64,000 bases of DNA from Sinorhizobium terangae. Lineage in GTDB: Bacteria > Pseudomonadota > Alphaproteobacteria > Rhizobiales > Rhizobiaceae. Below the pieces are notes generated by a model, which was not told where the DNA came from, ran no database searches, and saw only the letters and a program-made list of their open reading frames with translations. Every line of letters begins with the position of its first letter. Within the stretch, counting starts at the first letter, position 1. The stretch spans positions 342,127-406,126 of the forward strand of contig NZ_WITC01000036.1 in the NCBI RefSeq assembly GCF_009601505.1, given 5' to 3'. The position numbers and the translations under genes are program-made. Shown here in pieces: positions 1-64,000 of this stretch.

Positions 1-624
1 GGAGCCGAGGAGTTCGCGCAGACGGGTCGGATCCTGCAGTCCGGGCAACTGCACGAGGATGCGGTTCGAACCGATGCGCTGGATCAGCGGTTCGGCAACG
101 CCGACCTGGTCGACGCGGTTGCGGATGATCTCCAGGCTCTGCTCGACCGCCTTGGTCATGCGGTCGGCAAGCCCCGCCTCGGTGATCGCAAGCGTCACCA
201 CGTCGGCGTTTGTCGTCACCTCGACCTCAGGAGTCGCGCCACCGAAGCCGATCGTGCTGACGGGGGTCGCCAGTTCCTGCAGCTTCGGCAGCACCTTTTC
301 CCGATCGGCCGCGTCCGCGATGCTGACCGTCACGGCGTTGCCGCTGATGCGCGCCGACGAGGCGGAAACGCGTTCGCCGCGAAGAACCCGGCGGGTATCA
401 TCAAGAAGCGTATTGAGCCGCGCCTTCTGCAGGCCGGCCCCGTCGACCTCGAGAACGAGGTGCGAGCCACCCCTCAAATCAAGGCCGAGAGTCACCGGCT
501 TGAAGGGCAGGATCGATGTGAATTGCTCTCTCATGGCCTGCGGCAGAACGCTCGGCACCGCCGCGAGGCATCCGAATATTATGATCGCGACATAGGCGAG
601 GACCGCCCATCTGGATGTACGCAT
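1..624 (-). CDS. secD: Protein translocase subunit SecD (or fused SecDF), N-terminal part only
   Basis: The frame runs off the left edge, so only the first 208 residues are visible. SecD works with SecF beside the SecYEG channel and uses the proton gradient to help pull exported proteins across the inner membrane. Visible: one N-terminal membrane segment (about residues 7-28), the SecD signature LDLRGGSHL (48-56), and the conserved stretch reading NRVDQVGVAEPLIQRIG followed by the ILVQLPG motif of the first periplasmic domain. The ATG at 622-624 starts just before the membrane segment; the upstream ribosome site (GGAA) is weak. Whether secF is fused or separate cannot be told. The small exported protein upstream on the same strand may be cotranscribed. 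Confidence 0.93.
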   Translation of the reverse strand, partial: MRTSRWAVLAYVAIIIFGCLAAVPSVLPQAMREQFTSILPFKPVTLGLDLRGGSHLVLEVDGAGLQKARLNTLLDDTRRVLRGERVSASSARISGNAVTVSIADAADREKVLPKLQELATPVSTIGFGGATPEVEVTTNADVVTLAITEAGLADRMTKAVEQSLEIIRNRVDQVGVAEPLIQRIGSNRILVQLPGLQDPTRLRELLGS

Positions 625-738
625 GTGGAAATTCCATGAATGCCAGAACGCGCTCAACCAGCGGCGTCCGGGCCAGGTTTTCATCAAAACTCAAGCGAAG
701 CTGGAGATTGCCGGCTCCGCCAGACACTGAAGGATACT

Positions 739-1149
739 TTATGCCTGCGGTGGAGCGCGAATGCGTTCGCCGAAAAGCGCCACTCCTGCCGTGACGTCCG
801 CCCGCGCAGACGACGACGGTCGAGCGCTTTCGAGGGCAGGCAAGCTGGCGAGGGCAAGGGGAAGAACCGGCGGGAGATCGCCTCCGGCCGTCGATTTTCC
901 ATCCGCCCGCTCGCCGACGAAACGGAGATCGGGCAAGGTAACGGCCCTGGAGCCCTGCCGCACTGTCGGGCGGTCGGAAGAACCGGTGTCCGGCCCAGCG
1001 ACGTTGCCGGTCGACGCGCCTGCGGCGCGGCTGGAAACACTCTGCCCGACGGCAATGACCTGCATGGCAAAGGAGGCACAGAACAACCACAGCACGGCGA
1101 AGAGCCGGCTGGCCTGCATGCTCTTGCTGCCACCACCCAACAGGTCCAT
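739..1149 (-). CDS. Small exported protein of unknown function
   Basis: I do not recognise a family. The product is about 136 residues with a signal-peptide-like segment near its start (basic MQASR, then a hydrophobic run ending near AVGQSVSS), followed by a low-complexity region rich in Ala, Ser, Gly and Pro. Three starts are possible: GTG at 1158, ATG at 1149 and ATG at 1119. A purine-rich AAGGGA upstream fits 1149 best, but the signal peptide would begin neatly at 1119. It lies 114 bp ahead of secD on the same strand and could share its transcript. The composition-rich tail makes this a weak but plausible gene. Confidence 0.5.
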   Translation of the reverse strand: MDLLGGGSKSMQASRLFAVLWLFCASFAMQVIAVGQSVSSRAAGASTGNVAGPDTGSSDRPTVRQGSRAVTLPDLRFVGERADGKSTAGGDLPPVLPLALASLPALESARPSSSARADVTAGVALFGERIRAPPQA

Positions 1150-1307
1150 CGAGGACACTATCCCTTTTTCTCGACCGGGACACCGGCGAGACGAAATTCA
1201 GCCCGACTGCTTCAGCCTAGCGAAAGAACATGGCCGGATTCGAGCGTGCGCGCCCTTAACACCATTCCGGGGCGGAAAAGTCAAATCCGGCTCGGTTCGT
1301 CGCCTTG

Positions 1308-2921
1308 TCAGGCGGTGACGCCGACGGTCTTTGACTGGTGGATTTCAATCAGCGAAGGACCTGACCGCGCAGCGGCCTCAGAGAGCGCGCGCGGCAGATC
1401 GCGGACATCGGCCAGCCGCTCCGCCGGGACGCCATAGGCCCCGGCGGTCATGAGAAAGTCCGGAGCAGAGGGCTTCACGCCTTCCGGGGTGATACCGGAG
1501 CCGACCATGTAGGACTCGATTTCCTGATAGCCGTCATTGTTCCAGACGAGGAAGATCACCCTCGCCGCGGCATCGACCGCCGAGCCGATCTCGGCCAGCG
1601 AAAACTGGAAGCCGCCGTCGCCGACGAGGCAGACGACAGGCTTGCCGCGATCCGCCACGGCCGCGCCGACCGCCGCCGGTGGTGCATAACCCAGCGCCCC
1701 GTAACCGGTCGCCGAATTGAACCAACTCCGTTGCCGCGGCGCATCGCAATAGAGGTTGCCGGCGTAGACGGCCTGCGTGGAATCCCCGACGATCGTGCAA
1801 TCCGAAAGCACCCGATAGATCATGTCGATCACGGCCACTTCCGCACACATCTTGGCGGACAATTCCTTCAGCGCCGCCTTGCGAGCCATTTCCGCACGCT
1901 CCGCGCCGTCCTTTACACCCACATGGCCGGGCAGAAAGCCCAGGATGCCCGCCGTCGCCATCTTCGCGCCCGACAGAATGGAAAGTGCTGCCTGCGGCCC
2001 GCGGGCAAGCTGCGCGGCATCGATGTCGGTGCGGATCAGATTGCGGAGTTCTGGAAAGCCGCCATCGGCGTAGAGATCGTAGTCCGTTTGACCCATCTCC
2101 GTGCCAAGCGCCAGGACCAGATCCGCCGCGCGCAGCAGGGCGCGCACGGCCTTGAGGCTCGGGCTCGCCGGCACCCGTAAGGGGTGGCCCGCAAGCATGC
2201 CGCGCGCGTTGACGGTCGTGACCACCGGCGCGCCGATCTGCTCGGCGAGTTGCCTGACTACCGCTTCCGCCGTCAGCGCACCGCCCCCGCAGAGAATCAC
2301 CGGACGCGCGGCGTCGGCGCACAGGATCGCTGCCTTCTGCAAGGTTTCACTATCGGAGCGCGGGCGGGTTGCCGCGGCAGGCATCGCCGGCTTGCTCTCG
2401 ATCCGCAGAGCCATAACGTCGGTCGGAATCTCGATGTGCACCGGCCCGGGCCGGCCGGAAAGCAAAACCGCAAAGGCCCGGTCCACCACAAGCGGCAAAT
2501 CGGTGGGGTTGAGCAGCGTGTGGGAATAAAGCGCCAGCGTCTTCATCATCCCGTGCTGGTCGGGCAATTCATGCAGCAGGCCGCGGCCGTGGCCGAGCGA
2601 ATCGCGACGGTTGACGCCGGAAATGACCAGCATCGGGATCGAATCCTGGCGAGCCTGGGCCATCGCCGTAATCGTGTTGGTAAGGCCAGGGCCGGTGATG
2701 ACCAGCGCCACACCAGGCTTGCCGCTGACGCGGGCATAGCCGTCGGCCATGAAGCCCGCGCCCTGCTCATGCCTCGGCGTGACATGGCGGATCTTCGATG
2801 AGGCAAGGCCGCGATAGAGCTCGACCGTGTGTACGCCGGGAATGCCAAAAACGACTTCGACGCCGTTTGCCTCGAGGAGATCGACAAGGACCTCGCCTAC
2901 GGTTTTCATTTCAGCGGTCAT
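1308..2921 (-). CDS. ThDP-dependent decarboxylase, probably AruI-like (2-ketoarginine decarboxylase)
   Basis: A 537-residue thiamine-diphosphate enzyme of the acetolactate synthase/decarboxylase superfamily. The ThDP-activating Glu is E52 in RHEQGAGFMADGYAR, and the ThDP/metal motif GDGG...NN spans about 434-463. It would often be labelled acetolactate synthase large subunit, but no small subunit is next to it and its N terminus (VEVVFGIPGVHTVELYRGL) closely matches what I recall of Pseudomonas AruI, 5-guanidino-2-oxopentanoate decarboxylase. The ATG overlaps the stop of the upstream aminotransferase gene (ATGA), implying translational coupling; longer frames reaching upstream lie inside that gene and are rejected. 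AruI releases CO2 from the 2-oxo acid made by transamination of arginine, giving 4-guanidinobutanal. The substrate here is inferred from context. Confidence 0.8.
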   Translation of the reverse strand: MTAEMKTVGEVLVDLLEANGVEVVFGIPGVHTVELYRGLASSKIRHVTPRHEQGAGFMADGYARVSGKPGVALVITGPGLTNTITAMAQARQDSIPMLVISGVNRRDSLGHGRGLLHELPDQHGMMKTLALYSHTLLNPTDLPLVVDRAFAVLLSGRPGPVHIEIPTDVMALRIESKPAMPAAATRPRSDSETLQKAAILCADAARPVILCGGGALTAEAVVRQLAEQIGAPVVTTVNARGMLAGHPLRVPASPSLKAVRALLRAADLVLALGTEMGQTDYDLYADGGFPELRNLIRTDIDAAQLARGPQAALSILSGAKMATAGILGFLPGHVGVKDGAERAEMARKAALKELSAKMCAEVAVIDMIYRVLSDCTIVGDSTQAVYAGNLYCDAPRQRSWFNSATGYGALGYAPPAAVGAAVADRGKPVVCLVGDGGFQFSLAEIGSAVDAAARVIFLVWNNDGYQEIESYMVGSGITPEGVKPSAPDFLMTAGAYGVPAERLADVRDLPRALSEAAARSGPSLIEIHQSKTVGVTA

Positions 2922-4108
2922 GCGCGGCGCTCCCTGCGGGCGGTCAGGCGCTCCGCCAGGGAGCTGATGCGCTGGCATGCTTCGTCGATATCGACATCGG
3001 GCACGGTGAGGCTCACGCGCAGGAAATTCTGCGCTTCCTCGCCGAAGGAAGAGCCCGGCATCACCGCCACGCCTTCCTCTTCGAGCAGCGCCCATGCGAA
3101 GGCCTCGCCAGAGAAACCCGTACCAGAGACGTCGATCAGCGTGAACATGCCCGCTTCCGGCGGCAGGACAAAGACGCCCGGCGCATCGGCAAGGCCGTCA
3201 ACGATGCGCCGGGCGCGCCGCTTGTAGGCTTCACGCATCTTTTTCGCCGTGTCGATCTCGTGCGTCAGCGCATAAGCCGTCATGTCGGCGATGAAGGGCT
3301 GCACGCCGAAAAGCATGGTTTCGGAGATCGGCAGCAGACGATTGGTGAATTCGACAGGACCGACCGCCCAGCCGCTTCGGAAGCCGGGTGCGGCATGCGA
3401 CTTGGAAATCGACGAGACGACCACGGTGCGCTCGGCAAGATCAGGATTGTCGAAGGGCGACGCGAACGCGGCATCGAAGACCAGTTCCTCATAGACTTCG
3501 TCGCAGACGATCCAGAGGTCGTGGCGACGGGCGACTTCGCCGATCGCGGCAATCTCGGCGGCGGTCAGCACCGCACCGGTCGGATTGTGCGGTGTGTTGA
3601 GGAGCAGCACGCGGCATTCCGGCGTGATGGCCTTTTCCAGGTCCTCCGCCCGCATATGGAAACCGAACTCGGGTTTCAGTGGGACGAGGACATAGTGGGC
3701 GCCGGTGGACCGGATGACGCCTTCATAGGTCGCATAGAGCGGATCGCCGACGAGCACGGCGTCGCCGGTCTCGACGAGGCCCAGCATGACGGCAAAGAGC
3801 GCCGTCTGCGTGCCCGGAAAGCACAGAACGTTTTCCGCGGTCACATCGGCCCGGCGCCGCCGGTATTTCTCCGCAAGAGCAGCGACGACGGACGGTTCGC
3901 CGCGCCCGTTCGAGTAGCGGTACCGCCCTGCATTCATGGCACGCTGGCATTCGTCAAGCAGTGAGCGGTCGGGCGGCAGATCCGGCTCACCGATCGTCAG
4001 CTCGATGATATCGGCCCCTTCCGCCTTCAGCTGGCGCGCGCGGATGTGCAGCGTCCATTTGCCGGAACCGAGATCGGCGAGACGTGAGGTGATCGACGCG
4101 TAGCGCAA
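2918..4108 (-). CDS. PLP-dependent class I/II aminotransferase, AruH-like
   Basis: A 396-residue fold-type I aminotransferase. The PLP lysine is K236 in SISKSHAAPGFRSGW, the phosphate/ring contacts include N175 in NPTG and D203 in CDEVYEEL, and a C-terminal Arg in FLRVSL should bind the substrate carboxylate. The opening residues MRYASITSRLADLGSGKW and the general layout resemble arginine:pyruvate transaminase AruH as I remember it, which in Pseudomonas is encoded beside aruI. The gene sits between a TetR gene (28-bp gap) and the ThDP decarboxylase (4-nt overlap), so all three are probably one transcript. The likely reaction moves the amino group of arginine or a related basic amino acid to pyruvate; another basic or opine-type substrate is possible. 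Confidence 0.8.
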   Translation of the reverse strand: MRYASITSRLADLGSGKWTLHIRARQLKAEGADIIELTIGEPDLPPDRSLLDECQRAMNAGRYRYSNGRGEPSVVAALAEKYRRRRADVTAENVLCFPGTQTALFAVMLGLVETGDAVLVGDPLYATYEGVIRSTGAHYVLVPLKPEFGFHMRAEDLEKAITPECRVLLLNTPHNPTGAVLTAAEIAAIGEVARRHDLWIVCDEVYEELVFDAAFASPFDNPDLAERTVVVSSISKSHAAPGFRSGWAVGPVEFTNRLLPISETMLFGVQPFIADMTAYALTHEIDTAKKMREAYKRRARRIVDGLADAPGVFVLPPEAGMFTLIDVSGTGFSGEAFAWALLEEEGVAVMPGSSFGEEAQNFLRVSLTVPDVDIDEACQRISSLAERLTARRERRA

Positions 4109-4136
4109 ATGTTTGCTCCGTTTTTCGAATTTCGAT

Positions 4137-4778
4137 TTAATTTTCGATCGGCAGGCCGAGCACGGCCTCGACCGACGCCATGGCGATGCTGACCAGCTCG
4201 CCGTCGCGAAAGAGGTCGCCGGCCAGGCAGCCTTCGACCCAGAGCCCGTCTACCAGGCCGTTGATCGCAATCGCATAGCGGCGGCACGCTTCCTCGCTTG
4301 CGGGCCGACCCTTGGCGGCGAGGAACTCGCTCAGCAGTTCCTGCAAGGTGTTGCGGAAGGCGAGATATCCTTCGCGGTGAATCTCGGCGAGGATCGGATC
4401 GACCCGCACCTGGCTGATGAAGGCTGCCCAGAGCGAGACGCTGCGGCTATCGGCAACCGGCTCCGTGAAGTTGACCGCGATAAACTCTCTCAACCGCGTC
4501 GCAGGATCGCCTTCGACGTTCTGTGCCTTCTCTGTGAGAGAAGCGATGACGGCACGGTAGGCCTCCGCGACCATCTGGTCCTTGGATTCAAAATAATGGC
4601 GGACGAGCCCCGCGGTGACGCCGGCCCGGATCGCGATCTGCCGGACCGTCGCGCCTTTCAAACCGAATTCAGCGATACAATCGAGCGTCGCCTCGATCAG
4701 TTCCTGTCGCCGCTCGCCCTCGGGGGCGCGATGAAATGTGCGACGCGTCACTGCAGCCTCCGATACGCAGCGCCGCAA
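4137..4778 (-). CDS. TetR/AcrR family transcriptional regulator (BetI-like)
   Basis: A 213-residue one-component regulator. Residues about 24-70 form the TetR helix-turn-helix (ATVRQIAIRAGVTAGLVRHYF), and the remainder is a helical ligand/dimer domain of the BetI-like type (VSLWAAFISQ). It is first in the minus-strand unit with the aminotransferase and decarboxylase, and divergent from the ABC transporter genes, so it probably represses both arms through the shared 247-bp gap and responds to the transported substrate or a breakdown product. The ligand cannot be read from the sequence. The N terminus is slightly long, and a start a few codons downstream is possible. Confidence 0.85.
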   Translation of the reverse strand: MRRCVSEAAVTRRTFHRAPEGERRQELIEATLDCIAEFGLKGATVRQIAIRAGVTAGLVRHYFESKDQMVAEAYRAVIASLTEKAQNVEGDPATRLREFIAVNFTEPVADSRSVSLWAAFISQVRVDPILAEIHREGYLAFRNTLQELLSEFLAAKGRPASEEACRRYAIAINGLVDGLWVEGCLAGDLFRDGELVSIAMASVEAVLGLPIEN

Positions 4779-4875
4779 AACCAGATCGTCATTGTCAGCG
4801 AACCGGATAGGCTCATGCGTTGCTCCTGCGGTGATGCTCGTTCAGACAGCACGGCCAAAAAAACCGTGATGAAGT

Positions 4876-4895
4876 TATTATACGCTTGAATAATA
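4876..4895. promoter_or_regulatory. Candidate TetR operator in the divergent promoter region
   Basis: An inverted repeat with arms TATTAT and ATAATA and an 8-nt spacer, in an AT-rich patch of the gap between the TetR gene and the ABC transporter operon. Size and placement fit a TetR-type operator controlling both directions, but short AT-rich dyads also occur in -10 regions by chance. Confidence 0.3.
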
Positions 4896-5025
4896 TCGGC
4901 ACAAGTGCAACATTCCCCTCAATGAAACAGCGTGACAAGCCGAAGATGCTGCACGAGAGAACGACCAGGGGAACTGTTTTCATGCCTTCACGGAACGCTC
5001 TTCGAGCCACGGGAGTGGCGCGTCG

Positions 5026-5799
5026 ATGACGAGTACGGCCCAGGCAATCGCAGTCACTGACCTGCACAAGCGTTTCGGGCCATTGGAAGTGCTGAAAGGT
5101 GTGTCGCTTACGGCTCGACAGGGCGACGTCATCGCGATCATCGGCGGCAGCGGCTCGGGCAAGTCCACCCTCCTTCGCTGCATCAACATGCTGGAATTGC
5201 CGTCGGCCGGACGCGTCAGCGTTCACGGTGAGGAAATCCGGATGAAGCCCGATGGTCATGGCGGGCTGATGCCCGCCGATCGCAAGCAAGTGCAGCGCAT
5301 CCGCACCCAGCTCGGCATGGTCTTCCAGAGCTTCAACCTCTGGCAACACATGACCATTCTTCAAAACGTCATCGAAGTGCCGGTGCATGTGCTCGGCAAA
5401 TCCAAGGCCGAGGCGATCGAGACAGCCGAAACATTGCTGCGCAGGGTCGGACTTTACGAGAAGCGCGACGCCTATCCGGCCTTCCTTTCCGGCGGCCAGC
5501 AGCAACGCGCAGCGATCGCCCGTGCGCTGGCGATCCAGCCGCTGGTGATGCTCCTCGACGAACCGACCTCGGCCCTCGATCCGGAGCTTGTCGGCGAAGT
5601 CCTCTCCGTCATCGGCGATCTCGCGCACGAGAAGCGCACGATGATCCTCGTCACGCACGAGATGAAGTTCGCCCGCGACGTCGCCAACCACATCGTCTTC
5701 CTGCACAACGGCGTCATCGAAGAACAGGGGCCGCCCGAGGCAATCTTCGGCGCGCCGAGATCCGAGAGGCTCAAGAGGTTCATCAGCTCCATTCACTGA
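5026..5799 (+). CDS. Polar amino-acid ABC transporter ATP-binding protein
   Basis: The 257-residue ATPase of a HisP/GlnQ/OccP-type importer for polar or basic amino acids. Walker A GGSGSGKST is at 40-48, the Q-loop Gln near 101, the signature LSGGQ at 154-158, Walker B VMLLDEP at 174-180, and a switch His follows in LVTHEMKF. The ATG is preceded by GGGAG ten bases upstream. It is the first gene of the plus-strand unit, with the binding protein 36 bp downstream. It powers import by the two permeases encoded further along. Confidence 0.95.
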   Translation: MTSTAQAIAVTDLHKRFGPLEVLKGVSLTARQGDVIAIIGGSGSGKSTLLRCINMLELPSAGRVSVHGEEIRMKPDGHGGLMPADRKQVQRIRTQLGMVFQSFNLWQHMTILQNVIEVPVHVLGKSKAEAIETAETLLRRVGLYEKRDAYPAFLSGGQQQRAAIARALAIQPLVMLLDEPTSALDPELVGEVLSVIGDLAHEKRTMILVTHEMKFARDVANHIVFLHNGVIEEQGPPEAIFGAPRSERLKRFISSIH

Positions 5800-5835
5800 A
5801 TTCCGCAATGCTCAACAACCAAAAAAGGGAACAGC

Positions 5836-6618
5836 ATGAAGAAGACATTGAAACTCCTGGCGGTAGCGGCCGCATTGTCGATCACCGGCGCCGTCGCGGC
5901 GCAGGCGGAAACGGTCAAGGTCGGCTTTGCCGCCGAGCCCTACCCGCCCTTTACCTCGCCTGACGCCAACGGCAATTGGGAAGGCTGGGAAGTCGAGTTC
6001 ATGAAGGCGATCTGCGCCGAGGCGAAACTCGACTGCGTGATCACGCCGGTCGCGTGGGACGGCATCATCCCGGCGCTGACCTCCAAGAAGATCGACATGA
6101 TCATCGGTTCGATGTCGATCACGGAAGAGCGCCTGAAGACGATCGATTTCTCCGACAAATACTACAACACGCCGACCGGCATCATCGGCACCAAGGGCGA
6201 GGACATCAAGCCGACGCCGGAAGGCCTTTCGGGCAAGACGCTCGGCGTGCAGGTTTCGACCGTGCATCAGGCCTATGCGACCAAGCATTTCGCCCCGGCC
6301 GGCGTGGAGGTCAAGGAATACCAGACGCAGGACGAGGCAAACCAGGATCTGGCCGCCGGCCGTGTCGACGCGGTGCAGGCGGATGCGATCGCACTCGACG
6401 CCTTCCTGAAGAGCGACCAGGGCAATGAATGCTGCGACTACAAGGGTGATGTCGCCCAGGATCTCGCCGTCCTCGGCCCGGGGGTCGGTGTCGGCCTGCG
6501 CAAAGGCGAAGCCGAGCTCAAGGAAAAGATCAACGCGGCGATCAAGGCGATCCGCGCGAACGGCACCTACGATACCTTCTCGAAGAAGTATTTCGACTTC
6601 GACATCTATGGCGGCTAA
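5836..6618 (+). CDS. Periplasmic substrate-binding protein, lysine/arginine/ornithine or opine type
   Basis: A 260-residue family 3 solute-binding protein. The signal peptide is residues 1-24, with probable cleavage after AAQA. The mature start VKVGFAAEPYPPFTSPDANGN and the later GSMSITEERLKTIDFSDKYY are the classic basic amino acid/opine binding signatures. A strong site AGGGAACAGC precedes the ATG. The protein captures ligand in the periplasm and delivers it to the two permeases. Together with the AruH/AruI-like enzymes opposite, arginine or an arginine conjugate is a reasonable guess. A large stem-loop follows the stop codon. Confidence 0.93.
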   Translation: MKKTLKLLAVAAALSITGAVAAQAETVKVGFAAEPYPPFTSPDANGNWEGWEVEFMKAICAEAKLDCVITPVAWDGIIPALTSKKIDMIIGSMSITEERLKTIDFSDKYYNTPTGIIGTKGEDIKPTPEGLSGKTLGVQVSTVHQAYATKHFAPAGVEVKEYQTQDEANQDLAAGRVDAVQADAIALDAFLKSDQGNECCDYKGDVAQDLAVLGPGVGVGLRKGEAELKEKINAAIKAIRANGTYDTFSKKYFDFDIYGG

Positions 6619-6658
6619 GCGTCTCGGCCGGCAGTCCCGCTGCTGCCGGCCGACGCTT
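6617..6658 (+). promoter_or_regulatory. Intercistronic stem-loop after the binding-protein gene
   Basis: The stop codon is followed at once by a long hairpin. The 5' arm AAGCG plus TCGGCCGGCAG pairs with the 3' arm CTGCCGGCCGACGCTT, about 16 bp with a 2-nt bulge. No clean U-run follows, so it is more likely an mRNA-stabilising or partial-termination element. Such elements commonly keep binding-protein mRNA more abundant than the downstream permease mRNA. Confidence 0.6.
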
Positions 6659-6770
6659 TATAGCGCTGCGCACCCATTCGGAGCGCATGGTCGCTGTAAC
6701 ACCTTGATTGGCTGCATCTCTCCGGCTCGGCTCCGAGCTGGGGGCTATGCAGAAGGAGCATGAAGTCGCC

Positions 6771-7496
6771 ATGGCTGCGGATTCCATCATCAACTGGAGC
6801 CTGCTTTCGCTCTCGGCGCCCGGCTGGGGCGGCGTATTGCTGCAAGGCTTTCTCCATTCGATTCAGATCGCGGTCGGCGGCTACGCGCTTGGCCTCCTGC
6901 TCGGCGTCGGCGGTGCCTTCGGCAAGCTCTATGGCGGGCCGGTAACGCGCGATCTTCTCGAATGCTACACCACCATCGTCCGGGCGGTGCCTGAGCTCGT
7001 TCTCATTCTCCTCCTCTACTATGCCGGGACCGACCTCTTGAACCAGCTTCTCGGCGCCGTCGGCTTCGAGGCGGTGGACATCAGCGGCCTGATGGCCGGC
7101 ATCTTCGTCATTGGCGTCGTTCAGGGGGCGTATTCGACCGAAGTGTTGCGCGGGGCGATCAAGGCCGTACCCGCCGGCCAGATCGAGGCGGCGCGCGCCT
7201 ATGGCATGTCGCCCGGAAAGGTCCTGCGGCGTGTCACCCTGCCTGCCATGCTGCCCTATGCCATCCCCGGCCTTGCCAATCTCTGGCTGATCGCCACGAA
7301 GGACACCGCCCTGCTCGCCGTCGTCGGCTTCAGCGAGCTGACGCTGGCAACCCGCCAGGCGGCCGGCGCAACCAAGGCCTATCTGCTTTTCTTCTGCGCG
7401 GCCGGCGCGCTCTATCTCGCGCTGACGCTCGTTTCCAACGTCTTCATCGGCGCGTTGGAAAGGCATGCCAGGCGCGGTTTCGTGGAGCAGCGATGA
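6771..7496 (+). CDS. Polar amino-acid ABC transporter permease (HisQ/OccQ type)
   Basis: A 241-residue inner-membrane permease of the HisMQ family, with about five membrane helices and the cytoplasmic EAA loop (GAIKAVPAGQIEAARAYGMS) that docks on the ATPase. In-frame starts also exist at 6708 (TTG) and 6747 (ATG). I chose the ATG at 6771 because the membrane domain starts soon after it and AAGGAG lies 12 bases upstream. The 3' end overlaps the second permease by ATGA. The two permeases should form a heterodimeric channel. Confidence 0.9.
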   Translation: MAADSIINWSLLSLSAPGWGGVLLQGFLHSIQIAVGGYALGLLLGVGGAFGKLYGGPVTRDLLECYTTIVRAVPELVLILLLYYAGTDLLNQLLGAVGFEAVDISGLMAGIFVIGVVQGAYSTEVLRGAIKAVPAGQIEAARAYGMSPGKVLRRVTLPAMLPYAIPGLANLWLIATKDTALLAVVGFSELTLATRQAAGATKAYLLFFCAAGALYLALTLVSNVFIGALERHARRGFVEQR

Positions 7497-8431
7497 CCAA
7501 CGAAACAACCCACGCGCTCGATCACGCTGATTTTGGATTGAATCAATCCAAAATCACAAATGTGATCGATTCTAATAAGTTGGAGCGGGATGCGGGCGGA
7601 AAACCGCTTCACACTTTTCCTCATCCCGCTCTGGGCTTCACCCCCGAGGACCTGCCGAAGGGCGAGAGCTTCCTCAAACCGCATCGTATCGTGCTCATCC
7701 TCTTCGCCGCCGCACTCATAGTCGCCGTCGCAATCCTCATGCGCTGGGATTGGCTGCCGCGCTACCTGCCGAGGCTCGGCTCCGGCATCCTTGTCAGCAT
7801 GGTGATGCTGTTCGCCACCTCGATTCTCGGTTTCCTGTTTGCCGTGCCGCTGGGTCTCGTCCAGGTCACCGGCCCCTGGTATCTCAAGGGCCTTGCCCGG
7901 ATCTTCTGTACGGTCATCCGCGGGACGCCGCTGCTCCTGCAACTGTGGCTGCTCTATTACGGGCTCGGCTCGCTGTTTCCGCAATTCCCGGCGATTCGCC
8001 ACTCGTTTCTCTGGCCGTATCTGCGCGAAGCCTGGCCGTATGGCGTCGCCGCACTCACCATCTCCTTCGCCGCCTACGAGGGCGAAGTGATGCGCGGCGC
8101 CTTTGCCGGCGTGCCCGCGGGCGAGCTGGAGGCGGCGCGAGCCTATGGCATGAGCCGCTGGACGATATTCCGGCGGATCTGGCTGCCGCGTGCGATTCAC
8201 CGCGCGCTTCCGACACTCAACGGCGAAACCGTATTGCAGCTCAAGTCGACGCCGCTGGTCGCGACGATCACCGTCGTCGATGTCTACGCGGTCATCTCGA
8301 AGGTACGGCAGGAAACCTATCTCACCTACGAACCGCTGCTGCTGCTTGCTCTGATCTATCTGTGCCTTACGGGCATTCTGGTGATCGCCTTCCGCTATTT
8401 CGAAAACCGCATACCGACTCGTGGTGCCTGA
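7493..8431 (+). CDS. Polar amino-acid ABC transporter permease (HisM/OccM type) with a repeat-derived N-terminal extension
   Basis: A 312-residue permease. Membrane helices begin near residue 65 (RIVLILFAAALIVAVAILM), and the EAA loop is in MRGAFAGVPAGELEAARAYG. It is translationally coupled to the first permease. Residues about 10-47 are encoded by a copy of the family A palindromic repeat found elsewhere in the window outside genes. The repeat is read through in frame without a stop and makes a hydrophilic cytoplasmic extension. This explains why the protein is about 70 residues longer than its partner. The core permease fold appears intact. Confidence 0.9.
   Translation: MTNETTHALDHADFGLNQSKITNVIDSNKLERDAGGKPLHTFPHPALGFTPEDLPKGESFLKPHRIVLILFAAALIVAVAILMRWDWLPRYLPRLGSGILVSMVMLFATSILGFLFAVPLGLVQVTGPWYLKGLARIFCTVIRGTPLLLQLWLLYYGLGSLFPQFPAIRHSFLWPYLREAWPYGVAALTISFAAYEGEVMRGAFAGVPAGELEAARAYGMSRWTIFRRIWLPRAIHRALPTLNGETVLQLKSTPLVATITVVDVYAVISKVRQETYLTYEPLLLLALIYLCLTGILVIAFRYFENRIPTRGA
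7520..7634 (+). repeat. Family A two-hairpin repeat inside a coding sequence
   Basis: About 115 bp with two dyads: TTTTGGATT/AATCCAAAA around GAATC, and AGCGGGATG/CATCCCGCT around an internal GC-rich hairpin. The same order and much of the same sequence (TAATAAGTT, GAGCGGGATGCGGGC, TTTTCCTCATCCCGCT) recur in non-coding DNA at 14093-14200. The layout of two large palindromes resembles RIME elements of Rhizobiaceae. Here the whole element is part of the permease reading frame. Confidence 0.85.
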
Positions 8432-8432
8432 C

Positions 8433-9599
8433 ATGAAGCTCTCCGCCGCCATCGACAACGCCCTGCCGGAACTGGTGGCGATCCGCCGCGACCTGCATGC
8501 GCATCCGGAATTGGGTCTCGAGGAGACGCGGACCTCGGCGTTCATTGCGCGGCACCTCGATGCGCTTGGCTACACGGTAACGACTGGACTTGCGAAGACC
8601 GGCGTGGTCGGCACGCTGAGGAACGGCACCGGGGGGCGCTCGATCGGCATCCGCGCGGATATCGATGCCTTGCCGATCCACGAGGAGACCGGTCTCGACT
8701 ATGCCAGCACGACGCCGGGGTTGATGCACGCCTGCGGGCATGACGGCCATACGGCGATGCTGCTCGGCGCCGCCCGCGCGCTTGCCGAACGGAGGAATTT
8801 CGACGGCACGATCCATCTCATCTTCCAGCCGGCCGAGGAGAACTTCGGCGGTGCGAAGATCATGATCGACGAGGGCCTGTTCGAGAAATTCCCCTGCGAC
8901 GCCGTGTTCGCGCTCCACAACGAACCGAACCTTCCCTTCGGCCAGTTCGCCCTGCGCGAAGGCCCGATCATGGCAGCGGTGGACGAGGCGCGGATCACCG
9001 TCCATGGCCGTGGCGGTCACGGCGCCGAACCGCAGGAGACCGCCGATCCGATCGTCTGCGGCGCCAGCATCGTCATGGCGCTGCAGTCCATCGTGTCGCG
9101 CAACATCCACCCCATGGACCCGACCGTCGTCACGGTCGGCGCCTTTCACGCCGGCTCCGCGAGCAACATCATTCCGGAGCGGGCCGAGATCGTCGTCGGC
9201 ATTCGCTCCTTTGACCCCGCCGTTCGCGATGAGCTGGAGCGCCGCATCCGAATGATCACGGAGGCGCAGGCGACAAGCTTCGGCATGCGCGCCACCGTCG
9301 ACTATCAGCGTAGCTATGACGCGACGATCAACCACAAGAGGGAGACCGATTTCGTCCGCGACCTTGCGATCCGCTTCGCCGGGCCAGACAAGATTGTTGA
9401 TCTTGCTCGCCCGTTCATGGGCAGCGAGGATTTCGCCTACATGCTGAAGGAGCGGCCCGGCAGCTATTTCTTTCTCGGATCAAGAGTGACCGGCGACGAG
9501 AAACCGCTCCACCATCCCGGCTACAACTTCAATGACGACCTGCTGCCGATCGGCGCCGCCTTCTGGACCGAGCTCGCAGAGAGCTATCTTGCCGGATGA
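8433..9599 (+). CDS. M20D family amidohydrolase (hippurate hydrolase/N-acyl amino acid hydrolase type)
   Basis: A 388-residue zinc amidohydrolase. The metal ligands C101 and H103 lie in MHACGHDGHTAML and the catalytic/metal Glu pair is E135/E136 in FQPAEENFGG; a dimerisation domain (about 180-290) follows. The ATG lies one base after the permease stop. A GTG four codons earlier overlaps that gene and is less likely. Enzymes of this family cleave N-acyl, N-benzoyl or auxin-conjugate amides of amino acids. As the last gene of the transporter operon it may release a free amino acid from an imported conjugate, which the aminotransferase opposite could then use; that link is inference. Confidence 0.88.
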   Translation: MKLSAAIDNALPELVAIRRDLHAHPELGLEETRTSAFIARHLDALGYTVTTGLAKTGVVGTLRNGTGGRSIGIRADIDALPIHEETGLDYASTTPGLMHACGHDGHTAMLLGAARALAERRNFDGTIHLIFQPAEENFGGAKIMIDEGLFEKFPCDAVFALHNEPNLPFGQFALREGPIMAAVDEARITVHGRGGHGAEPQETADPIVCGASIVMALQSIVSRNIHPMDPTVVTVGAFHAGSASNIIPERAEIVVGIRSFDPAVRDELERRIRMITEAQATSFGMRATVDYQRSYDATINHKRETDFVRDLAIRFAGPDKIVDLARPFMGSEDFAYMLKERPGSYFFLGSRVTGDEKPLHHPGYNFNDDLLPIGAAFWTELAESYLAG

Positions 9600-9650
9600 G
9601 CAACACTAGAAGCAGTTCTCAGCCCGAATCCAGCGTCTCAGCTTATTAGA

Positions 9651-9702
9651 GCCGATCACGTTTATGATTTTTGGGTCGATTCGGCCTAAAATCAGCGTGA
9701 CC
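9651..9702 (+). repeat. Family A repeat, first hairpin only
   Basis: A truncated copy resembling the first palindrome of the 7520-7634 element: GATCACG, then TGATTTT...AAAATCA around a GGGTCGATTCGGCC core, then CGTGACC. The rest of the gap between the amidohydrolase and glycosyltransferase genes shows nothing else. Confidence 0.55.
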
Positions 9703-9780
9703 TAAAATGCATGCATGTAACGGTCAATGCGGGATGCCTTGTTTTGAGTGTTTGACAGCAACCAGACAGGTTCTCCGATC

Positions 9781-11211
9781 ATGTTGTTGAGAGCAGCAAC
9801 ATCAGCGGAATCACACTGCGTGCATATGGCCCTTCCCGCGTGGACCAGGCTCGTTTGGCTCCCCCTCGTCGTTTTCATCCTCTTCCTGGCCGCGATTTCC
9901 TTCAGGCCGCTCCTGCCCATCGACGAGACGCGCTACACCAGCGTGGCGTGGGAGATGTATCTCAGCCAGGACTGGCTCAAGCCGCTGACGATGAACTTCG
10001 CGCCCTATCACCACAAGCTTCCCCTTCTCTTCTGGCTCATCAATGCCTCATGGGCAATTTTCGGGGTCTCTCGCTGGGCGGCAACGCTTCCGGTCGTGCT
10101 TTCGTCTCTGGCATGCGTATACCTTACGGTCGCTCTCGGCCGCGTGCTGTTCCCCGGTTTTCAGAGGCAGGGTGATCGCACGGCCATTATCATGGTCGCC
10201 GGCGCGCCCTTTCTCGCCTACAGCACTGTCATTTACTTCGACCTTACGTTGACCGTCTTCGTCTTGCTGTCCCTCATCGGCACGGTCGTCTATACGCGCG
10301 CGCGGGGTTGGCGCTCCGTGGTGCTTATAGGCGTGTCCCTGGGACTCGGTGTTCTCGCCAGGGGACCAGTGGCATTCCTCCACTTACTCTTCCCGATCTT
10401 GCTGGCACCGCTCTGGGCCAGCAATTTGAGGCAACCGGTGAGATGGTACCTCGGAATTCTTGCGGCCCTGGGTGTAGCGGCCGCAATCGTTCTCTGTTGG
10501 CTCATCCCGGTGCTGCAGCAGTCCGACGGCAAGTTTGCCTACGCGCTGCTCTGGATGCAGACCGTCGGGAGGGCGACCGGAAAGCTCGACGCCCACGTGC
10601 AACCCTTCTACTTCTATCTGCCCTTCTTGCCCGCGGCGCTTATCCCGTGGGTCTTCCTTCCCCGCTTCTGGAGAGGTGCTGCGGTGCTACGCGAAGGCTT
10701 ATGGGAGACGGAAGGCATCCGGTTCCTCGTCTGCTGGTTCGTGCCCACATTCTTGTTGTTCTCCCTCATCAGCGAGAAGCAGCCGCATTATCTGCTGCCG
10801 CTGTTGCCGGCCGTCGTTCTTGCCATGGCCCTTTGCCTGAAGGAGGTCTCTACCCGGCAAATGGCGCAGGGCCTGGCGATCATGGTCGTCGCCATCGTGG
10901 CCGGCCAGGCCATCGCGTCGGTGACGATCCTGAAGCGCTACGATCTGGAGCCGGTGGCCGCCTATATGCGTGCAAATCGCGACAAGGACTGGGCTTTCGT
11001 CGAGAACTATCATGCCGAGTTGGGGTTCCTGGCGCGCCTTCAAAAACCGGTTGACGATGTCCCTCGGCATCGGCTTGCGCAATGGTTTGCCGACCATCCC
11101 GACGGGCGCGCCATCGTCGTATACCGGAACGCCAAGGACCTCGCCGGCTATCACTCGGTCTTGGACAATCCCTATCGGGCCAAAAGGATGGCTGTGCTCT
11201 CTGCTCAATGA
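9781..11211 (+). CDS. ArnT/PMT-type membrane glycosyltransferase (GT-C fold)
   Basis: About 476 residues with ten or more membrane helices. The first periplasmic loop carries the acidic GT-C motif in LLPIDETRYTSVAWEMYLS, which in ArnT-like enzymes holds the catalytic carboxylate. The later segment SEKQPHYLLPLLPAVVLAMALC is also typical. Such enzymes transfer a sugar from an undecaprenyl phosphate carrier to lipid A or another envelope acceptor on the periplasmic face. Donor and acceptor are unknown. The start is uncertain: GTG 9748, ATG 9781 and ATG 9826 are all in frame, and none has a good ribosome site. It stands alone, with no sugar-modification neighbours. Confidence 0.82.
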   Translation: MLLRAATSAESHCVHMALPAWTRLVWLPLVVFILFLAAISFRPLLPIDETRYTSVAWEMYLSQDWLKPLTMNFAPYHHKLPLLFWLINASWAIFGVSRWAATLPVVLSSLACVYLTVALGRVLFPGFQRQGDRTAIIMVAGAPFLAYSTVIYFDLTLTVFVLLSLIGTVVYTRARGWRSVVLIGVSLGLGVLARGPVAFLHLLFPILLAPLWASNLRQPVRWYLGILAALGVAAAIVLCWLIPVLQQSDGKFAYALLWMQTVGRATGKLDAHVQPFYFYLPFLPAALIPWVFLPRFWRGAAVLREGLWETEGIRFLVCWFVPTFLLFSLISEKQPHYLLPLLPAVVLAMALCLKEVSTRQMAQGLAIMVVAIVAGQAIASVTILKRYDLEPVAAYMRANRDKDWAFVENYHAELGFLARLQKPVDDVPRHRLAQWFADHPDGRAIVVYRNAKDLAGYHSVLDNPYRAKRMAVLSAQ

Positions 11212-11393
11212 CAGGGGAGGCGGCGCGCGCCCAAAATGCCGCGGGCGAAACATTGCCGCAGTGTGACAACGTGGCGATCCGCCCGTCATTGACGTTTGGC
11301 AATATTGCTTCAGATTCAATCACACGATGAAATGACGGCTCCGGCTGACAGGCGGGCGCCTGGCTTTTCGGTAACGCCCAAGAGGATCACGTC

Positions 11394-12809
11394 GTGTTTG
11401 AATCCTTCGACGCAACCATGCTCGCCCGCATGCAGTTTGCCTTTACCGTCTCCTTCCACATCATCTTTCCGGCCTTCTCCATCGGCCTTGCCAGCTACCT
11501 CGCCGTCTTAGAAGCCCTCTGGCTCTGGAAGAAGGACGAGGTCTATCTGGAGCTCTTCAACTTCTGGAAGACGATTTTCGCGGTCACCTTCGGCATGGGC
11601 GTCGTTTCCGGAATCGTCATGTCCTATCAGTTCGGTACCAACTGGAGCGTGTTTGCCGACAAGGCCGGCCCGATCATCGGCCCTTTGATGGGCTACGAGG
11701 TCCTGACGGCTTTCTTCCTGGAAGCCGGCTTTCTCGGCGTCATGCTCTTCGGCCTGAACCGTGTCGGTCCGAGACTGCATTTCTTCGCAACCACCATGGT
11801 GGCGATCGGCACGCTGATTTCGGCGACCTGGATCCTGTCCGCCAATTCCTGGATGCAGACGCCGGCGGGTTTTGCGATGAACGGGGCCGGTCAGTTCATG
11901 CCGGTAGACTGGTGGGCGATCATCTTCAACCCGTCCTTCCCATACCGCCTTGTCCACATGGTACTTGCCGCCTATCTGACGACGGCGTTCGTCGTCGGCG
12001 CCTGCGGCGCCTGGCATCTTCTGCGCCAGACGGCACCACGCCGGGCCCGCACCATGTTCTCGATGGCGATGTGGATGGCGGCGATCGTTGCGCCGATCCA
12101 GATTCTCGCCGGCGACCAGCACGGGCTCAACACGCTCGAGCATCAACCCGCCAAGGTGATGGGAATGGAAGGCCACTTCGAAAGCCATCCCGACGGCGCG
12201 CCGCTGGTGCTGTTCGGCATCCCCAATTCAGCCGAGAAGCGCATCGACTACGCGATCGAGGTGCCGAAGCTCGGAAGCCTCATCCTGAAACACGATCTTG
12301 ATGCGCCGCTTGCCGGACTCGACACGGTCCCCGCCGAATTGCATCCGCCGATCGCCGTGATCTTCTGGTCATTCCGCATCATGGTCGGCATCGGCCTCGC
12401 CATGCTCGGCATCGGGCTGTGGTCGCTCTGGTGCCGCTACCGCGGTACGCTCGACAGCGATCTCTGGCTCCACCGCGCCGCCGTACTGATGGGTCCTGCC
12501 GGCTTCGTCGCGGTTCTGGCCGGATGGGTAACCACGGAAGTGGGTCGCCAGCCTTACACCGTCTACGGTCATCTGCTGACGGCCAACTCGGTCGCGCCGA
12601 TAGAAGCTCCTGCCGTTTCCGCTTCGCTTCTGGCCTTCATCATCGTCTACTTCTTCGTCTTCGGCGCGGGGACCTTCTACATCCTCCGGCTGATGGCGCG
12701 GCTGCCGCGCGACACCATGCCAGAGCTGGACGAGGGCCCGATCCGCGCGGCCGGTGTCGCACACGGCCCGGCAAGCGCCACATCCCATGGAGCGCATCAT
12801 GGACTTTGA
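11394..12809 (+). CDS. cydA: bd-type quinol oxidase subunit I
   Basis: A 471-residue membrane subunit that carries the haems and oxidises quinol, reducing oxygen to water at the inner membrane. A conserved axial-ligand His lies in AFTVSFHIIFPAFS (H22), and the quinol-site signature GRQPYTVYG is near residue 385. The region between the central helices is short, so this is the short Q-loop class that includes cyanide-insensitive CioA. The GTG start gives the usual N terminus, MFESFDATMLARMQF. It overlaps cydB by 11 bp, and a DUF2474 microprotein follows. Such oxidases often serve low-oxygen or stress respiration. Confidence 0.95.
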   Translation: MFESFDATMLARMQFAFTVSFHIIFPAFSIGLASYLAVLEALWLWKKDEVYLELFNFWKTIFAVTFGMGVVSGIVMSYQFGTNWSVFADKAGPIIGPLMGYEVLTAFFLEAGFLGVMLFGLNRVGPRLHFFATTMVAIGTLISATWILSANSWMQTPAGFAMNGAGQFMPVDWWAIIFNPSFPYRLVHMVLAAYLTTAFVVGACGAWHLLRQTAPRRARTMFSMAMWMAAIVAPIQILAGDQHGLNTLEHQPAKVMGMEGHFESHPDGAPLVLFGIPNSAEKRIDYAIEVPKLGSLILKHDLDAPLAGLDTVPAELHPPIAVIFWSFRIMVGIGLAMLGIGLWSLWCRYRGTLDSDLWLHRAAVLMGPAGFVAVLAGWVTTEVGRQPYTVYGHLLTANSVAPIEAPAVSASLLAFIIVYFFVFGAGTFYILRLMARLPRDTMPELDEGPIRAAGVAHGPASATSHGAHHGL

Positions 12810-13803
12810 TCTCCCACTGATCTGGGCCGCCATCATTGCCTTTGCCGTTCTGGCCTATGTCGTCCTCGACGGCTTCGATCTCGGTGTCGGCATCCTTTTC
12901 CCGCTTTTCCCCGAGAAGCATGATCGCGACGTGATGATGAACTCGGTTGCCCCCGTCTGGGATGGCAACGAAACTTGGCTCGTGCTCGGCGGCGGCGGCC
13001 TCATGGCTGTTTTCCCCCTTGCCTATGCGACGGTGCTGCCGGCGCTCTATGCGCCGATCATCGCCATGCTGATCGGCCTGATCTTCCGGGGCGTCGCGTT
13101 CGAATATCGCTGGCGCACCAAACGCGCCGAATTTTTGTGGAACTGGGCCTTTGCCGGCGGCTCGATGCTCGCCGCCTTCGCGCAAGGGATCGCACTCGGT
13201 GCACTCGTCCAGGGCATACCGGTCGAAAACCGCGCCTATGCCGGCAGCTGGTGGGACTGGCTGACGCCCTTTTCCATCGTGACCGGCATCGCGATCGTCG
13301 TCGGCTACGCCTTGCTCGGCGCGACCTGGCTCGTGATGAAGACGCACGGTGATCTCGCCGACCGGGCGCGCACGATTGCGCTCAGGTGCTGCTTTGCGAC
13401 CGTCGGCGCGATGGGTGTCGTCAGCCTCTGGACGCCATTTCTCGAGCCGGTCTATCTGCAACGCTGGTTCGGCTGGCCGACTGCAATCTTCAGCGTCATC
13501 GTTCCCTTGCTCGTCCTTGGTTGCCTCTATCTCCTCATCAAGGGCATTCGTGACCGGTACGACGCGCAGCCGTTCGTCGCGGCCCTCGGCCTTTTCCTCC
13601 TTGGCTACATCGGCATCGGCATCAGTTTCTATCCCTATATGGTGCCGCCGTCGCTCACCATCTGGGAAGCGGCCGCGCCGCCGGAAAGCCTTGCCTTCCT
13701 GCTTGCCGGGGCGCTCGTGCTCGTACCGATCGTTCTCGCCTATACCGGCTATGCCTATTGGGTTTTTCGCGGCAAAGTCGATCCGGAGGAGGGCTACCAT
13801 TGA
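12799..13803 (+). CDS. cydB: bd-type quinol oxidase subunit II
   Basis: A 334-residue partner of CydA with about eight membrane helices and the conserved early motif LDGFDLGVGILFP. The ATG at 12799 has GGAG six bases upstream and gives MDFDLPLIWA. Starts at 12754 or 12787 would lengthen the overlap with cydA. The stop codon overlaps the start of the next small gene (TGATG). CydB holds no haem but is needed for assembly and stability of the oxidase. Confidence 0.95.
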   Translation: MDFDLPLIWAAIIAFAVLAYVVLDGFDLGVGILFPLFPEKHDRDVMMNSVAPVWDGNETWLVLGGGGLMAVFPLAYATVLPALYAPIIAMLIGLIFRGVAFEYRWRTKRAEFLWNWAFAGGSMLAAFAQGIALGALVQGIPVENRAYAGSWWDWLTPFSIVTGIAIVVGYALLGATWLVMKTHGDLADRARTIALRCCFATVGAMGVVSLWTPFLEPVYLQRWFGWPTAIFSVIVPLLVLGCLYLLIKGIRDRYDAQPFVAALGLFLLGYIGIGISFYPYMVPPSLTIWEAAAPPESLAFLLAGALVLVPIVLAYTGYAYWVFRGKVDPEEGYH

Positions 13804-13916
13804 TGCGTGCGGACGGCACGGCCCGGAAGCTTCTCTGGTTTGTCGCGCTCTGGCTTGCAGGGGTGGCTGCAGTCAGCATCGTCGGCCTCGCGATCAAACT
13901 GGTGCTGGGCACTTAG
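13803..13916 (+). CDS. DUF2474-type single-span microprotein of the cyd operon
   Basis: A 37-residue protein beginning MRADGTARKLLWFVALWL, with one membrane helix (about 10-33) and a short C-terminal tail. Its ATG overlaps the cydB stop as TGATG, so it is translationally coupled. Small single-helix proteins in this place (CydX in enterobacteria, DUF2474 proteins in CioAB-type operons) help assemble or stabilise bd oxidase. DUF2474 is my assignment from size, position and composition. It is short enough to be missed by automated calling. Confidence 0.75.
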   Translation: MRADGTARKLLWFVALWLAGVAAVSIVGLAIKLVLGT

Positions 13917-14092
13917 CCTTTGTGTGCGCCTGATAAGGTGTGCTGCCGTCAGCGATAAAAGCCTCGCTCAAGTTTGAAGGCCTAGCGTCTTCATACACAT
14001 CGGCGGGCGATCGTCGGCGGAGACAGGACCGCACCCTCCTCCCCGGCGATCACCCGCCGAGGTGACCACTCCGGGAGCCGCAGTGCCCAGCT

Positions 14093-14200
14093 CATGATGA
14101 TTCTGGATCGAATCGATCCAGAATCATGGTAATCGTTGTAATAAGTTAGAGCGGGATGCGGGCAGTAAACCGCACACAATTTTCCTCATCCCGCTATGGC
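14093..14200 (+). repeat. Family A two-hairpin repeat, intergenic copy
   Basis: Two palindromes, TTCTGGATCGA/TCGATCCAGAA and AGCGGGATG/CATCCCGCT, in the same order as the copy inside the permease gene at 7520-7634. It is joined directly to a family B element downstream. It lies in the 590-bp gap between the cyd operon and the chorismate mutase gene, which holds repeats and no gene I can support. Confidence 0.8.
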
Positions 14201-14300
14201 ATGATTCCTTAAAGCGGAATCGATTTAAGGACAAAATCATGCAGCCATTCAAATTGCTAGAGCGCCCTTAGCGCTTCCGATTGGACGCGTGGCGCTGTAG
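14200..14300 (+). repeat. Family B two-hairpin repeat
   Basis: This copy shows CATGATTCCTT...AAGGACAAAATCATG, a junction resembling CAATTCAAAGTGCTACAGCG, then a second hairpin with a TCCGATTGGACGCG core ending GGCGCTGTAG. The family consensus is two nested palindromes: CTGCATGATT/AATCATGCAG enclosing CCTTAAATCG/CGATTTAAGG, then CTACAGCG/CGCTGTAG enclosing GCGCGTCC/GGACGCGC. Confidence 0.8.
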
Positions 14301-14368
14301 GTCGCTGCGGTCGTTTTGCCTCTTCTCAGCCACGCTTCGCTTTGCTAGCAGTTCGGCCGCAACGAACC

Positions 14369-14470
14369 CTACGGCGCCGCGCGTCCTATCAGACGCCCAA
14401 AGGGCGCTGTAGCCTTTGAATCTCTGCGTGTTTTGTCCTTGGATCGCTACGATTCAAGGAAACATGCAGT
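14369..14470 (-). repeat. Family B repeat, inverted copy
   Basis: Reverse-oriented copy: CTACGGCGCCGCGCGTCC, a GACGC return, CGCTGTAG, then a diverged first hairpin with CCTTGGATCG and CGATTCAAGG and the end ACATGCAG. It reaches to just before the chorismate mutase gene, so the apparent coding extension from 14416 is repeat sequence. Confidence 0.7.
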
Positions 14471-14505
14471 CGGGCGGTTTCCGCCCCGCAGGAGCTGGAC
14501 AAGCG

Positions 14506-14811
14506 ATGCAGAAGACCCCCGCAGAATGCACGACAATGGCGGATGTGCGTGTCGAGATCGACCGGCTCGACCGCGCCCTGATGAAGCTGCTTGCGGAGCG
14601 CTGGGGTTACATCGATCGCGCGGCCGAGATAAAGCGTCCGCTCAAATTGAAAGCCGATATCCCGGCACGCGTGGCCGAAGTGCGGGCAAATGCGCGCAGG
14701 CACGCGAGCGAACTCGGCCTCGACCCCGATTTCTACGAGGGCATCTGGGCCCAGCTGATCGATCATGCCATTGCGCACGAACGCCGCCTGCTCGGCGAGG
14801 CTGAGGAGTAG
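14506..14811 (+). CDS. Chorismate mutase (AroQ/PchB type)
   Basis: A 101-residue all-helical chorismate mutase. The first helix has the usual pattern (VRVEIDRLDRALMKLLAERWGYIDRAAEIKR), with the active-site Arg near the N terminus and the Lys of EIKR; the C-terminal helices (FYEGIWAQLIDHAIAHE) complete the fold. It converts chorismate to prephenate for Phe/Tyr synthesis; PchB-like isochorismate pyruvate lyase activity is possible in this family. I chose the ATG at 14506 because GGAG lies upstream and the earlier frame is repeat-derived. It is monofunctional, with no fused dehydratase or dehydrogenase. Confidence 0.85.
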   Translation: MQKTPAECTTMADVRVEIDRLDRALMKLLAERWGYIDRAAEIKRPLKLKADIPARVAEVRANARRHASELGLDPDFYEGIWAQLIDHAIAHERRLLGEAEE

Positions 14812-14867
14812 CCCGCTACCTGACAATTGCCGCCATCGCAGCCGACACCGCGGTCCCGGCCAATTCT

Positions 14868-15872
14868 TCAGACCGCCTTGTCGTAGCTGTTCTTGCGGCT
14901 GAGATACCGCTCCCAGTCGAAGGCGCTCAGGACGATGTCTTCGAGGCTTGCATGGGTCGGCACCCAGTCGAGCTTCAGCCGCGCAAGCGAGGAGTCCGCG
15001 ACGACCTGTGCGGCGTCGCCCGGACGCCGCGGTGCATAGTCTATACGGAAATCACGCCCCGACACCCGCCGCACCGCGTCGAGAACCTGCAGCACCGAAA
15101 AACCTTTGCCATAACCGCAATTGCTCGTCAGTGGTTCGCCGCCGCCTCTTAGATAGCCGAGCGCGTCCTTGTGTGCCGTAACCAAATCGGCAACGTGGAT
15201 ATAATCCCGAATGCCGGTACCGTCCGCGGTCGGATAATCGGTTCCGTAGACATCGACCTTGCGGCGTATGCCGAGAGCGGCCTCGCAGGCGACCTTGATC
15301 AGATGAGTCGCACCCGTAGTCGATTGCCCGGCGCGGCCGAGCGGATCCGCTCCGGCGACGTTGAAATAGCGCAGCACCACGTAGCGGAAATCATGAGCGG
15401 CAGCGGCGTCCTGCAGCATGATTTCCGACATCAGCTTCGAACGGCCATAGGGGCTCTCGGGACGCAACGTGGCTGTTTCCTTGACCGGGTCGGCAGTATC
15501 CTGAGTGCCGTAGACCGCCGCGGTCGATGAGAACACGAAATGGCGAACGCCGGCCGCGATCGTCGCGGCGACCAGCGTGCGCGTGTTCGCCGTGTTATTT
15601 TCATAGTAGGCAAGCGGGTCGGCGACAGATTCCGGAACGACCGCTGATCCCGCGAAATGGATGACCGCATCGATCTCGTTTTCCGCAAAGATCCCGCCAA
15701 GCAGCGTCCTGTTGCCGACGTCGCCGAAATAGAACTTTGCTTCCGGCGCGATCGCCCAGCGGAAACCTGTGGACAACCTGTCGACCACCACGACAGACTC
15801 GCCCGCATCGAGCAGCGACCACACCATGTGGCTGCCTATGTAACCCGCCCCGCCCGTTACCAATATCGCCAT
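14868..15872 (-). CDS. galE: UDP-glucose 4-epimerase
   Basis: A 334-residue extended short-chain dehydrogenase/reductase. The NAD-binding loop GGAGYIGSH is at 7-15, the catalytic Ser is near 116 in FSSTAAVYG, and the YxxxK pair is Y142/K146 in SPYGRSK. It interconverts UDP-glucose and UDP-galactose for exopolysaccharide and LPS synthesis. Rhizobia often carry more than one epimerase gene (exoB being the other), so the galE name is by family. It is convergent with the chorismate mutase gene and apparently monocistronic. Confidence 0.9.
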   Translation of the reverse strand: MAILVTGGAGYIGSHMVWSLLDAGESVVVVDRLSTGFRWAIAPEAKFYFGDVGNRTLLGGIFAENEIDAVIHFAGSAVVPESVADPLAYYENNTANTRTLVAATIAAGVRHFVFSSTAAVYGTQDTADPVKETATLRPESPYGRSKLMSEIMLQDAAAAHDFRYVVLRYFNVAGADPLGRAGQSTTGATHLIKVACEAALGIRRKVDVYGTDYPTADGTGIRDYIHVADLVTAHKDALGYLRGGGEPLTSNCGYGKGFSVLQVLDAVRRVSGRDFRIDYAPRRPGDAAQVVADSSLARLKLDWVPTHASLEDIVLSAFDWERYLSRKNSYDKAV

Positions 15873-16207
15873 TGCCCGGTTTCCATCCCCTCAAAGATGG
15901 GGACAGGAAAGACGAGCTGAGCTTTCTGAATTGGTAAACTCGGGGCGCGCCCAGCGGCCTTCGCCCGATATTCTCGCGGTTGTAGTTAAATACCCATCTG
16001 CTGATTATCGAGAATTTTATACATCTGTACCGGACACGTGCCTTCAGCTTCCGCATGACTGGGCGTGAAGGGCGGTCATACATGCTCTTCTCACCTGAAA
16101 CTCAGAAAATATTAAATTTTATTAAAAAACACACGCACTCACTAACGGATTCTGAAGTGGACATGCATTAGCCTTTCGAAATATTGGCCTTCCAGGGGGA
16201 ACCACGA

Positions 16208-17545
16208 ATGAGACGTGCGAAGTTCCATGCCCAATTGAGTCGATTGGCTCGCGACAAAAACGGCAATTTCGCCGTCCTCGGAGCAATCGCGATCGTCCCC
16301 ATCATCGCCGCCGCCGGCCTGACGCTCGACTTCGTCGGTGCCTATCTCGAAGCCGAGAAAATGCAGGCTGCGCTGGACGCCGCCGCGCTTGGTTCCGTGC
16401 GAGCCTACGGCGAAGGCGCGGACGAAAGCGAAGCCTCCAAAGCGGCGGAGAAGTTCTTCTGGAGCAACTACGCGCTGCCGCAAGAAAACGTCGTCGACGG
16501 AGCCAATCTCGCGGACACACCCACGCAAGGCGCATTGTCCGTCGCGTTCACGCACAGCACGATCGAAGACGTCGCCGCAGCGGAATTCAGCTTCGACTAT
16601 AAGCCGATGTTCCTGGAGCGCCTGCCGCTCAAAATCCGGCGCCAGGCCGTTGCGGCGCGCGCGGCCAGCGCGGAAGCCTGTATTCTGGCACTGCATAACA
16701 CGGCCGACCGGGCATTCGAAGTCAGCGGCAGCGCAGCCGTCGATCTGACCGGATGCACCGTCATCTCGGACTCCAACGACGATCAATCGATCTATGTCGG
16801 CGGCACAGGCAAGCTCAAGGCGGAGTGTCTTTACGCCGCCGGCGGAATTTACAGTTCGCCGCTATCGGTCGAACTTGCTTGCGCCCAGGCGATGGAAGGC
16901 GCGTCACGCGTGGCCGACCCGTTCAAGAACAAGGTCCTGCCAAAAACATCGGCGTGGGTCGATCTTTCCGGTTGCGGACAGGACTTCATCGCCGGCGGCG
17001 GCGGCAATGGCGACTGTAACGGCACCGGCAAGACGCCTAAGAACAACAATGAGGGCTACGTCGTCACATTGAAGCCCGGAACCTATCACAGCCTGGACAT
17101 CAAACGCGCCGTAAAACTCCTTTCCGGCAACTACATCATCGATGGCGGGCGTCTCGAATTCGGCAGCCAGGCCAATGTGACAGGGACCGGCGTCACTTTC
17201 TTCCTCATGAACGGCGCCGTGCTCAGCATCAACGGCTCTGCAACGTTCAATATCTCGCCGTCGCTCGTAGGCGATTGGGCCGGGTTCTCCATCGTCGCCG
17301 AGCATGGAAATGTGGAGACCGCGATCATCAACGGCAACAGCCGGTCGTCCTTGACCGGTATCGTCTACCTCCCCGACGCTGCTGAACTGCAATATTCGGG
17401 CAATGGCGCAACGAGCGGCGAGTGCATCCGGCTGATCGCCCAGGAAATCACCCTGACCGGTAACAGCACATTCAAGATGGATTGCACGACGGAGCTTGCC
17501 GACAAGAGCATCTACTACCCGGGCGCTATCCGGCTGGTGCGTTAG
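16208..17545 (+). CDS. TadG-like pilus/secretion-associated protein
   Basis: A 445-residue protein with the N-terminal Tad domain: a short basic cytoplasmic stretch, then one membrane helix (DKNGNFAVLGAIAIVPIIAA, about 17-45) and the LDAAALGSVRA segment seen in TadE/TadG minor pilins. The long outer part, from about 180, is rich in Gly, Ser and short hydrophobic repeats and could be a beta-rich domain. AGGGGGA lies eight bases before the ATG. No other tad/cpa genes are nearby, so it is an orphan copy. It may act in surface attachment; function unproven. Confidence 0.75.
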   Translation: MRRAKFHAQLSRLARDKNGNFAVLGAIAIVPIIAAAGLTLDFVGAYLEAEKMQAALDAAALGSVRAYGEGADESEASKAAEKFFWSNYALPQENVVDGANLADTPTQGALSVAFTHSTIEDVAAAEFSFDYKPMFLERLPLKIRRQAVAARAASAEACILALHNTADRAFEVSGSAAVDLTGCTVISDSNDDQSIYVGGTGKLKAECLYAAGGIYSSPLSVELACAQAMEGASRVADPFKNKVLPKTSAWVDLSGCGQDFIAGGGGNGDCNGTGKTPKNNNEGYVVTLKPGTYHSLDIKRAVKLLSGNYIIDGGRLEFGSQANVTGTGVTFFLMNGAVLSINGSATFNISPSLVGDWAGFSIVAEHGNVETAIINGNSRSSLTGIVYLPDAAELQYSGNGATSGECIRLIAQEITLTGNSTFKMDCTTELADKSIYYPGAIRLVR

Positions 17546-17593
17546 TCTCGCAGGGAATGGCCTGAGGACTGCTTCGGTCGAGCCGGGAGAATT

Positions 17594-18760
17594 CTACCGG
17601 CTCAATATGTAGCCGCTGAGGCGCTGGGCCGCCTCCGCTACTTGCGCCGGATCGCGCAGGAAGCAGGCGCGCATGAAGAGTGAACCGCCCTCGCCGAAGG
17701 CGGTTCCGGGCGCCAGTCCGACCCCCGTCTTGTCGACGATGTCGAGCGCCGCTTGCCGGGAATCAGTCACACCGTCGATCTTCAGGAATGCATAGAGCGC
17801 GCCATCCGGCTTCAGTGTTTCGACGCGATTGGTCGCGATCAGTGCGTCGCAGAGCAGATCGCGGCTCAGCGCGGCCTTGGCAATGTTCTCGTCGACAAAG
17901 GCATCTCCCTCATCGAGGGCCACAACCGCGCCGCGTTGCATGAATTGCGCAACGCCCGATGTCGAATACTGGATCAGATTTTCCAGCACCTGCCCCATCG
18001 CCGGCGGCGCAACGATCCAGCCGAGGCGCCAGCCGGTCATCGACCAGTTTTTGGAGAAGGAATTGACGAACAGGATCCGGTCGTCATCGTCCATGATGTC
18101 CAGGAACGACGGCGCTCGCCCGCCGGCATAGTAGTAGAGTGCATAGATTTCGTCGGCGATGATCCAGAGACCGTGCTTGCGCGCGAGCGTCAGAATGGCT
18201 CTGAGATCATCCTTCGTCGCGGTCCAGCCGGTCGGATTGGACGGCGTGTTGATGAACAAGGCCCGCGTTTTCTCGCCGATCGCGGCATCGAGGCTGTCGA
18301 GGTCGAGCTGCCATTTGCCATGCTCGAAACGAAGGGGCACGGAAACCGGCCGGGCTCCCGAAATCTCGGCGGCAGCGGCAAAGTTCGGCCAGGCGGGCGT
18401 CAGCAGCACAATTTCGTCGCCGGGCGACGTCACCGCCTCGATCGCGAGCTTGATCGCCTGCATCCCCGATCCCGTGACATAAAAATGTTCCGGAGACAGC
18501 GTCTTCTGGAACCGGCGCTGATAGTAGTGCACCAGCGCTTCGCGAAGCGGCGGGATGCCACGCTGCCAGGTGTAGAAGGTCTCGCCGGCCACAAGCGCTT
18601 CGGCCGCCGCCCGGCTGATGAAGTCCGGCGTGGCAAGGTCCCCCTCGCCCACCCAGAGCGGAATCACGCCTTCCCGACCGCGCGCATAATTCACAACCTC
18701 GACGATGCCGCTTTCGGGGGCCGAAAGAGACCGGGGGCTGAGAGTGTTCATGATCGTCAT
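17594..18760 (-). CDS. PLP-dependent aminotransferase (class I/II)
   Basis: A 388-residue fold-type I aminotransferase with the PLP lysine K237 in NSFSKNWSMTGWRLGW, N175 in NPTG and D203 in IADEIYALYY. It resembles the aspartate/aromatic branch. Substrate cannot be fixed from the sequence. AGGAG precedes the ATG at 18760, and the longer frame would begin in repeat DNA. It is not closely linked to a pathway; the neighbours are a TadG-like gene and mscL. Confidence 0.88.
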   Translation of the reverse strand: MTIMNTLSPRSLSAPESGIVEVVNYARGREGVIPLWVGEGDLATPDFISRAAAEALVAGETFYTWQRGIPPLREALVHYYQRRFQKTLSPEHFYVTGSGMQAIKLAIEAVTSPGDEIVLLTPAWPNFAAAAEISGARPVSVPLRFEHGKWQLDLDSLDAAIGEKTRALFINTPSNPTGWTATKDDLRAILTLARKHGLWIIADEIYALYYYAGGRAPSFLDIMDDDDRILFVNSFSKNWSMTGWRLGWIVAPPAMGQVLENLIQYSTSGVAQFMQRGAVVALDEGDAFVDENIAKAALSRDLLCDALIATNRVETLKPDGALYAFLKIDGVTDSRQAALDIVDKTGVGLAPGTAFGEGGSLFMRACFLRDPAQVAEAAQRLSGYILSR

Positions 18761-18773
18761 GTGGGGGCTCCTG

Positions 18774-18965
18774 CTGCATGACAAAATCGTGCAGCAATTC
18801 AATGTGCTACAGCCCGCAGCTTCTAGACGCTTTTGCGCGGACGATCACGCGACATTATCTGACTGGTTTATCGATTTTTGTGATGTTTCGCGGCACCTAC
18901 AGCGCCGTGCGTCTTTTCAGACGCACAAGGGACGCTGTAGCACTTTGAATCCCTGGATGTTTTTA
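18774..18965. repeat. Two partial family B repeats in opposite orientation
   Basis: A forward fragment (GCAGCAATTCAATGTGCTAC) and an inverted fragment (CCTACAGCGCCGTGCGTC, then CGCTGTAGCACTTTGAAT) flank about 70 bp of unrelated sequence. The pair fills the gap between the aminotransferase and mscL genes. Confidence 0.65.
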
Positions 18966-19004
18966 CCGGCCAGCGAGATCGAAGCCGCAATCGCCGTGAG
19001 GCGA

Positions 19005-19433
19005 TCAGGCGCGCTGTTTCAATAGATCGCGAATCTCGGAAAGAAGCAGGATATCCTGCGGCGGCGGAGCCGCGGGCGCCGCTTCCTTTTTCGTTTCGAC
19101 CGAAGCACGTATCCGGTTCACGACCTTGATCATCAGGAAGATGATCCAGGCAAGGATCAGGAAATTGATGAGCACGGTGATGAAGTTGCCATAGGCAAAG
19201 ACGGCGCCCTGCTGACGAGCCGCCGCAAGCGAGGGCGCGGTGACGTTCGCGGAAAGCGGAATGAAATAATTGGAGAAGTCGAAGCCGCCGCCGGTGATGG
19301 CGCCGACGATCGGCATTACGAGATCGTTGACGACCGAATCGACGATCTTACTGAAGGCGGCGCCAATGATCACGCCAACCGCAAGATCCATGACGTTGCC
19401 GCGGGCAATAAACTCCTTGAATTCGTTCAGCAT
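19005..19433 (-). CDS. mscL: Large-conductance mechanosensitive channel
   Basis: A 142-residue inner-membrane channel that opens under membrane tension to release solutes in osmotic downshock. The N-terminal helix ([24 protein letters not shown]), first pore helix, variable periplasmic loop, second helix ([18 protein letters not shown]) and C-terminal bundle ([12 protein letters not shown]) are all present. GGAGAG lies just upstream of the ATG at 19433; the longer frame has no family support. It is divergent from the hybrid kinase gene. Confidence 0.96.
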
Positions 19434-19544
19434 GCGTCTCTCCGTGTAGTCCCCGTTTAAGAACGGCAACCGCATCTGTCCTAAGCGGCAACCGCTGGTT
19501 TGGAATCTAGACCAAAGGTCGCCCGGTGGGAACCGTTCTTTGCA

Positions 19545-19564
19545 TTTGATCAAGTCGGATCAAA
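19545..19564. promoter_or_regulatory. Candidate operator upstream of the hybrid kinase gene
   Basis: A perfect 7-bp inverted repeat, TTTGATC/GATCAAA with a 6-nt spacer, about 100 bp ahead of the kinase start in the mscL divergent region. No regulator can be named. Confidence 0.25.
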
Positions 19565-19666
19565 CCCGGCCAAGAGAACGCCCGCATTCTTGGACTTAAG
19601 ACGCATAGGCCAGGCAATTCTCAACCCGCTGGACTTGCCCTATGCTGACTTTCGGAGGAGTGAGGC

Positions 19667-22600
19667 ATGCTTTCGGCTTCTGTTATTTTTGCCTCGGCCT
19701 TCGCCTATCTGCTGCTGCTCTTCGCAGTCGCAAGTTATGGCGACCGGCGAGCCAGGAGAAACAACGCTGCCAGCAAGGGCAGGCCGCTGGTCTATGCGCT
19801 CAGCCTCGCGATCTATTGCACATCCTGGACCTATTTCGGCGGCGTGGGACTGGCGGCCGAACGCGGGCTCGAGTTCACCGGCATCTATATCGGGCCGATC
19901 CTGATGTTCACGCTCGGCATGCCGCTAGTCCGCCGCATCATCCAACTCGCCAAGACCGAAAAGCTCACATCCGTCGCCGATTTCATGGCTGCGCGCTACG
20001 GCAAGAACCCGGCGGTTGCCGCGATCGTTGCGTTCATTTCACTGGTTGGGGCCATTCCCTATATCGCCCTCCAGCTCAAGGCGGTTTCGAGCTCGGTCGC
20101 GGCGATGATCGACACGAGCCATTATGGCATTGGTGCAGGGCAGACCTTCATCGATCTACCGCTGCTCGTCACGCTTTTCCTCGCCTGCTTCGCGATCGTC
20201 TTCGGCACGCGCCATACCGATGCGACCGAGCATCAGGACGGTCTCATCCTCGCGATCTCCATGGAATCGGTCGTGAAGCTCGTGGCGATGCTCACGATCG
20301 GCGTCTACGTCGTCTTCGTCCTGTTCGATGGCCCCGCGAATCTGTGGGCGCAAGCCCAGCAAAGTCCTGCGGTCCTCGCCGCCCTCGAATACCGCACGCC
20401 GCCGGCGCGATGGATCCTGCTGATCGTGCTCTCGGCCTTCGCCATCATCATACTGCCGCGGCAGTTCCACGTCACCGTGGTCGAGAACCGGACCGAAACC
20501 GAATTGCGCACCGCGGGCGTTCTCTTTCCGCTTTATCTCATCGCAATCAACCTCTTCGTGCTGCCGATCGCCATCGCAGGCATCCTGACCTTCTCGGGCT
20601 CCGGCGACGCGGACCTCTACCTGTTGAAGCTGCCGCTTGCCGGCGAGGTCCCCCTCCTTTCGCTGACGACATTCATCGGCGGCTTTTCCGCGGCAACCGC
20701 CATGGTCATCGTCGCTTCGGTGGCGCTGTCGATCATGATTTCCAACGATATCGTCATGCCGGTGTTCCTGCGCCGGCGCCTCGGCTTGCGCGGCGGACTC
20801 CAGGAGGACATGGCGGGGACGCTGCTCAACATTCGCCGCACGGCGATCTTCGTCGTCCTTCTGCTCGGCTATGCCTATTATCGCTCGGCCGATATCAGTG
20901 CTGGCCTCGCTTCGCTTGGGCTTCTCTCCTTCGTTGCCGTATCGCAGATGGCGCCTGCGCTCCTCGGCGGCCTCGTCTGGCGGCAGGCCAATGCCCGCGG
21001 GGCGATCACCGGAATGGTCTGCGGTTTTCTCGTCTGGGCTTATCTCCTGTTCCTGCCAAGCCTTGGCGGACCTGACAATTCCCACGTCGCGGCGACGGTG
21101 CTGAGCTTCCTTCTGCCGTTCACCGATCTCTTTTCGGGGCCGGATGCCGACCCCCTGGTCAATGCCACGGCGCTCAGCCTTTTCGTCAACAGCACGGCCT
21201 ACGTGCTTGCCTCGCTGACCCGGGCGCCAAAGCCCTTGGAGCGCTTCCAGGCCGGCGTGTTCATCACCCGCCGTTCGCGCACGGAAGGAACATTCCGCGG
21301 GCGCAAGACCAAGGTGACCGTGCGCGACCTCAAGACGACGATCGCCCGCTACATGGGCGAGGAACGCATGCAGCGCTCCTTCCACACCTATGAGCAGCAG
21401 TCCGGCCGTTGGCTCGACGAGAACGCCTCGGCCGACATGGCACTCATTCATTTCTCGGAACAACTGCTCGGCAGCGCCATCGGTTCATCCTCGGCCCGCC
21501 TCGTGCTTTCGCTCGTGCTGCAGCGGATGGACGATGCCTCCTCGGATACGGCCTGGCTGCTCGATCAGGCGAGCGAGGCCCTGCAGTATAACCAGGACAT
21601 GCTGCAAACGGCGCTCTCGCAAATGGATCAGGGCATCGCCGTCTTCGACAATGCCAACAACCTGATCATCTGGAACCGCCGTTTCAGGCAATTGCTCGAT
21701 TTGCCGGAGGCCGCAGGTCAGGTCGGCTTCCCGCTCTCCGATATCGTCGAGATCCTGACGAGACGCGGCGATATCCGCAAGGATCAGGAAAAGGCGCTGA
21801 TCGCCAATTTCCTGACGCTCGACAAGCCCTTCCTGCTCGAGCTTGCGAATGGCGAGCGCATCATAGAAGTCAGAACCAACGCTATGCCGGACAAAGGCAT
21901 CGTCACCACCTATACAGACATCACGCAGCGCGTCGCCGCCGACATGGCTCTGAAACAAGCCAACGAGACGTTGGAACTGCGCGTCACCGAACGGACGGGA
22001 GAACTGACACGGGTCAACCGGGAACTCGCCGAAGCGCGGGCGGCAGCCGAGGAAGCCAACATCGGCAAGACCCGTTTCTTCGCTGCCGCCGGACACGACA
22101 TTCTGCAGCCATTGAACGCTGCGCGGCTCTATTCTTCGTCGCTCGTCGAGCGCCTCGGTGATTCCGACAACAGCACGCTCGTTCAGAACATCGATTCCTC
22201 GCTGGAATCGGTAGAAGCCATTCTCGGTGCGGTGCTCGATATTTCCAGGCTCGACACCGGGGCTATGAAGCCGCGCCTGCAATCGGTGCCGCTCAACGAA
22301 TTGCTGCGGCGCATCGAGACGGATTTTGCTCCGATGGCGCGGGCGAAGGGTCTCGAACTCATCGTCATGCCGACATCCCTTGTCGTGCGCAGCGATCCGA
22401 ACCTCTTGCGGCGAGTGGTCCAGAACCTGGTCTCGAACGCCGTCAAATACACGCTGAAGGGCAAGGTGCTCGTCGGCGTGCGTCGGCGCGGACGGGCCGC
22501 GACGATCGAGGTGCTTGATTCCGGTATCGGCATTCCGCCCTCGAAATTCCGCACCGTGTTCAAGGAGTTCGCACGCCTCGATGAAGGCGCGCGGACGGCG

Positions 22601-23221
22601 GCCGGTCTCGGGCTCGGCCTCTCGATCGTCGACCGCATCTCGCGCGTCCTCAACCACCCGGTCAGCCTTCAGTCGAAGCATGGCAAAGGCACAGGCTTCA
22701 AGGTCACGGTGCCGCTCGAGGCAAGCGTCAGCGAACGCGCCAAACCGCGAGATGCCGCGGCCGCGAAGGCGAATGACGCCCTGACGGCCTTGAGCGTCAT
22801 CTGCATCGACAATGAGCCGAAGATTCTCGACGGCATGGCAGTGCTGCTCGGCGGCTGGGGCTGCAACGTCACCACGGTGGAATCGCTTGCCGGCTGCTCG
22901 GAAATGGGCCCCGGCCACCAAGCGAAGAGACCCGATGCGATCATCGCCGACTATCACCTCGACGATGGCACCGGCATCGAAGCGATTGACCGCATCCGCG
23001 CGCTTTGGGAGGAAAACATTCCGGCCCTGCTGGTGACCGCCGACCGCTCACCGGAGGTGCGCGGCGCCGCCGAGCGCGACGGGGTCGCCTTGCAAAACAA
23101 GCCTGTCCGTCCGGCAGCCATGCGCGCATGGTTGACCCAGCTCTCCATTGCGGGCAAGGCGGCTGCGGAACAGCGGCGCTATTTGGCCGAACAAACCGTG
23201 TGCAATTGCCCCTCACCCTAA
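19667..23221 (+). CDS. CrbS-like hybrid sensor histidine kinase with sodium/solute symporter domain
   Basis: A 1184-residue protein. Residues about 1-480 form a many-helix SSF/SLC5 symporter-like domain (AIYCTSWTYFGGVGLAAERG, ILPRQFHVTVVENRTE). A linker, a PAS region (about 640-760) and a coiled coil follow, then HisKA with H810 in AGHDILQPLNAAR, an ATPase domain (DSGIGIP, GLGLGLSIVD), and a C-terminal receiver with D1095 in IIADYHLDDG. This order matches CrbS/MxtR, which with the NarL-type CrbR/ErdR controls acetyl-CoA synthetase and acetate use in Vibrio and Pseudomonas. GGAGGAG precedes the ATG. The stop codon lies in a repeat that follows directly. A matching NarL regulator is convergent next door. 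Confidence 0.9.
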   Translation: MLSASVIFASAFAYLLLLFAVASYGDRRARRNNAASKGRPLVYALSLAIYCTSWTYFGGVGLAAERGLEFTGIYIGPILMFTLGMPLVRRIIQLAKTEKLTSVADFMAARYGKNPAVAAIVAFISLVGAIPYIALQLKAVSSSVAAMIDTSHYGIGAGQTFIDLPLLVTLFLACFAIVFGTRHTDATEHQDGLILAISMESVVKLVAMLTIGVYVVFVLFDGPANLWAQAQQSPAVLAALEYRTPPARWILLIVLSAFAIIILPRQFHVTVVENRTETELRTAGVLFPLYLIAINLFVLPIAIAGILTFSGSGDADLYLLKLPLAGEVPLLSLTTFIGGFSAATAMVIVASVALSIMISNDIVMPVFLRRRLGLRGGLQEDMAGTLLNIRRTAIFVVLLLGYAYYRSADISAGLASLGLLSFVAVSQMAPALLGGLVWRQANARGAITGMVCGFLVWAYLLFLPSLGGPDNSHVAATVLSFLLPFTDLFSGPDADPLVNATALSLFVNSTAYVLASLTRAPKPLERFQAGVFITRRSRTEGTFRGRKTKVTVRDLKTTIARYMGEERMQRSFHTYEQQSGRWLDENASADMALIHFSEQLLGSAIGSSSARLVLSLVLQRMDDASSDTAWLLDQASEALQYNQDMLQTALSQMDQGIAVFDNANNLIIWNRRFRQLLDLPEAAGQVGFPLSDIVEILTRRGDIRKDQEKALIANFLTLDKPFLLELANGERIIEVRTNAMPDKGIVTTYTDITQRVAADMALKQANETLELRVTERTGELTRVNRELAEARAAAEEANIGKTRFFAAAGHDILQPLNAARLYSSSLVERLGDSDNSTLVQNIDSSLESVEAILGAVLDISRLDTGAMKPRLQSVPLNELLRRIETDFAPMARAKGLELIVMPTSLVVRSDPNLLRRVVQNLVSNAVKYTLKGKVLVGVRRRGRAATIEVLDSGIGIPPSKFRTVFKEFARLDEGARTAAGLGLGLSIVDRISRVLNHPVSLQSKHGKGTGFKVTVPLEASVSERAKPRDAAAAKANDALTALSVICIDNEPKILDGMAVLLGGWGCNVTTVESLAGCSEMGPGHQAKRPDAIIADYHLDDGTGIEAIDRIRALWEENIPALLVTADRSPEVRGAAERDGVALQNKPVRPAAMRAWLTQLSIAGKAAAEQRRYLAEQTVCNCPSP

Positions 23222-23330
23222 CACTCTCCCCGCAAGCGAGGAGAGGGGACTTGGAGGTTCGGCGGGTGCCGCGAGTCTCCTTCGCCCCGCGCGGGGGGAG
23301 AAAGTGGCCGGCAGCCGGATGAAGGGCGGA
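23208..23330. repeat. GC-rich mosaic repeat (family D)
   Basis: Contains CCCCTCACCCTAA, a CTCTCCCC...GGGGA hairpin around GCAAGCGAGGAGA, then CTCCTTCGCCCCGCGCGG and GGCCGGCAGCCGGATGA. This is the kind of GC-rich palindromic filler common between genes in Sinorhizobium. It supplies the last codons and the TAA stop of the hybrid kinase gene. Confidence 0.55.
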
Positions 23331-23373
23331 GACCCGCTCACATTTTCCGGGACTTTACCGACGAAGCGCCAAA

Positions 23374-24021
23374 TCAGGCAGCTGCCACCGTACCTATCTT
23401 CGACAACTGGATGACGGCCTGCGTGCGGCTGTCGACGTTAAGCTTCAGCAGGATCGCTGAAACATGGGCCTTGATCGTCGCCTCGGAGACGCCGAGCTCG
23501 TAGGCGATCTGCTTGTTGAGCAGGCCCTCGGCAAGCATGCTGAGCACGCGCGACTGCTGCGGTGTCAGCGTCTGCAGGCGATGCAGGAGATCGGCCACTT
23601 CCGGCTCGTATTCCTGATTCTGGTCGTAGCCGGCCGGCACGAAAACTTCACCGGCGATCACCCTGGTGATACCGTCGCGAATTTCCTCAATGCCAGCAGA
23701 CTTGGAGAGGAAGCCGGCGGCGCCAAGATCGATCGCACGATGAATGGTTGCCGGATCGTCATGGGCCGAGACGATCATCACCGGGAGGCTCGGAAACTCC
23801 GCCCGCAACGCGATGAGGCCCGAAAGACCGCTGACGCCGGGCATGGTGAGGTCCAACAGCATCAGGTCGGCATCCGGGTGCTCTGCGGCGGCTTTGCGCG
23901 CGGCCGCGAAGTCACCGGCTTCGACGATACCCGGAGCATCGGCCATGCCGCTCAGCGCCTGGCGCATTGCACCACGAAAAAGCGGGTGGTCATCGGCGAT
24001 GATGATGGTCATATCCGGCAT
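23374..24021 (-). CDS. NarL/LuxR-type response regulator, CrbR/ErdR-like
   Basis: A 215-residue two-domain regulator: a receiver (acidic pocket D10/D11, phosphoacceptor D57 in MLLDLTMPG, Lys in LSKSAG) and a C-terminal LuxR helix-turn-helix (LTPQQSRVLSMLAEGLLNKQIAYELGVSEATIKAHV). It is convergent with the SSF hybrid kinase gene about 150 bp away, an arrangement that fits a cognate CrbS-CrbR pair. The likely targets are acs and related acetate genes, which are not in this window. The small secreted-protein gene upstream on the same strand ends 89 bp away. Confidence 0.88.
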   Translation of the reverse strand: MPDMTIIIADDHPLFRGAMRQALSGMADAPGIVEAGDFAAARKAAAEHPDADLMLLDLTMPGVSGLSGLIALRAEFPSLPVMIVSAHDDPATIHRAIDLGAAGFLSKSAGIEEIRDGITRVIAGEVFVPAGYDQNQEYEPEVADLLHRLQTLTPQQSRVLSMLAEGLLNKQIAYELGVSEATIKAHVSAILLKLNVDSRTQAVIQLSKIGTVAAA

Positions 24022-24110
24022 TGGATGCTCCCTCCCAAGAGCCTCAGCCCCGGATCCCGCGCATCCTCCAACGCGCCGGATCGCGTCTCAATGGTTCGTG
24101 CCGGCGCCCG

Positions 24111-24545
24111 TCAGGTCTTTTGCGGCACCCCGGTACCATCGGTGGAACCGTCTCCGCTCCCTTCGAGATCCTTCACGATCTCCATGAACTTGCGCATCAT
24201 TCTTTCCATGATGCTCATCGTCCGGTCAATCTCTTCGTCGCTCGGAAGAGCCGGTTTCATCGCAGTTTCACCGCTTTTGACTGCCTTTTCCAGCGCCTCG
24301 ACGCGCTTGGTCAAAAGATCGATCTCCCGCTCTAAGGCTGCCCGCTCATCGGCCGCCATCCTGCAGACGAGCTCGCCGTCCTTTTCCCGGCACAATGTAA
24401 CCTCGCCCGTCTTAGTGTCGAGCCGCGCAATGCCGGTGTCCGATTTCTGCATGCTGTAGCGCCCCGGGGGTACCTCCTGCGCATAAGCCGGCGCGACCCA
24501 GCCGAGCGCCAGCCCCATCGCCAGTGCCGCAACTACCTTCCTCAT
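24111..24545 (-). CDS. Secreted protein of unknown function with coiled-coil segment
   Basis: A 144-residue protein with a clear signal peptide (MRKVVAALAMGLALGWVAPAYAQ). The mature part opens with PPGRYSMQKSDTGIARLDTKTGEVTLC, containing a Cys repeated later in LVCRMAA (a possible disulfide), followed by a charged helix likely to form a coiled coil (ERAALEREIDLLTKRVEALEKAVKSG). GGAGG lies seven bases before the ATG. I do not recognise a named family. It is upstream of the NarL regulator gene on the same strand. Confidence 0.8.
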   Translation of the reverse strand: MRKVVAALAMGLALGWVAPAYAQEVPPGRYSMQKSDTGIARLDTKTGEVTLCREKDGELVCRMAADERAALEREIDLLTKRVEALEKAVKSGETAMKPALPSDEEIDRTMSIMERMMRKFMEIVKDLEGSGDGSTDGTGVPQKT

Positions 24546-24649
24546 GACAGCGCCTCCATTGGATGCTGCGGAAATCCGCCTTCCGTGGTGGACAAGCGCC
24601 AATATTTGCGGCAAGGCCACGATTGGGTTTCACGACGGACAGCGGGCAC

Positions 24650-24997
24650 ATGAACGCCATTATATACAAGATCGTTCCGGCACTTCTATGGCAGGAGGCG
24701 CGGCGGGCAGGACAGTTCACGGGGGCTCCCGTCGACCTCGCCGATGGCTTCATCCATTTCTCGACCGGGGACCAGGTCGTCGAAACGGCCGCAAGGCACT
24801 TCGAAGGACAGGACGGGCTGCTGCTCATCGCCATCGACGGCGCCGCTCTAGGCGACAAGCTCGTCTACGAACCTTCGCGTGGCGGCGCGCTGTTTCCGCA
24901 TCTTTACGGGCCGCTCCCGCTCGATGCGGTGATCTGGGAGAAGCCGCTGCCGTTGGGTGCCGACGGTCTCCACGTCTTTCCTGAGCTTCTACCATGA
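24650..24997 (+). CDS. DUF952 family protein
   Basis: A 115-residue protein with the family marks IIYKIVP near the start, DGFIHFSTGDQV in the middle and LFPHLYGPLPLDAV near the end. DUF952 proteins have a small alpha/beta fold related to ADP-ribosyltransferase-like proteins, and their function is not established. The ATG at 24650 gives the usual N terminus. The stop overlaps the pyrD start as ATGA, so the two are translated together. Confidence 0.85.
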   Translation: MNAIIYKIVPALLWQEARRAGQFTGAPVDLADGFIHFSTGDQVVETAARHFEGQDGLLLIAIDGAALGDKLVYEPSRGGALFPHLYGPLPLDAVIWEKPLPLGADGLHVFPELLP

Positions 24998-26082
24998 TCG
25001 ATGCGCTGAAATTCCTCTCACGCAGCGGCCTTTTCCTTCTCGATCCGGAGGCGGCGCATGGTCTATCGATCAAGGCGCTCAAGAGCGGGCTCGTGCCGCG
25101 TTGCGCAGCGCCGGCCGATCCGCGCCTCAGCCAAGAAATCGCTGGCCTCACGTTCCCTAACCCTATCGGCATGGCGGCCGGGTACGACAAGAATGCGGAA
25201 GTGCCGGAGGCGCTCCTGAAGATCGGCTTCGGCTTCACCGAAATCGGCACGGTCACGCCGAGGCCTCAGCGCGGCAACGACAAGCCCCGCATCTTCCGGC
25301 TGGTGGACGACCAGGCGGTCATCAACAGGCTCGGCTTCAACAACGAAGGCCATGGAGCCGCGCTCGCGCGCCTTCATGGCTGCTCGCGCCAGGCACTGAT
25401 CGGCGTCAATATCGGCGCCAACAAGGACAGTGCCGATCGTATCAGCGACTATGTGGCGGGGATCCGGACATTCTATCCGGTCGCGCGCTATTTCACGGCC
25501 AACATCTCGTCGCCGAACACGCCCGGCCTGCGCGACCTTCAAGCACGCGAAAGCCTGGCAGCACTGCTTTCGGCTGTCCTCGCGGCCCGCGACGACGAAG
25601 CAAGGAAAAGCACAAAACGAATCCCGGTCTTCCTGAAGATCGCCCCCGATCTCACCGAAGAAGGAATGGACGACATCGCGGCAGAAGTGTTGGCGCATGA
25701 TCTCGACGGCCTGATCGTTTCCAACACCACGCTTGCGCGTGACGGATTGAAGGATCAGCGACAGGCTCAAGAAGCGGGCGGGCTTTCCGGCAGGCCGCTT
25801 TTCGAAAAATCGACGGCGGTGCTCGCGCGGATGCGCAAGCGTGTCGGCCCCGCCCTGCCGATCATCGGCGTCGGCGGCGTCCACTCGGCGGAAACCGCAG
25901 CGGAGAAAATCCGCGCCGGCGCCGATCTCGTCCAGCTCTATTCCTGCATGATCTATGAGGGGCCGGGGCTGCCTGGCCGCATCGTGCGGGGCCTGTCAGA
26001 GCTCTGCGATCGCGAGAAGCTTGCCTCGATCCGTGATATCCGCGGCAGCCGCCTGGACTACTGGGCCGCGCGAAACGCCTGA
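24994..26082 (+). CDS. pyrD: Dihydroorotate dehydrogenase (quinone), class 2
   Basis: A 362-residue FMN enzyme at the inner membrane that oxidises dihydroorotate to orotate with quinone, the fourth step of pyrimidine synthesis. The N-terminal helical membrane-anchoring extension of class 2 enzymes is present (ALKFLSRSGLFLLDPEAAHG). The active-site loop NISSPNTPGLRDLQ carries the catalytic Ser, and phosphate-binding glycines lie in IIGVGGVHSAETA. It is coupled to the DUF952 gene. Its end overlaps the MATE gene by 25 bp (convergent). Confidence 0.96.
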   Translation: MIDALKFLSRSGLFLLDPEAAHGLSIKALKSGLVPRCAAPADPRLSQEIAGLTFPNPIGMAAGYDKNAEVPEALLKIGFGFTEIGTVTPRPQRGNDKPRIFRLVDDQAVINRLGFNNEGHGAALARLHGCSRQALIGVNIGANKDSADRISDYVAGIRTFYPVARYFTANISSPNTPGLRDLQARESLAALLSAVLAARDDEARKSTKRIPVFLKIAPDLTEEGMDDIAAEVLAHDLDGLIVSNTTLARDGLKDQRQAQEAGGLSGRPLFEKSTAVLARMRKRVGPALPIIGVGGVHSAETAAEKIRAGADLVQLYSCMIYEGPGLPGRIVRGLSELCDREKLASIRDIRGSRLDYWAARNA

Positions 26083-27425
26083 GCGGCACGGCGCGGCACG
26101 AGGATCAGCAGGAACACGCCGCGCATCAGCAGGAACAGGTTGAGCCCTGCCCAGAGCCCGTGATTGCCGAAGGCCGGGATCAGTATAGCAAGCGCGAGAG
26201 CATAACCGATAAAGGCTGCCAGCATCATGTTGCGCATGTCACGTGACCAGGTGGCGCCGATGAAAACGCCATCCATCAGGAAGGCGAGCGCGCCGGTCAG
26301 CGCCGTCAGCGCCGCCCAGGGCATGTATTCGTAAGCGAGCGCCCGTACATCCGGCGCCGTCGTCAGCACGTCGACCAGGTCGTCCCCGAAGACAAGGAAG
26401 CCTAGCGTCGTCAGCGCGGCGAGCCCAAGCGACCAAAGCGCGGTCATCCGCAAGGCGCGATCGAAGGCCGGGCGATATCCGGCGCCGATCGATCGCCCTG
26501 TCAACTGCTCGGCCGCATTGGCGAGGCCGTCGAGATAGTATCCGGCGACCAGGAAGATCGTCATCAGCACGGCGTTGGCCGCAAGCGTCACAGGCCCGAA
26601 GGCTGTGCCGATCCGCGTCATGAGCGTGAAGGCTGCAAGCAGAACGAAGGAGCGGATCATGATGTCGCGGTTAAGACCGAACAGCGGCTTCAGCCGCTCG
26701 CGGGCGAAGATCGCGGCCCAGTCCGGTGCGTCGCGCCGGTCAAATCGCCCATAGACGATCGCGAAGCCCGCGAGCGCGCCGATGACTTCGCCCGTCACGG
26801 TCGCCAGCGCCACGCCCGTCACGCCCCAGCCGAGGACGAGGCCGAGCAGGATGGCGAGCACGATGTTGATGCCGTTGATGAGCGTCTGCAGCAGGAGGCC
26901 GATGGAGCCCTCGCCCCGCCCGAGGACGAAACCGAGGATCGCGTAGTTGGCGAGCGCCGCCGGCCCGGACAGGATCCGATAAAAGAAATAGGTGCGCGTG
27001 ACCGCTTCGACCTCGGCACCGGGGGCCATCAGCCAGATACCGGCAGAAAAGAGCAGAGGCGAGAGCAGGACGATGGCGACGCCCGAGACAAGCGCGATCA
27101 CCAGCGACCGCCAGAAGACCGCCTGCTGCTCCCGGCGGTCGCCCCGGCCATAGGCCTGCGCCACGAGACCGGTGGTAGCAGCGCGGAGGAAGTTGAACGT
27201 GGTGAAAATCAGGTCGAACATCACGGCGCCAATCGCGAGCCCGGCGAGCAGATCCGCCCGACCGAGGCGGCCGACCACCGCGGTGTCGACAAGACCAAGC
27301 AGTGGCGTCGTCAGGAACCCCAGCGTCATCGGCAGGGCGATCGAGAAGATCAGCCTATTGGTGACGTGAAACGGGCCGCCTTCGTTAGCGTGGGCGTCGC
27401 GTTCGAGGGTTTCCGTGGCAGCCAT
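26058..27425 (-). CDS. MATE family efflux transporter (DinF-like)
   Basis: A 455-residue membrane protein with twelve predicted helices in two related halves (NRLIFSIALPMTLGFLTTPLLGLVDTAVVGRLG in the first, MIRSFVLLAAFTLMTRIG in the second). MATE transporters expel drugs, dyes or metabolites in exchange for sodium or protons; the DinF branch is implied by the N-terminal pattern. AAGGA lies six bases before the ATG at 27425, and an earlier in-frame start at 27476 reaches into a repeat. No substrate can be assigned. Confidence 0.9.
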   Translation of the reverse strand: MAATETLERDAHANEGGPFHVTNRLIFSIALPMTLGFLTTPLLGLVDTAVVGRLGRADLLAGLAIGAVMFDLIFTTFNFLRAATTGLVAQAYGRGDRREQQAVFWRSLVIALVSGVAIVLLSPLLFSAGIWLMAPGAEVEAVTRTYFFYRILSGPAALANYAILGFVLGRGEGSIGLLLQTLINGINIVLAILLGLVLGWGVTGVALATVTGEVIGALAGFAIVYGRFDRRDAPDWAAIFARERLKPLFGLNRDIMIRSFVLLAAFTLMTRIGTAFGPVTLAANAVLMTIFLVAGYYLDGLANAAEQLTGRSIGAGYRPAFDRALRMTALWSLGLAALTTLGFLVFGDDLVDVLTTAPDVRALAYEYMPWAALTALTGALAFLMDGVFIGATWSRDMRNMMLAAFIGYALALAILIPAFGNHGLWAGLNLFLLMRGVFLLILVPRRAAQAFRAAQ

Positions 27426-27460
27426 GTCAGGTTCCTTGCGGGCGGCTTCCGAACCGACCA

Positions 27461-27563
27461 CTACAGCGGCATCCAATCAGACGCGCAAAGAACGCTGTAG
27501 CACTTTGAAGTGCTGCATGTTTTTATCCTTAAATCGGCTACGATTTAAGGAAACATGCAGTAG
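27461..27563 (-). repeat. Family B repeat, inverted full-length copy
   Basis: Nearly complete: CTACAGCGGC, ATCCAATCAGACGCGC, CGCTGTAGCACTTTGAAGTG, then the CCTTAAATCG...CGATTTAAGG hairpin and end ACATGCAGTAG. It fills the gap between the MATE gene start and the end of the CAP-domain gene. Confidence 0.85.
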
Positions 27564-27572
27564 GGAATCAGG

Positions 27573-28076
27573 TCAGCCGGAGAGCACCATGGCCCAAAAA
27601 GGGCGGTTTCCGGAAGCGGAATTCTGCGCCACAGCAACACCTAGGCCACGGTAGTTGCCGAGCATGTTTTCGAGGTGCTTAGGAGAATGGAACCAGGCGT
27701 TATAGGCACTTTCGGCATCGTCTTGGCCCATGGCGATGTTTTCCGCAGCGGGAAGCGTGACGCCCTGCGATTTCATCCGGTCGTAGAAATTGTCGCGCCA
27801 GCCGATGTTGTGCTGCATCTTGCCGACGCGCGCCATGCGCGCCGCCTGGCTCAATGCCGCGACCGACGCGACCGGGTCGTGAACAAGCGACGTCATTCCG
27901 CGATCCTTCCGCAGCGCGTTGACGTAACCAAGCGTCGCGGTCGTCTGGTCACTCCCGCTGCCTTCGCCGGTAGAGAGGAGGTTTGACGTCGTGCAGCCGG
28001 CAAGCACACCGAGTGAAAGGAAACCGCCAGCCCGCAACAGGGCGCGCCTGCGGATGAAAAACTGCCGATGCTGCAT
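27573..28076 (-). CDS. CAP/SCP-domain lipoprotein
   Basis: A 167-residue protein with a basic start, hydrophobic core and lipobox LAGC, so probably a lipoprotein. The CAP (SCP/PR-1) domain shows the VNALRKDRG opening, HNIGWRDNF, AENIAMG and AWFHSPKHLENMLGNYRGLGVAVA motifs. Bacterial CAP proteins are extracytoplasmic and mostly uncharacterised. The DUF6460 gene ends two bases before this ATG, so the two are cotranscribed. Confidence 0.87.
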   Translation of the reverse strand: MQHRQFFIRRRALLRAGGFLSLGVLAGCTTSNLLSTGEGSGSDQTTATLGYVNALRKDRGMTSLVHDPVASVAALSQAARMARVGKMQHNIGWRDNFYDRMKSQGVTLPAAENIAMGQDDAESAYNAWFHSPKHLENMLGNYRGLGVAVAQNSASGNRPFWAMVLSG

Positions 28077-28078
28077 GC

Positions 28079-28345
28079 TTACCGTCGATAGCTCAAAACA
28101 CGAAGAATGAGGAAGGCGGGTATGACGATTGCTGCCCCGAGCAACAGATAGTCGCCGACCCTTCCGAGGGCCGCGAAACCTGTGCGCCAGAGGTCGAGCA
28201 GGAAATTGCGAATGCCAAAATAAATGTCGACAGGATACCAGTCGAACACGGTCATGACGAAACCGACCAGGATCGACACCACGACGAGCTTGACCAGCAC
28301 GCGCAGCGGCGAATCCCCCAGAAACCTGTTAAGCCCGTCCGACAT
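28079..28345 (-). CDS. Small membrane protein, DUF6460 type
   Basis: An 88-residue protein with two hydrophobic helices (LVKLVVVSILVGFVMTVFDW and YLLLGAAIVIPAFLILRVL) joined by a loop containing YPVDIYFGIRNFLLDLW. I recall such proteins as DUF6460 in rhizobia; function unknown. It is the first gene of the unit with the CAP lipoprotein, and divergent from the methyltransferase gene. Confidence 0.75.
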   Translation of the reverse strand: MSDGLNRFLGDSPLRVLVKLVVVSILVGFVMTVFDWYPVDIYFGIRNFLLDLWRTGFAALGRVGDYLLLGAAIVIPAFLILRVLSYRR

Positions 28346-28491
28346 CGGCGAATATTCTCCTGTTACCCTTCAAATAAGCCGCCTTCACCGAGGTCGCAAG
28401 GCGCAAGAGAAAGCGAGTTGCGTAGTCTTTCAGATTCCGCTTGTATTTTGCCGTGGCCAGCGCCAGAAGCGTCCATCGCAATCATACCGTC

Positions 28492-29436
28492 ATGTCGATG
28501 ACCCTCAATCAGCTCTCCTCCGGCGATCTGATCGCCGACCGCCGCGCCGACTACGCAAAAATGCTCGCCGAAGCCGGTGAACCGCAAAGTGCGGCGGAAC
28601 TGATGGCCCAGGCTCTCGAACGCGCGCCCGACTGGGCCGCCGGCTGGTTTCGGCTGGCGGACTATGAGGAAAAATCTGGCCGAAAAGAGGCAGCAATCGA
28701 GGCGCTCCGCAACACGTTAAGGCTCAATCCCGAGGACATTTTCGGCGCTGGCCTGAAACTCGCCCTTCTCGGCGCGGCCGAGACACCCGTACAGCCGCCG
28801 AGCGTCTATGTCGAACGCCTTTTCGACGACTATGCGGAACGATTCGACAAGGCCCTCGTCGAGAAGCTCGAATACAGCGTGCCCGAAAAGCTCGCAGCGC
28901 TGATCGATCGAACGACCGGCGGCCGCCGATTTCATCACGTTACCGACCTCGGCTGCGGCACCGGCCTTTTCGGCGAGCGCATCCGCCACCGCTGCGCTTA
29001 TCTCGAGGGCTTCGACCTTTCCGCCAACATGCTGGCCAAGGCGGAAGCAAAAACGATCTACGATCGTCTGGCACAGGCGGACCTGTCGCTTGCGCCGGAA
29101 GACTCAGGCGCGTTCGGCGATTTCCCCGCCGCAAGAGCCGATCTCGTCAGTGCGGCGGATGTCTTGATGTATCTCGGCAATCTCGAAAGTGTCTTCGTGA
29201 TCGCCGACCGACTGCTCGCACCCGGTGGCCTCTTCGCGTTTTCCGTCGAGGATGCTGCAACGGACGAGGATTTCATCCTGCGGCCGTCGCTGCGTTACGC
29301 GCATTCCGAACCCTATATCGCCGATCTCTGCGCCGAACGCGGATTTTCGCTGGTCGCAACGGAACGCACGGTCATTCGCATGGATGCCGGAAAGCCGATC
29401 GCGGGAATTCTCTTTCTCGCGCGGAAACCTGCATAG
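28492..29436 (+). CDS. TPR-linked SAM-dependent methyltransferase
   Basis: A 314-residue protein. Residues about 15-100 form tetratricopeptide-like helices (AKMLAEAGEPQSAAELMAQALERAPDW); a class I methyltransferase domain follows, with motif I VTDLGCGTGLFGERI near 150 and an acidic residue in EGFDLSANML binding the SAM ribose. The substrate is unknown; the TPR part suggests a protein target or a complex. ATGs at 28492 and 28498 are both possible. It is the single gene between a divergent DUF6460 gene and a repeat. Confidence 0.85.
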   Translation: MSMTLNQLSSGDLIADRRADYAKMLAEAGEPQSAAELMAQALERAPDWAAGWFRLADYEEKSGRKEAAIEALRNTLRLNPEDIFGAGLKLALLGAAETPVQPPSVYVERLFDDYAERFDKALVEKLEYSVPEKLAALIDRTTGGRRFHHVTDLGCGTGLFGERIRHRCAYLEGFDLSANMLAKAEAKTIYDRLAQADLSLAPEDSGAFGDFPAARADLVSAADVLMYLGNLESVFVIADRLLAPGGLFAFSVEDAATDEDFILRPSLRYAHSEPYIADLCAERGFSLVATERTVIRMDAGKPIAGILFLARKPA

Positions 29437-29463
29437 AACGCAAGGCTGTCACGCGAAAATAGG

Positions 29464-29518
29464 TCAGCATTGCTTACATATTTTTCTTGAATGTTTTTGT
29501 GCATTGCAGCAATGCTGA
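29464..29518. promoter_or_regulatory. Long-spaced inverted repeat ahead of the YitT gene
   Basis: Perfect 11-bp arms TCAGCATTGCT and AGCAATGCTGA separated by 33 bp of T-rich sequence. It could be a regulatory dyad or the remains of a small palindromic element; a family B repeat starts immediately after it. Confidence 0.35.
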
Positions 29519-29520
29519 TG

Positions 29521-29612
29521 ACCGCAGCGCCGCGCGTCCAGCCGGACGCGCCAAGCTCGCTGCAGCACTTTGAAATGCTGCATGATTTTGTCCTTCGGAG
29601 TCATGCAGCAGC
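29521..29612 (-). repeat. Family B repeat, inverted copy
   Basis: CGCAGCGCCGCGCGTCC...GGACGCGCC, CGCTGCAGCACTTTGAAAT and GCATGATTTTGTCCTT are kept, but the first hairpin is cut down to about 20 bp. It ends 15 bp ahead of the YitT start. Confidence 0.75.
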
Positions 29613-29627
29613 AATCGGGGATTCGTC

Positions 29628-30263
29628 ATGGCACAAGGCAGCAGCGTTTTCGGTCTCTGGAACACCAGCCCCACCCGCCACACGCCCGTCGAGGACGTGC
29701 AGGGTATCTTTTCCGGCAGCCTCGTCGCCGCGCTCGGGCTCTATTTCCTCGCGAGCGCCGGGCTTCTGACCGGCAGCACCGCCGGCGTCGCTTTCTTGCT
29801 GCATTACGCGACCGGCGTGAACTTCGGCCTTGCCTTCTTTCTCCTCAACTTGCCCTTCTTCTATCTCTCGCTGAAGCGGCTCGGGCCGGCCTTCACGATC
29901 AAGACGTTCATCGCCATCGCGTTGACGTCGTTCCTGACCGACACGCAATCGCGCCTGTTCCAGGTCGGCGGAATTCACCCCGCCTGGGCCGCCCTTCTCG
30001 GCGGGCTGCTGCTCGGATACGGGCTTCTGGCGCTCTACCGCCACCGCGCCAGCCTCGGCGGCGTCGGCATATTGGGCATCTACCTGCAGGAGCGCTTCGG
30101 CATTCGCGCCGGGCTCGTGCAGCTCGCGATCGACATGGTCGTCCTCGCCACCGCCTTTGCTGTGACGACGCCGTCGGTCGTCGTCTGGTCGGTCCTCGGC
30201 GCGGTCGTCCTCAACCTGTTCGTTGCCATCAATCACCGCGCCGATCGCTATATCGCGCTTTAA
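29628..30263 (+). CDS. YitT family (DUF161) membrane protein
   Basis: A 211-residue protein with five or six membrane helices and the family patterns ASAGLLTGSTAGVAFLLHYATG and NLPFFYLSLKRLG. YitT proteins are widespread inner-membrane proteins without an agreed function. The ATG at 29628 opens the expected N terminus after a purine-poor leader. The helicase gene follows 104 bp downstream. Confidence 0.87.
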   Translation: MAQGSSVFGLWNTSPTRHTPVEDVQGIFSGSLVAALGLYFLASAGLLTGSTAGVAFLLHYATGVNFGLAFFLLNLPFFYLSLKRLGPAFTIKTFIAIALTSFLTDTQSRLFQVGGIHPAWAALLGGLLLGYGLLALYRHRASLGGVGILGIYLQERFGIRAGLVQLAIDMVVLATAFAVTTPSVVVWSVLGAVVLNLFVAINHRADRYIAL

Positions 30264-30367
30264 CACCGCGGCCATTGCCGCGCGGACGCCGTCGCAGAGT
30301 CAAGTTGTCTCCGGCAACACCGCGCTCGGGCTTCTCTTTTCCCGAACATGATCTACTTTTGTTCCCC

Positions 30368-32905
30368 GTGAACAGGATCGATTCTCCATTGCCCGAAAGC
30401 GACGCGCTGACGTTGCCGGCGCCGTTTCTCCAGTGGTTCGCGGAGAAAGGCTGGCGACCCCGCGCCCACCAGCTCGAACTCCTGTCACGCGCAGAGGCTG
30501 GAGAAAGTACGCTTCTGATCGCGCCGACCGGGGCGGGCAAGACGCTCGCCGGATTTCTGCCGTCGTTGGTCGCGCTTACCCGGCGCGGCAAGGTCCCGCC
30601 CGGCTCACCATTCACCGGCATCCACACGCTCTACATATCGCCGCTGAAGGCGCTCGCGGTCGACATCGAGCGCAACCTGATGAAGCCGGTGGCGGAGATG
30701 GGTCTGCCGGTCAGGATCGAGAACCGGACGGGCGACACGCCGCCGGGCAAGCGACAGCGCCAGAAGCTCTATCCGCCCGATATCCTCCTGACCACGCCGG
30801 AACAGCTCGCCCTCCTCATCGCCGATGGCGAGGCGGAGCGCTTCTTCAAGGATCTGCGCTATGTCGTGCTCGACGAGTTGCACTCGCTGGTGACCTCGAA
30901 GCGCGGGCATCTGCTCTCGCTCGGTCTGGCACGACTGCGCCGGCTGGCGCCCGACCTCCAGACGATCGGCCTTTCGGCAACCGTTGCCGAGCCGATGGAC
31001 TTGCAGCGCTGGCTCGTGGCCCAGAGCGAAGAACAGGAGAATCACGCCGGTCTGATCACCGTTGCCGGCGGCGCGAAGCCGGAAATTTCGATCCTGCGCA
31101 CCGACGAGCACGTGCCTTGGGCAGGACATTCGGCGCGCTATGCGATCGCCGACGTCTATACCGCGATCAAGGATCACGGCACGACACTGCTTTTCGTCAA
31201 CACCCGCAGCCAGGCGGAAATGCTGTTTCAGGAACTCTGGACGATCAACGACGATAACCTGCCGATCGCGCTGCATCACGGTTCGCTCGATGTCGCGCAA
31301 CGCCGCAAGGTCGAGGCCGCCATGTCCGAAAACCGGCTACGCGCCGTCGTCGCCACCTCGACGCTCGATCTTGGCATCGACTGGGGCGATGTCGATCTCG
31401 TGGTCCATGTCGGCGCCCCCAAAGGGGCGAGCCGTCTTGCCCAACGCATCGGCCGCGCCAACCATCGGATGGACGAGCCGAGCCGGGCGATCCTCGTGCC
31501 CGCCAACCGCTTCGAAGTGATGGAATGCCAGGCGGCGCTCGACGCCAATTATATCGGCGCACAGGATACGCCGCCGGTCGGCAGAGGCGCGCTCGACGTG
31601 CTCGCCCAACATGTCTTGGGAATTGCCTGCGCGAAGCCCTTCGACGCTGTCGAGCTTCATCGGGAGATCACCAGCGCTGCGCCCTACATGGATCTTTCCT
31701 GGGAGACTTTCGAGCGCATCGTCGATTTCGTCGCCACCGGCGGCTACGCACTTCGCACCTATGAACGCTATGCCCGAATCCGCAAGACGAAGGACGGGCT
31801 CTGGCGGGTGTCGAACCCGATGGTCGCTCAGCAATACCGCCTCAATGTCGGGACTATCGTCGAATCCCCGATGCTGAACGTGCGCATGGTCAAGCGCAAT
31901 GCGCGCGGCTCGCTTGGCCGGGGCGGCATGACGCTTGGCAAGGTGGAGGAATATTTCCTCGAGATGCTGTCGCCGGGCGACACATTTCTCTTTTCCGGCA
32001 AGGTCGTGCGTTTCGAGGGCATCCGCGAAAACGAATGCCTCGTCTCCCAGGCCTTCTCCTTCGACCCGAAGGTGCCGAGCTATGCCGGCGGAAAATTCCC
32101 GCTCTCCACCTATCTCGCGGCGCAGGTCCGCAAGATGCTAGCCGATCCGACCGGCCGCGCCTCATTGCCGGACCAGGTGCGCGACTGGCTGGCGTTGCAG
32201 AAGGACGTCTCCATGCTGCCGCGCGAGGACGAGCTGCTGATCGAGACTTTTCCGCGCGGGAGCCGCCACTACATGGTAATCTACGCCTTCGAGGGGCGGC
32301 TTGCGCACCAGACGCTCGGCATGCTCTTGACCCGCCGCCTCGACCGCGCCGGCCTGAAACCGCTCGGCTTCGTCGCCACCGACTATTCGCTCGCCGTCTG
32401 GGGTCTCGACGATCTCAGCAGCGCCTTCCGGGCGCGTCAGCCCTCGCTCGCGCAACTCTTCGACGAAGACATGCTCGGCGACGACCTCGAGGCTTGGCTC
32501 AACGAATCCTTCCTCTTGAAGCGCACCTTCCGCAACTGCGCGGTCATCGCCGGATTGATCGACCAGCGCCATCCGGGCAAGGAGAAAACCGGACGACAGA
32601 TTACCGTTTCGGCCGATCTCATTTACGACGTATTGCGAGCGCACGAGCCGGACCACATCCTGCTGGAGGCAACACGCAACGACGCCGCGACGGGACTTTT
32701 GGACATCGGCCGGCTCGGATCTATGCTGAAGCGAATCAAGGGGCACATCACCCACCGCCGACTCGATCATATCTCGCCGCTCGCCATCCCCGTGATGCTG
32801 GAGATTGGCAAGGAAGTGATCCACGGAGAGGCCCACGACTTCCTGCTGTCGGAGGCGGCCGATGACCTGATGAACGAGGCAATGGGCGCCGGCCACGATG
32901 GATAG
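30368..32905 (+). CDS. Ligase-associated DEXH-box DNA helicase (Lhr-like)
   Basis: An 845-residue superfamily 2 helicase. Walker A APTGAGKT is at 52-59, the DELH box at 169-172, motif III is in LSATVAE, and motif VI is in LAQRIGRANHR. The long C-terminal region (about 430-845) is typical of the Lhr/ligase-associated group. The GTG at 30368 is chosen because no in-frame ATG lies nearby and the upstream frame runs through the YitT gene. In many bacteria this helicase is encoded with pdeM, an ATP-dependent ligase and an exonuclease as a DNA-damage set. Only pdeM follows here. Confidence 0.9.
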   Translation: MNRIDSPLPESDALTLPAPFLQWFAEKGWRPRAHQLELLSRAEAGESTLLIAPTGAGKTLAGFLPSLVALTRRGKVPPGSPFTGIHTLYISPLKALAVDIERNLMKPVAEMGLPVRIENRTGDTPPGKRQRQKLYPPDILLTTPEQLALLIADGEAERFFKDLRYVVLDELHSLVTSKRGHLLSLGLARLRRLAPDLQTIGLSATVAEPMDLQRWLVAQSEEQENHAGLITVAGGAKPEISILRTDEHVPWAGHSARYAIADVYTAIKDHGTTLLFVNTRSQAEMLFQELWTINDDNLPIALHHGSLDVAQRRKVEAAMSENRLRAVVATSTLDLGIDWGDVDLVVHVGAPKGASRLAQRIGRANHRMDEPSRAILVPANRFEVMECQAALDANYIGAQDTPPVGRGALDVLAQHVLGIACAKPFDAVELHREITSAAPYMDLSWETFERIVDFVATGGYALRTYERYARIRKTKDGLWRVSNPMVAQQYRLNVGTIVESPMLNVRMVKRNARGSLGRGGMTLGKVEEYFLEMLSPGDTFLFSGKVVRFEGIRENECLVSQAFSFDPKVPSYAGGKFPLSTYLAAQVRKMLADPTGRASLPDQVRDWLALQKDVSMLPREDELLIETFPRGSRHYMVIYAFEGRLAHQTLGMLLTRRLDRAGLKPLGFVATDYSLAVWGLDDLSSAFRARQPSLAQLFDEDMLGDDLEAWLNESFLLKRTFRNCAVIAGLIDQRHPGKEKTGRQITVSADLIYDVLRAHEPDHILLEATRNDAATGLLDIGRLGSMLKRIKGHITHRRLDHISPLAIPVMLEIGKEVIHGEAHDFLLSEAADDLMNEAMGAGHDG

Positions 32906-32975
32906 GGGAGCGATATGAGAGAGATTGCGGGCGTTCCGGGCAAGGTCTGCCGATCAGCTCGAAGGGAAGAACAGG

Positions 32976-33128
32976 GCCCCTCCCCAACCACTCCCCACAA
33001 TGGGGAGGGGCTCCGCGGGGCCACCGTCTTGCCTCCTTTGCCAGTTCCACATGTGGCTGGAGCACGGGCAGTGTACGGAGGGCGCGGCAACGTAGCGCCT
33101 CCCCCTTGTGGGGAGGGGTTGGGGAGGC
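32976..33128. repeat. GC-rich long inverted repeat (family D)
   Basis: Two arms of about 33 bp (32979-33013 and 33095-33127) match in inverted orientation at roughly 30 of 33 positions. Each arm itself contains a small CTCCCCA...TGGGGAG hairpin. The centre holds further dyads such as CCACATGTGG. It fills the gap between the helicase and pdeM genes and could fold into a large hairpin in their shared mRNA. Confidence 0.7.
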
Positions 33129-33204
33129 CTTGGCGCCGACCATGCCTCCGGCGGGACGGAGGTTCAGGCCCGCGCGGGGCACTCCCGAGAATATCGGGGT
33201 GACC

Positions 33205-33930
33205 ATGCATCGGCTCGTTCACGCGGTAGCAACTCCGGTCGCAAACGCCTCCTTCCAGGCGCGCACGACGATCAACGGCATCGCCGCGATCTGCGACCCG
33301 CTCGGCGGTCTCTATCTCACGGAAAGCGGCACGCTCGTCGTCTCCGACCTGCATCTTGAAAAAGGCTCGGCCTTCGCCCGCCGTGGCATGATGCTGCCGC
33401 CTTACGATACGCTTGCGACGCTGCGCATTCTGGAGGCGGTGATCGCTCGCCACGATCCGCGCACGGTCATCAGCCTTGGCGACAATTTCCATGACCGGAC
33501 CGGTTCGGCGGCAATGCCGGACACGTTTCGACAGATGATCGCGGCCATGGCCCGCGGCCGCGACTGGATCTGGATCAACGGCAATCACGATCCCGATGGC
33601 GCGTGGGGGCTACCGGGCGCCTCCATGGATGAACTCCGCCATGCCGGGCTCGTCTTCCGGCATGAACCGTCGAGGATCGACGCCGAGGGCGAGATCGCCG
33701 GGCACCTGCATCCGTCGGCGACCGTGCGGCGCCGCGAAAGGTCGGTCCGGCGCGCCTGCTTCGCAACCGACGGCAAGCGGCTCCTGATGCCGGCCTTCGG
33801 CGTCACGACCGGCGGGCTCGATCTGCGCCACCGGGCGATGAGCGGACTCTTCGATCGCGGCAAGCTGGTCGCCCATATGCTTGGCCGCGATCGAATCTAC
33901 TCGGTGCGTTATGACAATCTCATGGGCTAA
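33205..33930 (+). CDS. pdeM: Ligase-associated metallophosphoesterase PdeM
   Basis: A 241-residue calcineurin-like phosphoesterase with metal-binding motifs in order: VSDLHLEKG, SLGDNFHDR, INGNHDPDG and AGHLHP. The pattern matches PdeM of the ligase-associated DNA damage group, thought to act as a DNA phosphodiesterase with the Lhr-like helicase. GGGG lies five bases before the ATG at 33205; longer frames start inside the GC-rich repeat. It probably shares a transcript with the helicase gene. Confidence 0.88.
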   Translation: MHRLVHAVATPVANASFQARTTINGIAAICDPLGGLYLTESGTLVVSDLHLEKGSAFARRGMMLPPYDTLATLRILEAVIARHDPRTVISLGDNFHDRTGSAAMPDTFRQMIAAMARGRDWIWINGNHDPDGAWGLPGASMDELRHAGLVFRHEPSRIDAEGEIAGHLHPSATVRRRERSVRRACFATDGKRLLMPAFGVTTGGLDLRHRAMSGLFDRGKLVAHMLGRDRIYSVRYDNLMG

Positions 33931-33932
33931 GG

Positions 33933-33999
33933 CTACTGCATGATTGCTTAAATCGGACAGCGAGCTTGGCGCGTCCAATTGGACGCGCGGCGCTGTAGT
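33933..33999 (+). repeat. Family B repeat with internal deletion
   Basis: CTACTGCATGATTGCTTAAA runs directly into the second hairpin (GGCGCGTCC AATT GGACGCGC, GGCGCTGTAG), losing about 40 bp. It lies between the convergent pdeM and DHFR-like genes. Confidence 0.75.
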
Positions 34000-34014
34000 C
34001 CGTCGGCAAGCGGT

Positions 34015-34572
34015 TCAGGCGGCTTCCGGGGCGTAGCGCAGAATAACGCTGCCGTTGGAAAGCGGTCGTGCCTCGAGCAAGCTGAACGGCTTCGCGGCCG
34101 CGGCCTTCTTGAAGAACGGTGTCCCCTCACCGAGCTGCACGGGAACGAGGCACAGCATGATCTCGTCGATGACGTTCTCCGGCAACAGCGAGGCAACAAG
34201 GTCGGCGCTTCCGAAGATATAGAGGTTCTTCTCGCTCTCCCCCTTCAGCCGTCGCAATTCGGCGGCGACGTCCCGCACGACGCGGCTGTTGTTCCAATCC
34301 GCCTTTTCCATCGTGCGTGAGGCGACAATCTTCGGAAGGGCGTTCATATAGGTCTTCACCCGGCCCTCCCCTTCCGCCGTCGGCCAGTAGGCCGCCATGC
34401 CCTCATAGGTGACCCGACCGAAGACCAGCGCCTGCGCCTTGTCTCCGAACTCCAGGCTGATCGCTTCCAGTTCCGGCCCCCAGGCACGGTTGTGAAAGTC
34501 GAGATCCCATTTCTTCGTGCCTTCGAAGCACCCGTCGAGCGTGACCAAATTCCAGACAACGACCTTGCCCAT
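34015..34572 (-). CDS. Dihydrofolate reductase-like (RibD C-terminal domain) protein
   Basis: A 185-residue single-domain protein of the RibD_C/DHFR-like fold (YyaP/YwjB group). It opens GKVVVWNLVTLDGCFEG, with FGRVTYEGMAAYW in the cofactor region and LYIFGSADLVASLL near the NADPH pocket. These proteins are NAD(P)H-dependent reductases of unknown substrate, not the housekeeping DHFR. The Met start matches the family N terminus. It is monocistronic. Confidence 0.88.
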   Translation of the reverse strand: MGKVVVWNLVTLDGCFEGTKKWDLDFHNRAWGPELEAISLEFGDKAQALVFGRVTYEGMAAYWPTAEGEGRVKTYMNALPKIVASRTMEKADWNNSRVVRDVAAELRRLKGESEKNLYIFGSADLVASLLPENVIDEIMLCLVPVQLGEGTPFFKKAAAAKPFSLLEARPLSNGSVILRYAPEAA

Positions 34573-34739
34573 GATTCCATCCTCCGCGAAACCGCTTGCA
34601 TAATTGAAGCAGTTTCATAATAGCGAACCGCTTTCAATTTGCAATCGGTAATTCGAGGAGCACCTCGGGTCCCATCCGACGTCGTTGCGGGCGCGCCGGG
34701 CGCGAGATTGGCAATGTAATTGCTGAAAATAGTCGGCGA

Positions 34740-34772
34740 CCTTTGCGCGTCTGACAGACGCGCAGCGCTGAG
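34740..34772. repeat. Family B repeat remnant
   Basis: Only the second hairpin core survives: TTTGCGCGTCTGACAGACGC followed by GCAGCGCTGAG. The rest of the 228-bp gap between the DHFR-like and RAM-domain genes shows nothing else. Confidence 0.5.
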
Positions 34773-34800
34773 GACGAAACGAGCCGCTCCGGGAGCGACC

Positions 34801-35037
34801 TCAGAAGGCGTTGAAGGTCAAGGTCGTCAGCGACCGGGAAATGCCCGGAACCGATGCAATGTTGTCGTTGATGAACTTGCCGATATCGTCGCCCTCCTGA
34901 ATATAGATCTTCAGAAGCAGATCGTAGTCGCCGCTCGTCGAATACATCTCCGAGACGATCTCCTTGCGGTAGATCTCGTCGGCCACCTCGTAGGTCCTGC
35001 CGGGAGCGCATTGCAACTGGACAAAAATCGGTTTCAT
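34801..35037 (-). CDS. Stand-alone Lrp/AsnC-type RAM ligand-binding domain protein
   Basis: A 78-residue protein that is just the RAM (regulation of amino acid metabolism) domain of Lrp/AsnC regulators: PIFVQLQCAPGRTYEVADEI, then SGDYDLLLKIYI and GKFINDNIASVPGISRS. There is no helix-turn-helix. RAM-only proteins oligomerise and bind amino acids; some may tune full-length Lrp proteins. GAGGAAA lies just upstream of the ATG. The gene appears complete, not a truncated Lrp. Confidence 0.85.
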   Translation of the reverse strand: MKPIFVQLQCAPGRTYEVADEIYRKEIVSEMYSTSGDYDLLLKIYIQEGDDIGKFINDNIASVPGISRSLTTLTFNAF

Positions 35038-35112
35038 GGGGTTTCCTCTGCTGCCCGGAGCGCCGCGGCCGTCGTCAACGCTCCGATGTCAAAATACCTT
35101 TCCCCCTCCTTA

Positions 35113-35209
35113 GAGCATTTTCCCGTCTTAGCGAAACGGGGAAATGCTCCAACTCTTTGACGGCGCAATTTCGGACGGAAAACCGTGGCACACTTTTCCT
35201 GGAATTGCC
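35113..35209 (+). repeat. Family C repeat, single copy
   Basis: A first hairpin GAGCATTT...AAATGCTC around a CCCGT/ACGGG stem, then GGACGGAAAACCGT, CACACTTTTCC and TGGAATTGCC. The second half matches the unit tandemly repeated at 37613-37775. A family B copy follows directly. Confidence 0.7.
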
Positions 35210-35317
35210 TCTACAGCGCCGGGCGTCCAATCGGACGCGCCAAGGCCGCTGTAGCACTTTGATTTGCTGCATGATTTTATCCTTAAATCGATTCCGATTT
35301 AAGGAATCATGCAGTAG
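35210..35317 (-). repeat. Family B repeat, inverted full-length copy
   Basis: One of the best-preserved copies: CTACAGCGCC, GGCGTCCAATCGGACGC, GCTGTAGCACTTTGATTTG, GCATGATTTTATCCTT, and the ATCGATTCCGAT core to CATGCAGTAG. With the adjoining family C copy it accounts for most of the 330-bp gap between the RAM-domain gene and the TIGR02186 gene; no gene is seen in the gap. Confidence 0.85.
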
Positions 35318-35369
35318 ACCACCGCCGCACAAAAGGGAACGCGAAGAGGACGCATGTCGATAAGAATAG

Positions 35370-36173
35370 CTACTCCTTGCGAAATAGCAGGCTGGCGCCC
35401 CAGCCGGTGATGACCGCCAGAAGCACGGCAAAGAGACCGTAGATCATCGGCTGCTCGTGCGCTGCGCGCGTGATCGCTTGTTCGAGGCCGGTCTTGACGA
35501 CCGTGAGCGGCAGGGCTTTCGCGGCGACGAAAAGACCATCCCGGAAAAGATAGGCACGCACGACATGGACGCCATTCGGGACGTTGGCGGGGAGGCGCAC
35601 GGACGCCCTGAACAGGCTGGAACTGATGAACCGCACGCCGCCCGGGTCGCGCTGGAAAACACCGCTCTCCTCCCTGATCCGGCGGAACGCGCTGCGGAAC
35701 TCGCCGAGATTGCTGCCGTCGCCGACGAAGCCCAGCGGCACCAGACGCATATGGTCGACGCCGATGCCCATGTTACCCAACTCACCCGGCGGCGCGATCG
35801 TCTCGATGTCACGCGTGCTCGACAGCGAATAGGATTCCGGCACCAGCTCGAAGGTCATCGAACGGGTGTTCACCCAGATGCCGAAGACGCGCTCCTTCCT
35901 TCGTACCGTCGCGTTTTCCTTGGGCCCCTCGAGCGTGACGATGATGCTGTACTTGCCCTGCGCGAGGAGCTTCTCGTCAAAGCCGTCTATGGCACCGAAG
36001 ATCGTGAGGTCCGCGCCGCGAAAGTCGGACGTGATGGAGATTTCTTCCGTCGAGATGCCGATCTCGAGCTTCTCCGCGAATTCCGACACGTCGTCTTGCC
36101 GAATCTGGGCAGCCGCCGGCGCCGCCAGAGCGAGGACCAGAGAGACAAGACATAGGCGCGCGAGATCGAACAT
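35370..36173 (-). CDS. TIGR02186 family membrane-anchored protein
   Basis: A 267-residue protein with a signal peptide (MFDLARLCLVSLVLALAAPAAAQ), a periplasmic beta-rich domain (ISTEEISITSDFRGADLTIFGAID, VRRKERVFGIWVNT) and one C-terminal membrane helix (IYGLFAVLLAVITGWGASLLF). The family is defined in alphaproteobacteria next to TSUP/TauE-SafE exporters, as here: the ATG overlaps the TSUP stop by one base (TGATG). A role with the exporter is likely; the mechanism is unknown. Confidence 0.87.
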   Translation of the reverse strand: MFDLARLCLVSLVLALAAPAAAQIRQDDVSEFAEKLEIGISTEEISITSDFRGADLTIFGAIDGFDEKLLAQGKYSIIVTLEGPKENATVRRKERVFGIWVNTRSMTFELVPESYSLSSTRDIETIAPPGELGNMGIGVDHMRLVPLGFVGDGSNLGEFRSAFRRIREESGVFQRDPGGVRFISSSLFRASVRLPANVPNGVHVVRAYLFRDGLFVAAKALPLTVVKTGLEQAITRAAHEQPMIYGLFAVLLAVITGWGASLLFRKE

Positions 36174-37099
36174 CAGAAGCCGAACCCCGCTGATACAACC
36201 GAATAGACATTCTTCGGCGGAATGATGAGCTCGATCGCCAGCCGGATGCCGACGGCAAGGACGAGCAAGGCAAGCAGCGCCCGCAACTGTTCGCCGCGCA
36301 GCCGCTGGCCGACGCGAACGCCGTATTGCGCCCCGATGACGCCGGCGATCATCAACACGAAAGCGAGCACGATATCGACGGTGTAGTTTGTCGATGCCTG
36401 GACGATCACCGTGTAAGCCGAGACGAAGACGATCTGGAAGAGCGAGGTTCCGACGACGACGCTCGTCGGAATGCGCAAGAGATAGATCATCGCCGGCACC
36501 ATGATGAAGCCGCCGCCGACGCCCATGACCGAGGTCAGGATGCCGATGGCGAAACCGAGGGTGGCGACCGGAATGACGCTCAGATAGATCTTCGATTTCT
36601 TGAACCGCATCTTGAGCGGCAAGCCGTGAATCCAGTTGTGCTGCCCGGGCCTGCGGCGTGGCGTCGACTGGTTCTTCGCGGCCTTGCGCATGGCGCCGAT
36701 ACTCTCCCAGAGCATCAGGCCGCCGACCGAGCCCAGCAGCACGACGTAAAGCAGCGAAATCACCAGATCGAGCTGCCCCACCTGGCGCAACAGCGAGAAA
36801 AGCCAGACGCCCAGCGTTGCGCCGACGAGACCGCCGCAAAGCAGCACCGTGCCCAGCTTGATATCGATTGTGCCCCGGCGGAAATGCGTGATGGCACCGG
36901 AGATCGACGAGGCAACCACCTGATTTGCGCCCGTCGCCACCGCCACCACGGGCGGAATGTTGTAGAAGATCAGCAGCGGCGTGATCAGGAAACCGCCGCC
37001 GACGCCAAACATGCCGGACAGAAATCCGACGGCCGCACCCATGCCGAGAATGATGAGTATGTTCACCGACAACTCTGCAATGGGCAGATAGACCGTCAC
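36173..37099 (-). CDS. TSUP (TauE/SafE) family sulfite/anion exporter
   Basis: A 308-residue membrane protein with eight or so helices in two repeats, each starting with the family signature (LGMGAAVGFLSGMFGVGGGFLITPLL, then FAIGILTSVMGVGGGFIMVPAMIYLL). TSUP proteins move sulfite, sulfoacetate or other anions. A charged cytoplasmic loop (GAMRKAAKNQSTPRRRPGQH) separates the halves. It is coupled to the TIGR02186 gene, and a large repeat cluster lies upstream. Confidence 0.9.
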   Translation of the reverse strand: MTVYLPIAELSVNILIILGMGAAVGFLSGMFGVGGGFLITPLLIFYNIPPVVAVATGANQVVASSISGAITHFRRGTIDIKLGTVLLCGGLVGATLGVWLFSLLRQVGQLDLVISLLYVVLLGSVGGLMLWESIGAMRKAAKNQSTPRRRPGQHNWIHGLPLKMRFKKSKIYLSVIPVATLGFAIGILTSVMGVGGGFIMVPAMIYLLRIPTSVVVGTSLFQIVFVSAYTVIVQASTNYTVDIVLAFVLMIAGVIGAQYGVRVGQRLRGEQLRALLALLVLAVGIRLAIELIIPPKNVYSVVSAGFGF

Positions 37100-37152
37100 G
37101 GCCGGACCTCAATACGACAAAGGCCCGCGACGCGGGCGGAATTGCTGCTCCA

Positions 37153-37300
37153 CAATCCCTAACCGGAATCGATTGAGGAATTGTGCAATGCCTACTGCAT
37201 GTTTCCTTAAATCGGAACCGATTTAAGGACAAAAAACATGCAGCAATTCAAAGCGCTACAGCGACCTTTGTGCGTCTGAAAAGACGCACGATGCTGTAGG
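37153..37300 (+). repeat. Family B repeat, full copy preceded by a half copy
   Basis: A degenerate first hairpin (CACAATCCCTAA...GAGGAATTGTG) is followed by a complete element: CTACTGCATG, CCTTAAATCGGAACCGATTT, ACATGCAGCAATTCAAAGCG, GTGCGTCT...AGACGCAC and GATGCTGTAGG. It lies in the 676-bp gap between the TSUP gene and podJ. The gap also holds the family C tandem array; 37301-37560 shows nothing recognisable. Confidence 0.8.
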
Positions 37301-37561
37301 GTTGTTCGCATCCTGCACGCATCCGGAGAGACGCACGGCGCGACGTTTCAAAGTGGCAAGTGATTTACCACGAGCAGGAATGTATGGCGGCGGACCGCCC
37401 CCTCGGCGACGAGGGACAAGCGGCAATTCCTCATGCGCCCCATGGTCCGAGCTGTCAACCTTTTCAGGCACATGGCCTCCAGACTTCGCCCCTGAACCCT
37501 GTCGCGCCGATCTGCGGCTTTATTGCGGCGGCTAAAACCACAGCATGCGCGCGCCGCTGGA

Positions 37562-37776
37562 AGATCATTTCGTTGTTTTATTGAAACAGTGAAATGACCC
37601 AGCTCCTTGCTGCGACGCGATTCCGGACGGAAAACCGCTGCGCACTTTTTCCTGGAATTGCTCTTTGAAGCGACGCAATTCCGGACGGAGAACCGCTGCG
37701 CACTTTTCCTGGAATTGCTCTTTGAAGCGACGCAATTCCGGACGGAAAACCGCTGCGCACTTTTCCTGGAATTGCT
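37562..37776 (+). repeat. Family C repeat with a tandem triplication
   Basis: A first hairpin GATCATTTC...GAAATGACC is followed by three successive copies of a 57-58 bp unit starting at 37613, 37671 and 37728. Each runs CGACGC(G/A)ATTCCGGACGG, AAAACCGCTGCGCAC, TTTTCCTGGAATTGCT, and the first two end in CTTTGAAG. The copies differ by only a few bases, so the expansion looks recent. The array ends on the stop codon of podJ (opposite strand). Confidence 0.9.
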
Positions 37777-40700
37777 TAGGAATTCCGCTTCAAGAGTTCC
37801 CTGACGAGTGCGTCGGTGATCTCTCCGGTCGGCTCCTGGCCAATGGATTTCTGGAAGGCCTTGATGGCGGCAATCGTTTTCTTGCCCAGGTATCCATCCG
37901 GCGTCCCGGCGTCAAAACCATTGTTGTTGAGAATCGCCTGAATATTGCGCACGGCCTTGCTCATATCGACCGTGGCTGTCTTGGTCGGCGGACCGACCCA
38001 GGCGTCGGGGATATCGACGCTGTTCGCCTTGGCGTCGGCCGGCTGGACTTTCCATGCGTCGGCCTTGGCCATGGCGCTCGCCAGTTGTTCGGGATTCATC
38101 GCCTTGGCAATCTCGTCGCGCTTTTCGCCGGCATCCTTGTCGCCGTCGCGAGCCGCAATCGAGAACCATTTGTAGGATTCTTCCAGATCCTGCTTGACGC
38201 CATTGCCGCGGGCATAAAGCACTGCGAGGTTGAACTGGCTGTCGCGGACGCCGAGGCTCGCCGCCTTCTCGAACCATTTGGCGGCCTCGGCGAAGTCCGG
38301 TGCCCCGTCGCGGCCGCTGGCGAGCATGACCGCGAGATTGTGGGTCGCGCTGGCGTTGCCCGCGGCCGCCGCCTTGAGATAGAGCGCCTTCGCCTTCACG
38401 GTGTCGCGCGCGACGCCTGCCCCTTTTTCATAGAGATTGGCAAGCCGGTACTCGGCGGGGATCACGCCGGCATCCGCCGCGCGCTGATACCATTTTGCCG
38501 CTTCCGCGGGATCTTCCTTGACGCCGCGGCCTTCGGTGAAGCGTGTGCCGATCTCATAGAAAGCGAGAGGATCGCCACCCTTGGCGGCCGTGACAAGAGC
38601 GGGAGGACCAAAGCCTTCGGGAAGGACTACGTTGCCGGCCTTGGCGATCGGCTCGAATGTGCCCGCCTTGGCGGTGACGGCGGGAGCGACCTCAAACGTC
38701 GATGCGCTCGCCTGCGCCGGTTCGCTTGCCGGATGCAGCAAGGGTGCGTGGCTGCCGGCGGTAACGGGCGCTGTCTCGGCCGCCTTCGCGGCGGGCACCG
38801 AATTCGCGGCCGGGGCGGCATTCGCTGTCGCAGCGGCCCCTGGCGCGGGCGCTGCTTTTGCCACCGGCGCCTCTGCCTGTGTCTTTGCAACAGGGGCGGC
38901 GGCCGTTTCGGTCAGACGGTCGTCCACCGCCTTCGCTTCTGCAACTTGCGGAACAGCCTTCTGCTCGATCACTGCTGCCGGCTGGATTTCGGGCGTGTCC
39001 TTGCCCTTGAGGACGGTGCTGACGAGGGGATAGGACATGATCGCCAGCAGCACCGCACCGACCGCCATCAGGATCGGACGGCGATGACGGGCAAAGGCAC
39101 CGGCAACGGACCAACCGCTGCTGTCCTTCACGCTGAGCGTATCCGCCTCCTCGACCGCCAATTGCGCCGCGCGGCGTGCAGCCGCAATGAAATCGGCCTT
39201 GTCGCCCTCGAAGGCCGGCTGGCTGCCGCGGCTCATCTGACCGGCGCGGACGCGCTCGAGAATCTTCTTGACGTCCGGCGCGCCGGAGCCGGGCTCGAGC
39301 AGCTGGTTGGCATCCTCGGGGGCGAGCATCTCGGACGGGTCGATCGATGGAGCGGGTTCGACCACCTGCCGCACACGCTCAGGCAACGCGGCAGTTCGTT
39401 TTCCGCTGAAGCGACGGGTGAGCCCTGCGAGCAATCCCGTCTTGGCAGAGGGAGCCGGCTCCCGAACCTCGTCCTTTTCGACCGTCGAAACCGCCTCGGC
39501 AACCACCACATCATCGACTGCGGCGGAAGCCGGCTCGATGACCGTCGCCTCGTCTTCCGCCTGCAGCACCTGAACATTGCGCTCGGTATCGTCGTCGCGA
39601 TCGTCGAGACCGGCTCTACCGAAAGTGTTGCCGAATTCCGGCTGCGCGGCCCTCGGCATTGCGGGAATGCCGCGCGTTATCGCGGCCTCGGAGCGCCCAA
39701 CGGCTGCGACAGGCCCGCGGTCTTCGAGCAGTTCCAGCTTCTCGGCAATCTGAACCAGCGTTTCATGAAGGGCTTCGAACGTGCGTGCCGTGCGTTCGTT
39801 GCTCGAACGGCTGAGATCCTCGAGCGTCCTCAGATCCTCGGCAAGCGCCGAGATTGCCGCCATGTCGCCGCTGGCATGCATCGGCCCATTCTTGGTAAAG
39901 GCCTCCATGACGGCTTCGGCCGCCTGGCGCGCTGCCTCGATGATGTACTCGTCGCTCGTTGCCAGATAGTCTTCAAGCGCGCTCATCCGGCTTTCGAAAT
40001 CCACCGGAGCCGCACCGACCTCGACGCGCGGCTGGCCGATCAGGGTCGACAGATTGGCGATCTGAGTCTCGAGGTTGCGCAGCGCCTCACGGTCGTCGAA
40101 TGGAGCGGCATGCGTTTCCTCCAGCCGTTGCGCGATATCCGCAAGGCGGTCTTCCAGACGCTCGAAGCGCTGATCCGCCACGGGTGGCGCGGCGTGCATG
40201 TTCAAGTCGTCGATCCGGCGCGCGAGATAGTCGAGGCGTTCGGCCAGAGCCGAGTTGACGCTTCCCTGGTCCAGAGCCTCGATTCGCTGAGAAATATCGG
40301 CGAGATAGTCAGCCAATTCCGCTTGCGCGTTTTTCTGGTTGCTCTCAAGCAGCATCGAGAGTTCGTCGAGGCGCTCCTCGAGACGGGTCGCGGCCTTTTC
40401 GCCCGACAGCTCTTCGATGCGCGCGGTCAGCGCTTCGATCCGTGCCCCGAGCCCGGCCTCGACGGGTCGAGAGACTTCGTCGATCTGCCGCGAGAGATCG
40501 CCGAGCCGACTTTCGAGACGGCTGACGAGAGCGTTGTCAAAATCGGCCGCATTGCGGCCATTGACCGCGATTGCCCGGCTGATTTCATCGAACCGTGCGT
40601 CGAAATCGGCAAGCTGCGAGACGAGGCGGCCGTCCTCCGGCTGCATTTGGCGCCCCAGGAGCTCGATCGCATCGGCAATCGCGAGCAGCTTTTCCTGCAA

Positions 40701-41480
40701 TCCGTCGAAGGCCGCTCCGTTATCCAACGCGCCGATTTGCGACTTGATGTCATCGAGCCTGTAGGCGAGAGCCACGAGCTCGTCGTCGCGATTCCGGTCG
40801 AAGGCGTTCAAGCGCTCCTCGACATCCTTCCAGCGGTTTTCCAGTCGGCGGATGCCGTCCTCGTTGGCCAGGCCGTCGATCAGCGCCCTGAGGCCATCGA
40901 ATTCGGCGCGCAGCGCGTCCGCCTGAGCTGGCGACGCCTGCCGGCCGAGCTGATGAATGCCATCCGCCAGGCGCTGCATATCTGCCCGAATGTCCTCAGC
41001 GAAAAGATGATCCTGCGCCTCGGCCTTGATGCCGCGGATTTCCGATCTGAGAGCACTCAGTTCGCGAACAAGCCCGTCACTGATATCGCGCTTCAACTCC
41101 TGCCGCAGGCCGACCAGAGCTTCGGCTATATCGGCCGCAGCCGACGCGGATCGCGCGGGTGCGGCGGGCGTTCGCGGCGCCTCCTGGACGCGGCTGGAAA
41201 CAAAACGATCGGCCTCCCGCGCGGCGATACGTTCGCGCAGCGACGTCCGCTCGCGGCTTGCGTTCAGGGCGCGCTGGCGCTCTAGGATTTCTGAGACAGC
41301 GTCGCTGGTCGTCGCCGAGCGCTCGGCCTGTCGCTCCTGGGCGTCACGCCCCGCGCCGCTCATCAAGCCTTCGATACGCGCCTCCAGGCCCTCTATCGTT
41401 CGGTTCAGGGCATCAAGCGACGGCCTGTCGCTGTAGGACGGGATGCTTGCGCGCTGAGGATTGGATCGCGATCCGTTCAT
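37776..41480 (-). CDS. podJ: Polarity factor PodJ
   Basis: A 1234-residue protein. Residues about 1-700 are charged helical/coiled-coil repeats (many LEDRLADIAQRLEE-like heptads). One membrane helix follows (about 797-820, ILMAVGAVLLAIMSYPLV), then an Ala/Pro-rich periplasmic linker, Sel1-type repeats (about 967-1117, AAKWYQRAADAG, AAKWFEKAASLG) and a C-terminal peptidoglycan-binding domain (IQAILNNNGFDAGTPDGYLG). This is the layout of PodJ, which marks the new pole and recruits cell-cycle and envelope proteins; in S. meliloti the homologue is PodJ1. GAAGAG precedes the ATG at 41480. The stop abuts a tandem repeat array. Confidence 0.92.
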   Translation of the reverse strand: MNGSRSNPQRASIPSYSDRPSLDALNRTIEGLEARIEGLMSGAGRDAQERQAERSATTSDAVSEILERQRALNASRERTSLRERIAAREADRFVSSRVQEAPRTPAAPARSASAAADIAEALVGLRQELKRDISDGLVRELSALRSEIRGIKAEAQDHLFAEDIRADMQRLADGIHQLGRQASPAQADALRAEFDGLRALIDGLANEDGIRRLENRWKDVEERLNAFDRNRDDELVALAYRLDDIKSQIGALDNGAAFDGLQEKLLAIADAIELLGRQMQPEDGRLVSQLADFDARFDEISRAIAVNGRNAADFDNALVSRLESRLGDLSRQIDEVSRPVEAGLGARIEALTARIEELSGEKAATRLEERLDELSMLLESNQKNAQAELADYLADISQRIEALDQGSVNSALAERLDYLARRIDDLNMHAAPPVADQRFERLEDRLADIAQRLEETHAAPFDDREALRNLETQIANLSTLIGQPRVEVGAAPVDFESRMSALEDYLATSDEYIIEAARQAAEAVMEAFTKNGPMHASGDMAAISALAEDLRTLEDLSRSSNERTARTFEALHETLVQIAEKLELLEDRGPVAAVGRSEAAITRGIPAMPRAAQPEFGNTFGRAGLDDRDDDTERNVQVLQAEDEATVIEPASAAVDDVVVAEAVSTVEKDEVREPAPSAKTGLLAGLTRRFSGKRTAALPERVRQVVEPAPSIDPSEMLAPEDANQLLEPGSGAPDVKKILERVRAGQMSRGSQPAFEGDKADFIAAARRAAQLAVEEADTLSVKDSSGWSVAGAFARHRRPILMAVGAVLLAIMSYPLVSTVLKGKDTPEIQPAAVIEQKAVPQVAEAKAVDDRLTETAAAPVAKTQAEAPVAKAAPAPGAAATANAAPAANSVPAAKAAETAPVTAGSHAPLLHPASEPAQASASTFEVAPAVTAKAGTFEPIAKAGNVVLPEGFGPPALVTAAKGGDPLAFYEIGTRFTEGRGVKEDPAEAAKWYQRAADAGVIPAEYRLANLYEKGAGVARDTVKAKALYLKAAAAGNASATHNLAVMLASGRDGAPDFAEAAKWFEKAASLGVRDSQFNLAVLYARGNGVKQDLEESYKWFSIAARDGDKDAGEKRDEIAKAMNPEQLASAMAKADAWKVQPADAKANSVDIPDAWVGPPTKTATVDMSKAVRNIQAILNNNGFDAGTPDGYLGKKTIAAIKAFQKSIGQEPTGEITDALVRELLKRNS

Positions 41481-41638
41481 TGTCTCTTCGCCCCTGTCGT
41501 TGACCATCACCGAAAGCCGCGACGGGAAGAGCCAGGCTCCGAGTGGCGGTGCGATCGATGTTGCCAAAGCAACAACAGCGCGTGGACGGGACCGGTTGCA
41601 GCTTTGACTATCTCACCACCCACAATTCCTTAAACGTG

Positions 41639-41654
41639 GTAAATAAGCAGTTAA
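41639..41654 (-). promoter_or_regulatory. Possible CtrA-like site upstream of podJ
   Basis: Read on the podJ strand the sequence is TTAA, seven bases, then TTTAC, one mismatch from the CtrA consensus TTAA-N7-TTAAC. It is about 160 bp before the start codon in an AT-rich patch. One-mismatch sites are common in AT-rich DNA, so this is weak. Confidence 0.25.
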
Positions 41655-41763
41655 TCAGTCTCAATTATTTAACGTTTTGTCAGGATCACGGCCGTTGCGC
41701 GCGCTCGGGCACGGGGATTTCCCTTCATGACGGCGCGATCGCAAAACTTTTCAAAACATCCAC

Positions 41764-41791
41764 ATTTTGACGTTTACGCAAACGTCAAAAT
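41764..41791. promoter_or_regulatory. 28-bp palindromic operator ahead of the fatty-acid operon
   Basis: Perfect 12-bp arms, ATTTTGACGTTT and AAACGTCAAAAT, around ACGC, 117 bp before the acyl-CoA dehydrogenase start. Length and symmetry point to a strong dimeric-repressor site. The core resembles sites I recall for MerR-type LiuR regulators of fatty-acid and branched-chain catabolism in proteobacteria, but that match is from memory. The rest of the 427-bp gap to podJ is AT-rich and contains no gene. Confidence 0.6.
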
Positions 41792-41907
41792 TTCGTAGCA
41801 TCCAGCCGGCGATGCGAGACCGCGCCCGGCGGTGTACGCTCGAAGCATTGAGAATCGGGCAGACCGCACTCTGGCGCGTGCCCGAAGGGAGATAAGGCGA
41901 GGAACGA

Positions 41908-43704
41908 ATGCCCATCTACAAGGCCCCGGTTGACGATACCCTGTTCATCCTCAACGACGTGCTCGGCATCGAGCGGTACAACAACCTGCCGGGCTTTGCC
42001 GATGCAACCCCCGACACGGTGGCGGCGATCGTCGGCGAGGCTGCCAAACTCGCGGAAGAGGCGCTTCTCCCGATCAACCTCTCGGGCGACCAGGAGGGTT
42101 GCAGACGCCACGACGACGGCTCGGTCACCGTGCCGAAGGGCTTCAAGCAGGCCTTTGATCTCTATCGCGAAGGCGGCTGGCTCGGCCTTGCGGCACCGGA
42201 AGAATTCGGCGGCCAGGCCCTGCCCTACACACTGCACACCGCCGTCGGCGAATTCATGTCCGCTGCCAACATGTCGCTGATGATGTATCCGGGCCTGACG
42301 CAGGGGGCGATCGCCGCCATTCTCGTTCACGGCTCCGAGGAGCAGAAGCGAACGTACCTGCCGAAGATGGTGGACGGCACCTGGACCGGTACGATGAATC
42401 TGACGGAGCCCCATTGCGGCACCGACCTCGGGCTCCTGCGCACCAAGGCCGTGCCGAATGGCGACGGCTCCTACAGGATTTCAGGCCAGAAGATCTTTAT
42501 CTCCGCCGGCGAGCACGACATGGCCGAGAACATCATCCATTTGGTGCTCGCTCGCATCGAGGGGGCACCGGAAGGCGTCAAGGGAATCTCGCTCTTTATC
42601 GTGCCGAAGTTCAGGCTCAACGATAGTGGCGAACCCGGCGAGCGCAATGGCGTCTCCTGCGGTGCGATCGAAGAGAAGATGGGCATTCACGGCAACGCCA
42701 CCTGCGTCATGAACTACGACGAGGCGACCGGCTACCTGATCGGTGCGGAGAACAAAGGCCTCAGCGCCATGTTCGTGATGATGAACGAGGCCCGTCTTGC
42801 CGTCGGCATGCAGGGGCTCGCGATCGCCGAGATCGCCTATCAGAATGCCGCCAACTACGCGCGCGAACGCCTCCAGGGCCGCTCGCTTTCCGGCCCGAAG
42901 TCACCGGACAAGAACGCCGATCCGATCATCGTCCACCCGGACGTCCGCCGTGCACTGATGACGATCAAGGCGTTCAACGAAGGCGGCCGCGCCTTCACGC
43001 TCTGGACAGCGCTGAAATCCGATATCGCCCACCGCTCCGACAGCGAAGAGGATCGCCAGGCCGCCGACGATATTCTCGGCCTGATGACCCCGATCCTCAA
43101 GGGCGTCCTGACCGATCGGGGCTTCGACCACACGGTCATGGCACAGCAGGTCTTTGGCGGTCACGGCTATATCGAAGAGCACGGCATGAGCCAGTACGTG
43201 CGCGATGCCCGCATCGCCATGATCTACGAGGGTGCCAACGGCATCCAGGCGCTCGACCTCGTCGGCCGCAAGCTGGCGATGAACGGCGGCCGCGCCGTCA
43301 TGGCGCTCTTCAAGGAAATCGGCGATTTCTGCGAGGAAAACCGCAGCGACGAGAAGCTGTCGGGCTACACCAAGGCACTGAAGAAAGGACTGAACGATCT
43401 GCAGGCGGCAACCATGTGGTTCATGCAGAACGCCATGGCAAAACCCGACAATGCCGGCGCCGGCTCCACGGATTACATGCATCTCTTCGGCCTCGTCGTG
43501 CTCGGCTACATGTGGGCCAGGATCGCCAAGACGGCTGAGGACAAGCTCGCCGGTGGCGAAACCGAACGCGCGGACTATCTCAAGAACAAGCTCATCACGG
43601 CCCGGTTCTACATGGAGCGCATCATGCCCGAAACGGCACTGCGGAAAGCCCGTATCGAAACCGGCGCCGACACGCTGATGGCGCTGGACGCCGCCGCGTT
43701 CTGA
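41908..43704 (+). CDS. Acyl-CoA dehydrogenase (long form with C-terminal extension)
   Basis: A 598-residue FAD enzyme for the first step of beta-oxidation. It is about 200 residues longer than the usual 380-400, because it has the extra N-terminal helix and a C-terminal domain found in the AidB/FadE5-like branch. Motifs: [19 protein letters not shown] (flavin/substrate region), [24 protein letters not shown] (FAD binding and the catalytic-base region). It is the first gene of an operon with thiolase and multifunctional enzyme genes. In S. meliloti the operon is usually given fad names; exact chain length is unknown. Confidence 0.93.
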
Positions 43705-43813
43705 TTTCACACTCGGAGCAGGATGGGGAAAGCGCGGGGCGGCTTCGGCAAGCATCCCGCTCCAATGCATCAAGCGCGGCTCGAAGCGATGCCGCCCAAA
43801 GGGAGATCAAGAG

Positions 43814-45022
43814 ATGACGAAAGTCTTCGTTTACGACCACGTGCGCACGCCGCGCGGCCGCGGCAGGAAGGACGGATCGCTGCACGAGGTGCCTTCCGTC
43901 CGCCTCGCGGCCAAGATGCTGGAAGCGGTGCGCGACCGGAACGGCCTCGACACGTCGACCGTCGACGACATCATCATGGGTTGTGTCGATCCGGTCATGG
44001 ACGCGGGCTCGGTCATCCCCAAGGCAGCCGCCTTCGAGGCCGGCTACTCTACCCGCGCTCCCGGCATGCAGATCTCGCGCTTCTGCGCCTCCGGCCTCGA
44101 TGCCGTCAATTTCGGCGCCGCGAAAATCGCCCAGGGGGCGGACGACATCGTGATCGCCGGCGGCGTCGAATCCATGTCGCGTGTCGGCCTTGGCATGTCG
44201 GGCGGCTCTTGGTTCATGGACCCCTCCGTCAACCTGCCGGCCTATTTCATGCCCCAGGGCGTCTCTGCCGACCTCATCGCCACTAAGTACGGCTTTTCAC
44301 GTGACGACGTCGACGCCTATGCAGTGGAAAGCCAGAAGCGCGCCGCGAATGCCTGGGAAAAGGGCTACTTCAAGAACTCGGTCGTGCCGGTCAAGGATCA
44401 GAATGGCCTGACCATTCTCGACCGCGACGAGCACATGCGCCCGACCACCGACATGCAGGCGCTCGCCTCGCTCAATCCCTCCTTCCAGATGCCCGGCGAG
44501 ATGGGCGGCTTCGAGGCCGTCGCCATTCAGGCGCATCCGGAAATCGAGCGGATCAACTATGTCCACCACGCCGGCAACTCCTCCGGCATCGTCGACGGCG
44601 CGGCTGCCGTGCTGCTCGGCTCCAAGGCCGGCGGCGAATCCATGGGGCTGAAACCGCGGGCGCGCATCCGCGCCTTCGCCAACATCGGCTCCGACCCGGC
44701 GCTGATGCTGACCGGTCCGGTCGACGTGACCGAAAAGCTCCTGGAGCGCGCCGACATGAAGCTTTCCGACATCGACCTCTTCGAGCTCAACGAGGCTTTT
44801 GCCGCGGTCGTCCTCCGCTACATGCAGGCTTTCGACATTCCGCACGACCAGATCAACGTCAACGGCGGCGCGATCGCCATGGGTCATCCGCTCGGAGCGA
44901 CCGGCGCGATGATCCTCGGCACCGTGCTCGACGAACTGGAGCGTCGCGACCTCAACACCGCGCTCGTCACGCTCTGCATCGGCGCCGGCATGGGCACCGC
45001 CACCATCATCGAACGCGTCTGA
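43814..45022 (+). CDS. fadA: Acetyl-CoA C-acyltransferase (3-ketoacyl-CoA thiolase)
   Basis: A 402-residue thiolase that performs the last step of beta-oxidation, releasing acetyl-CoA. The acyl-carrying C91 is in SRFCASGLDAVN, the catalytic His is in NGGAIAMGHPLGATGA, and the second Cys is in TLCIGAGMGTA. It lies 109 bp after the dehydrogenase gene and 23 bp before the multifunctional subunit gene, the expected partner in an alpha2-beta2 complex. Confidence 0.95.
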   Translation: MTKVFVYDHVRTPRGRGRKDGSLHEVPSVRLAAKMLEAVRDRNGLDTSTVDDIIMGCVDPVMDAGSVIPKAAAFEAGYSTRAPGMQISRFCASGLDAVNFGAAKIAQGADDIVIAGGVESMSRVGLGMSGGSWFMDPSVNLPAYFMPQGVSADLIATKYGFSRDDVDAYAVESQKRAANAWEKGYFKNSVVPVKDQNGLTILDRDEHMRPTTDMQALASLNPSFQMPGEMGGFEAVAIQAHPEIERINYVHHAGNSSGIVDGAAAVLLGSKAGGESMGLKPRARIRAFANIGSDPALMLTGPVDVTEKLLERADMKLSDIDLFELNEAFAAVVLRYMQAFDIPHDQINVNGGAIAMGHPLGATGAMILGTVLDELERRDLNTALVTLCIGAGMGTATIIERV

Positions 45023-45045
45023 TCCGATCCCCGGGGAGAGAGAAT

Positions 45046-47259
45046 ATGTCTTACACGAACTTCAAGATCGAAACCGACGCCGATGGCATCGCGCTCGTCA
45101 CCTGGGACATGCCCGAAAAGTCGATGAACGTCTTCACCCAGGAGGTGATGGAGGAGTTGAACGCGATCGTCGACCAGACGACCGCCGACGCGGCCGTCAA
45201 GGGGGTCGTCTTCACGTCGGGCAAGTCGTCGTTCTCCGGCGGCGCCGACCTCTCGATGATCAAGTCGATGTTCACCTTTCAGGCCGAGGAAAAGAAGAAA
45301 GACCCGGCCAATGCCGCGCAAAAGCTCTTCGACCTTGTCGGCCGCATGACGGGCCTCTTCCGCAAGCTCGAAACGTCGGGCAAGCCCTGGGTTTCGGCGA
45401 TCAACGGCACTTGCATGGGCGGTGCTTTCGAGCTGTCGCTCGCCTGCCACGGCCGTGTCGCGTCCAACTCCAAGGCGGTGAAGATCGCGCTGCCGGAAGT
45501 CAAGGTCGGCATCTTCCCCGGCGCCGGCGGCACCCAGCGCGTGCCGCGACTCACCAATGCGCAGGACGCGCTGCAGATGATGACGACCGGCTCGTCGCTG
45601 ACCGCGGCACGCGCCAAGGCAATGGGGCTCGTGCACGAGGTGGTCGATCCGGACAAGCTGGTCGACGCCGCCAAGGCAATGATCAAGAATGGTCTGAAGC
45701 CGGTTCAGCCCTGGGACGAAAAGGGCTTCAAGGTGCCGGGCGGCGGCATCTGGACGCCGGCTTCGGCCCAGCTCTGGCCCGCCGCCTCGGGCATTCTTCG
45801 CCGCGAGACCTATGGCAACTATCCGGGCGCGATCGCCATCCTCAAATGCGTCTATGAGGGCCTGCAAGTGCCGTTCGACACCGGTCTCAAGATCGAGCAG
45901 CGCTACTTCACCGAGATCCTGCAGACGACCGAAGCCTTCTCGATGATCCGCTCGCTGTTCATCTCGATGCAGGAGCTCGGCAAGGGCGCGCGGCGCCCCG
46001 GAGGCGTGCCGAAGGCCGAAGTCAAAAAGGTTGGCGTCGTCGGCGCCGGCTTCATGGGTGCCTCGATCGCCTACGTCACCGCTGCTGCCGGCATTCCGGT
46101 AAGCCTCATCGACCGCGACATGGAAACGGCCGGGAAGGGGAAGACGCACTCGGAAGGGCTGGTGAGGGATTCGATCGGCAAGGGCCGGCTGACCAAGGAA
46201 GAAGGTGAAGCCCTGCTTGCCCGCATCACGCCGTCGGCCGACTATGACGACCTCAAGGACGCCGGCCTCGTCGTCGAGGCGGTCTTCGAGGACCGGCAGG
46301 TCAAGAAGGAGGTGATCGAGAAGATCGAAGCGGTGATCGCCGAGGACGCGATCTTTGCCTCCAACACGTCGACCCTGCCGATCACCGGCCTTGCCAAGAA
46401 CTCGAAGCGGCCGGAACAATTCATCGGCATCCATTTCTTCTCGCCGGTCGAGAAGATGATGCTGACGGAAGTGATCCTCGGCAAGGAGACTGGCGACCGC
46501 GCGCTCGCGACCGCTCTCGACTATGTCGCCGCGATCAAGAAGACGCCGATCGTCGTCAACGACACCCGCGGCTTCTACGTCAACCGCTGCGTCTTCCGCT
46601 ATATCCATGAAGCCTACGACATGCTGATCGAAGGCGTTCCGCCGGCAATGATCGAGAACGCCGCCAAGATGGCCGGCATGCCGGTCGGCCCGCTGTCGCT
46701 CAACGATGAGGTGGCGATCGACCTCAGCCAGAAAATCCTGAAGGCGACCGTCGCCGATCTCGGCGAAAAGGCCGTCGATCCGCGGCACATGGCACTGATC
46801 AACAAGATGGTCGACGAACTCGATCGCCGCGGACGCAAGAACGGCAAGGGCTTTTACGAATATCCGGCGAAGCCCGCCAGGAAATATCTCTGGCCGGAAC
46901 TGAAGACGCTCTATCCGCAACAGAATGCCGAAAAGATCGACGTCGAGGTGCTGAAGCAACGGTTCCTCGCAACCATCGCTCTGGAAGCTGCCCGCACGAT
47001 CGAGGAAGGCATCGTCACCGATCCGCGCGAGGCCGACGTCGGCTCCATCCTCGGCTTCGGCTTCGCCCCCTATACCGGCGGCACGCTTTCCTACATCGAC
47101 GGCATGGGTGCAAAGGCTTTCGTCAAGCTCTGCGAGAAGCTCGCCAAGAATTATGGCGACCACTTCAAGCCGACGCCGCTGCTGAAGGAGATGGCGGATA
47201 AAGGCGAGACCTTCTACGGGCGCTTCGATCCTTATGGGGAGGCGAAGAGGGCGGCGTAA
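45046..47259 (+). CDS. fadB: Fatty-acid oxidation multifunctional enzyme (enoyl-CoA hydratase/3-hydroxyacyl-CoA dehydrogenase)
   Basis: A 737-residue fusion. The N-terminal crotonase domain has the oxyanion/Glu residues E129 in GGAFELSLACHGR and E151 in LPEVKVGIFPGAGG. The dehydrogenase domain starts with GAGFMG (about 333-338), carries the catalytic His in IGIHFFSPVEKM, and ends in two 3HCDH C-terminal domains. It hydrates enoyl-CoA and oxidises the 3-hydroxyacyl-CoA with NAD. GGGGAGAG precedes the ATG. It is the last gene of the operon. Confidence 0.95.
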   Translation: MSYTNFKIETDADGIALVTWDMPEKSMNVFTQEVMEELNAIVDQTTADAAVKGVVFTSGKSSFSGGADLSMIKSMFTFQAEEKKKDPANAAQKLFDLVGRMTGLFRKLETSGKPWVSAINGTCMGGAFELSLACHGRVASNSKAVKIALPEVKVGIFPGAGGTQRVPRLTNAQDALQMMTTGSSLTAARAKAMGLVHEVVDPDKLVDAAKAMIKNGLKPVQPWDEKGFKVPGGGIWTPASAQLWPAASGILRRETYGNYPGAIAILKCVYEGLQVPFDTGLKIEQRYFTEILQTTEAFSMIRSLFISMQELGKGARRPGGVPKAEVKKVGVVGAGFMGASIAYVTAAAGIPVSLIDRDMETAGKGKTHSEGLVRDSIGKGRLTKEEGEALLARITPSADYDDLKDAGLVVEAVFEDRQVKKEVIEKIEAVIAEDAIFASNTSTLPITGLAKNSKRPEQFIGIHFFSPVEKMMLTEVILGKETGDRALATALDYVAAIKKTPIVVNDTRGFYVNRCVFRYIHEAYDMLIEGVPPAMIENAAKMAGMPVGPLSLNDEVAIDLSQKILKATVADLGEKAVDPRHMALINKMVDELDRRGRKNGKGFYEYPAKPARKYLWPELKTLYPQQNAEKIDVEVLKQRFLATIALEAARTIEEGIVTDPREADVGSILGFGFAPYTGGTLSYIDGMGAKAFVKLCEKLAKNYGDHFKPTPLLKEMADKGETFYGRFDPYGEAKRAA

Positions 47260-47483
47260 GGTCACCTGCCCTTCGCAAGCAAGAATCCAGGGCCGTGCCG
47301 ATGGGTGCGGCCCCTTCTTCATCCTTCGCCGAGGCGAGTGCCCTAAGTGCTCGGGCTTGACACACGGAGAGGGCAGCTCGACCAGCTCCACGAAATCCCC
47401 GCTGCGGGCGATTGACCAAGGTCAAGTCGGCGGGTTAGCGGGTGCGCTAAGAGCATGTGGAGAGATCAACCAGAACACCGTCC

Positions 47484-48065
47484 ATGCAGCCGCTCCAGTT
47501 CGCCCTCGCCATCCTCCTGCTCCTGGCAACGCCCGGGCCGACCAACACGCTGCTGTGGCTTTCGGGTGCCGCGGCCGGTTTGCGGCGTTCGGCTCCGCTG
47601 CTTCTTGGCGAGCTCGGCGGTTATCTGACGGTGGTCGTACCGGTCGCCGCCCTCACCGCGCCGTTTATCTCCGCCCATCCGGAGATCGGGCTTATCGTCA
47701 AGCTCGCCGCCGCTAGCTGGATCCTTTTGATGGCACATGCTCTCTGGACCGCGAAGGCGCACGATGGCGCAGAGCGGCCGATCACGCTTGATCAGGTCTT
47801 CATCACCACAGTCGTCAATCCAAAGGGGCTGATCATTGCGCTCGCGATCATGCCTCAGGCGGGGCTGGTAGCGATGCTGCCCTGGCTTGCAGGTTTCGCA
47901 GTGCTGGTGGTGAGTGCCGGCTCGCTCTGGATCATCGCCGGTACTTTTCTTGCGCGACTGCCGAGGCGGCCGATCGGCCAGCGGCTGCCCCGCCGCGTCA
48001 CCGCCGCCTGCCTCGTCGTGTTCTCCTTCGGTATGGCCGGCAGCGCGCTGGCATCAATGCTGTAA
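47484..48065 (+). CDS. LysE/RhtB family amino-acid exporter
   Basis: A 193-residue inner-membrane protein with five or six helices and the family opening LLLATPGPTNTLLWLSGAAAGLRRS. The mid-protein VVNPKGLIIALAIMP is also typical. LysE/RhtB proteins export amino acids or homoserine lactone-like metabolites; the substrate is open. The ATG at 47484 is chosen so that the first helix starts promptly. The preceding 220 bp show nothing recognisable. Confidence 0.85.
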   Translation: MQPLQFALAILLLLATPGPTNTLLWLSGAAAGLRRSAPLLLGELGGYLTVVVPVAALTAPFISAHPEIGLIVKLAAASWILLMAHALWTAKAHDGAERPITLDQVFITTVVNPKGLIIALAIMPQAGLVAMLPWLAGFAVLVVSAGSLWIIAGTFLARLPRRPIGQRLPRRVTAACLVVFSFGMAGSALASML

Positions 48066-48098
48066 GGTGGCCGCCAAGCAGCAACTGGCACCATTGCC

Positions 48099-48572
48099 TC
48101 AGGCCGCGGCCGCCGTTTCGCCGAGTTCGGCGGCAAGAAGGCCTATCAACTGCTCCCAGCCTTCCCGACGACATTCGACCTTGTCCAGTCCGTCGAGGAA
48201 GGCGGCCTGTTCGGTGAAGACGAGGCGGGTGCCCTTACCCTCGGGCAGCAGGTCCAGGGTGGCGATGGAGGCAGAAATCCGTCGGTCATCCTTCGCCATG
48301 GTGTAGGCCGAGACGATCCGCCTGTTCTCGACGATGTCGAGATAGACGGTCTCGTTGAAATGGAACGTCTTGCCGTCCTGGCTGAAACGACCGCTTTCAC
48401 GCCCGCCAACGCGGAAGTCGTGCCGGTATTCCGCGACCGGCCAATTGTCTGCCCTGACGAACCATCGGTCATTCGTCGCAGGATCAGCAAAGGCGTGAAA
48501 AACCCGCTCAGGCGACGCGTTGAAGACCCGTTCTATGGTGAAGCTTGCGTGCTCTACGGATGGACTTGTCAT
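48099..48572 (-). CDS. SRPBCC/AHSA1-type START-like domain protein
   Basis: A 157-residue protein of the Bet v 1-like fold, with the family opening FTIERVFNASPERVFHAFADPATNDRWF and the final helix GWEQLIGLLAAEL. Proteins of this type bind hydrophobic ligands. AGGAG lies six bases before the ATG at 48572. It is divergent from an HxlR regulator gene, a common pairing in which the regulator controls the SRPBCC gene. Confidence 0.87.
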   Translation of the reverse strand: MTSPSVEHASFTIERVFNASPERVFHAFADPATNDRWFVRADNWPVAEYRHDFRVGGRESGRFSQDGKTFHFNETVYLDIVENRRIVSAYTMAKDDRRISASIATLDLLPEGKGTRLVFTEQAAFLDGLDKVECRREGWEQLIGLLAAELGETAAAA

Positions 48573-48795
48573 GGTCTTCTCCTCTTTGGTGGCCGAACCC
48601 CCGCGCTCCTCCGCCGGGGATCCTTTCGGAACTGACGTCATCGCCGACAATCCCGCGACTGCGTCACCCGGCGGAATACTGCTCTTGAATTAAAAGCAGT
48701 TGCACATTAGCTCCACTGATGCGATAATGCAAGCAGTTAGTCCGATGTGGAAAGGTGCAGGCGGTTCGGCCGGCATCTCGCATCTCAACTTGCCA

Positions 48796-48846
48796 GAATC
48801 GTTCACGTTCATGATCTTGGGTTCAGCCGCAAAATCATCGTGATCA
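48796..48846 (+). repeat. Family A repeat remnant in the SRPBCC/HxlR promoter gap
   Basis: GTTCACGTTCATGATCTTGG, then CAGCCGCAAAATCAT and CGTGATCAA, resembles the first-hairpin fragment at 9651-9702. It lies just ahead of the HxlR gene start, so it may be transcribed as its leader. Confidence 0.4.
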
Positions 48847-48858
48847 ACAGGGACCAGA

Positions 48859-49374
48859 ATGACAGACGACCATCGCTCCGGTTGCCCGATCAATCTTTCG
48901 CTCGAAGTCTTCGGCGACAAATGGAGCCTGCTGATCGTCCGGGACATGATTTTTGGCGGCAAACGGCATTTCCGCGAACTCCTGCGCTCGCAGGAAGGCA
49001 TCTCCTCCAACATTCTCGCCGATCGGCTGAAGACACTGGTGGAAATGGGCATGCTGACGAAGAGAGATGACCCCAGCCACAAGCAGAAGGCGATTTACAG
49101 CCTCACCGAGAAGACGATCGCATTGGTGCCGATCATGGCGCATCTCGGGGCCTGGGGCCGCCGCTATCTGCCGGTCACTGAAGAGCTGAGCATCCGTGCG
49201 CAACTGATGGAGGAAGGCGGGCCGGAACTGTGGGACCGGTTCATGGACGAACTCAGGGTCGAACATCTTGGCGCAACGCCTGCGGCTTCGGATGGACCCA
49301 CGGTGCGTCAGACGCTGCAGGCGGCCTATGAGCAGGTCATGGCAAGGAAGGCGAAGGCGCGCGAGCCCGCCTGA
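48859..49374 (+). CDS. HxlR family transcriptional regulator
   Basis: A 171-residue regulator with the HxlR signature: CPINLSLEVFGDKWSLLIVRDMIFGGKRHFRELL, then SSNILADRLKTLVEMGMLTK and YSLTEKTIALVPIMAHLGAWG. The conserved Cys near the N terminus (C9), also found in HypR-type redox sensors, is present. It is divergent from the SRPBCC gene, which it probably controls. The ATG at 48859 gives the standard length. Confidence 0.9.
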   Translation: MTDDHRSGCPINLSLEVFGDKWSLLIVRDMIFGGKRHFRELLRSQEGISSNILADRLKTLVEMGMLTKRDDPSHKQKAIYSLTEKTIALVPIMAHLGAWGRRYLPVTEELSIRAQLMEEGGPELWDRFMDELRVEHLGATPAASDGPTVRQTLQAAYEQVMARKAKAREPA

Positions 49375-49525
49375 CCGCAGCTACCACATCTATTCTTAAA
49401 TTGTCGGCGCTGTAGCCGGCAAAGGACTATTTTCCTTCGCATTCTTTACGCCCCTTACCTGCTTCGCTAATCTAAGGTGAGAGGCAGAAGGAATGGCGTC
49501 ACTCGCCCTTCCGGAGTTGAATCGA

Positions 49526-50185
49526 ATGCTTTCACACGACAGCATCTGGCGCGCCATCGACGCGCTGGCCGAGCGCCATCGGCTGTCGCCGTCCGGGCTG
49601 GCGCGTCGTGCTGGCCTCGATCCCACATCCTTCAACAAGTCGAAGCGCCAATCCGCCGATGGTCGCGATCGCTGGCCCTCGACGGAATCGATTTCAAAAA
49701 TCCTCGAGGCGACCGGTTCGTCCCTCGACCAGTTCATGACCCTGATGGGCCCCGCAGCGGAAAAGAGCGTGCCGGCGGGCCAGCGGGAGCAATCGGCTGA
49801 CATCCCGCTCATTGGCTTCGCCCAGGCCGGCGCCGGCGGCTTCTTCGATGACGGCGGCTTTCCGGCCGGTCAAGGCTGGGATGTGGTCGACTTTCCGGCA
49901 GCGCTCGAGCGCCGTTCCGGCGTGTACGCCCTGGAGATCCAGGGCGACAGCATGCTGCCGCTTTATCGCGACGGCGATATTCTGATTGTCGATCCAACGG
50001 CACAGGTGCGGCGTGGCGACCGTGTCGTGGTCAAGACCCGCGAGGGCGAGGTGATGGCGAAGGTGTTGTCCCGGCAAACGCCACGCGGCATCGAGCTCCT
50101 GTCGCTCAACCCGGATCACCCGAACCGCAATTTCGAAATGCCAGAGGTGGAGTGGATCGCCCGGATCATCTGGGCCAGCCAGTAG
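49526..50185 (+). CDS. XRE-type HTH plus S24 LexA-like peptidase regulator
   Basis: A 219-residue protein with an N-terminal helix-turn-helix (about 18-60, LSPSGLARRAGLDPTSFNKSK) and a C-terminal S24 domain holding the Ser-Lys dyad S142 (GDSMLPLY) and K170 (VVVKT). An Ala-Gly-rich segment (AQAGAGG, about 99-105) lies where LexA/CI proteins self-cleave. It may be a damage-responsive repressor. It is conserved as a chromosomal gene in rhizobia to my recollection, with no phage genes nearby. ATG 49526 is preferred over 49493. Confidence 0.85.
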   Translation: MLSHDSIWRAIDALAERHRLSPSGLARRAGLDPTSFNKSKRQSADGRDRWPSTESISKILEATGSSLDQFMTLMGPAAEKSVPAGQREQSADIPLIGFAQAGAGGFFDDGGFPAGQGWDVVDFPAALERRSGVYALEIQGDSMLPLYRDGDILIVDPTAQVRRGDRVVVKTREGEVMAKVLSRQTPRGIELLSLNPDHPNRNFEMPEVEWIARIIWASQ

Positions 50186-50198
50186 GATATCGTTCCTG

Positions 50199-51026
50199 AT
50201 GCGGCAACAATCGTTCACAATCGCTGGCGGGTTTTTCGCCCTCCTGCTTTATGCAGGCATCCTCTGGGGCGGTGTCGCCGTGATCCGCGATCAGGAAGGT
50301 GCCGGACCGGATTTCCCCCTCGAAACGCCGGATGCAGCAGCGGTCGAATCCCCGAACCCGCCGGCAGAGGTGCCTGCCGCCCCACCGCCGCAGACAATAT
50401 CCAAGTCGCAAGCAGTACACGAGCAGAAGGCGGGTGCTGGAAAGGTCGACCGCCTGCCGGCACGGACAATCGAACCGCAGCTTTTCGCCGTGCCACAGGA
50501 CGGCATTGCGCAGCCGCTCGAGCGCATTGCACCGCGGCCACCGCTCTCCGAACCGAAGGAAAAGCCGGCAGCGACCACGATTGTCTACCAGCGTCCGGTC
50601 GCGCTCGCTGCCGGATTGATCCGCTCGGGCGAGACGACCGTCCAGCTCAAGGATATCGGACCGGAAAACGCCGAGAAGACCTGCGAGCGCAACGGCCGCA
50701 GTTGGCCCTGCGGCATGGTCGCGCGCACCGCCTTTCGAAACTTCCTGAGGGCGCGCGCGCTCGTCTGCGATCAGCCCGAAGAGAGTTCCAAGAAAACCGT
50801 CACGACGGCCTGCAAGGTCGGAAACGAAAACCCGGCGGAATGGCTGGTCAGTAACGGTTGGGCGACACCGCTGCCTGGCAGCCCGCTTGAGGCCAAGGCG
50901 GAAGCTGCCCGAAGCGCCAAGCTCGGCTTCTATGGCGATGACCCGCGCGATCTGAGCCGTGCGCCGCTCGTCATCGACGAACCGCCGGTGGCGACAGTAC
51001 CGGACGACGCGGCACCGGACTTGTAA
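50199..51026 (+). CDS. Membrane-anchored thermonuclease-like (SNase) protein
   Basis: A 275-residue protein with an N-terminal membrane segment (FTIAGGFFALLLYAGILWGGVAV), a long Pro/Ala-rich periplasmic linker, and a C-terminal SNase-like domain (about 140-255; LKDIGPENAEKTCERNGRSWPCGMVARTA, then NPAEWLVSNGWATPLPG). The active-site Arg/Glu set of a true nuclease is not clearly complete, so activity is uncertain. It starts 13 bp after the S24 regulator gene and is probably cotranscribed with it. Confidence 0.75.
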   Translation: MRQQSFTIAGGFFALLLYAGILWGGVAVIRDQEGAGPDFPLETPDAAAVESPNPPAEVPAAPPPQTISKSQAVHEQKAGAGKVDRLPARTIEPQLFAVPQDGIAQPLERIAPRPPLSEPKEKPAATTIVYQRPVALAAGLIRSGETTVQLKDIGPENAEKTCERNGRSWPCGMVARTAFRNFLRARALVCDQPEESSKKTVTTACKVGNENPAEWLVSNGWATPLPGSPLEAKAEAARSAKLGFYGDDPRDLSRAPLVIDEPPVATVPDDAAPDL

Positions 51027-51073
51027 GCCCGACGTGAAATTCCTAACTGCCGTCCGTGATAGGAGTCCGGCAA

Positions 51074-51484
51074 ATGCCCACGAGCCTCAGCCAACACGAA
51101 GCGTTCATCTATGTCATGGTGATGATGTCCGCTGTCGATCGACACATGGCCGACGACGAGTTTGCCGGCATCGGCAGACTCGTCCAGTTTCTGCCCGCCT
51201 TCGACGGTTTTGACGAGGATCGGCTGATCGACATTGGGCGCGAGTGTTCGGCCCAGCTTGCCGCGCCGGAGGGCCTCGACGTCGTTCTCGAAATGATCCG
51301 CGAAGCCTTGCCGCAACGGCTTTATGACACGGCCTATGCACTCGCCGTGGAGATTGCGGCCGCCGATCAGCGTATTCGCAATGAGGAAATCCGGCTCCTG
51401 CAATTGCTGCGCGACCGGCTGGCGCTCGACAAACTGACCTGCGCGGCCATCGAACGCGGCGCGATCGCCCGCTTCCGGAAGTAG
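51074..51484 (+). CDS. TerB-like tellurite-resistance family protein
   Basis: A 136-residue all-helical protein of the TerB/DUF533 type: EAFIYVMVMMSAVDRHMADDEFAGI near the N terminus, then ALAVEIAAADQRIRNEEIRLLQLLRDRL, each with the acidic metal-binding pattern typical of TerB helices. AGGAG lies eight bases before the ATG at 51074. Stand-alone TerB proteins are often membrane-associated stress proteins with no proven role. It follows the SNase-like gene by 47 bp. Confidence 0.85.
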   Translation: MPTSLSQHEAFIYVMVMMSAVDRHMADDEFAGIGRLVQFLPAFDGFDEDRLIDIGRECSAQLAAPEGLDVVLEMIREALPQRLYDTAYALAVEIAAADQRIRNEEIRLLQLLRDRLALDKLTCAAIERGAIARFRK

Positions 51485-51539
51485 ATCCTCTTGCGCCGGA
51501 ACCCCTGGGAGCGCAGGCGGCAGGCCGAGCATCGTTCCG

Positions 51540-51601
51540 TGCAGCAATTCAACGTGCTACAGCGTCCCTTGCGCGACTGATAAGACATGCGGCGCTGTCA
51601 G
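51540..51601 (+). repeat. Partial family B repeat
   Basis: Second half only: TGCAGCAATTCAACGTGCTA, CAGCGTCCCTTGCGCGACTG, then CATGCGGCGCTGTCAG. It lies just upstream of the fatty-acid hydroxylase gene. Confidence 0.7.
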
Positions 51602-51623
51602 CGCATCGACGAGGTCTAAACGG

Positions 51624-52436
51624 ATGCTGTTTTACGGTGTTGCGGAACCGCTCTGGCGCCTCATCGCCTTTGGCGCTGCCTTTGCCCTCCTCGCGCTACT
51701 CGAACTCTCTCATCCGCGTCTGGAACGACCGGAGCTCGTGAAAGCCTTGAAGGCGCGTCGTTGGGCGACGAACCTTTCGATCCTCCTTCTCTCCTCGCTG
51801 TTCCTGCGCATCGTCTTTCCGGCCGCCGCCACAGGCGTCGCGCTCTGGGCCGGCATACACGGATATGGGGCGCTGCCCGCACTCGGCTTCCCACCGCTTC
51901 TCTCCGGCCTCATCGCATTCGTCGTCTTGGATTTCGCCGTCTGGCTGGAACATGTCGCGTCCCATAAGCTGCCGATCCTCTGGCGCATCCACCGCGTCCA
52001 CCATACCGACCCCGGCGTCGACCTGACGACCGCGCTCCGCTTCCATCCGCTGGAAATTCTTCTGTCGATGGTGTGGAAGGCGGCGATCATTGTCACGCTT
52101 GGCGCTCCAGCCCTATCCGTCCTGCTTTTCGAAATCGTTCTCAACGCCGGCGCCATGTTCAACCACGCCAATCTGCGACTGCCGTCCAAGGCCGAGAAGA
52201 GGCTGCGGCGTCTCATCGTCACGCCGGACATGCATCGCATCCATCACTCCGTCGAGAGAAACGAGACGGATTCCAACTACGGGTTCAATCTTTCCATCTG
52301 GGACCGGCTGTTCGCGACCTATGTGGCACAGCCGGCAAATGGCGACGATGCGATCGAAACGGGCCTCCGGGCTTATGGGCGCGACAAGCCGACCAGGCTC
52401 GTCTGGTCGCTGATGCTGCCCTTCCGGCGCGGCTAG
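51624..52436 (+). CDS. Sterol desaturase/fatty-acid hydroxylase superfamily membrane enzyme
   Basis: A 270-residue di-iron membrane protein with four or so helices and the eight-His pattern in three boxes: HVASHKLP, IHRVHHTD and MHRIHHSVER, plus HANLRLP. These enzymes hydroxylate or desaturate lipid chains on the membrane surface. The substrate (fatty acid, ornithine lipid or hopanoid-like) is not defined. It is single and flanked by repeats. Confidence 0.88.
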   Translation: MLFYGVAEPLWRLIAFGAAFALLALLELSHPRLERPELVKALKARRWATNLSILLLSSLFLRIVFPAAATGVALWAGIHGYGALPALGFPPLLSGLIAFVVLDFAVWLEHVASHKLPILWRIHRVHHTDPGVDLTTALRFHPLEILLSMVWKAAIIVTLGAPALSVLLFEIVLNAGAMFNHANLRLPSKAEKRLRRLIVTPDMHRIHHSVERNETDSNYGFNLSIWDRLFATYVAQPANGDDAIETGLRAYGRDKPTRLVWSLMLPFRRG

Positions 52437-52642
52437 AGCATCCTGCTTTCAAGTGGAATCACTGAAAGCGGATAAGATGCTCTAGAATCAAAGTGCTATA
52501 GCGTCCTTTGTGCGTTCATTTGAACGCACGGCGCTCTACTGCATAATTCCTTAAATCGGAATCGATTTAAGGATAAAATCATGCAGCAAATCAAAGTGCT
52601 ACAGCGGCCTTGGCGCGTCCGATTGGACGCGCGGCGCTGTAG
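52434..52642 (+). repeat. Two family B repeats in tandem
   Basis: The first unit (to 52535) has a variant hairpin GAGCATCCTGCTTTC...AAGATGCTC, then GTGCTATAGCGTCC and GTGCGTTCATTTGAACGCAC. The second is almost the consensus: TACTGCATAATTCC, TTAAATCGGAATCGATTTAA, AAAATCATGCAGC, CTACAGCGGCC, GGCGCGTCCGATTGGACGCG and GGCGCTGTAGG. They fill the gap to the convergent binding-protein gene. Confidence 0.85.
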
Positions 52643-52645
52643 GAG

Positions 52646-53497
52646 TCAGTAGATACCGTTCGGGAAATAGCGCAGATAAATCTCCTCGAGCCTGCCGCTG
52701 CGCGACAGCGCCAGCAAGGCGTGATCGATCGCCTGGGTCAATGCCGGCTCGGCCTTGCGGTTCATGATCGTCAAGCCTTCGCCGAGAAAGCGCTCAGAGA
52801 AATAGGCGCCATCGAGCAGAGCGCAGCATCCTCCGGCGGCGCTGGCCGAAACCCAGAAGGAGAGCTGCATGCCGTCGGAGAAGACGGCCGCAACCGAACC
52901 CTGCCGCAGTGCGGAGAGCATTGCATCCCGGTTCGGAAAGGCCTTGGCATCGACCTTCGGAAAGAAGGCCTTCAGCATGGCCTCGTGCGTCGTGCCGGAA
53001 ACGACGCCGACGGGCTTGCCGTCAAGCGCGGCCGTGCTTGTCACGAGATCTTCGGCCTTGGTGTTGACCGCAAAACGAGCCGGCAACTGCATGAAGGGCC
53101 TGGAGAAGGCGAAGCGCTGGCGCAGCTCCGGGCGAACTGCGATGCCCGCGGCGACGGCCTCCCCCTGGCCTTGTTCCAACGCCGGGATGAGTTCCGCATA
53201 GGTCACCGCCTGAATCTGGCATTTGTCCTCGATCTCGAGCTCGCGGCAGATTTCGCGGGCGAGATCGACATGGAAGCCGGAAAGCTTGCCCGATTGGTCG
53301 ATGAAATTGAACGGCGGGAAATCGACTGTCGTCAGAAAACGAAGCCGCGCGAGTCCGGTCAGGTCCGGTCGGGCGATGCGTTCGCGGGCGTCGAAGAGGA
53401 GGGGCAGATCCCGCGATTGCGCGAGCACCGGTTCGGCGATGAGGAAGGCGCAGAGCGCGAGGATTCCGCAAATTCGTAGACTCAGGGCACGCGTCAT
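52646..53497 (-). CDS. Orphan periplasmic amino-acid-type binding protein
   Basis: A 283-residue family 3 solute-binding protein. The signal peptide (LRICGILALCAFLIAEPVLAQ) is followed by LRFLTTVDFPPFNFIDQSGKLSG, the typical lobe 1 start, and VVSGTTHEAMLK and YLRYFPNGIY further on. There are no permease or ATPase genes nearby, so it may serve a distant transporter or be a sensory binding protein. The ATG at 53497 begins the signal peptide; the longer frame adds a basic stretch of no obvious use. Confidence 0.85.
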   Translation of the reverse strand: MTRALSLRICGILALCAFLIAEPVLAQSRDLPLLFDARERIARPDLTGLARLRFLTTVDFPPFNFIDQSGKLSGFHVDLAREICRELEIEDKCQIQAVTYAELIPALEQGQGEAVAAGIAVRPELRQRFAFSRPFMQLPARFAVNTKAEDLVTSTAALDGKPVGVVSGTTHEAMLKAFFPKVDAKAFPNRDAMLSALRQGSVAAVFSDGMQLSFWVSASAAGGCCALLDGAYFSERFLGEGLTIMNRKAEPALTQAIDHALLALSRSGRLEEIYLRYFPNGIY

Positions 53498-53670
53498 TGC
53501 GATCCGATACTTGACGATCCGACACTGGGAGCCGCGGCCTGGAAACACGCGGATTCGATTTGGTTTTCCAGAGATTATCGAGATGTTGTCCGACTGGCTA
53601 CAGGAACCTTGACGAGACGGGCAGGCGCCACTCCGGAAGTTCCTTCATCGTTACAAGGGACAGAAGAAGT

Positions 53671-53745
53671 GGAGCGGGTGATCGGGATCGAACCGACGAC
53701 ATCAAGCTTGGGAAGCTGGCGTTCTACCACTGAACTACACCCGCG
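53671..53745 (-). tRNA. tRNA-Gly (anticodon CCC), CCA encoded
   Basis: Full cloverleaf on the minus strand. The acceptor stem GCGGGTG/CACCCGC is perfect and the CCA is encoded. The D-arm is GTTC/GAAC, the anticodon loop TTCCCAA (CCC at plus-strand 53711-53713) and the T-arm GTCGG-TTCGATC-CCGAT. The anticodon stem CCAGC/GCTTG has one C-T mismatch (positions 28/42). It reads GGG codons. Confidence 0.95.
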
Positions 53746-53787
53746 ACAGAAGCGGAAATTTCATCAACGGCCGCGTTCTGTCAAGCG

Positions 53788-53854
53788 CCTACAGCGTCGT
53801 GCGTCCTATTAGACGCACAAAAGGTCGCTGTAGCGCCGTGAATCGCTGCATCAC
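53788..53854 (-). repeat. Family B repeat fragment overlapping the dcd stop codon
   Basis: Inverted partial copy: CTACAGCGTCGTGCGTCC, TAGACGCAC, CGCTGTAGCGCCGTGAATCG, ending GCATCA. The last bases provide the TGA stop of the dCTP deaminase gene, read on the minus strand. Confidence 0.7.
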
Positions 53855-54948
53855 TCGGCGCGAAAATGCTTGGAAAGCTTCAGGCCTTGCGCCTGATAGT
53901 TCGAGCCGAGGTCGAGGCCATAGAGACCTTCCGGCCGCTCCATCATGTGCTCGTAGACGAGGCGGCCGACGATCTGCCCGTGCTCCAGAATGAACGGCAC
54001 TTCGTGGCTGCGCACCTCCAGCACCGCCCGACTGCCGCTGCCGCCGGCCGACGCGTGCCCGAAGCCAGGATCGAAGAAGCCGGCATAGTGAACGCGGAAC
54101 TCGCCGACCAGAGGATCGAAGGGCGTCATTTCGGCCGCGTAGAGCGGCGGAACATGGACGGCCTCCCGCGAGACGAGGATATAGAACTCGTCCGGATCGA
54201 GGATCAGATCGTCGCGGCCGCGGCTGTAAAGCGGCTCCCAGAAGTCGAAGACCGGGTGTTCCGCCTTCTTGTCGACATCGACCACCGAGGTGTGGTGCTT
54301 GCCGCGGTAGCCGATGAGGCCGTCCGGACCAGTGCCCTTGAGATCGATCGAGAGCGCAATGCCGCCGCCGGTGACGTTGGGCCGCTCGCTCGCCACGAGC
54401 ACATCGCTTTCGTGCAGCGCCAGCAACTCCTGTTCAGAGAGCACGGCATGCCCGACACGGAAGCGGATTTGCGACAGGCGGGAGCCGCGCCTGACGACGA
54501 TCGGAAAGGTGCGCGGGCTGATCTCCAGATAGAGCGGGCCGCTGTAGCCGGCGGGGATCTTGTCGAATTCCTGTGCCCTGTCGGTGATGACGCGCGTGAA
54601 GATATCGAGGCGGCCGGTGGAGCTCTTCGGATTGGCGGAGGCCGACATGTTCTCCGGTAGTGCGAGGCTCTCCATCAGTGGCACGATATAGACGCAACCG
54701 GTCTCCAGCACCGCGCCGTCGGTGAGGTCAATGACATGCAATTTCAGGCGATCGAGCTTATCCGCGACAAGGTGGGCCGGGCCGGGCATGAAGCTCGCCC
54801 GAACGCGAAACGCCTTGGCGCCGAGGCGCAGATCAAGGCTTGCCGGCTGGATCTGGTCCTCATCCAGCGGCCTCTCGCTTTTCAAGCGCCCCGAGGCAAA
54901 CAGCGCCGCAATCGCGCGGTCGGCCAAAATCCCTGTCTCGCGAGCCAT
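53851..54948 (-). CDS. dcd: 2'-deoxycytidine 5'-triphosphate deaminase, two-domain type
   Basis: A 365-residue protein, about twice the length of E. coli Dcd, made of two dUTPase-fold halves as in many alphaproteobacteria. Visible: IQPASLDLRLGAKAFRV and SANPKSSTGRLDIFTRVITD in the first half; DLILDPDEFYILVSREAVHVPP and GQIVGRLVYEHM in the second. It turns dCTP into dUTP in the dTMP pathway. AGGA lies five bases before the ATG at 54948; an in-frame ATG three codons earlier is possible. The stop codon lies in a repeat. Confidence 0.92.
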   Translation of the reverse strand: MARETGILADRAIAALFASGRLKSERPLDEDQIQPASLDLRLGAKAFRVRASFMPGPAHLVADKLDRLKLHVIDLTDGAVLETGCVYIVPLMESLALPENMSASANPKSSTGRLDIFTRVITDRAQEFDKIPAGYSGPLYLEISPRTFPIVVRRGSRLSQIRFRVGHAVLSEQELLALHESDVLVASERPNVTGGGIALSIDLKGTGPDGLIGYRGKHHTSVVDVDKKAEHPVFDFWEPLYSRGRDDLILDPDEFYILVSREAVHVPPLYAAEMTPFDPLVGEFRVHYAGFFDPGFGHASAGGSGSRAVLEVRSHEVPFILEHGQIVGRLVYEHMMERPEGLYGLDLGSNYQAQGLKLSKHFRAE

Positions 54949-55030
54949 ACCGATCCTCATTCCAGTTGCCCGACAAAACCAAACTCCGGGAATTGACGCA
55001 AGCACGCCCAGGCAGTATTGGAGCTTTATC

Positions 55031-55083
55031 CCGTGGTGATTTGGCCGGTCGGCTTGCAGCCACGTTAAACAAGTAGCTAAAAA
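55031..55083 (+). promoter_or_regulatory. SAM-II riboswitch
   Basis: Matches the compact pseudoknotted SAM-II (metA-type) aptamer known upstream of methionine genes in alphaproteobacteria. CGTGG (55032-55036) can pair with CCACG (55060-55064), GGTGATTTGGCC (55035-55046) is the conserved 5' segment, and GCTTGCAGC, CACGTTAAAC and GCTAAA follow in the expected order. It senses S-adenosylmethionine and controls metZ downstream. Confidence 0.93.
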
Positions 55084-55124
55084 GGCCGGGTGTCAAACCG
55101 GCCCGTTTCGCGGCCGGTTTTTTT
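55084..55124 (+). terminator. Riboswitch expression platform: competing antiterminator and terminator hairpins
   Basis: GGCCGG (55084-55089) can pair with CCGGCC (55098-55103). Alternatively ACCGGCC (55097-55103) pairs with GGCCGGT (55112-55118), followed by six more T residues, an intrinsic terminator. The two hairpins share 55098-55103 and exclude each other, so SAM binding probably selects transcription termination before metZ. Confidence 0.85.
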
Positions 55125-55144
55125 GTTTTGAAAGTGATTGTCGC

Positions 55145-56329
55145 ATGAGCAAGACTTGGCGCCCGGCAACCCAACTCGTCCACGGCGGAACCCTCCGTTC
55201 GCAGTACGGCGAGACCTCCGAAGCAATCTTTCTGACACAGGGTTTCGTCTACGAAACATCCGAAGCGGCCGAAGCCCGTTTCAAGGGCGAGACCGACGGC
55301 TTCATCTATGCGCGCTACGGCAGTCCGACCAACGACATGTTCGAAAAGCGCATGTGCATGCTCGAAGGGGCCGAAGACGCCCGCGCCACCGCCTCCGGCA
55401 TGGCCGCCGTTGCCTCGGCGATCCTCTGCCAGGTGAAGGCCGGCGATCACATCGTCGCCGCCCGCGCGCTTTTCGGCTCGTGCCGCTGGGTCGTGGAAAC
55501 GCTCGCGCCCAAATACGGCGTCGAATGCACGCTCGTCGATGGCCGCGATCTCGCAAACTGGGAGAAGGCGGTGCGCCCGAACACCAAGGTCTTCTTCCTG
55601 GAGAGCCCGACCAACCCGACGCTCGAAGTGATCGACATCGCCGGCGTCGCGAAACTCGCCGATCAGGTGGGCGCCAAGCTGGTCGTCGACAACGTTTTTG
55701 CAACTCCCCTCTTCCAGAAGCCGCTGGAGCTCGGCGCCCATGTGGTCGTCTACTCCGCCACCAAGCACATTGACGGCCAAGGCCGCTGCCTTGGCGGCGT
55801 CGTGCTTTCCAGCAAGGAATGGATCGACGAAAACCTGCACGATTATTTCCGCCATACGGGCCCGGCGATGTCGCCGTTCAATGCCTGGACATTGCTCAAG
55901 GGCGTCGAGACGCTTCCCTTGCGCGTGAAGCAGCAGACCGAAAGCGCCCGCCTGATCGCCGACTTCCTGGCCGAGCAGCCGCAGGTCGGCCGTGTCATCT
56001 ATCCCGGCCGCAAGGACCATCCGCAGGCGGATATCATCGCCAAGCAGATGAGCGGCGGTTCGACGCTGGTGGCGTTTGAACTGAAGGGCGGCAAGGAGGC
56101 AGCCTTCGCGCTTCAGAACGCATTGGAAATCGTCCGGATCTCCAACAATCTCGGCGACTCCAAGAGCCTGATCACCCATCCGGCGACGACAACGCACAAG
56201 AACCTGACGGAGGAAGCTCGCGCCGAACTCGGCATTTCCTCCGGCACCGTGCGCTTCTCCGCCGGCATCGAGGACGGTGAGGATCTCATCGAGGATTTCG
56301 CCCGCGCCTTGAGAAGCGTGAAGGCGTAA
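55145..56329 (+). CDS. metZ: O-succinylhomoserine sulfhydrylase
   Basis: A 394-residue PLP enzyme of the Cys/Met metabolism family that joins sulfide to O-succinyl (or O-acetyl) homoserine to make homocysteine in direct sulfhydrylation. The PLP lysine is K207 in YSATKHIDGQGRCLGG, and substrate contacts lie in YARYGSPTNDMFEKR. The ATG is 20 bp after the riboswitch terminator with only a weak ribosome site. The SAM-II leader makes it SAM-repressed; a strong terminator follows the stop. Confidence 0.95.
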   Translation: MSKTWRPATQLVHGGTLRSQYGETSEAIFLTQGFVYETSEAAEARFKGETDGFIYARYGSPTNDMFEKRMCMLEGAEDARATASGMAAVASAILCQVKAGDHIVAARALFGSCRWVVETLAPKYGVECTLVDGRDLANWEKAVRPNTKVFFLESPTNPTLEVIDIAGVAKLADQVGAKLVVDNVFATPLFQKPLELGAHVVVYSATKHIDGQGRCLGGVVLSSKEWIDENLHDYFRHTGPAMSPFNAWTLLKGVETLPLRVKQQTESARLIADFLAEQPQVGRVIYPGRKDHPQADIIAKQMSGGSTLVAFELKGGKEAAFALQNALEIVRISNNLGDSKSLITHPATTTHKNLTEEARAELGISSGTVRFSAGIEDGEDLIEDFARALRSVKA

Positions 56330-56355
56330 CTATAGCAGGCCACGTTTTGTTGATG

Positions 56356-56382
56356 CCGCCCGTACATGCACGGGCGGTTTTT
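56356..56382 (+). terminator. Intrinsic terminator after metZ
   Basis: A perfect 8-bp stem CCGCCCGT/ACGGGCGG with a 6-nt loop followed by five T residues, 27 bp after the metZ stop. It lies right at the end of the convergent phosphatidyltransferase gene. Confidence 0.9.
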
Positions 56383-56995
56383 ATTGCGGATCGAAGAAGC
56401 TGAGGCGGGCAAGAACGATCCGCGATACGGCCGTGTAAAGGCAGACGACCGCGAATACTGCCGCGAGAGGCGGGAACCACCCGGGAAACAGACAGAAGGC
56501 CAGAAAAACAACGATGGTCTCGGTCGCTTCGGCGAGCCCTGTCGTGAAATAGAGCGACTTTGCTCCGCGCACGCTGGTCGTCATCGCGCGCTTCTCGGCC
56601 ATGATGGAATAGGCGAGAAAGCTCGATCCGTTGACATAAAAGGAGAAAAGCAGAAATGCGCCGGCAAGGGCGTTCGCAGCTGGATCCGCGACGATGAAGG
56701 CGAGCGGGATTGCGCCATAGAAGGCGAAGTCGAGGACGATATCGAGAAATCCGCCGAAATCCGTGCCGTGGCTGGCGCGTGCGACGGCTCCGTCGAGACC
56801 GTCGCACAGACGGCTGAGCAGGATCATGACGGCTCCGGCGAGATAGAACCGGTATGCTATGAGACCGGCGGCCGCCAGTCCGAGACCGAGACCGAAAAAC
56901 GTGATGGTGTCGGCCTTTACGCCGCGCTTGACCAGAGCGGCGCCGAGCCGGTCAAGGAGCGGATCAAGCTGCCTGCGCACCGCACCGTCGAGCAT
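56381..56995 (-). CDS. CDP-alcohol phosphatidyltransferase family protein
   Basis: A 204-residue membrane enzyme with about six helices and the catalytic signature CDGLDGAVARASHGTDFGGF followed by LDIVLD (D67, D70, D88, D92). These enzymes move a phosphatidyl group from CDP-diacylglycerol, or a related CDP-alcohol, to an alcohol. The acceptor is not fixed; it is not clearly PgsA or PssA by its context. It is convergent with metZ and divergent from apaG. Confidence 0.87.
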   Translation of the reverse strand: MLDGAVRRQLDPLLDRLGAALVKRGVKADTITFFGLGLGLAAAGLIAYRFYLAGAVMILLSRLCDGLDGAVARASHGTDFGGFLDIVLDFAFYGAIPLAFIVADPAANALAGAFLLFSFYVNGSSFLAYSIMAEKRAMTTSVRGAKSLYFTTGLAEATETIVVFLAFCLFPGWFPPLAAVFAVVCLYTAVSRIVLARLSFFDPQ

Positions 56996-57105
56996 GGATC
57001 TCGGCTCCGCCTAATTTGAATGGGCCTCGTGCAATCTTGCTGTTATTCTTGCCGAAACCATATTGCAGTAGAATACCCAAATAGATTTGGCATAGGGTGT
57101 TGCAC

Positions 57106-57498
57106 ATGTATCGTGCCCTGACTCGCGACATCGAGGTCACCGTCGAACCGTACTATCTGGAAGAACAGTCGGATCCGGACGATAGCCGCTATGTTTGGGG
57201 CTATCGCATCGTGATATCAAACCATTCAGACATCACCGTTCGCCTGATGACCCGTTACTGGCACATTACCGACGAGAACGGCCAGGTGGACGAAGTGAGT
57301 GGCCCCGGCGTGATCGGCGAGCAGCCTCTGCTCAATCCCGGCGACACTTACGAATATTCCTCCGGTTGCCCGCTGGATACCCCCTCGGGCGTCATGTTCG
57401 GCCACTACAGCATGGAGGCCGAAGACGGGGAGACCTTCAACGTGGCGATCCCCGCCTTCTCGCTCGATTCACCCGGGCTTGTCCGCACCCTGAACTGA
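57106..57498 (+). CDS. apaG: ApaG/CorD family protein
   Basis: A 130-residue single-domain beta-sandwich protein at the usual ApaG length. Marks: [50 protein letters not shown] and the nucleotide-loop [19 protein letters not shown]. The function is unsettled; it is linked to Co2+ resistance and Ap4A levels in enterobacteria. AGGG lies upstream of the ATG at 57106. It is single-gene here. Confidence 0.93.
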
Positions 57499-57508
57499 GG
57501 GTGCGGCT

Positions 57509-57560
57509 CCTACAGCGTCGCGCGTCTTACCAGACGCGCCAAGGACGCTTTAGCACCTCA
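57509..57560 (-). repeat. Partial family B repeat
   Basis: Inverted second hairpin CTACAGCGTCGCGCGTC, then CCAGACGCGCC and AAGGACGCTTTAGCACCTCA, between convergent apaG and hslO. Confidence 0.65.
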
Positions 57561-57571
57561 GTCGAGGCGCC

Positions 57572-58567
57572 TCACTGGGAGCGCACTTCGCTCGCCTCGA
57601 AGCGATAGGTGGTGGAGCAGAACTCGCACGTCACCTTGATCACGCCGTCCTCGATGCTGTTCTCGATATCGTCGCGGTCGAGCCCGGCCAATACCCCTCG
57701 GATCTTCTCGCGCGAGCAGCTGCAGCGATCAAAGACCGCTTGCGGCTGATAAACGCGGACTCCGCGCTCGTGGAACAGGCGATAGAGCAGCCTTTCCGTC
57801 CCGACGGTCGGGTCGGTCAACTCGTCGGTATCGATCGTTTCGACCATCACCTTGGCTTCCGACCAGAGATCGTCCTCCTCGAAGAGATGGATGGCCTCCC
57901 CCTCATCGCCATCGCCACCCGGAAGGTCCGGTTGGCGCATGCGTTCAGGTGCGTCCGGCAGGAACTGGGCAACCATACCGCCGGCGCGCCAGCGGTGCCG
58001 CGGCTTTCCGTCCTCGTCGCGATCGAGAAGCTCGGCGACACCGAGGCGCACCTTGGTCGGAATCTGCTCCGACTGACGGAAATAGGCGCCAGCAATGTCC
58101 TCAAGCGTTGCACCGTCGAGTTCGACAATGCCCTGGTAGCGCTGCATATGAGCGCCCTGGTCAATGGTGAAGGCAAGGACCCCCTTGCCGAGGAGCTCAT
58201 GAGGCTCTGTGCGTCCATCCTGCTCGGCTGCAGCCAGAGCTTCCTGACTGTAACGAGCATAGGCGCGAACTCGGTCCGGGGTGGAAAAATCGGCGACGAC
58301 AAGATCGACCGGACCATCACCCTGGGTCTGAACGATCAGCTTGCCCTCGAACTTCAGCGAAGTGCCAAGCAGTACCGTCAGCACCACTGTTTCAGCGACC
58401 AGACGAGCCACCGGCAGCGGATAATTGTGCCGCTCCAGGATGGCATCGAGCATCGGTCCGAGTTGCACGGCGCGTCCGCGCACATCGAGCCCCTCGACGT
58501 GGAAAGGCACGACATGGTCGTCACCGGCAAAATCGAACTCGCCAAGCCCCCGTGCTGTTTCTGTCAT
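57572..58567 (-). CDS. hslO: Redox-regulated chaperone Hsp33
   Basis: A 331-residue cytoplasmic holdase. The C-terminal zinc-redox switch has the four Cys in CSC (282, 284) and CEFC (314, 317), spaced CxC-x29-CxxC. Oxidation with heat releases zinc and activates binding of unfolded proteins. GGAG precedes the ATG, and the substrate-binding N-terminal domain is complete. It lies 266 bp downstream of argF on the same strand; that gap shows nothing recognisable. Confidence 0.96.
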   Translation of the reverse strand: MTETARGLGEFDFAGDDHVVPFHVEGLDVRGRAVQLGPMLDAILERHNYPLPVARLVAETVVLTVLLGTSLKFEGKLIVQTQGDGPVDLVVADFSTPDRVRAYARYSQEALAAAEQDGRTEPHELLGKGVLAFTIDQGAHMQRYQGIVELDGATLEDIAGAYFRQSEQIPTKVRLGVAELLDRDEDGKPRHRWRAGGMVAQFLPDAPERMRQPDLPGGDGDEGEAIHLFEEDDLWSEAKVMVETIDTDELTDPTVGTERLLYRLFHERGVRVYQPQAVFDRCSCSREKIRGVLAGLDRDDIENSIEDGVIKVTCEFCSTTYRFEASEVRSQ

Positions 58568-58833
58568 ATCTTGCTCCTTGCATCACGGGCGAAGTTGCGT
58601 GGAGACATGGATTTCTCCGGCGCAGCCTGCCCGTTATTTCATTTGACCCTGTCGCGAACGAAGTTGTCCAGAAGGTTGTGCATTTCGACGGTGCGCACGC
58701 GCCCGCAATGCACGATGACTGATGGCGACCACTGTCCGGTAGCAGAACCGGAGCCGCCCGCTTGCCGCCCTAAATTGTGTTTCAGCCCGATAAATTCAAT
58801 AGCCGTCCCGGTTTCCCAAGATCGGGCTGCTCG

Positions 58834-59751
<918 letters not shown>

Positions 59752-59784
59752 TGCTCAGAATTCCTGTCGTGAAAGTCGGGCCGC

Positions 59785-60984
59785 TCAGGCCGCCGCGTTG
59801 CCGCTGTTGCTCTTGACCGCCTCGGCGGCGCGCTCGATCCTTGCGAGCCCTTCCCGGGCCTCGGCGGCGGTGGTGATCAACGGCGGCAGCAGGCGCAGCA
59901 CGTTTTCGCCGGCGGGAACTACGAGCAGCTTCTCGGCGCGGATTGCTTTCAACAGGTCAGCCGAGGGCACCTTTGCCTTGATGCCAAGCAACAGCCCGTC
60001 GCCGCGGATTTCCTCGATCACATCCGGGAAACGGTCCTTGAGCGACGCGAGCCCCTGCCGGAAGACAAGAGCGACATCGCGCACCTGCTCGAGGAACCCG
60101 TCGGCAAGAACGACGTCGAGCACCGCGTTTCCGACCGCCATCGCCAACGGATTACCGCCATAGGTCGAGCCATGCGTGCCCGTGACCATGCCGGCTGCCG
60201 CTTCTTCAGTCGCCAGGCATGCGCCCAGCGGAAAGCCGCCGCCGATGCCCTTGGCGACCGCCATGATATCCGGCCGGATGCCGGCCCATTCATGGGCGAA
60301 AAGCTTGCCGGTCCGGCCAATGCCGGTCTGGACCTCATCGAGGATCAACAGCAGGCCGAACTCGTCGCAAAGCGCCCGCAACTCCTGCAGGAACTCCTTG
60401 CTCACCGGGCGAACGCCGCCCTCGCCCTGGATCGGCTCGATCAGGATCGCCGCCGTCTCGTCATTGATCGCATCCTTGACCGCGGCGATGTCGCCGAAGG
60501 GAACCTGGTAGAAGCCAGGTGCCTTTGGTCCGAAACCCTCGATGTACTTCTGTTGGCCACCGGCCGCGATCGTCGCGATCGTGCGGCCATGGAAGGCGCC
60601 CTCGAAGGTGATGACATGGAATTTTTCCGGGTTCCCCCTGGCGAAATGATAGCGGCGCGCGGTCTTGATGGCGCATTCCAGCGCTTCTGCACCCGAATTG
60701 GTGAAGAACACGCGATCCGCGAATGTCACTGCCGTCAGCCGGCGCGCCAGGCTTTCCTGGCCCGGAATTTCGTAGAGGTTGGAAAGATGCCAGACCTTGT
60801 CCGCCTGCGACTTCAGCGCCTCGACCAGGTGCGGATGGGCATGGCCAAGCGCATTCACGGCGACGCCGGCGGCAAAATCGAGATAGCGCGAGCCGTCCTC
60901 GGCAATGAGCCACACGCCTTCGCCTCGCTCGAAACGCAACGGCGCGCGCATATAGGTGTCGTAGAGCGGCGTTGTTGCGGCCAT
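59785..60984 (-). CDS. argD: Acetylornithine aminotransferase
   Basis: A 399-residue class III PLP aminotransferase. The PLP lysine K245 is in [16 protein letters not shown]216 in [17 protein letters not shown] pairs with the pyridine nitrogen, and [14 protein letters not shown] binds the phosphate. It makes N-acetylornithine (and may act on succinyl-diaminopimelate). AAGGAG lies nine bases before the ATG at 60984. A promoter and two hairpins lie upstream on the same strand. Confidence 0.95.
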
Positions 60985-61017
60985 GGCGAACTTCTCCTTC
61001 CGTCCTGTTGGCATCGA

Positions 61018-61067
61018 TATCGGGCGATCGCGCCCGATAAAAATCAAAAATGCCGCCTTTCGGCGGC
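61018..61067 (-). promoter_or_regulatory. argD leader with two hairpins, the first terminator-like
   Basis: Read in the argD direction: GCCGCC-GAAA-GGCGGC (61067-61052) followed by a U-rich run ATTTTTGATTTTT, then the dyad TATCGGGCG/CGCCCGATA (61039-61018) just ahead of the ribosome site. The first looks like an intrinsic terminator placed at the very 5' end of the transcript; an attenuator or a 5' stabiliser is possible. Confidence 0.5.
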
Positions 61068-61073
61068 GCAGGC

Positions 61074-61102
61074 ACTATTCCCATTTCGCACCGCAATGTC
61101 AA
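61074..61102 (-). promoter_or_regulatory. argD: Predicted sigma-70-type promoter of argD
   Basis: On the minus strand TTGACA (61102-61097), a 17-bp spacer, and AATAGT (61079-61074). The -35 is perfect and the spacer ideal; the -10 is a moderate match. Transcription would start near the first leader hairpin. Confidence 0.65.
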
Positions 61103-61270
61103 CAAAACCAAGGCTTGCAGCGCGCTTGAATGCCCGGATTCCGACGTGCGAAAAAACGTGCCGCAGGGGCTTGCAAAAATGCAACGGCCAGCCAGCAAGT
61201 TGGGGAAAACTCCGAAATCGATTCGGCGCGATTCCCGCGACTCTTGCCACGGAGTCACCCTGCCAGTAGG

Positions 61271-61285
61271 TTAATATTCAATTAC
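61271..61285 (+). promoter_or_regulatory. CtrA-type box upstream of gcrA
   Basis: TTAA, seven bases, then TTAC, matching all but one base of the core TTAA-N7-TTAA box bound by the cell-cycle regulator CtrA. It is 117 bp before the gcrA start. CtrA represses gcrA in Caulobacter, which makes the site plausible. Confidence 0.5.
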
Positions 61286-61331
61286 TAGACGCATGCGGCG
61301 GACCTAGTCACCAAAAGAGTTATCGCGTTGC

Positions 61332-61355
61332 AGCTCCGGACTTTTTTCCGGAGCT
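61332..61355. promoter_or_regulatory. 5' hairpin in the gcrA leader
   Basis: Perfect 9-bp arms AGCTCCGGA and TCCGGAGCT with loop CTTTTT, 46 bp before the gcrA start. It is not followed by a T-run on the plus strand, so a stabilising or regulatory leader hairpin fits better than a terminator. Confidence 0.45.
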
Positions 61356-61401
61356 TGGTGATGGATTCTGCCATCCAACGCCGAGAACGGGGAGTGCAGA
61401 A

Positions 61402-61920
61402 ATGAACTGGACTGACGAGCGGGTGGAGAAACTGAAGAAGCTGTGGTCCGAGGGCCTGAGCGCCAGCCAGATCGCGGCACAACTGGGTGGCGTCAGCCGC
61501 AACGCCGTGATCGGCAAGGTTCACCGGTTGAGCCTGCCGGGCCGTGCGAAGGCGGGTGGCACGACCACTGCCGCGCGTCCGAAGCGCACCACGTCCGCTC
61601 CCCGGGCACCGAACTATGCCGCGCGCGTCGCCACCCGCACCGTCACCCGCACCGCCGGCGCGACCGTGCTGAAGGAAGAGGTCGAAGTCGATCTCGTCGC
61701 CGACCAGGACATCGAACTCGCACCGAACGTCGTCATCCCGATGTCGCGGCGCCTCGGCCTGACGGAGCTCACGGAGCGCACCTGCAAGTGGCCGATCGGC
61801 GACCCGCTGAAGGAAGAGTTCCATTTCTGCGGCAACGACTCGCCGGAATCGTCGCCCTATTGCAGCTATCACACGCGGCTCGCCTATCAGCCTTCCGCCG
61901 AGCGCCGGCGCATGCGCTGA
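61402..61920 (+). CDS. gcrA: Cell-cycle transcription factor GcrA
   Basis: A 172-residue protein with the defining N terminus MNWTDERVEKLKKLWSEGLS and helix-turn-helix ASQIAAQLGGVSRNAVIGKVHRL, a basic Pro/Ala-rich linker, and a C-terminal RNA-polymerase-contact region (TCKWPIGDPLKEEFHFCGN, SPYCSYHTRLAYQP). GcrA works with sigma-70 at promoters methylated by CcrM and is a master cell-cycle regulator in Alphaproteobacteria. Its own upstream region holds many GANTC sites and a CtrA box. Confidence 0.96.
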   Translation: MNWTDERVEKLKKLWSEGLSASQIAAQLGGVSRNAVIGKVHRLSLPGRAKAGGTTTAARPKRTTSAPRAPNYAARVATRTVTRTAGATVLKEEVEVDLVADQDIELAPNVVIPMSRRLGLTELTERTCKWPIGDPLKEEFHFCGNDSPESSPYCSYHTRLAYQPSAERRRMR

Positions 61921-61943
61921 CCGACCGCGAGCAAACATAATTG

Positions 61944-61970
61944 AAAAAGGGGCGGTGACGCCCCTTTTTT
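61944..61970. terminator. Bidirectional intrinsic terminator between gcrA and phoB
   Basis: A run of five A, the stem GGGGCG/CGCCCC with GTGA loop, and a run of six T. It can end gcrA on the plus strand and the phoB operon on the minus strand. Confidence 0.92.
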
Positions 61971-61997
61971 GATGCCTGTGGAAGCGGGCGGGTGGCC

Positions 61998-62681
61998 TCA
62001 GCTTTCCAGTGAATAGCCGGCGCCGCGTACGGTGCGGATGACATCGGGCATGTTGGAGAAGTTCAACGCCTTGCGAAGGCGGCCGACATGCACGTCCACG
62101 GTGCGCTCGTCGACATAGATGTCATGTCCCCACACGCCGTCGAGAAGCTGCGAACGGGAGAAGACGCGCCCCGGCGAGGACATCAGGAACTCCAGGAGCC
62201 GGAACTCCGTCGGTCCGAGCCGGACTTCACGGCTGCGCCTGTGGACACGGTGCGTCTCGCGATCGAGTTCGATGTCGCCGCAGCGCAACAGCGTCGAAAG
62301 CACCTCGGGCTTGGCCCGCCTGAGCATTGCCTTCACTCTCGCCATCAGTTCCGGCGTCGAAAACGGTTTGACGACATAGTCGTCCGCGCCGGTGGCAAGC
62401 CCGCGAACGCGTTCGCTTTCCTCGCCCCGCGCGGTGAGCATGATGATCGGCAGGCGCTCCGTTTCCGGCCTCTGCCGCAGCCGGCGGCAGAGTTCGATGC
62501 CGGAGACCCCGGGCAGCATCCAGTCGAGGATCAGGAGATCGGGCAACCGCTCCTGAAGGCGGATCTCGGCCTCGTCTCCACGCAAGATCGTATCGACGTC
62601 GAAACCTTCGGCTTCGAGATTGTAGCGCAGGAGGACGCTCAGCGCCTCCTCGTCCTCGACTACGGCTATCTTCGGCAACAT
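61998..62681 (-). CDS. phoB: Phosphate regulon response regulator PhoB
   Basis: A 227-residue OmpR-type regulator. The receiver has D10/E11 and phosphoacceptor D53 in LILDWMLPGVSG, and Lys in VVKPFS; the winged helix covers about 130-225 (LGPTEFRLLEFLMSSPGRVFSRSQLLDGVW, RTVDVHVGRLRKAL). It activates phosphate-starvation genes after phosphorylation by PhoR. AAGGAG precedes the ATG at 62681. It follows phoU by 121 bp at the end of the pst-phoU-phoB group. Confidence 0.95.
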   Translation of the reverse strand: MLPKIAVVEDEEALSVLLRYNLEAEGFDVDTILRGDEAEIRLQERLPDLLILDWMLPGVSGIELCRRLRQRPETERLPIIMLTARGEESERVRGLATGADDYVVKPFSTPELMARVKAMLRRAKPEVLSTLLRCGDIELDRETHRVHRRSREVRLGPTEFRLLEFLMSSPGRVFSRSQLLDGVWGHDIYVDERTVDVHVGRLRKALNFSNMPDVIRTVRGAGYSLES

Positions 62682-62802
62682 TCGGTCATGCTCCTTCCCA
62701 CGCGCGGGTGCCATCATGCCACCGCGGCACAGTATGGGCCGCGGAAAACCGCGACCGGTATAAGATCAACGCATGCACTAGGGCATACGGCTATCGGGCA
62801 CT

Positions 62803-63516
62803 CTAGTCCGTCACAGAGCCTAGCGTGGACGTCGTGTCGTCCTTCGGCCGCTCGCCCTGCGGCTGGGCGCCCGTCGCCATGTAGTAGATAGTTTCGGCAA
62901 TGTTGGTCGCGTGGTCGCCGATACGCTCAATGTTCTTGGCACAGAAGAGAAGATGCGTGCACGGCGTGATGTTGCGCGGATCTTCCATCATATAGGTGAG
63001 CAGTTCGCGGAAAAGCGACGTGTAGATCGCGTCGATCTCCTCGTCGCGCTCGCGGATGCTGTTTGCCTTTTCCGGCGAGCGGGAGGCATAGACGTCGAGC
63101 ACCTCCTTGAGCTGGACCAAGGCCAGTTCCGCCAGGTGCTCCAGGCCACGGGCGAGCTTGCGCGGGATGCCGGATCCGGCGACCGCGATCACGCGCTTGG
63201 CGGTGTTCTTGCCTAAATCGCCGACACGTTCCAGATCGGCGGCGATACGGATCGACCCCATGATCTCGCGGAGATCCGAGGCCATAGGCTGACGCTTGGC
63301 GATGGTGACGATCGCCTTGTCGCCGATTTGGCGCTCGGCATCGTCAAGGATGGCGTCGTCGGAAATCACCTTCTGCGCCAGCGCCAGGTCGGAATTCACG
63401 AGCGCCCGGACGGAATCGGCCACCATCTGCTCGGCAAGCCCTCCCATTTCCGAGACGCGGCGCGTCAGATATTTCAGCTCGTCGTCAAACGCCGACGTGA
63501 TGTGTGTAGGTGACAT
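62803..63516 (-). CDS. phoU: Phosphate signalling protein PhoU
   Basis: A 237-residue protein of two related three-helix bundles with the metal-binding acidic patterns (LGKNTAKRVIAVAG, ERIGDHATNIAETIYYM). PhoU links the PstSCAB transporter to the PhoR kinase and keeps the Pho regulon off when phosphate is plentiful. The N terminus SAFDDELKYLTRRVSEMGG is standard. It lies between pstB and phoB, with a repeat in the gap to pstB. Confidence 0.95.
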   Translation of the reverse strand: MSPTHITSAFDDELKYLTRRVSEMGGLAEQMVADSVRALVNSDLALAQKVISDDAILDDAERQIGDKAIVTIAKRQPMASDLREIMGSIRIAADLERVGDLGKNTAKRVIAVAGSGIPRKLARGLEHLAELALVQLKEVLDVYASRSPEKANSIRERDEEIDAIYTSLFRELLTYMMEDPRNITPCTHLLFCAKNIERIGDHATNIAETIYYMATGAQPQGERPKDDTTSTLGSVTD

Positions 63517-63549
63517 GTTTCGTTCCTCGAACTCGCAAACCCGTTGACC

Positions 63550-63647
63550 AGATCATTTCATGCTCCGTCGAAACGCTGAAATGACCTAACTCCTTGAACT
63601 TACACAAATCCAGAGGAGAACCGTTGCGCGCTCTTCCTGGAATTGCC
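63550..63647 (+). repeat. Family C repeat within the pst-pho operon
   Basis: Hairpin GATCATTTC...GAAATGACC, then AGGAGAACCGTTGCGCGCTC and TTCCTGGAATTGCCC. It is similar to the first part of the 37562 array but a single unit. It lies between pstB and phoU and so is probably transcribed within the operon. Confidence 0.7.
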
Positions 63648-63660
63648 CTGGTCGCCTGGC

Positions 63661-64000
63661 TTAGCCAAACCGACCCATGATGTAGTCCTGCGTGCGCTGG
63701 TCATCCGGATTGGTGAACATCTTATCGGTATCGTTCTCCTCGACGAGATTGCCGAGGTGGAACATGGCGGTGCGCTGCGAGACGCGCGCGGCCTGCTGCA
63801 TAGAGTGCGTCACGATGACGATCGTGAAGTTCGCGCGAAGTTCGTGAATGAGTTCCTCGACCTTCGCGGTAGCGATCGGATCGAGTGCCGAACAGGGCTC
63901 GTCCATCAGGATCACCTCGGGGCTGACGGCAACGGCGCGCGCAATACAGAGACGCTGCTGCTGGCCACCGGAAAGGCCTGTACCCGGCTCGTGCAGGCGA
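63661..64000 (-). CDS. pstB: Phosphate ABC transporter ATP-binding protein PstB, C-terminal part
   Basis: The gene runs off the right edge; 112 C-terminal residues are visible. They include the signature [14 protein letters not shown], Walker [14 protein letters not shown], the switch His in [16 protein letters not shown], and the PstB-typical tail [28 protein letters not shown]. PstB powers high-affinity phosphate import and takes part in Pho signalling with PhoU. Confidence 0.95.

Follow-up and report, generated by a model that had tools for sequence, protein, structure and literature searches.

The window, a 64,000-nucleotide stretch of the 7.08-Mb Sinorhizobium terangae genome, contains an operon for a polar amino acid ABC transporter. 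The genes for the ATPase, the binding protein, a HisQ-like permease and a HisM-like permease succeed one another in that order and are followed by an amidohydrolase gene (Table 1). We take the first of these to encode the ATPase of the transporter. The reading frame of the HisM-like permease is as the earlier note on this DNA gave it. Its product harbors a Pfam BPD_transp_1 domain at residues 121-307, and its best NCBIfam matches are HisM and ArtM, neither of which reaches its cut-off. The ATG of this gene overlaps the stop codon of the HisQ-type permease gene (ATGA at 7493-7496). For the latter gene the start codon is our choice, as the listed open reading frame opens at 6708.

Table 1. Features of the transporter operon and copies of the repeat in the window
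Feature	Position	Strand	Evidence or remark
Presumed ATPase of the transporter	5026..5799	+	ORF with Walker-type stretch GGSGSGKST
Substrate-binding protein, same transporter	5836..6618	+	Pfam, NCBIfam
HisQ-type permease, upstream partner	6759..7496	+	Pfam, NCBIfam
HisM-type polar amino acid ABC permease with insert	7493..8431	+	ATG start, 312 aa; ORF list and profile searches
Original N terminus, MTNETTHAL	7493..7519	+	Common to orthologues of the genus with and without the insert
In-frame repeat insertion, 114 nt, codons 10-47	7520..7633	+	Repeat matches; absent from empty orthologues
5′ hairpin of the element, arms GATCACG...GTGATC	7520..7567	+	Fold, covariation, element alignments
3′ hairpin half, GAGCGGGATG...CATCCCGCTC, encoding ERDAGGKPLHTFPHPAL	7582..7632	+	CTTCAC variant, one base longer
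Diverged noncoding copy of the repeat, inverted	9590..9720 (approximate)	-	Inverted repeat; just downstream of the operon, after the amidohydrolase gene
Noncoding copy of the family	14093..14200	+	81% identity to the permease insert

Filled and empty alleles of the permease gene

The earlier note had proposed that about 115 bp of a palindromic repeat form codons 10-47 of the HisM-type permease. Alignment with homologues, the check that it had suggested, gave a clean gap at these residues. The repeat is thus where it had been placed, with its size corrected to 114 bp, i.e., a 112-nt element plus 2 nt, the ends of which are uncertain by a few bases. Alignments of filled and empty orthologues position it directly after L9, between MTxETTHAL and AFTPEDLP. 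Both stretches are kept around the gap. The N terminus concerned is probably cytoplasmic.

The genus was sampled with 33 genomes, 32 of which have an orthologue of the permease. The insert is present in seven orthologues from six species (G000 and G032, which represent one species, G026, G016, G030, G005, and G022), and its reading frame is open in all six. Another 23 orthologues were read and found empty, and two (G011 and G021) were inferred to be empty from the start of the match. Three close species (G027, G028, and G010) are among those without the insert. Among named relatives, 80 of the 183 loci found were kept; 77 lack the insert, and the other three, probably from G022, G026, and G030 themselves, carry it. 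No homologue encoding the same 38 residues without a nearby repeat came to light, the repeat being present at the site in none of the 100 insert-free loci read.

The insert is most likely translated as a segment of 37 to 38 residues, as judged from the sequence comparisons described below. The idea that the gain is recent is doubtful, since several species have the insert in common, with differences of approximately 14 to 20% in the 5′ half. The gain of an in-frame repeat by a rhizobial ABC permease is supported. That a functional domain was gained is conjectural; the 5′ half looks neutral at the protein level.

An interspersed repeat family with two hairpins

We searched the genome of origin with positions 7500-7640. 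This DNA search, in which 40 of 140 first-look candidates were scored, yielded at least 42 matches, namely the query, one match of its own palindrome and 40 others, with E values down to 2e-38. The family is interspersed across the genus and has many noncoding copies, including the one at 14093-14200 that had been recognized before. Fold prediction gives an element of approximately 112 nt with two unlike hairpins. Both palindromes are intact in the permease insert, as had been claimed, with a predicted minimum free energy of -50.7 kcal/mol for the RNA, compared with -23.9 kcal/mol (standard deviation, 3.4) for shuffled sequences (z = -7.9). The diverged inverted copy downstream of the operon has a counterpart in G016.

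The permease insert belongs to a subtype with one base more than the common type (CCGCTTCACAC versus CCGC-GCACAC). Pattern searches allowing up to two mismatches, for which backward-pattern controls gave no match, returned 142 matches of this CTTCAC subtype in 25 of the 33 genomes and 920 matches of the common type in all 33. The CTTCAC pattern also hits tandem units of 54 to 59 nt that are not full elements. In the window, three tandem units of 57 to 58 nt resembling the 3′ half of the element lie at 37589-37775, and similar arrays occur in other genomes, G009, G011, G016, and G018 among them. Five species (L126, L127, L130, L143, and L183) share an orthologous intergenic copy of the CTTCAC type in which the 5′ hairpin is shortened; it could be used as a neutral yardstick.

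In-frame copies in other genes

The earlier note had also suggested a search of the genome for other in-frame copies. Of 70 peptide matches in the genome of origin, only that in the permease is full length with coding-like sequence in frame on either flank. The 21 other places that were opened (14 with long frames and 7 more, the remainder having mostly short frames) turned out to be antisense frames, run-ons, or regions upstream of the likely true start. The permease is thus the sole convincing case in this genome, and the further cases are in other species.

These are three genes, coding for TsaD in G026, a large unnamed protein in G017 and a prophage portal protein in G021. Like the permease, they are conserved genes with insert-free homologues. 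Two of them came from a peptide search with 1,455 six-frame matches in total. From the best-scoring part of these, 40 places were fetched, chosen mainly for long open frames, and among 23 open frames inspected, tsaD and the G017 gene were accepted. The other open frames were dismissed on frame composition, short flanks, or neighboring genes; one of them, L170, lies between what we take to be lpxI-like and lpxB-like genes. A frame-independent pattern screen of 50 loci, corresponding to 60 distinct contexts of the 142 CTTCAC matches, recovered the permease and added the portal protein. Seven loci with open-looking frames (L366, L367, L372, L373, L374, L383, and L397) were rejected as antisense or upstream of a start, and in a slipin match on S. 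meliloti pMl9 the repeat only touches the gene end. A reverse-frame probe gave no confirmed case among the places opened, a minority of its matches.

In tsaD of G026, a full copy is inserted in frame (L149, 1501-1611) between FAAVDQPA and VVAGGVAANQ, immediately ahead of the region that forms the second block in alignments with solved TsaD structures. The insert-bearing protein scores 415 bits with the NCBIfam TsaD model (cut-off, 296). Each of the 33 genomes has a single tsaD match, so that this copy, known from one draft assembly, is the only one of G026; 29 of the 30 tsaD loci read are without the insert. In many bacteria TsaD is an essential protein. The permease and TsaD models obtained with AlphaFold were unusable (mean pLDDT of 39 and 32, with shallow alignments). 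The G017 protein, matched in 32 of the 33 genomes, carries a more diverged in-frame copy that is lacking from the other 29 of 30 loci read; the partial sequence searched received no Pfam or NCBIfam name. In the portal protein of G021 (L380, minus strand; PHROG annotation, portal), 18 codons corresponding to the 3′ half of the element (HAFERAGGIPLHTFPHAA) are inserted around codon 200 of the open frame. They are absent from all three homologues compared, one of which, from the remnant of a Sinorhizobium prophage, shows 81% identity across roughly half of the protein. To judge from this case, phage genes are also among the targets of the repeat.

In all four genes the element lies on the same strand and is read in the same frame, through LHTFPHPA or a relic of it. 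This uniformity is partly built in, since it was a probe for this very frame that detected two of the four genes.

Length, frame, and target site

All eight rows of full-length in-gene copies, which represent three or four events, are 109 or 112 nt long. The noncoding set comprises 79 rows spanning GATCACG to CCCGCTC, some of them orthologous to each other. Its commonest length is 111 nt (33/79), while 109 nt (13/79) and 112 nt (12/79) together account for 25 rows. The comparison of lengths is biased, as it involves three to four full-length events, two of which were found with a peptide probe of that frame. Read in the frame used by the permease, the common 111-nt copy ends in its own TAG, as for example in L151.

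The dinucleotide TA abuts the noncoding element on the left in 57 of the 79 rows, on the right in 44, and on both sides in 32. These flanks suggest a 2-nt target duplication, which would keep the frame only for copies of 1-mod-3 length, such as those of 109 and 112 nt. The TA flanks belong to the noncoding copies, and no identical duplication was seen at the in-gene ones, the permease having mostly TC and TG flanks and tsaD having AA and TG.

History of the insert

On the rpoB tree, with strain BR816 (G022) included, the filled state requires at least four changes. Both rpoB and the upstream gene, represented by the 700 nt that precede the second permease, reject a clade of the five filled genes of the terangae group (p = 0.023 and 0.010, respectively). 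The permease sequence after the insert does not reject such a clade, and the five genes lie on one side of a branch with support of 30/0; this tree does not reject the species pairing of G026 with G027 either (p = 0.47). In the best tree of the element itself, the five inserts are not a clade, and one clade is not rejected (p = 0.40). The filled state therefore conflicts with the rpoB and upstream-gene trees, which calls for recombination, loss, or repeated insertion.

One possibility is that the terangae group inherited the insert from its ancestor and that G027, G028, and G010 then lost it by precise excision. The empty alleles are indeed joined as in other species, without a scar, and the changes counted on the rpoB tree would also be consistent with repeated loss. 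Yet the tree of the permease, unlike those of the neighboring genes, can hold the filled genes together. We therefore lean, weakly, to allele exchange over repeated precise excision, which we regard as possible but rather unlikely. We know of no transposase or excision product for this repeat family.

BR816 belongs to the fredii group, and its insert may stem from an independent insertion, deep ancestry, or transfer. Homologous transfer from a donor of the terangae group would explain why the 3′ halves differ at only one to three of 51 positions, though the rest of the gene is about 18% different. Against this, the flanks of the BR816 insert look fredii-like, by eye, up to about 50 nt from it on the left side and to a few nucleotides from it on the right. 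The best element tree places this insert next to the tsaD copy on an unsupported branch (96/0), and the data do not reject a single origin for the six permease inserts together (p = 0.34). Such a transfer is thus unlikely, and BR816 may represent a second insertion at the same site.

Evolution of the hairpins

In the 5′ half of the insert, 9 of 21 first codon positions are variable, compared with 37 of 265 in the remainder of the gene (p = 0.002), and so are 8 of 21 second positions, compared with 20 of 265 (p = 0.0003). Third positions are as variable as elsewhere in the gene. Over the whole insert, 98.6% of the cells are paired, and six pairs changed on both sides versus 2.1 in shuffled data. 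The covariation score exceeds those of all 500 shuffles, a result that comes from six related sequences and so is not a probability.

The 5′ hairpin has become a perfect 21-bp palindrome in G030 and in BR816 through the loss of a 3-nt bulge, accompanied by matching changes in the arm. Template switching at quasipalindromes gives such perfect palindromes in Escherichia coli (PMC7202029, available part), and in yeast template switching is reported to alter coding sequences (PMC8604942, available part). Selection on the RNA is not needed, since template switching would yield a 5′ hairpin that is both kept and perfected. Three noncoding copies are likewise without the bulge, indicating that the size of this step, 3 nt, follows from the structure; it is no evidence of selection for the frame.

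The two halves diverge at different rates. Among the five permeases of the terangae group, divergence is 0.024 in the 3′ half versus 0.063 to 0.107 in intergenic copies, and 0.142 in the 5′ half versus 0.041 to 0.066, the intergenic baseline being three sets of orthologous copies that are partly from other species. Third positions of the 3′ half are variable at 2 of 16 sites versus 146 of 265 in the rest of the gene when all six species are counted (p = 0.001), and at 2 of 16 versus 92 of 265 in the terangae group alone (p = 0.10). The six-species test is void if BR816 represents a separate insertion.

Strong hairpins kept through paired changes and an unusually conserved 3′ half would be expected if the translated insert were retained because its mRNA hairpins regulate the second permease, by affecting stability or translation, as proposed for REP-type elements. 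We consider this improbable. Template switching keeps the arms without selection, and the third-position effect is not significant within the terangae group; the six-species count assumes that the BR816 insert is orthologous. That effect is also milder in a sliding-window scan, in which 9 of 248 windows from elsewhere in the gene are equally invariant at third positions. Moreover, the start region is predicted to be similarly accessible in filled (0.33 to 0.40) and empty (0.21 to 0.37) genes, and the three close species G027, G028, and G010 manage without the insert.

The start of translation

The start codon, the ribosome-binding region, and the first nine residues are common to filled and empty genes. 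The 22 nt upstream, ending in GGAGCAGCG, are near-identical in the 13 genes compared (6 filled and 7 empty), and MTxETTHA is conserved across the genus. If translation started instead at an internal TTG or GTG (codon 16, 24, or 30) or after codon 47, the element would be a 5′ untranslated insert. A TTG at codon 16, inside the hairpin of the element, is present in all six filled species, and start-like codons at 67 to 69 occur in three of the six (GTG67 in G000, ATG69 in G005, and ATG68 in G022). In addition, REPs near predicted 5′ ends may be noncoding (PMC3733652, available part). However, the ATG, the upstream 22 nt, and the ATGA overlap are shared by genes with and without the insert, as is MTxETTHA across the genus. 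The TTG at codon 30 is missing in G030 and the GTG at codon 24 in G022, while G026, G016, and G030 have no start-like codon at 67 to 69. A start after residue 47, which the earlier note had named as a way to refute its proposal, is hence not favored. Finally, the copies in tsaD, the G017 gene, and the portal gene lie mid-gene, where the 5′ untranslated reading cannot apply. We judge that reading very unlikely for the permease. Chance similarity of the insert to the repeat is ruled out by the matches in the same genome and by the z-score of the fold.

A model for in-frame insertion

We propose that a nonautonomous palindromic repeat, similar to miniature inverted-repeat transposable elements (MITEs) and Rickettsia palindromic elements (RPEs), was inserted in frame near the 5′ end of the HisM-type permease gene. 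Insertion may duplicate 2 nt, as the TA beside noncoding copies suggests. A copy of 1-mod-3 length (109 or 112 nt; here the CTTCAC-like variant) would then add whole codons, and this length would shift the terminal TAG of the element out of frame. With the common 111-nt copy, the gene would gain 113 nt, and a frameshift or termination would follow. Copies of 1-mod-3 length would therefore survive in genes where extra residues are tolerated. Template switching at the quasipalindrome would later re-perfect the 5′ hairpin, changing amino acids under little constraint. The patchy distribution among species may reflect exchange of filled and empty alleles, perhaps with a second insertion in BR816. 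We give this explanation as a whole, with its repeat insertion, most likely translated segment, length rule, and template switching, a probability of about 0.8.

A more specific version is tentative and, in our view, doubtful. In it, the CTTCAC subtype of 1-mod-3 length would be a portable coding cassette, able to insert into genes and leave them intact. It would have entered the permease site twice, in the terangae group and in BR816, at a GCnCT-like target also present in tsaD and in the gene of G017. In the permease, the 3′ half of the element (ERDAGGKPLHTFPHPA) would now be under constraint.

Relation to known repeats

RPEs are palindromic repeats of 105 to 146 bp found in frame in 19 reading frames, with an equivalent in Wolbachia, and at least one insert-bearing product, Gmk, was reported to be translated and active (PMC2229807, available part). 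The rhizobial family resembles them in its interspersed palindromic copies and in its in-frame insertion into conserved proteins. It differs in that its hosts are free-living rhizobia, the likeness being one of kind and drawn from genes alone, and in that an incomplete screen of 33 genomes gave four in-frame genes compared with the 19 reported in the available part of that source. Fusions of MITEs with open frames are described for ERIC/RU-1, YAPL/RU-2, and RU-3 in enterobacteria and Yersinia (PMC2229807, available part) and for Coxiella MITEs (PMC5896051, available part). As far as these accounts go, our element is MITE-like in being short and nonautonomous, with in-frame fusions in several genes, and TA often lies at the ends of its noncoding copies. 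Its ends, GATCACG and CCCGCTC, are, by eye, not clear terminal inverted repeats, and it has two internal hairpins. GTAG- or CGTC-tagged REPs occur inside open reading frames of several species (PMC3733652, available part); REPs, as that part describes them, are tagged units of 20 to 40 bp, whereas the rhizobial element is about 112 nt long with two unlike hairpins.

Within the window, the repeat has no match in Rfam. Sm-5 and other pSymB repeats, located from the available part of PMC2780559, gave partial matches only, and the place of Sm-4 gave none, so that none of them identifies the family. There was no copy between or directly beside chvI and chvG, the place expected for RIME in another strain from the title of a paper, in the three genomes inspected (G014, G007, and G000); in G000, a partial copy is located roughly 2 kb from chvI, on the far side of pckA. 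We named chvI and chvG ourselves, presumably correctly. RIME, reportedly described by Osteras in 1995, is said to consist of rhizobial interspersed repeats with large palindromes. The family may or may not belong to RIME and, on present evidence, should not be called by that name.

In-frame palindromic repeats are already known as a kind, and the rhizobial family would be a new addition. No printed report of such repeats in Sinorhizobium was found in a literature search excluding most subscription journals. Apart from MITE fusions in other bacteria, discussion of such in-frame repeats has centered on intracellular species, Rickettsia and Wolbachia among them. Here, a junk-like hairpin repeat appears to be read as extra protein. 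A free-living rhizobial family with filled and empty alleles in sister species would open experiments on whether inserts are neutral, harmful, or useful, and could be used to ask whether template switching, not selection, keeps the hairpins. The sole, normally essential tsaD with a repeat is a strong natural test of tolerance.

Other features of the window

A second, mosaic palindromic repeat family (GCGCGTCC...GGACGCGC, with a CTTAAATCG unit) is in places joined to pieces of the first. Its sites in the window are 14194-14415, 18783-18970, 27457-27564, 33957-34000, 35161-35324, 37191-37300, 51533-51609, 52433-52645, and 57506-57556. The window also contains a tRNA gene at 53673-53744 on the minus strand and a SAM_alpha riboswitch at 55023-55101 on the plus strand.
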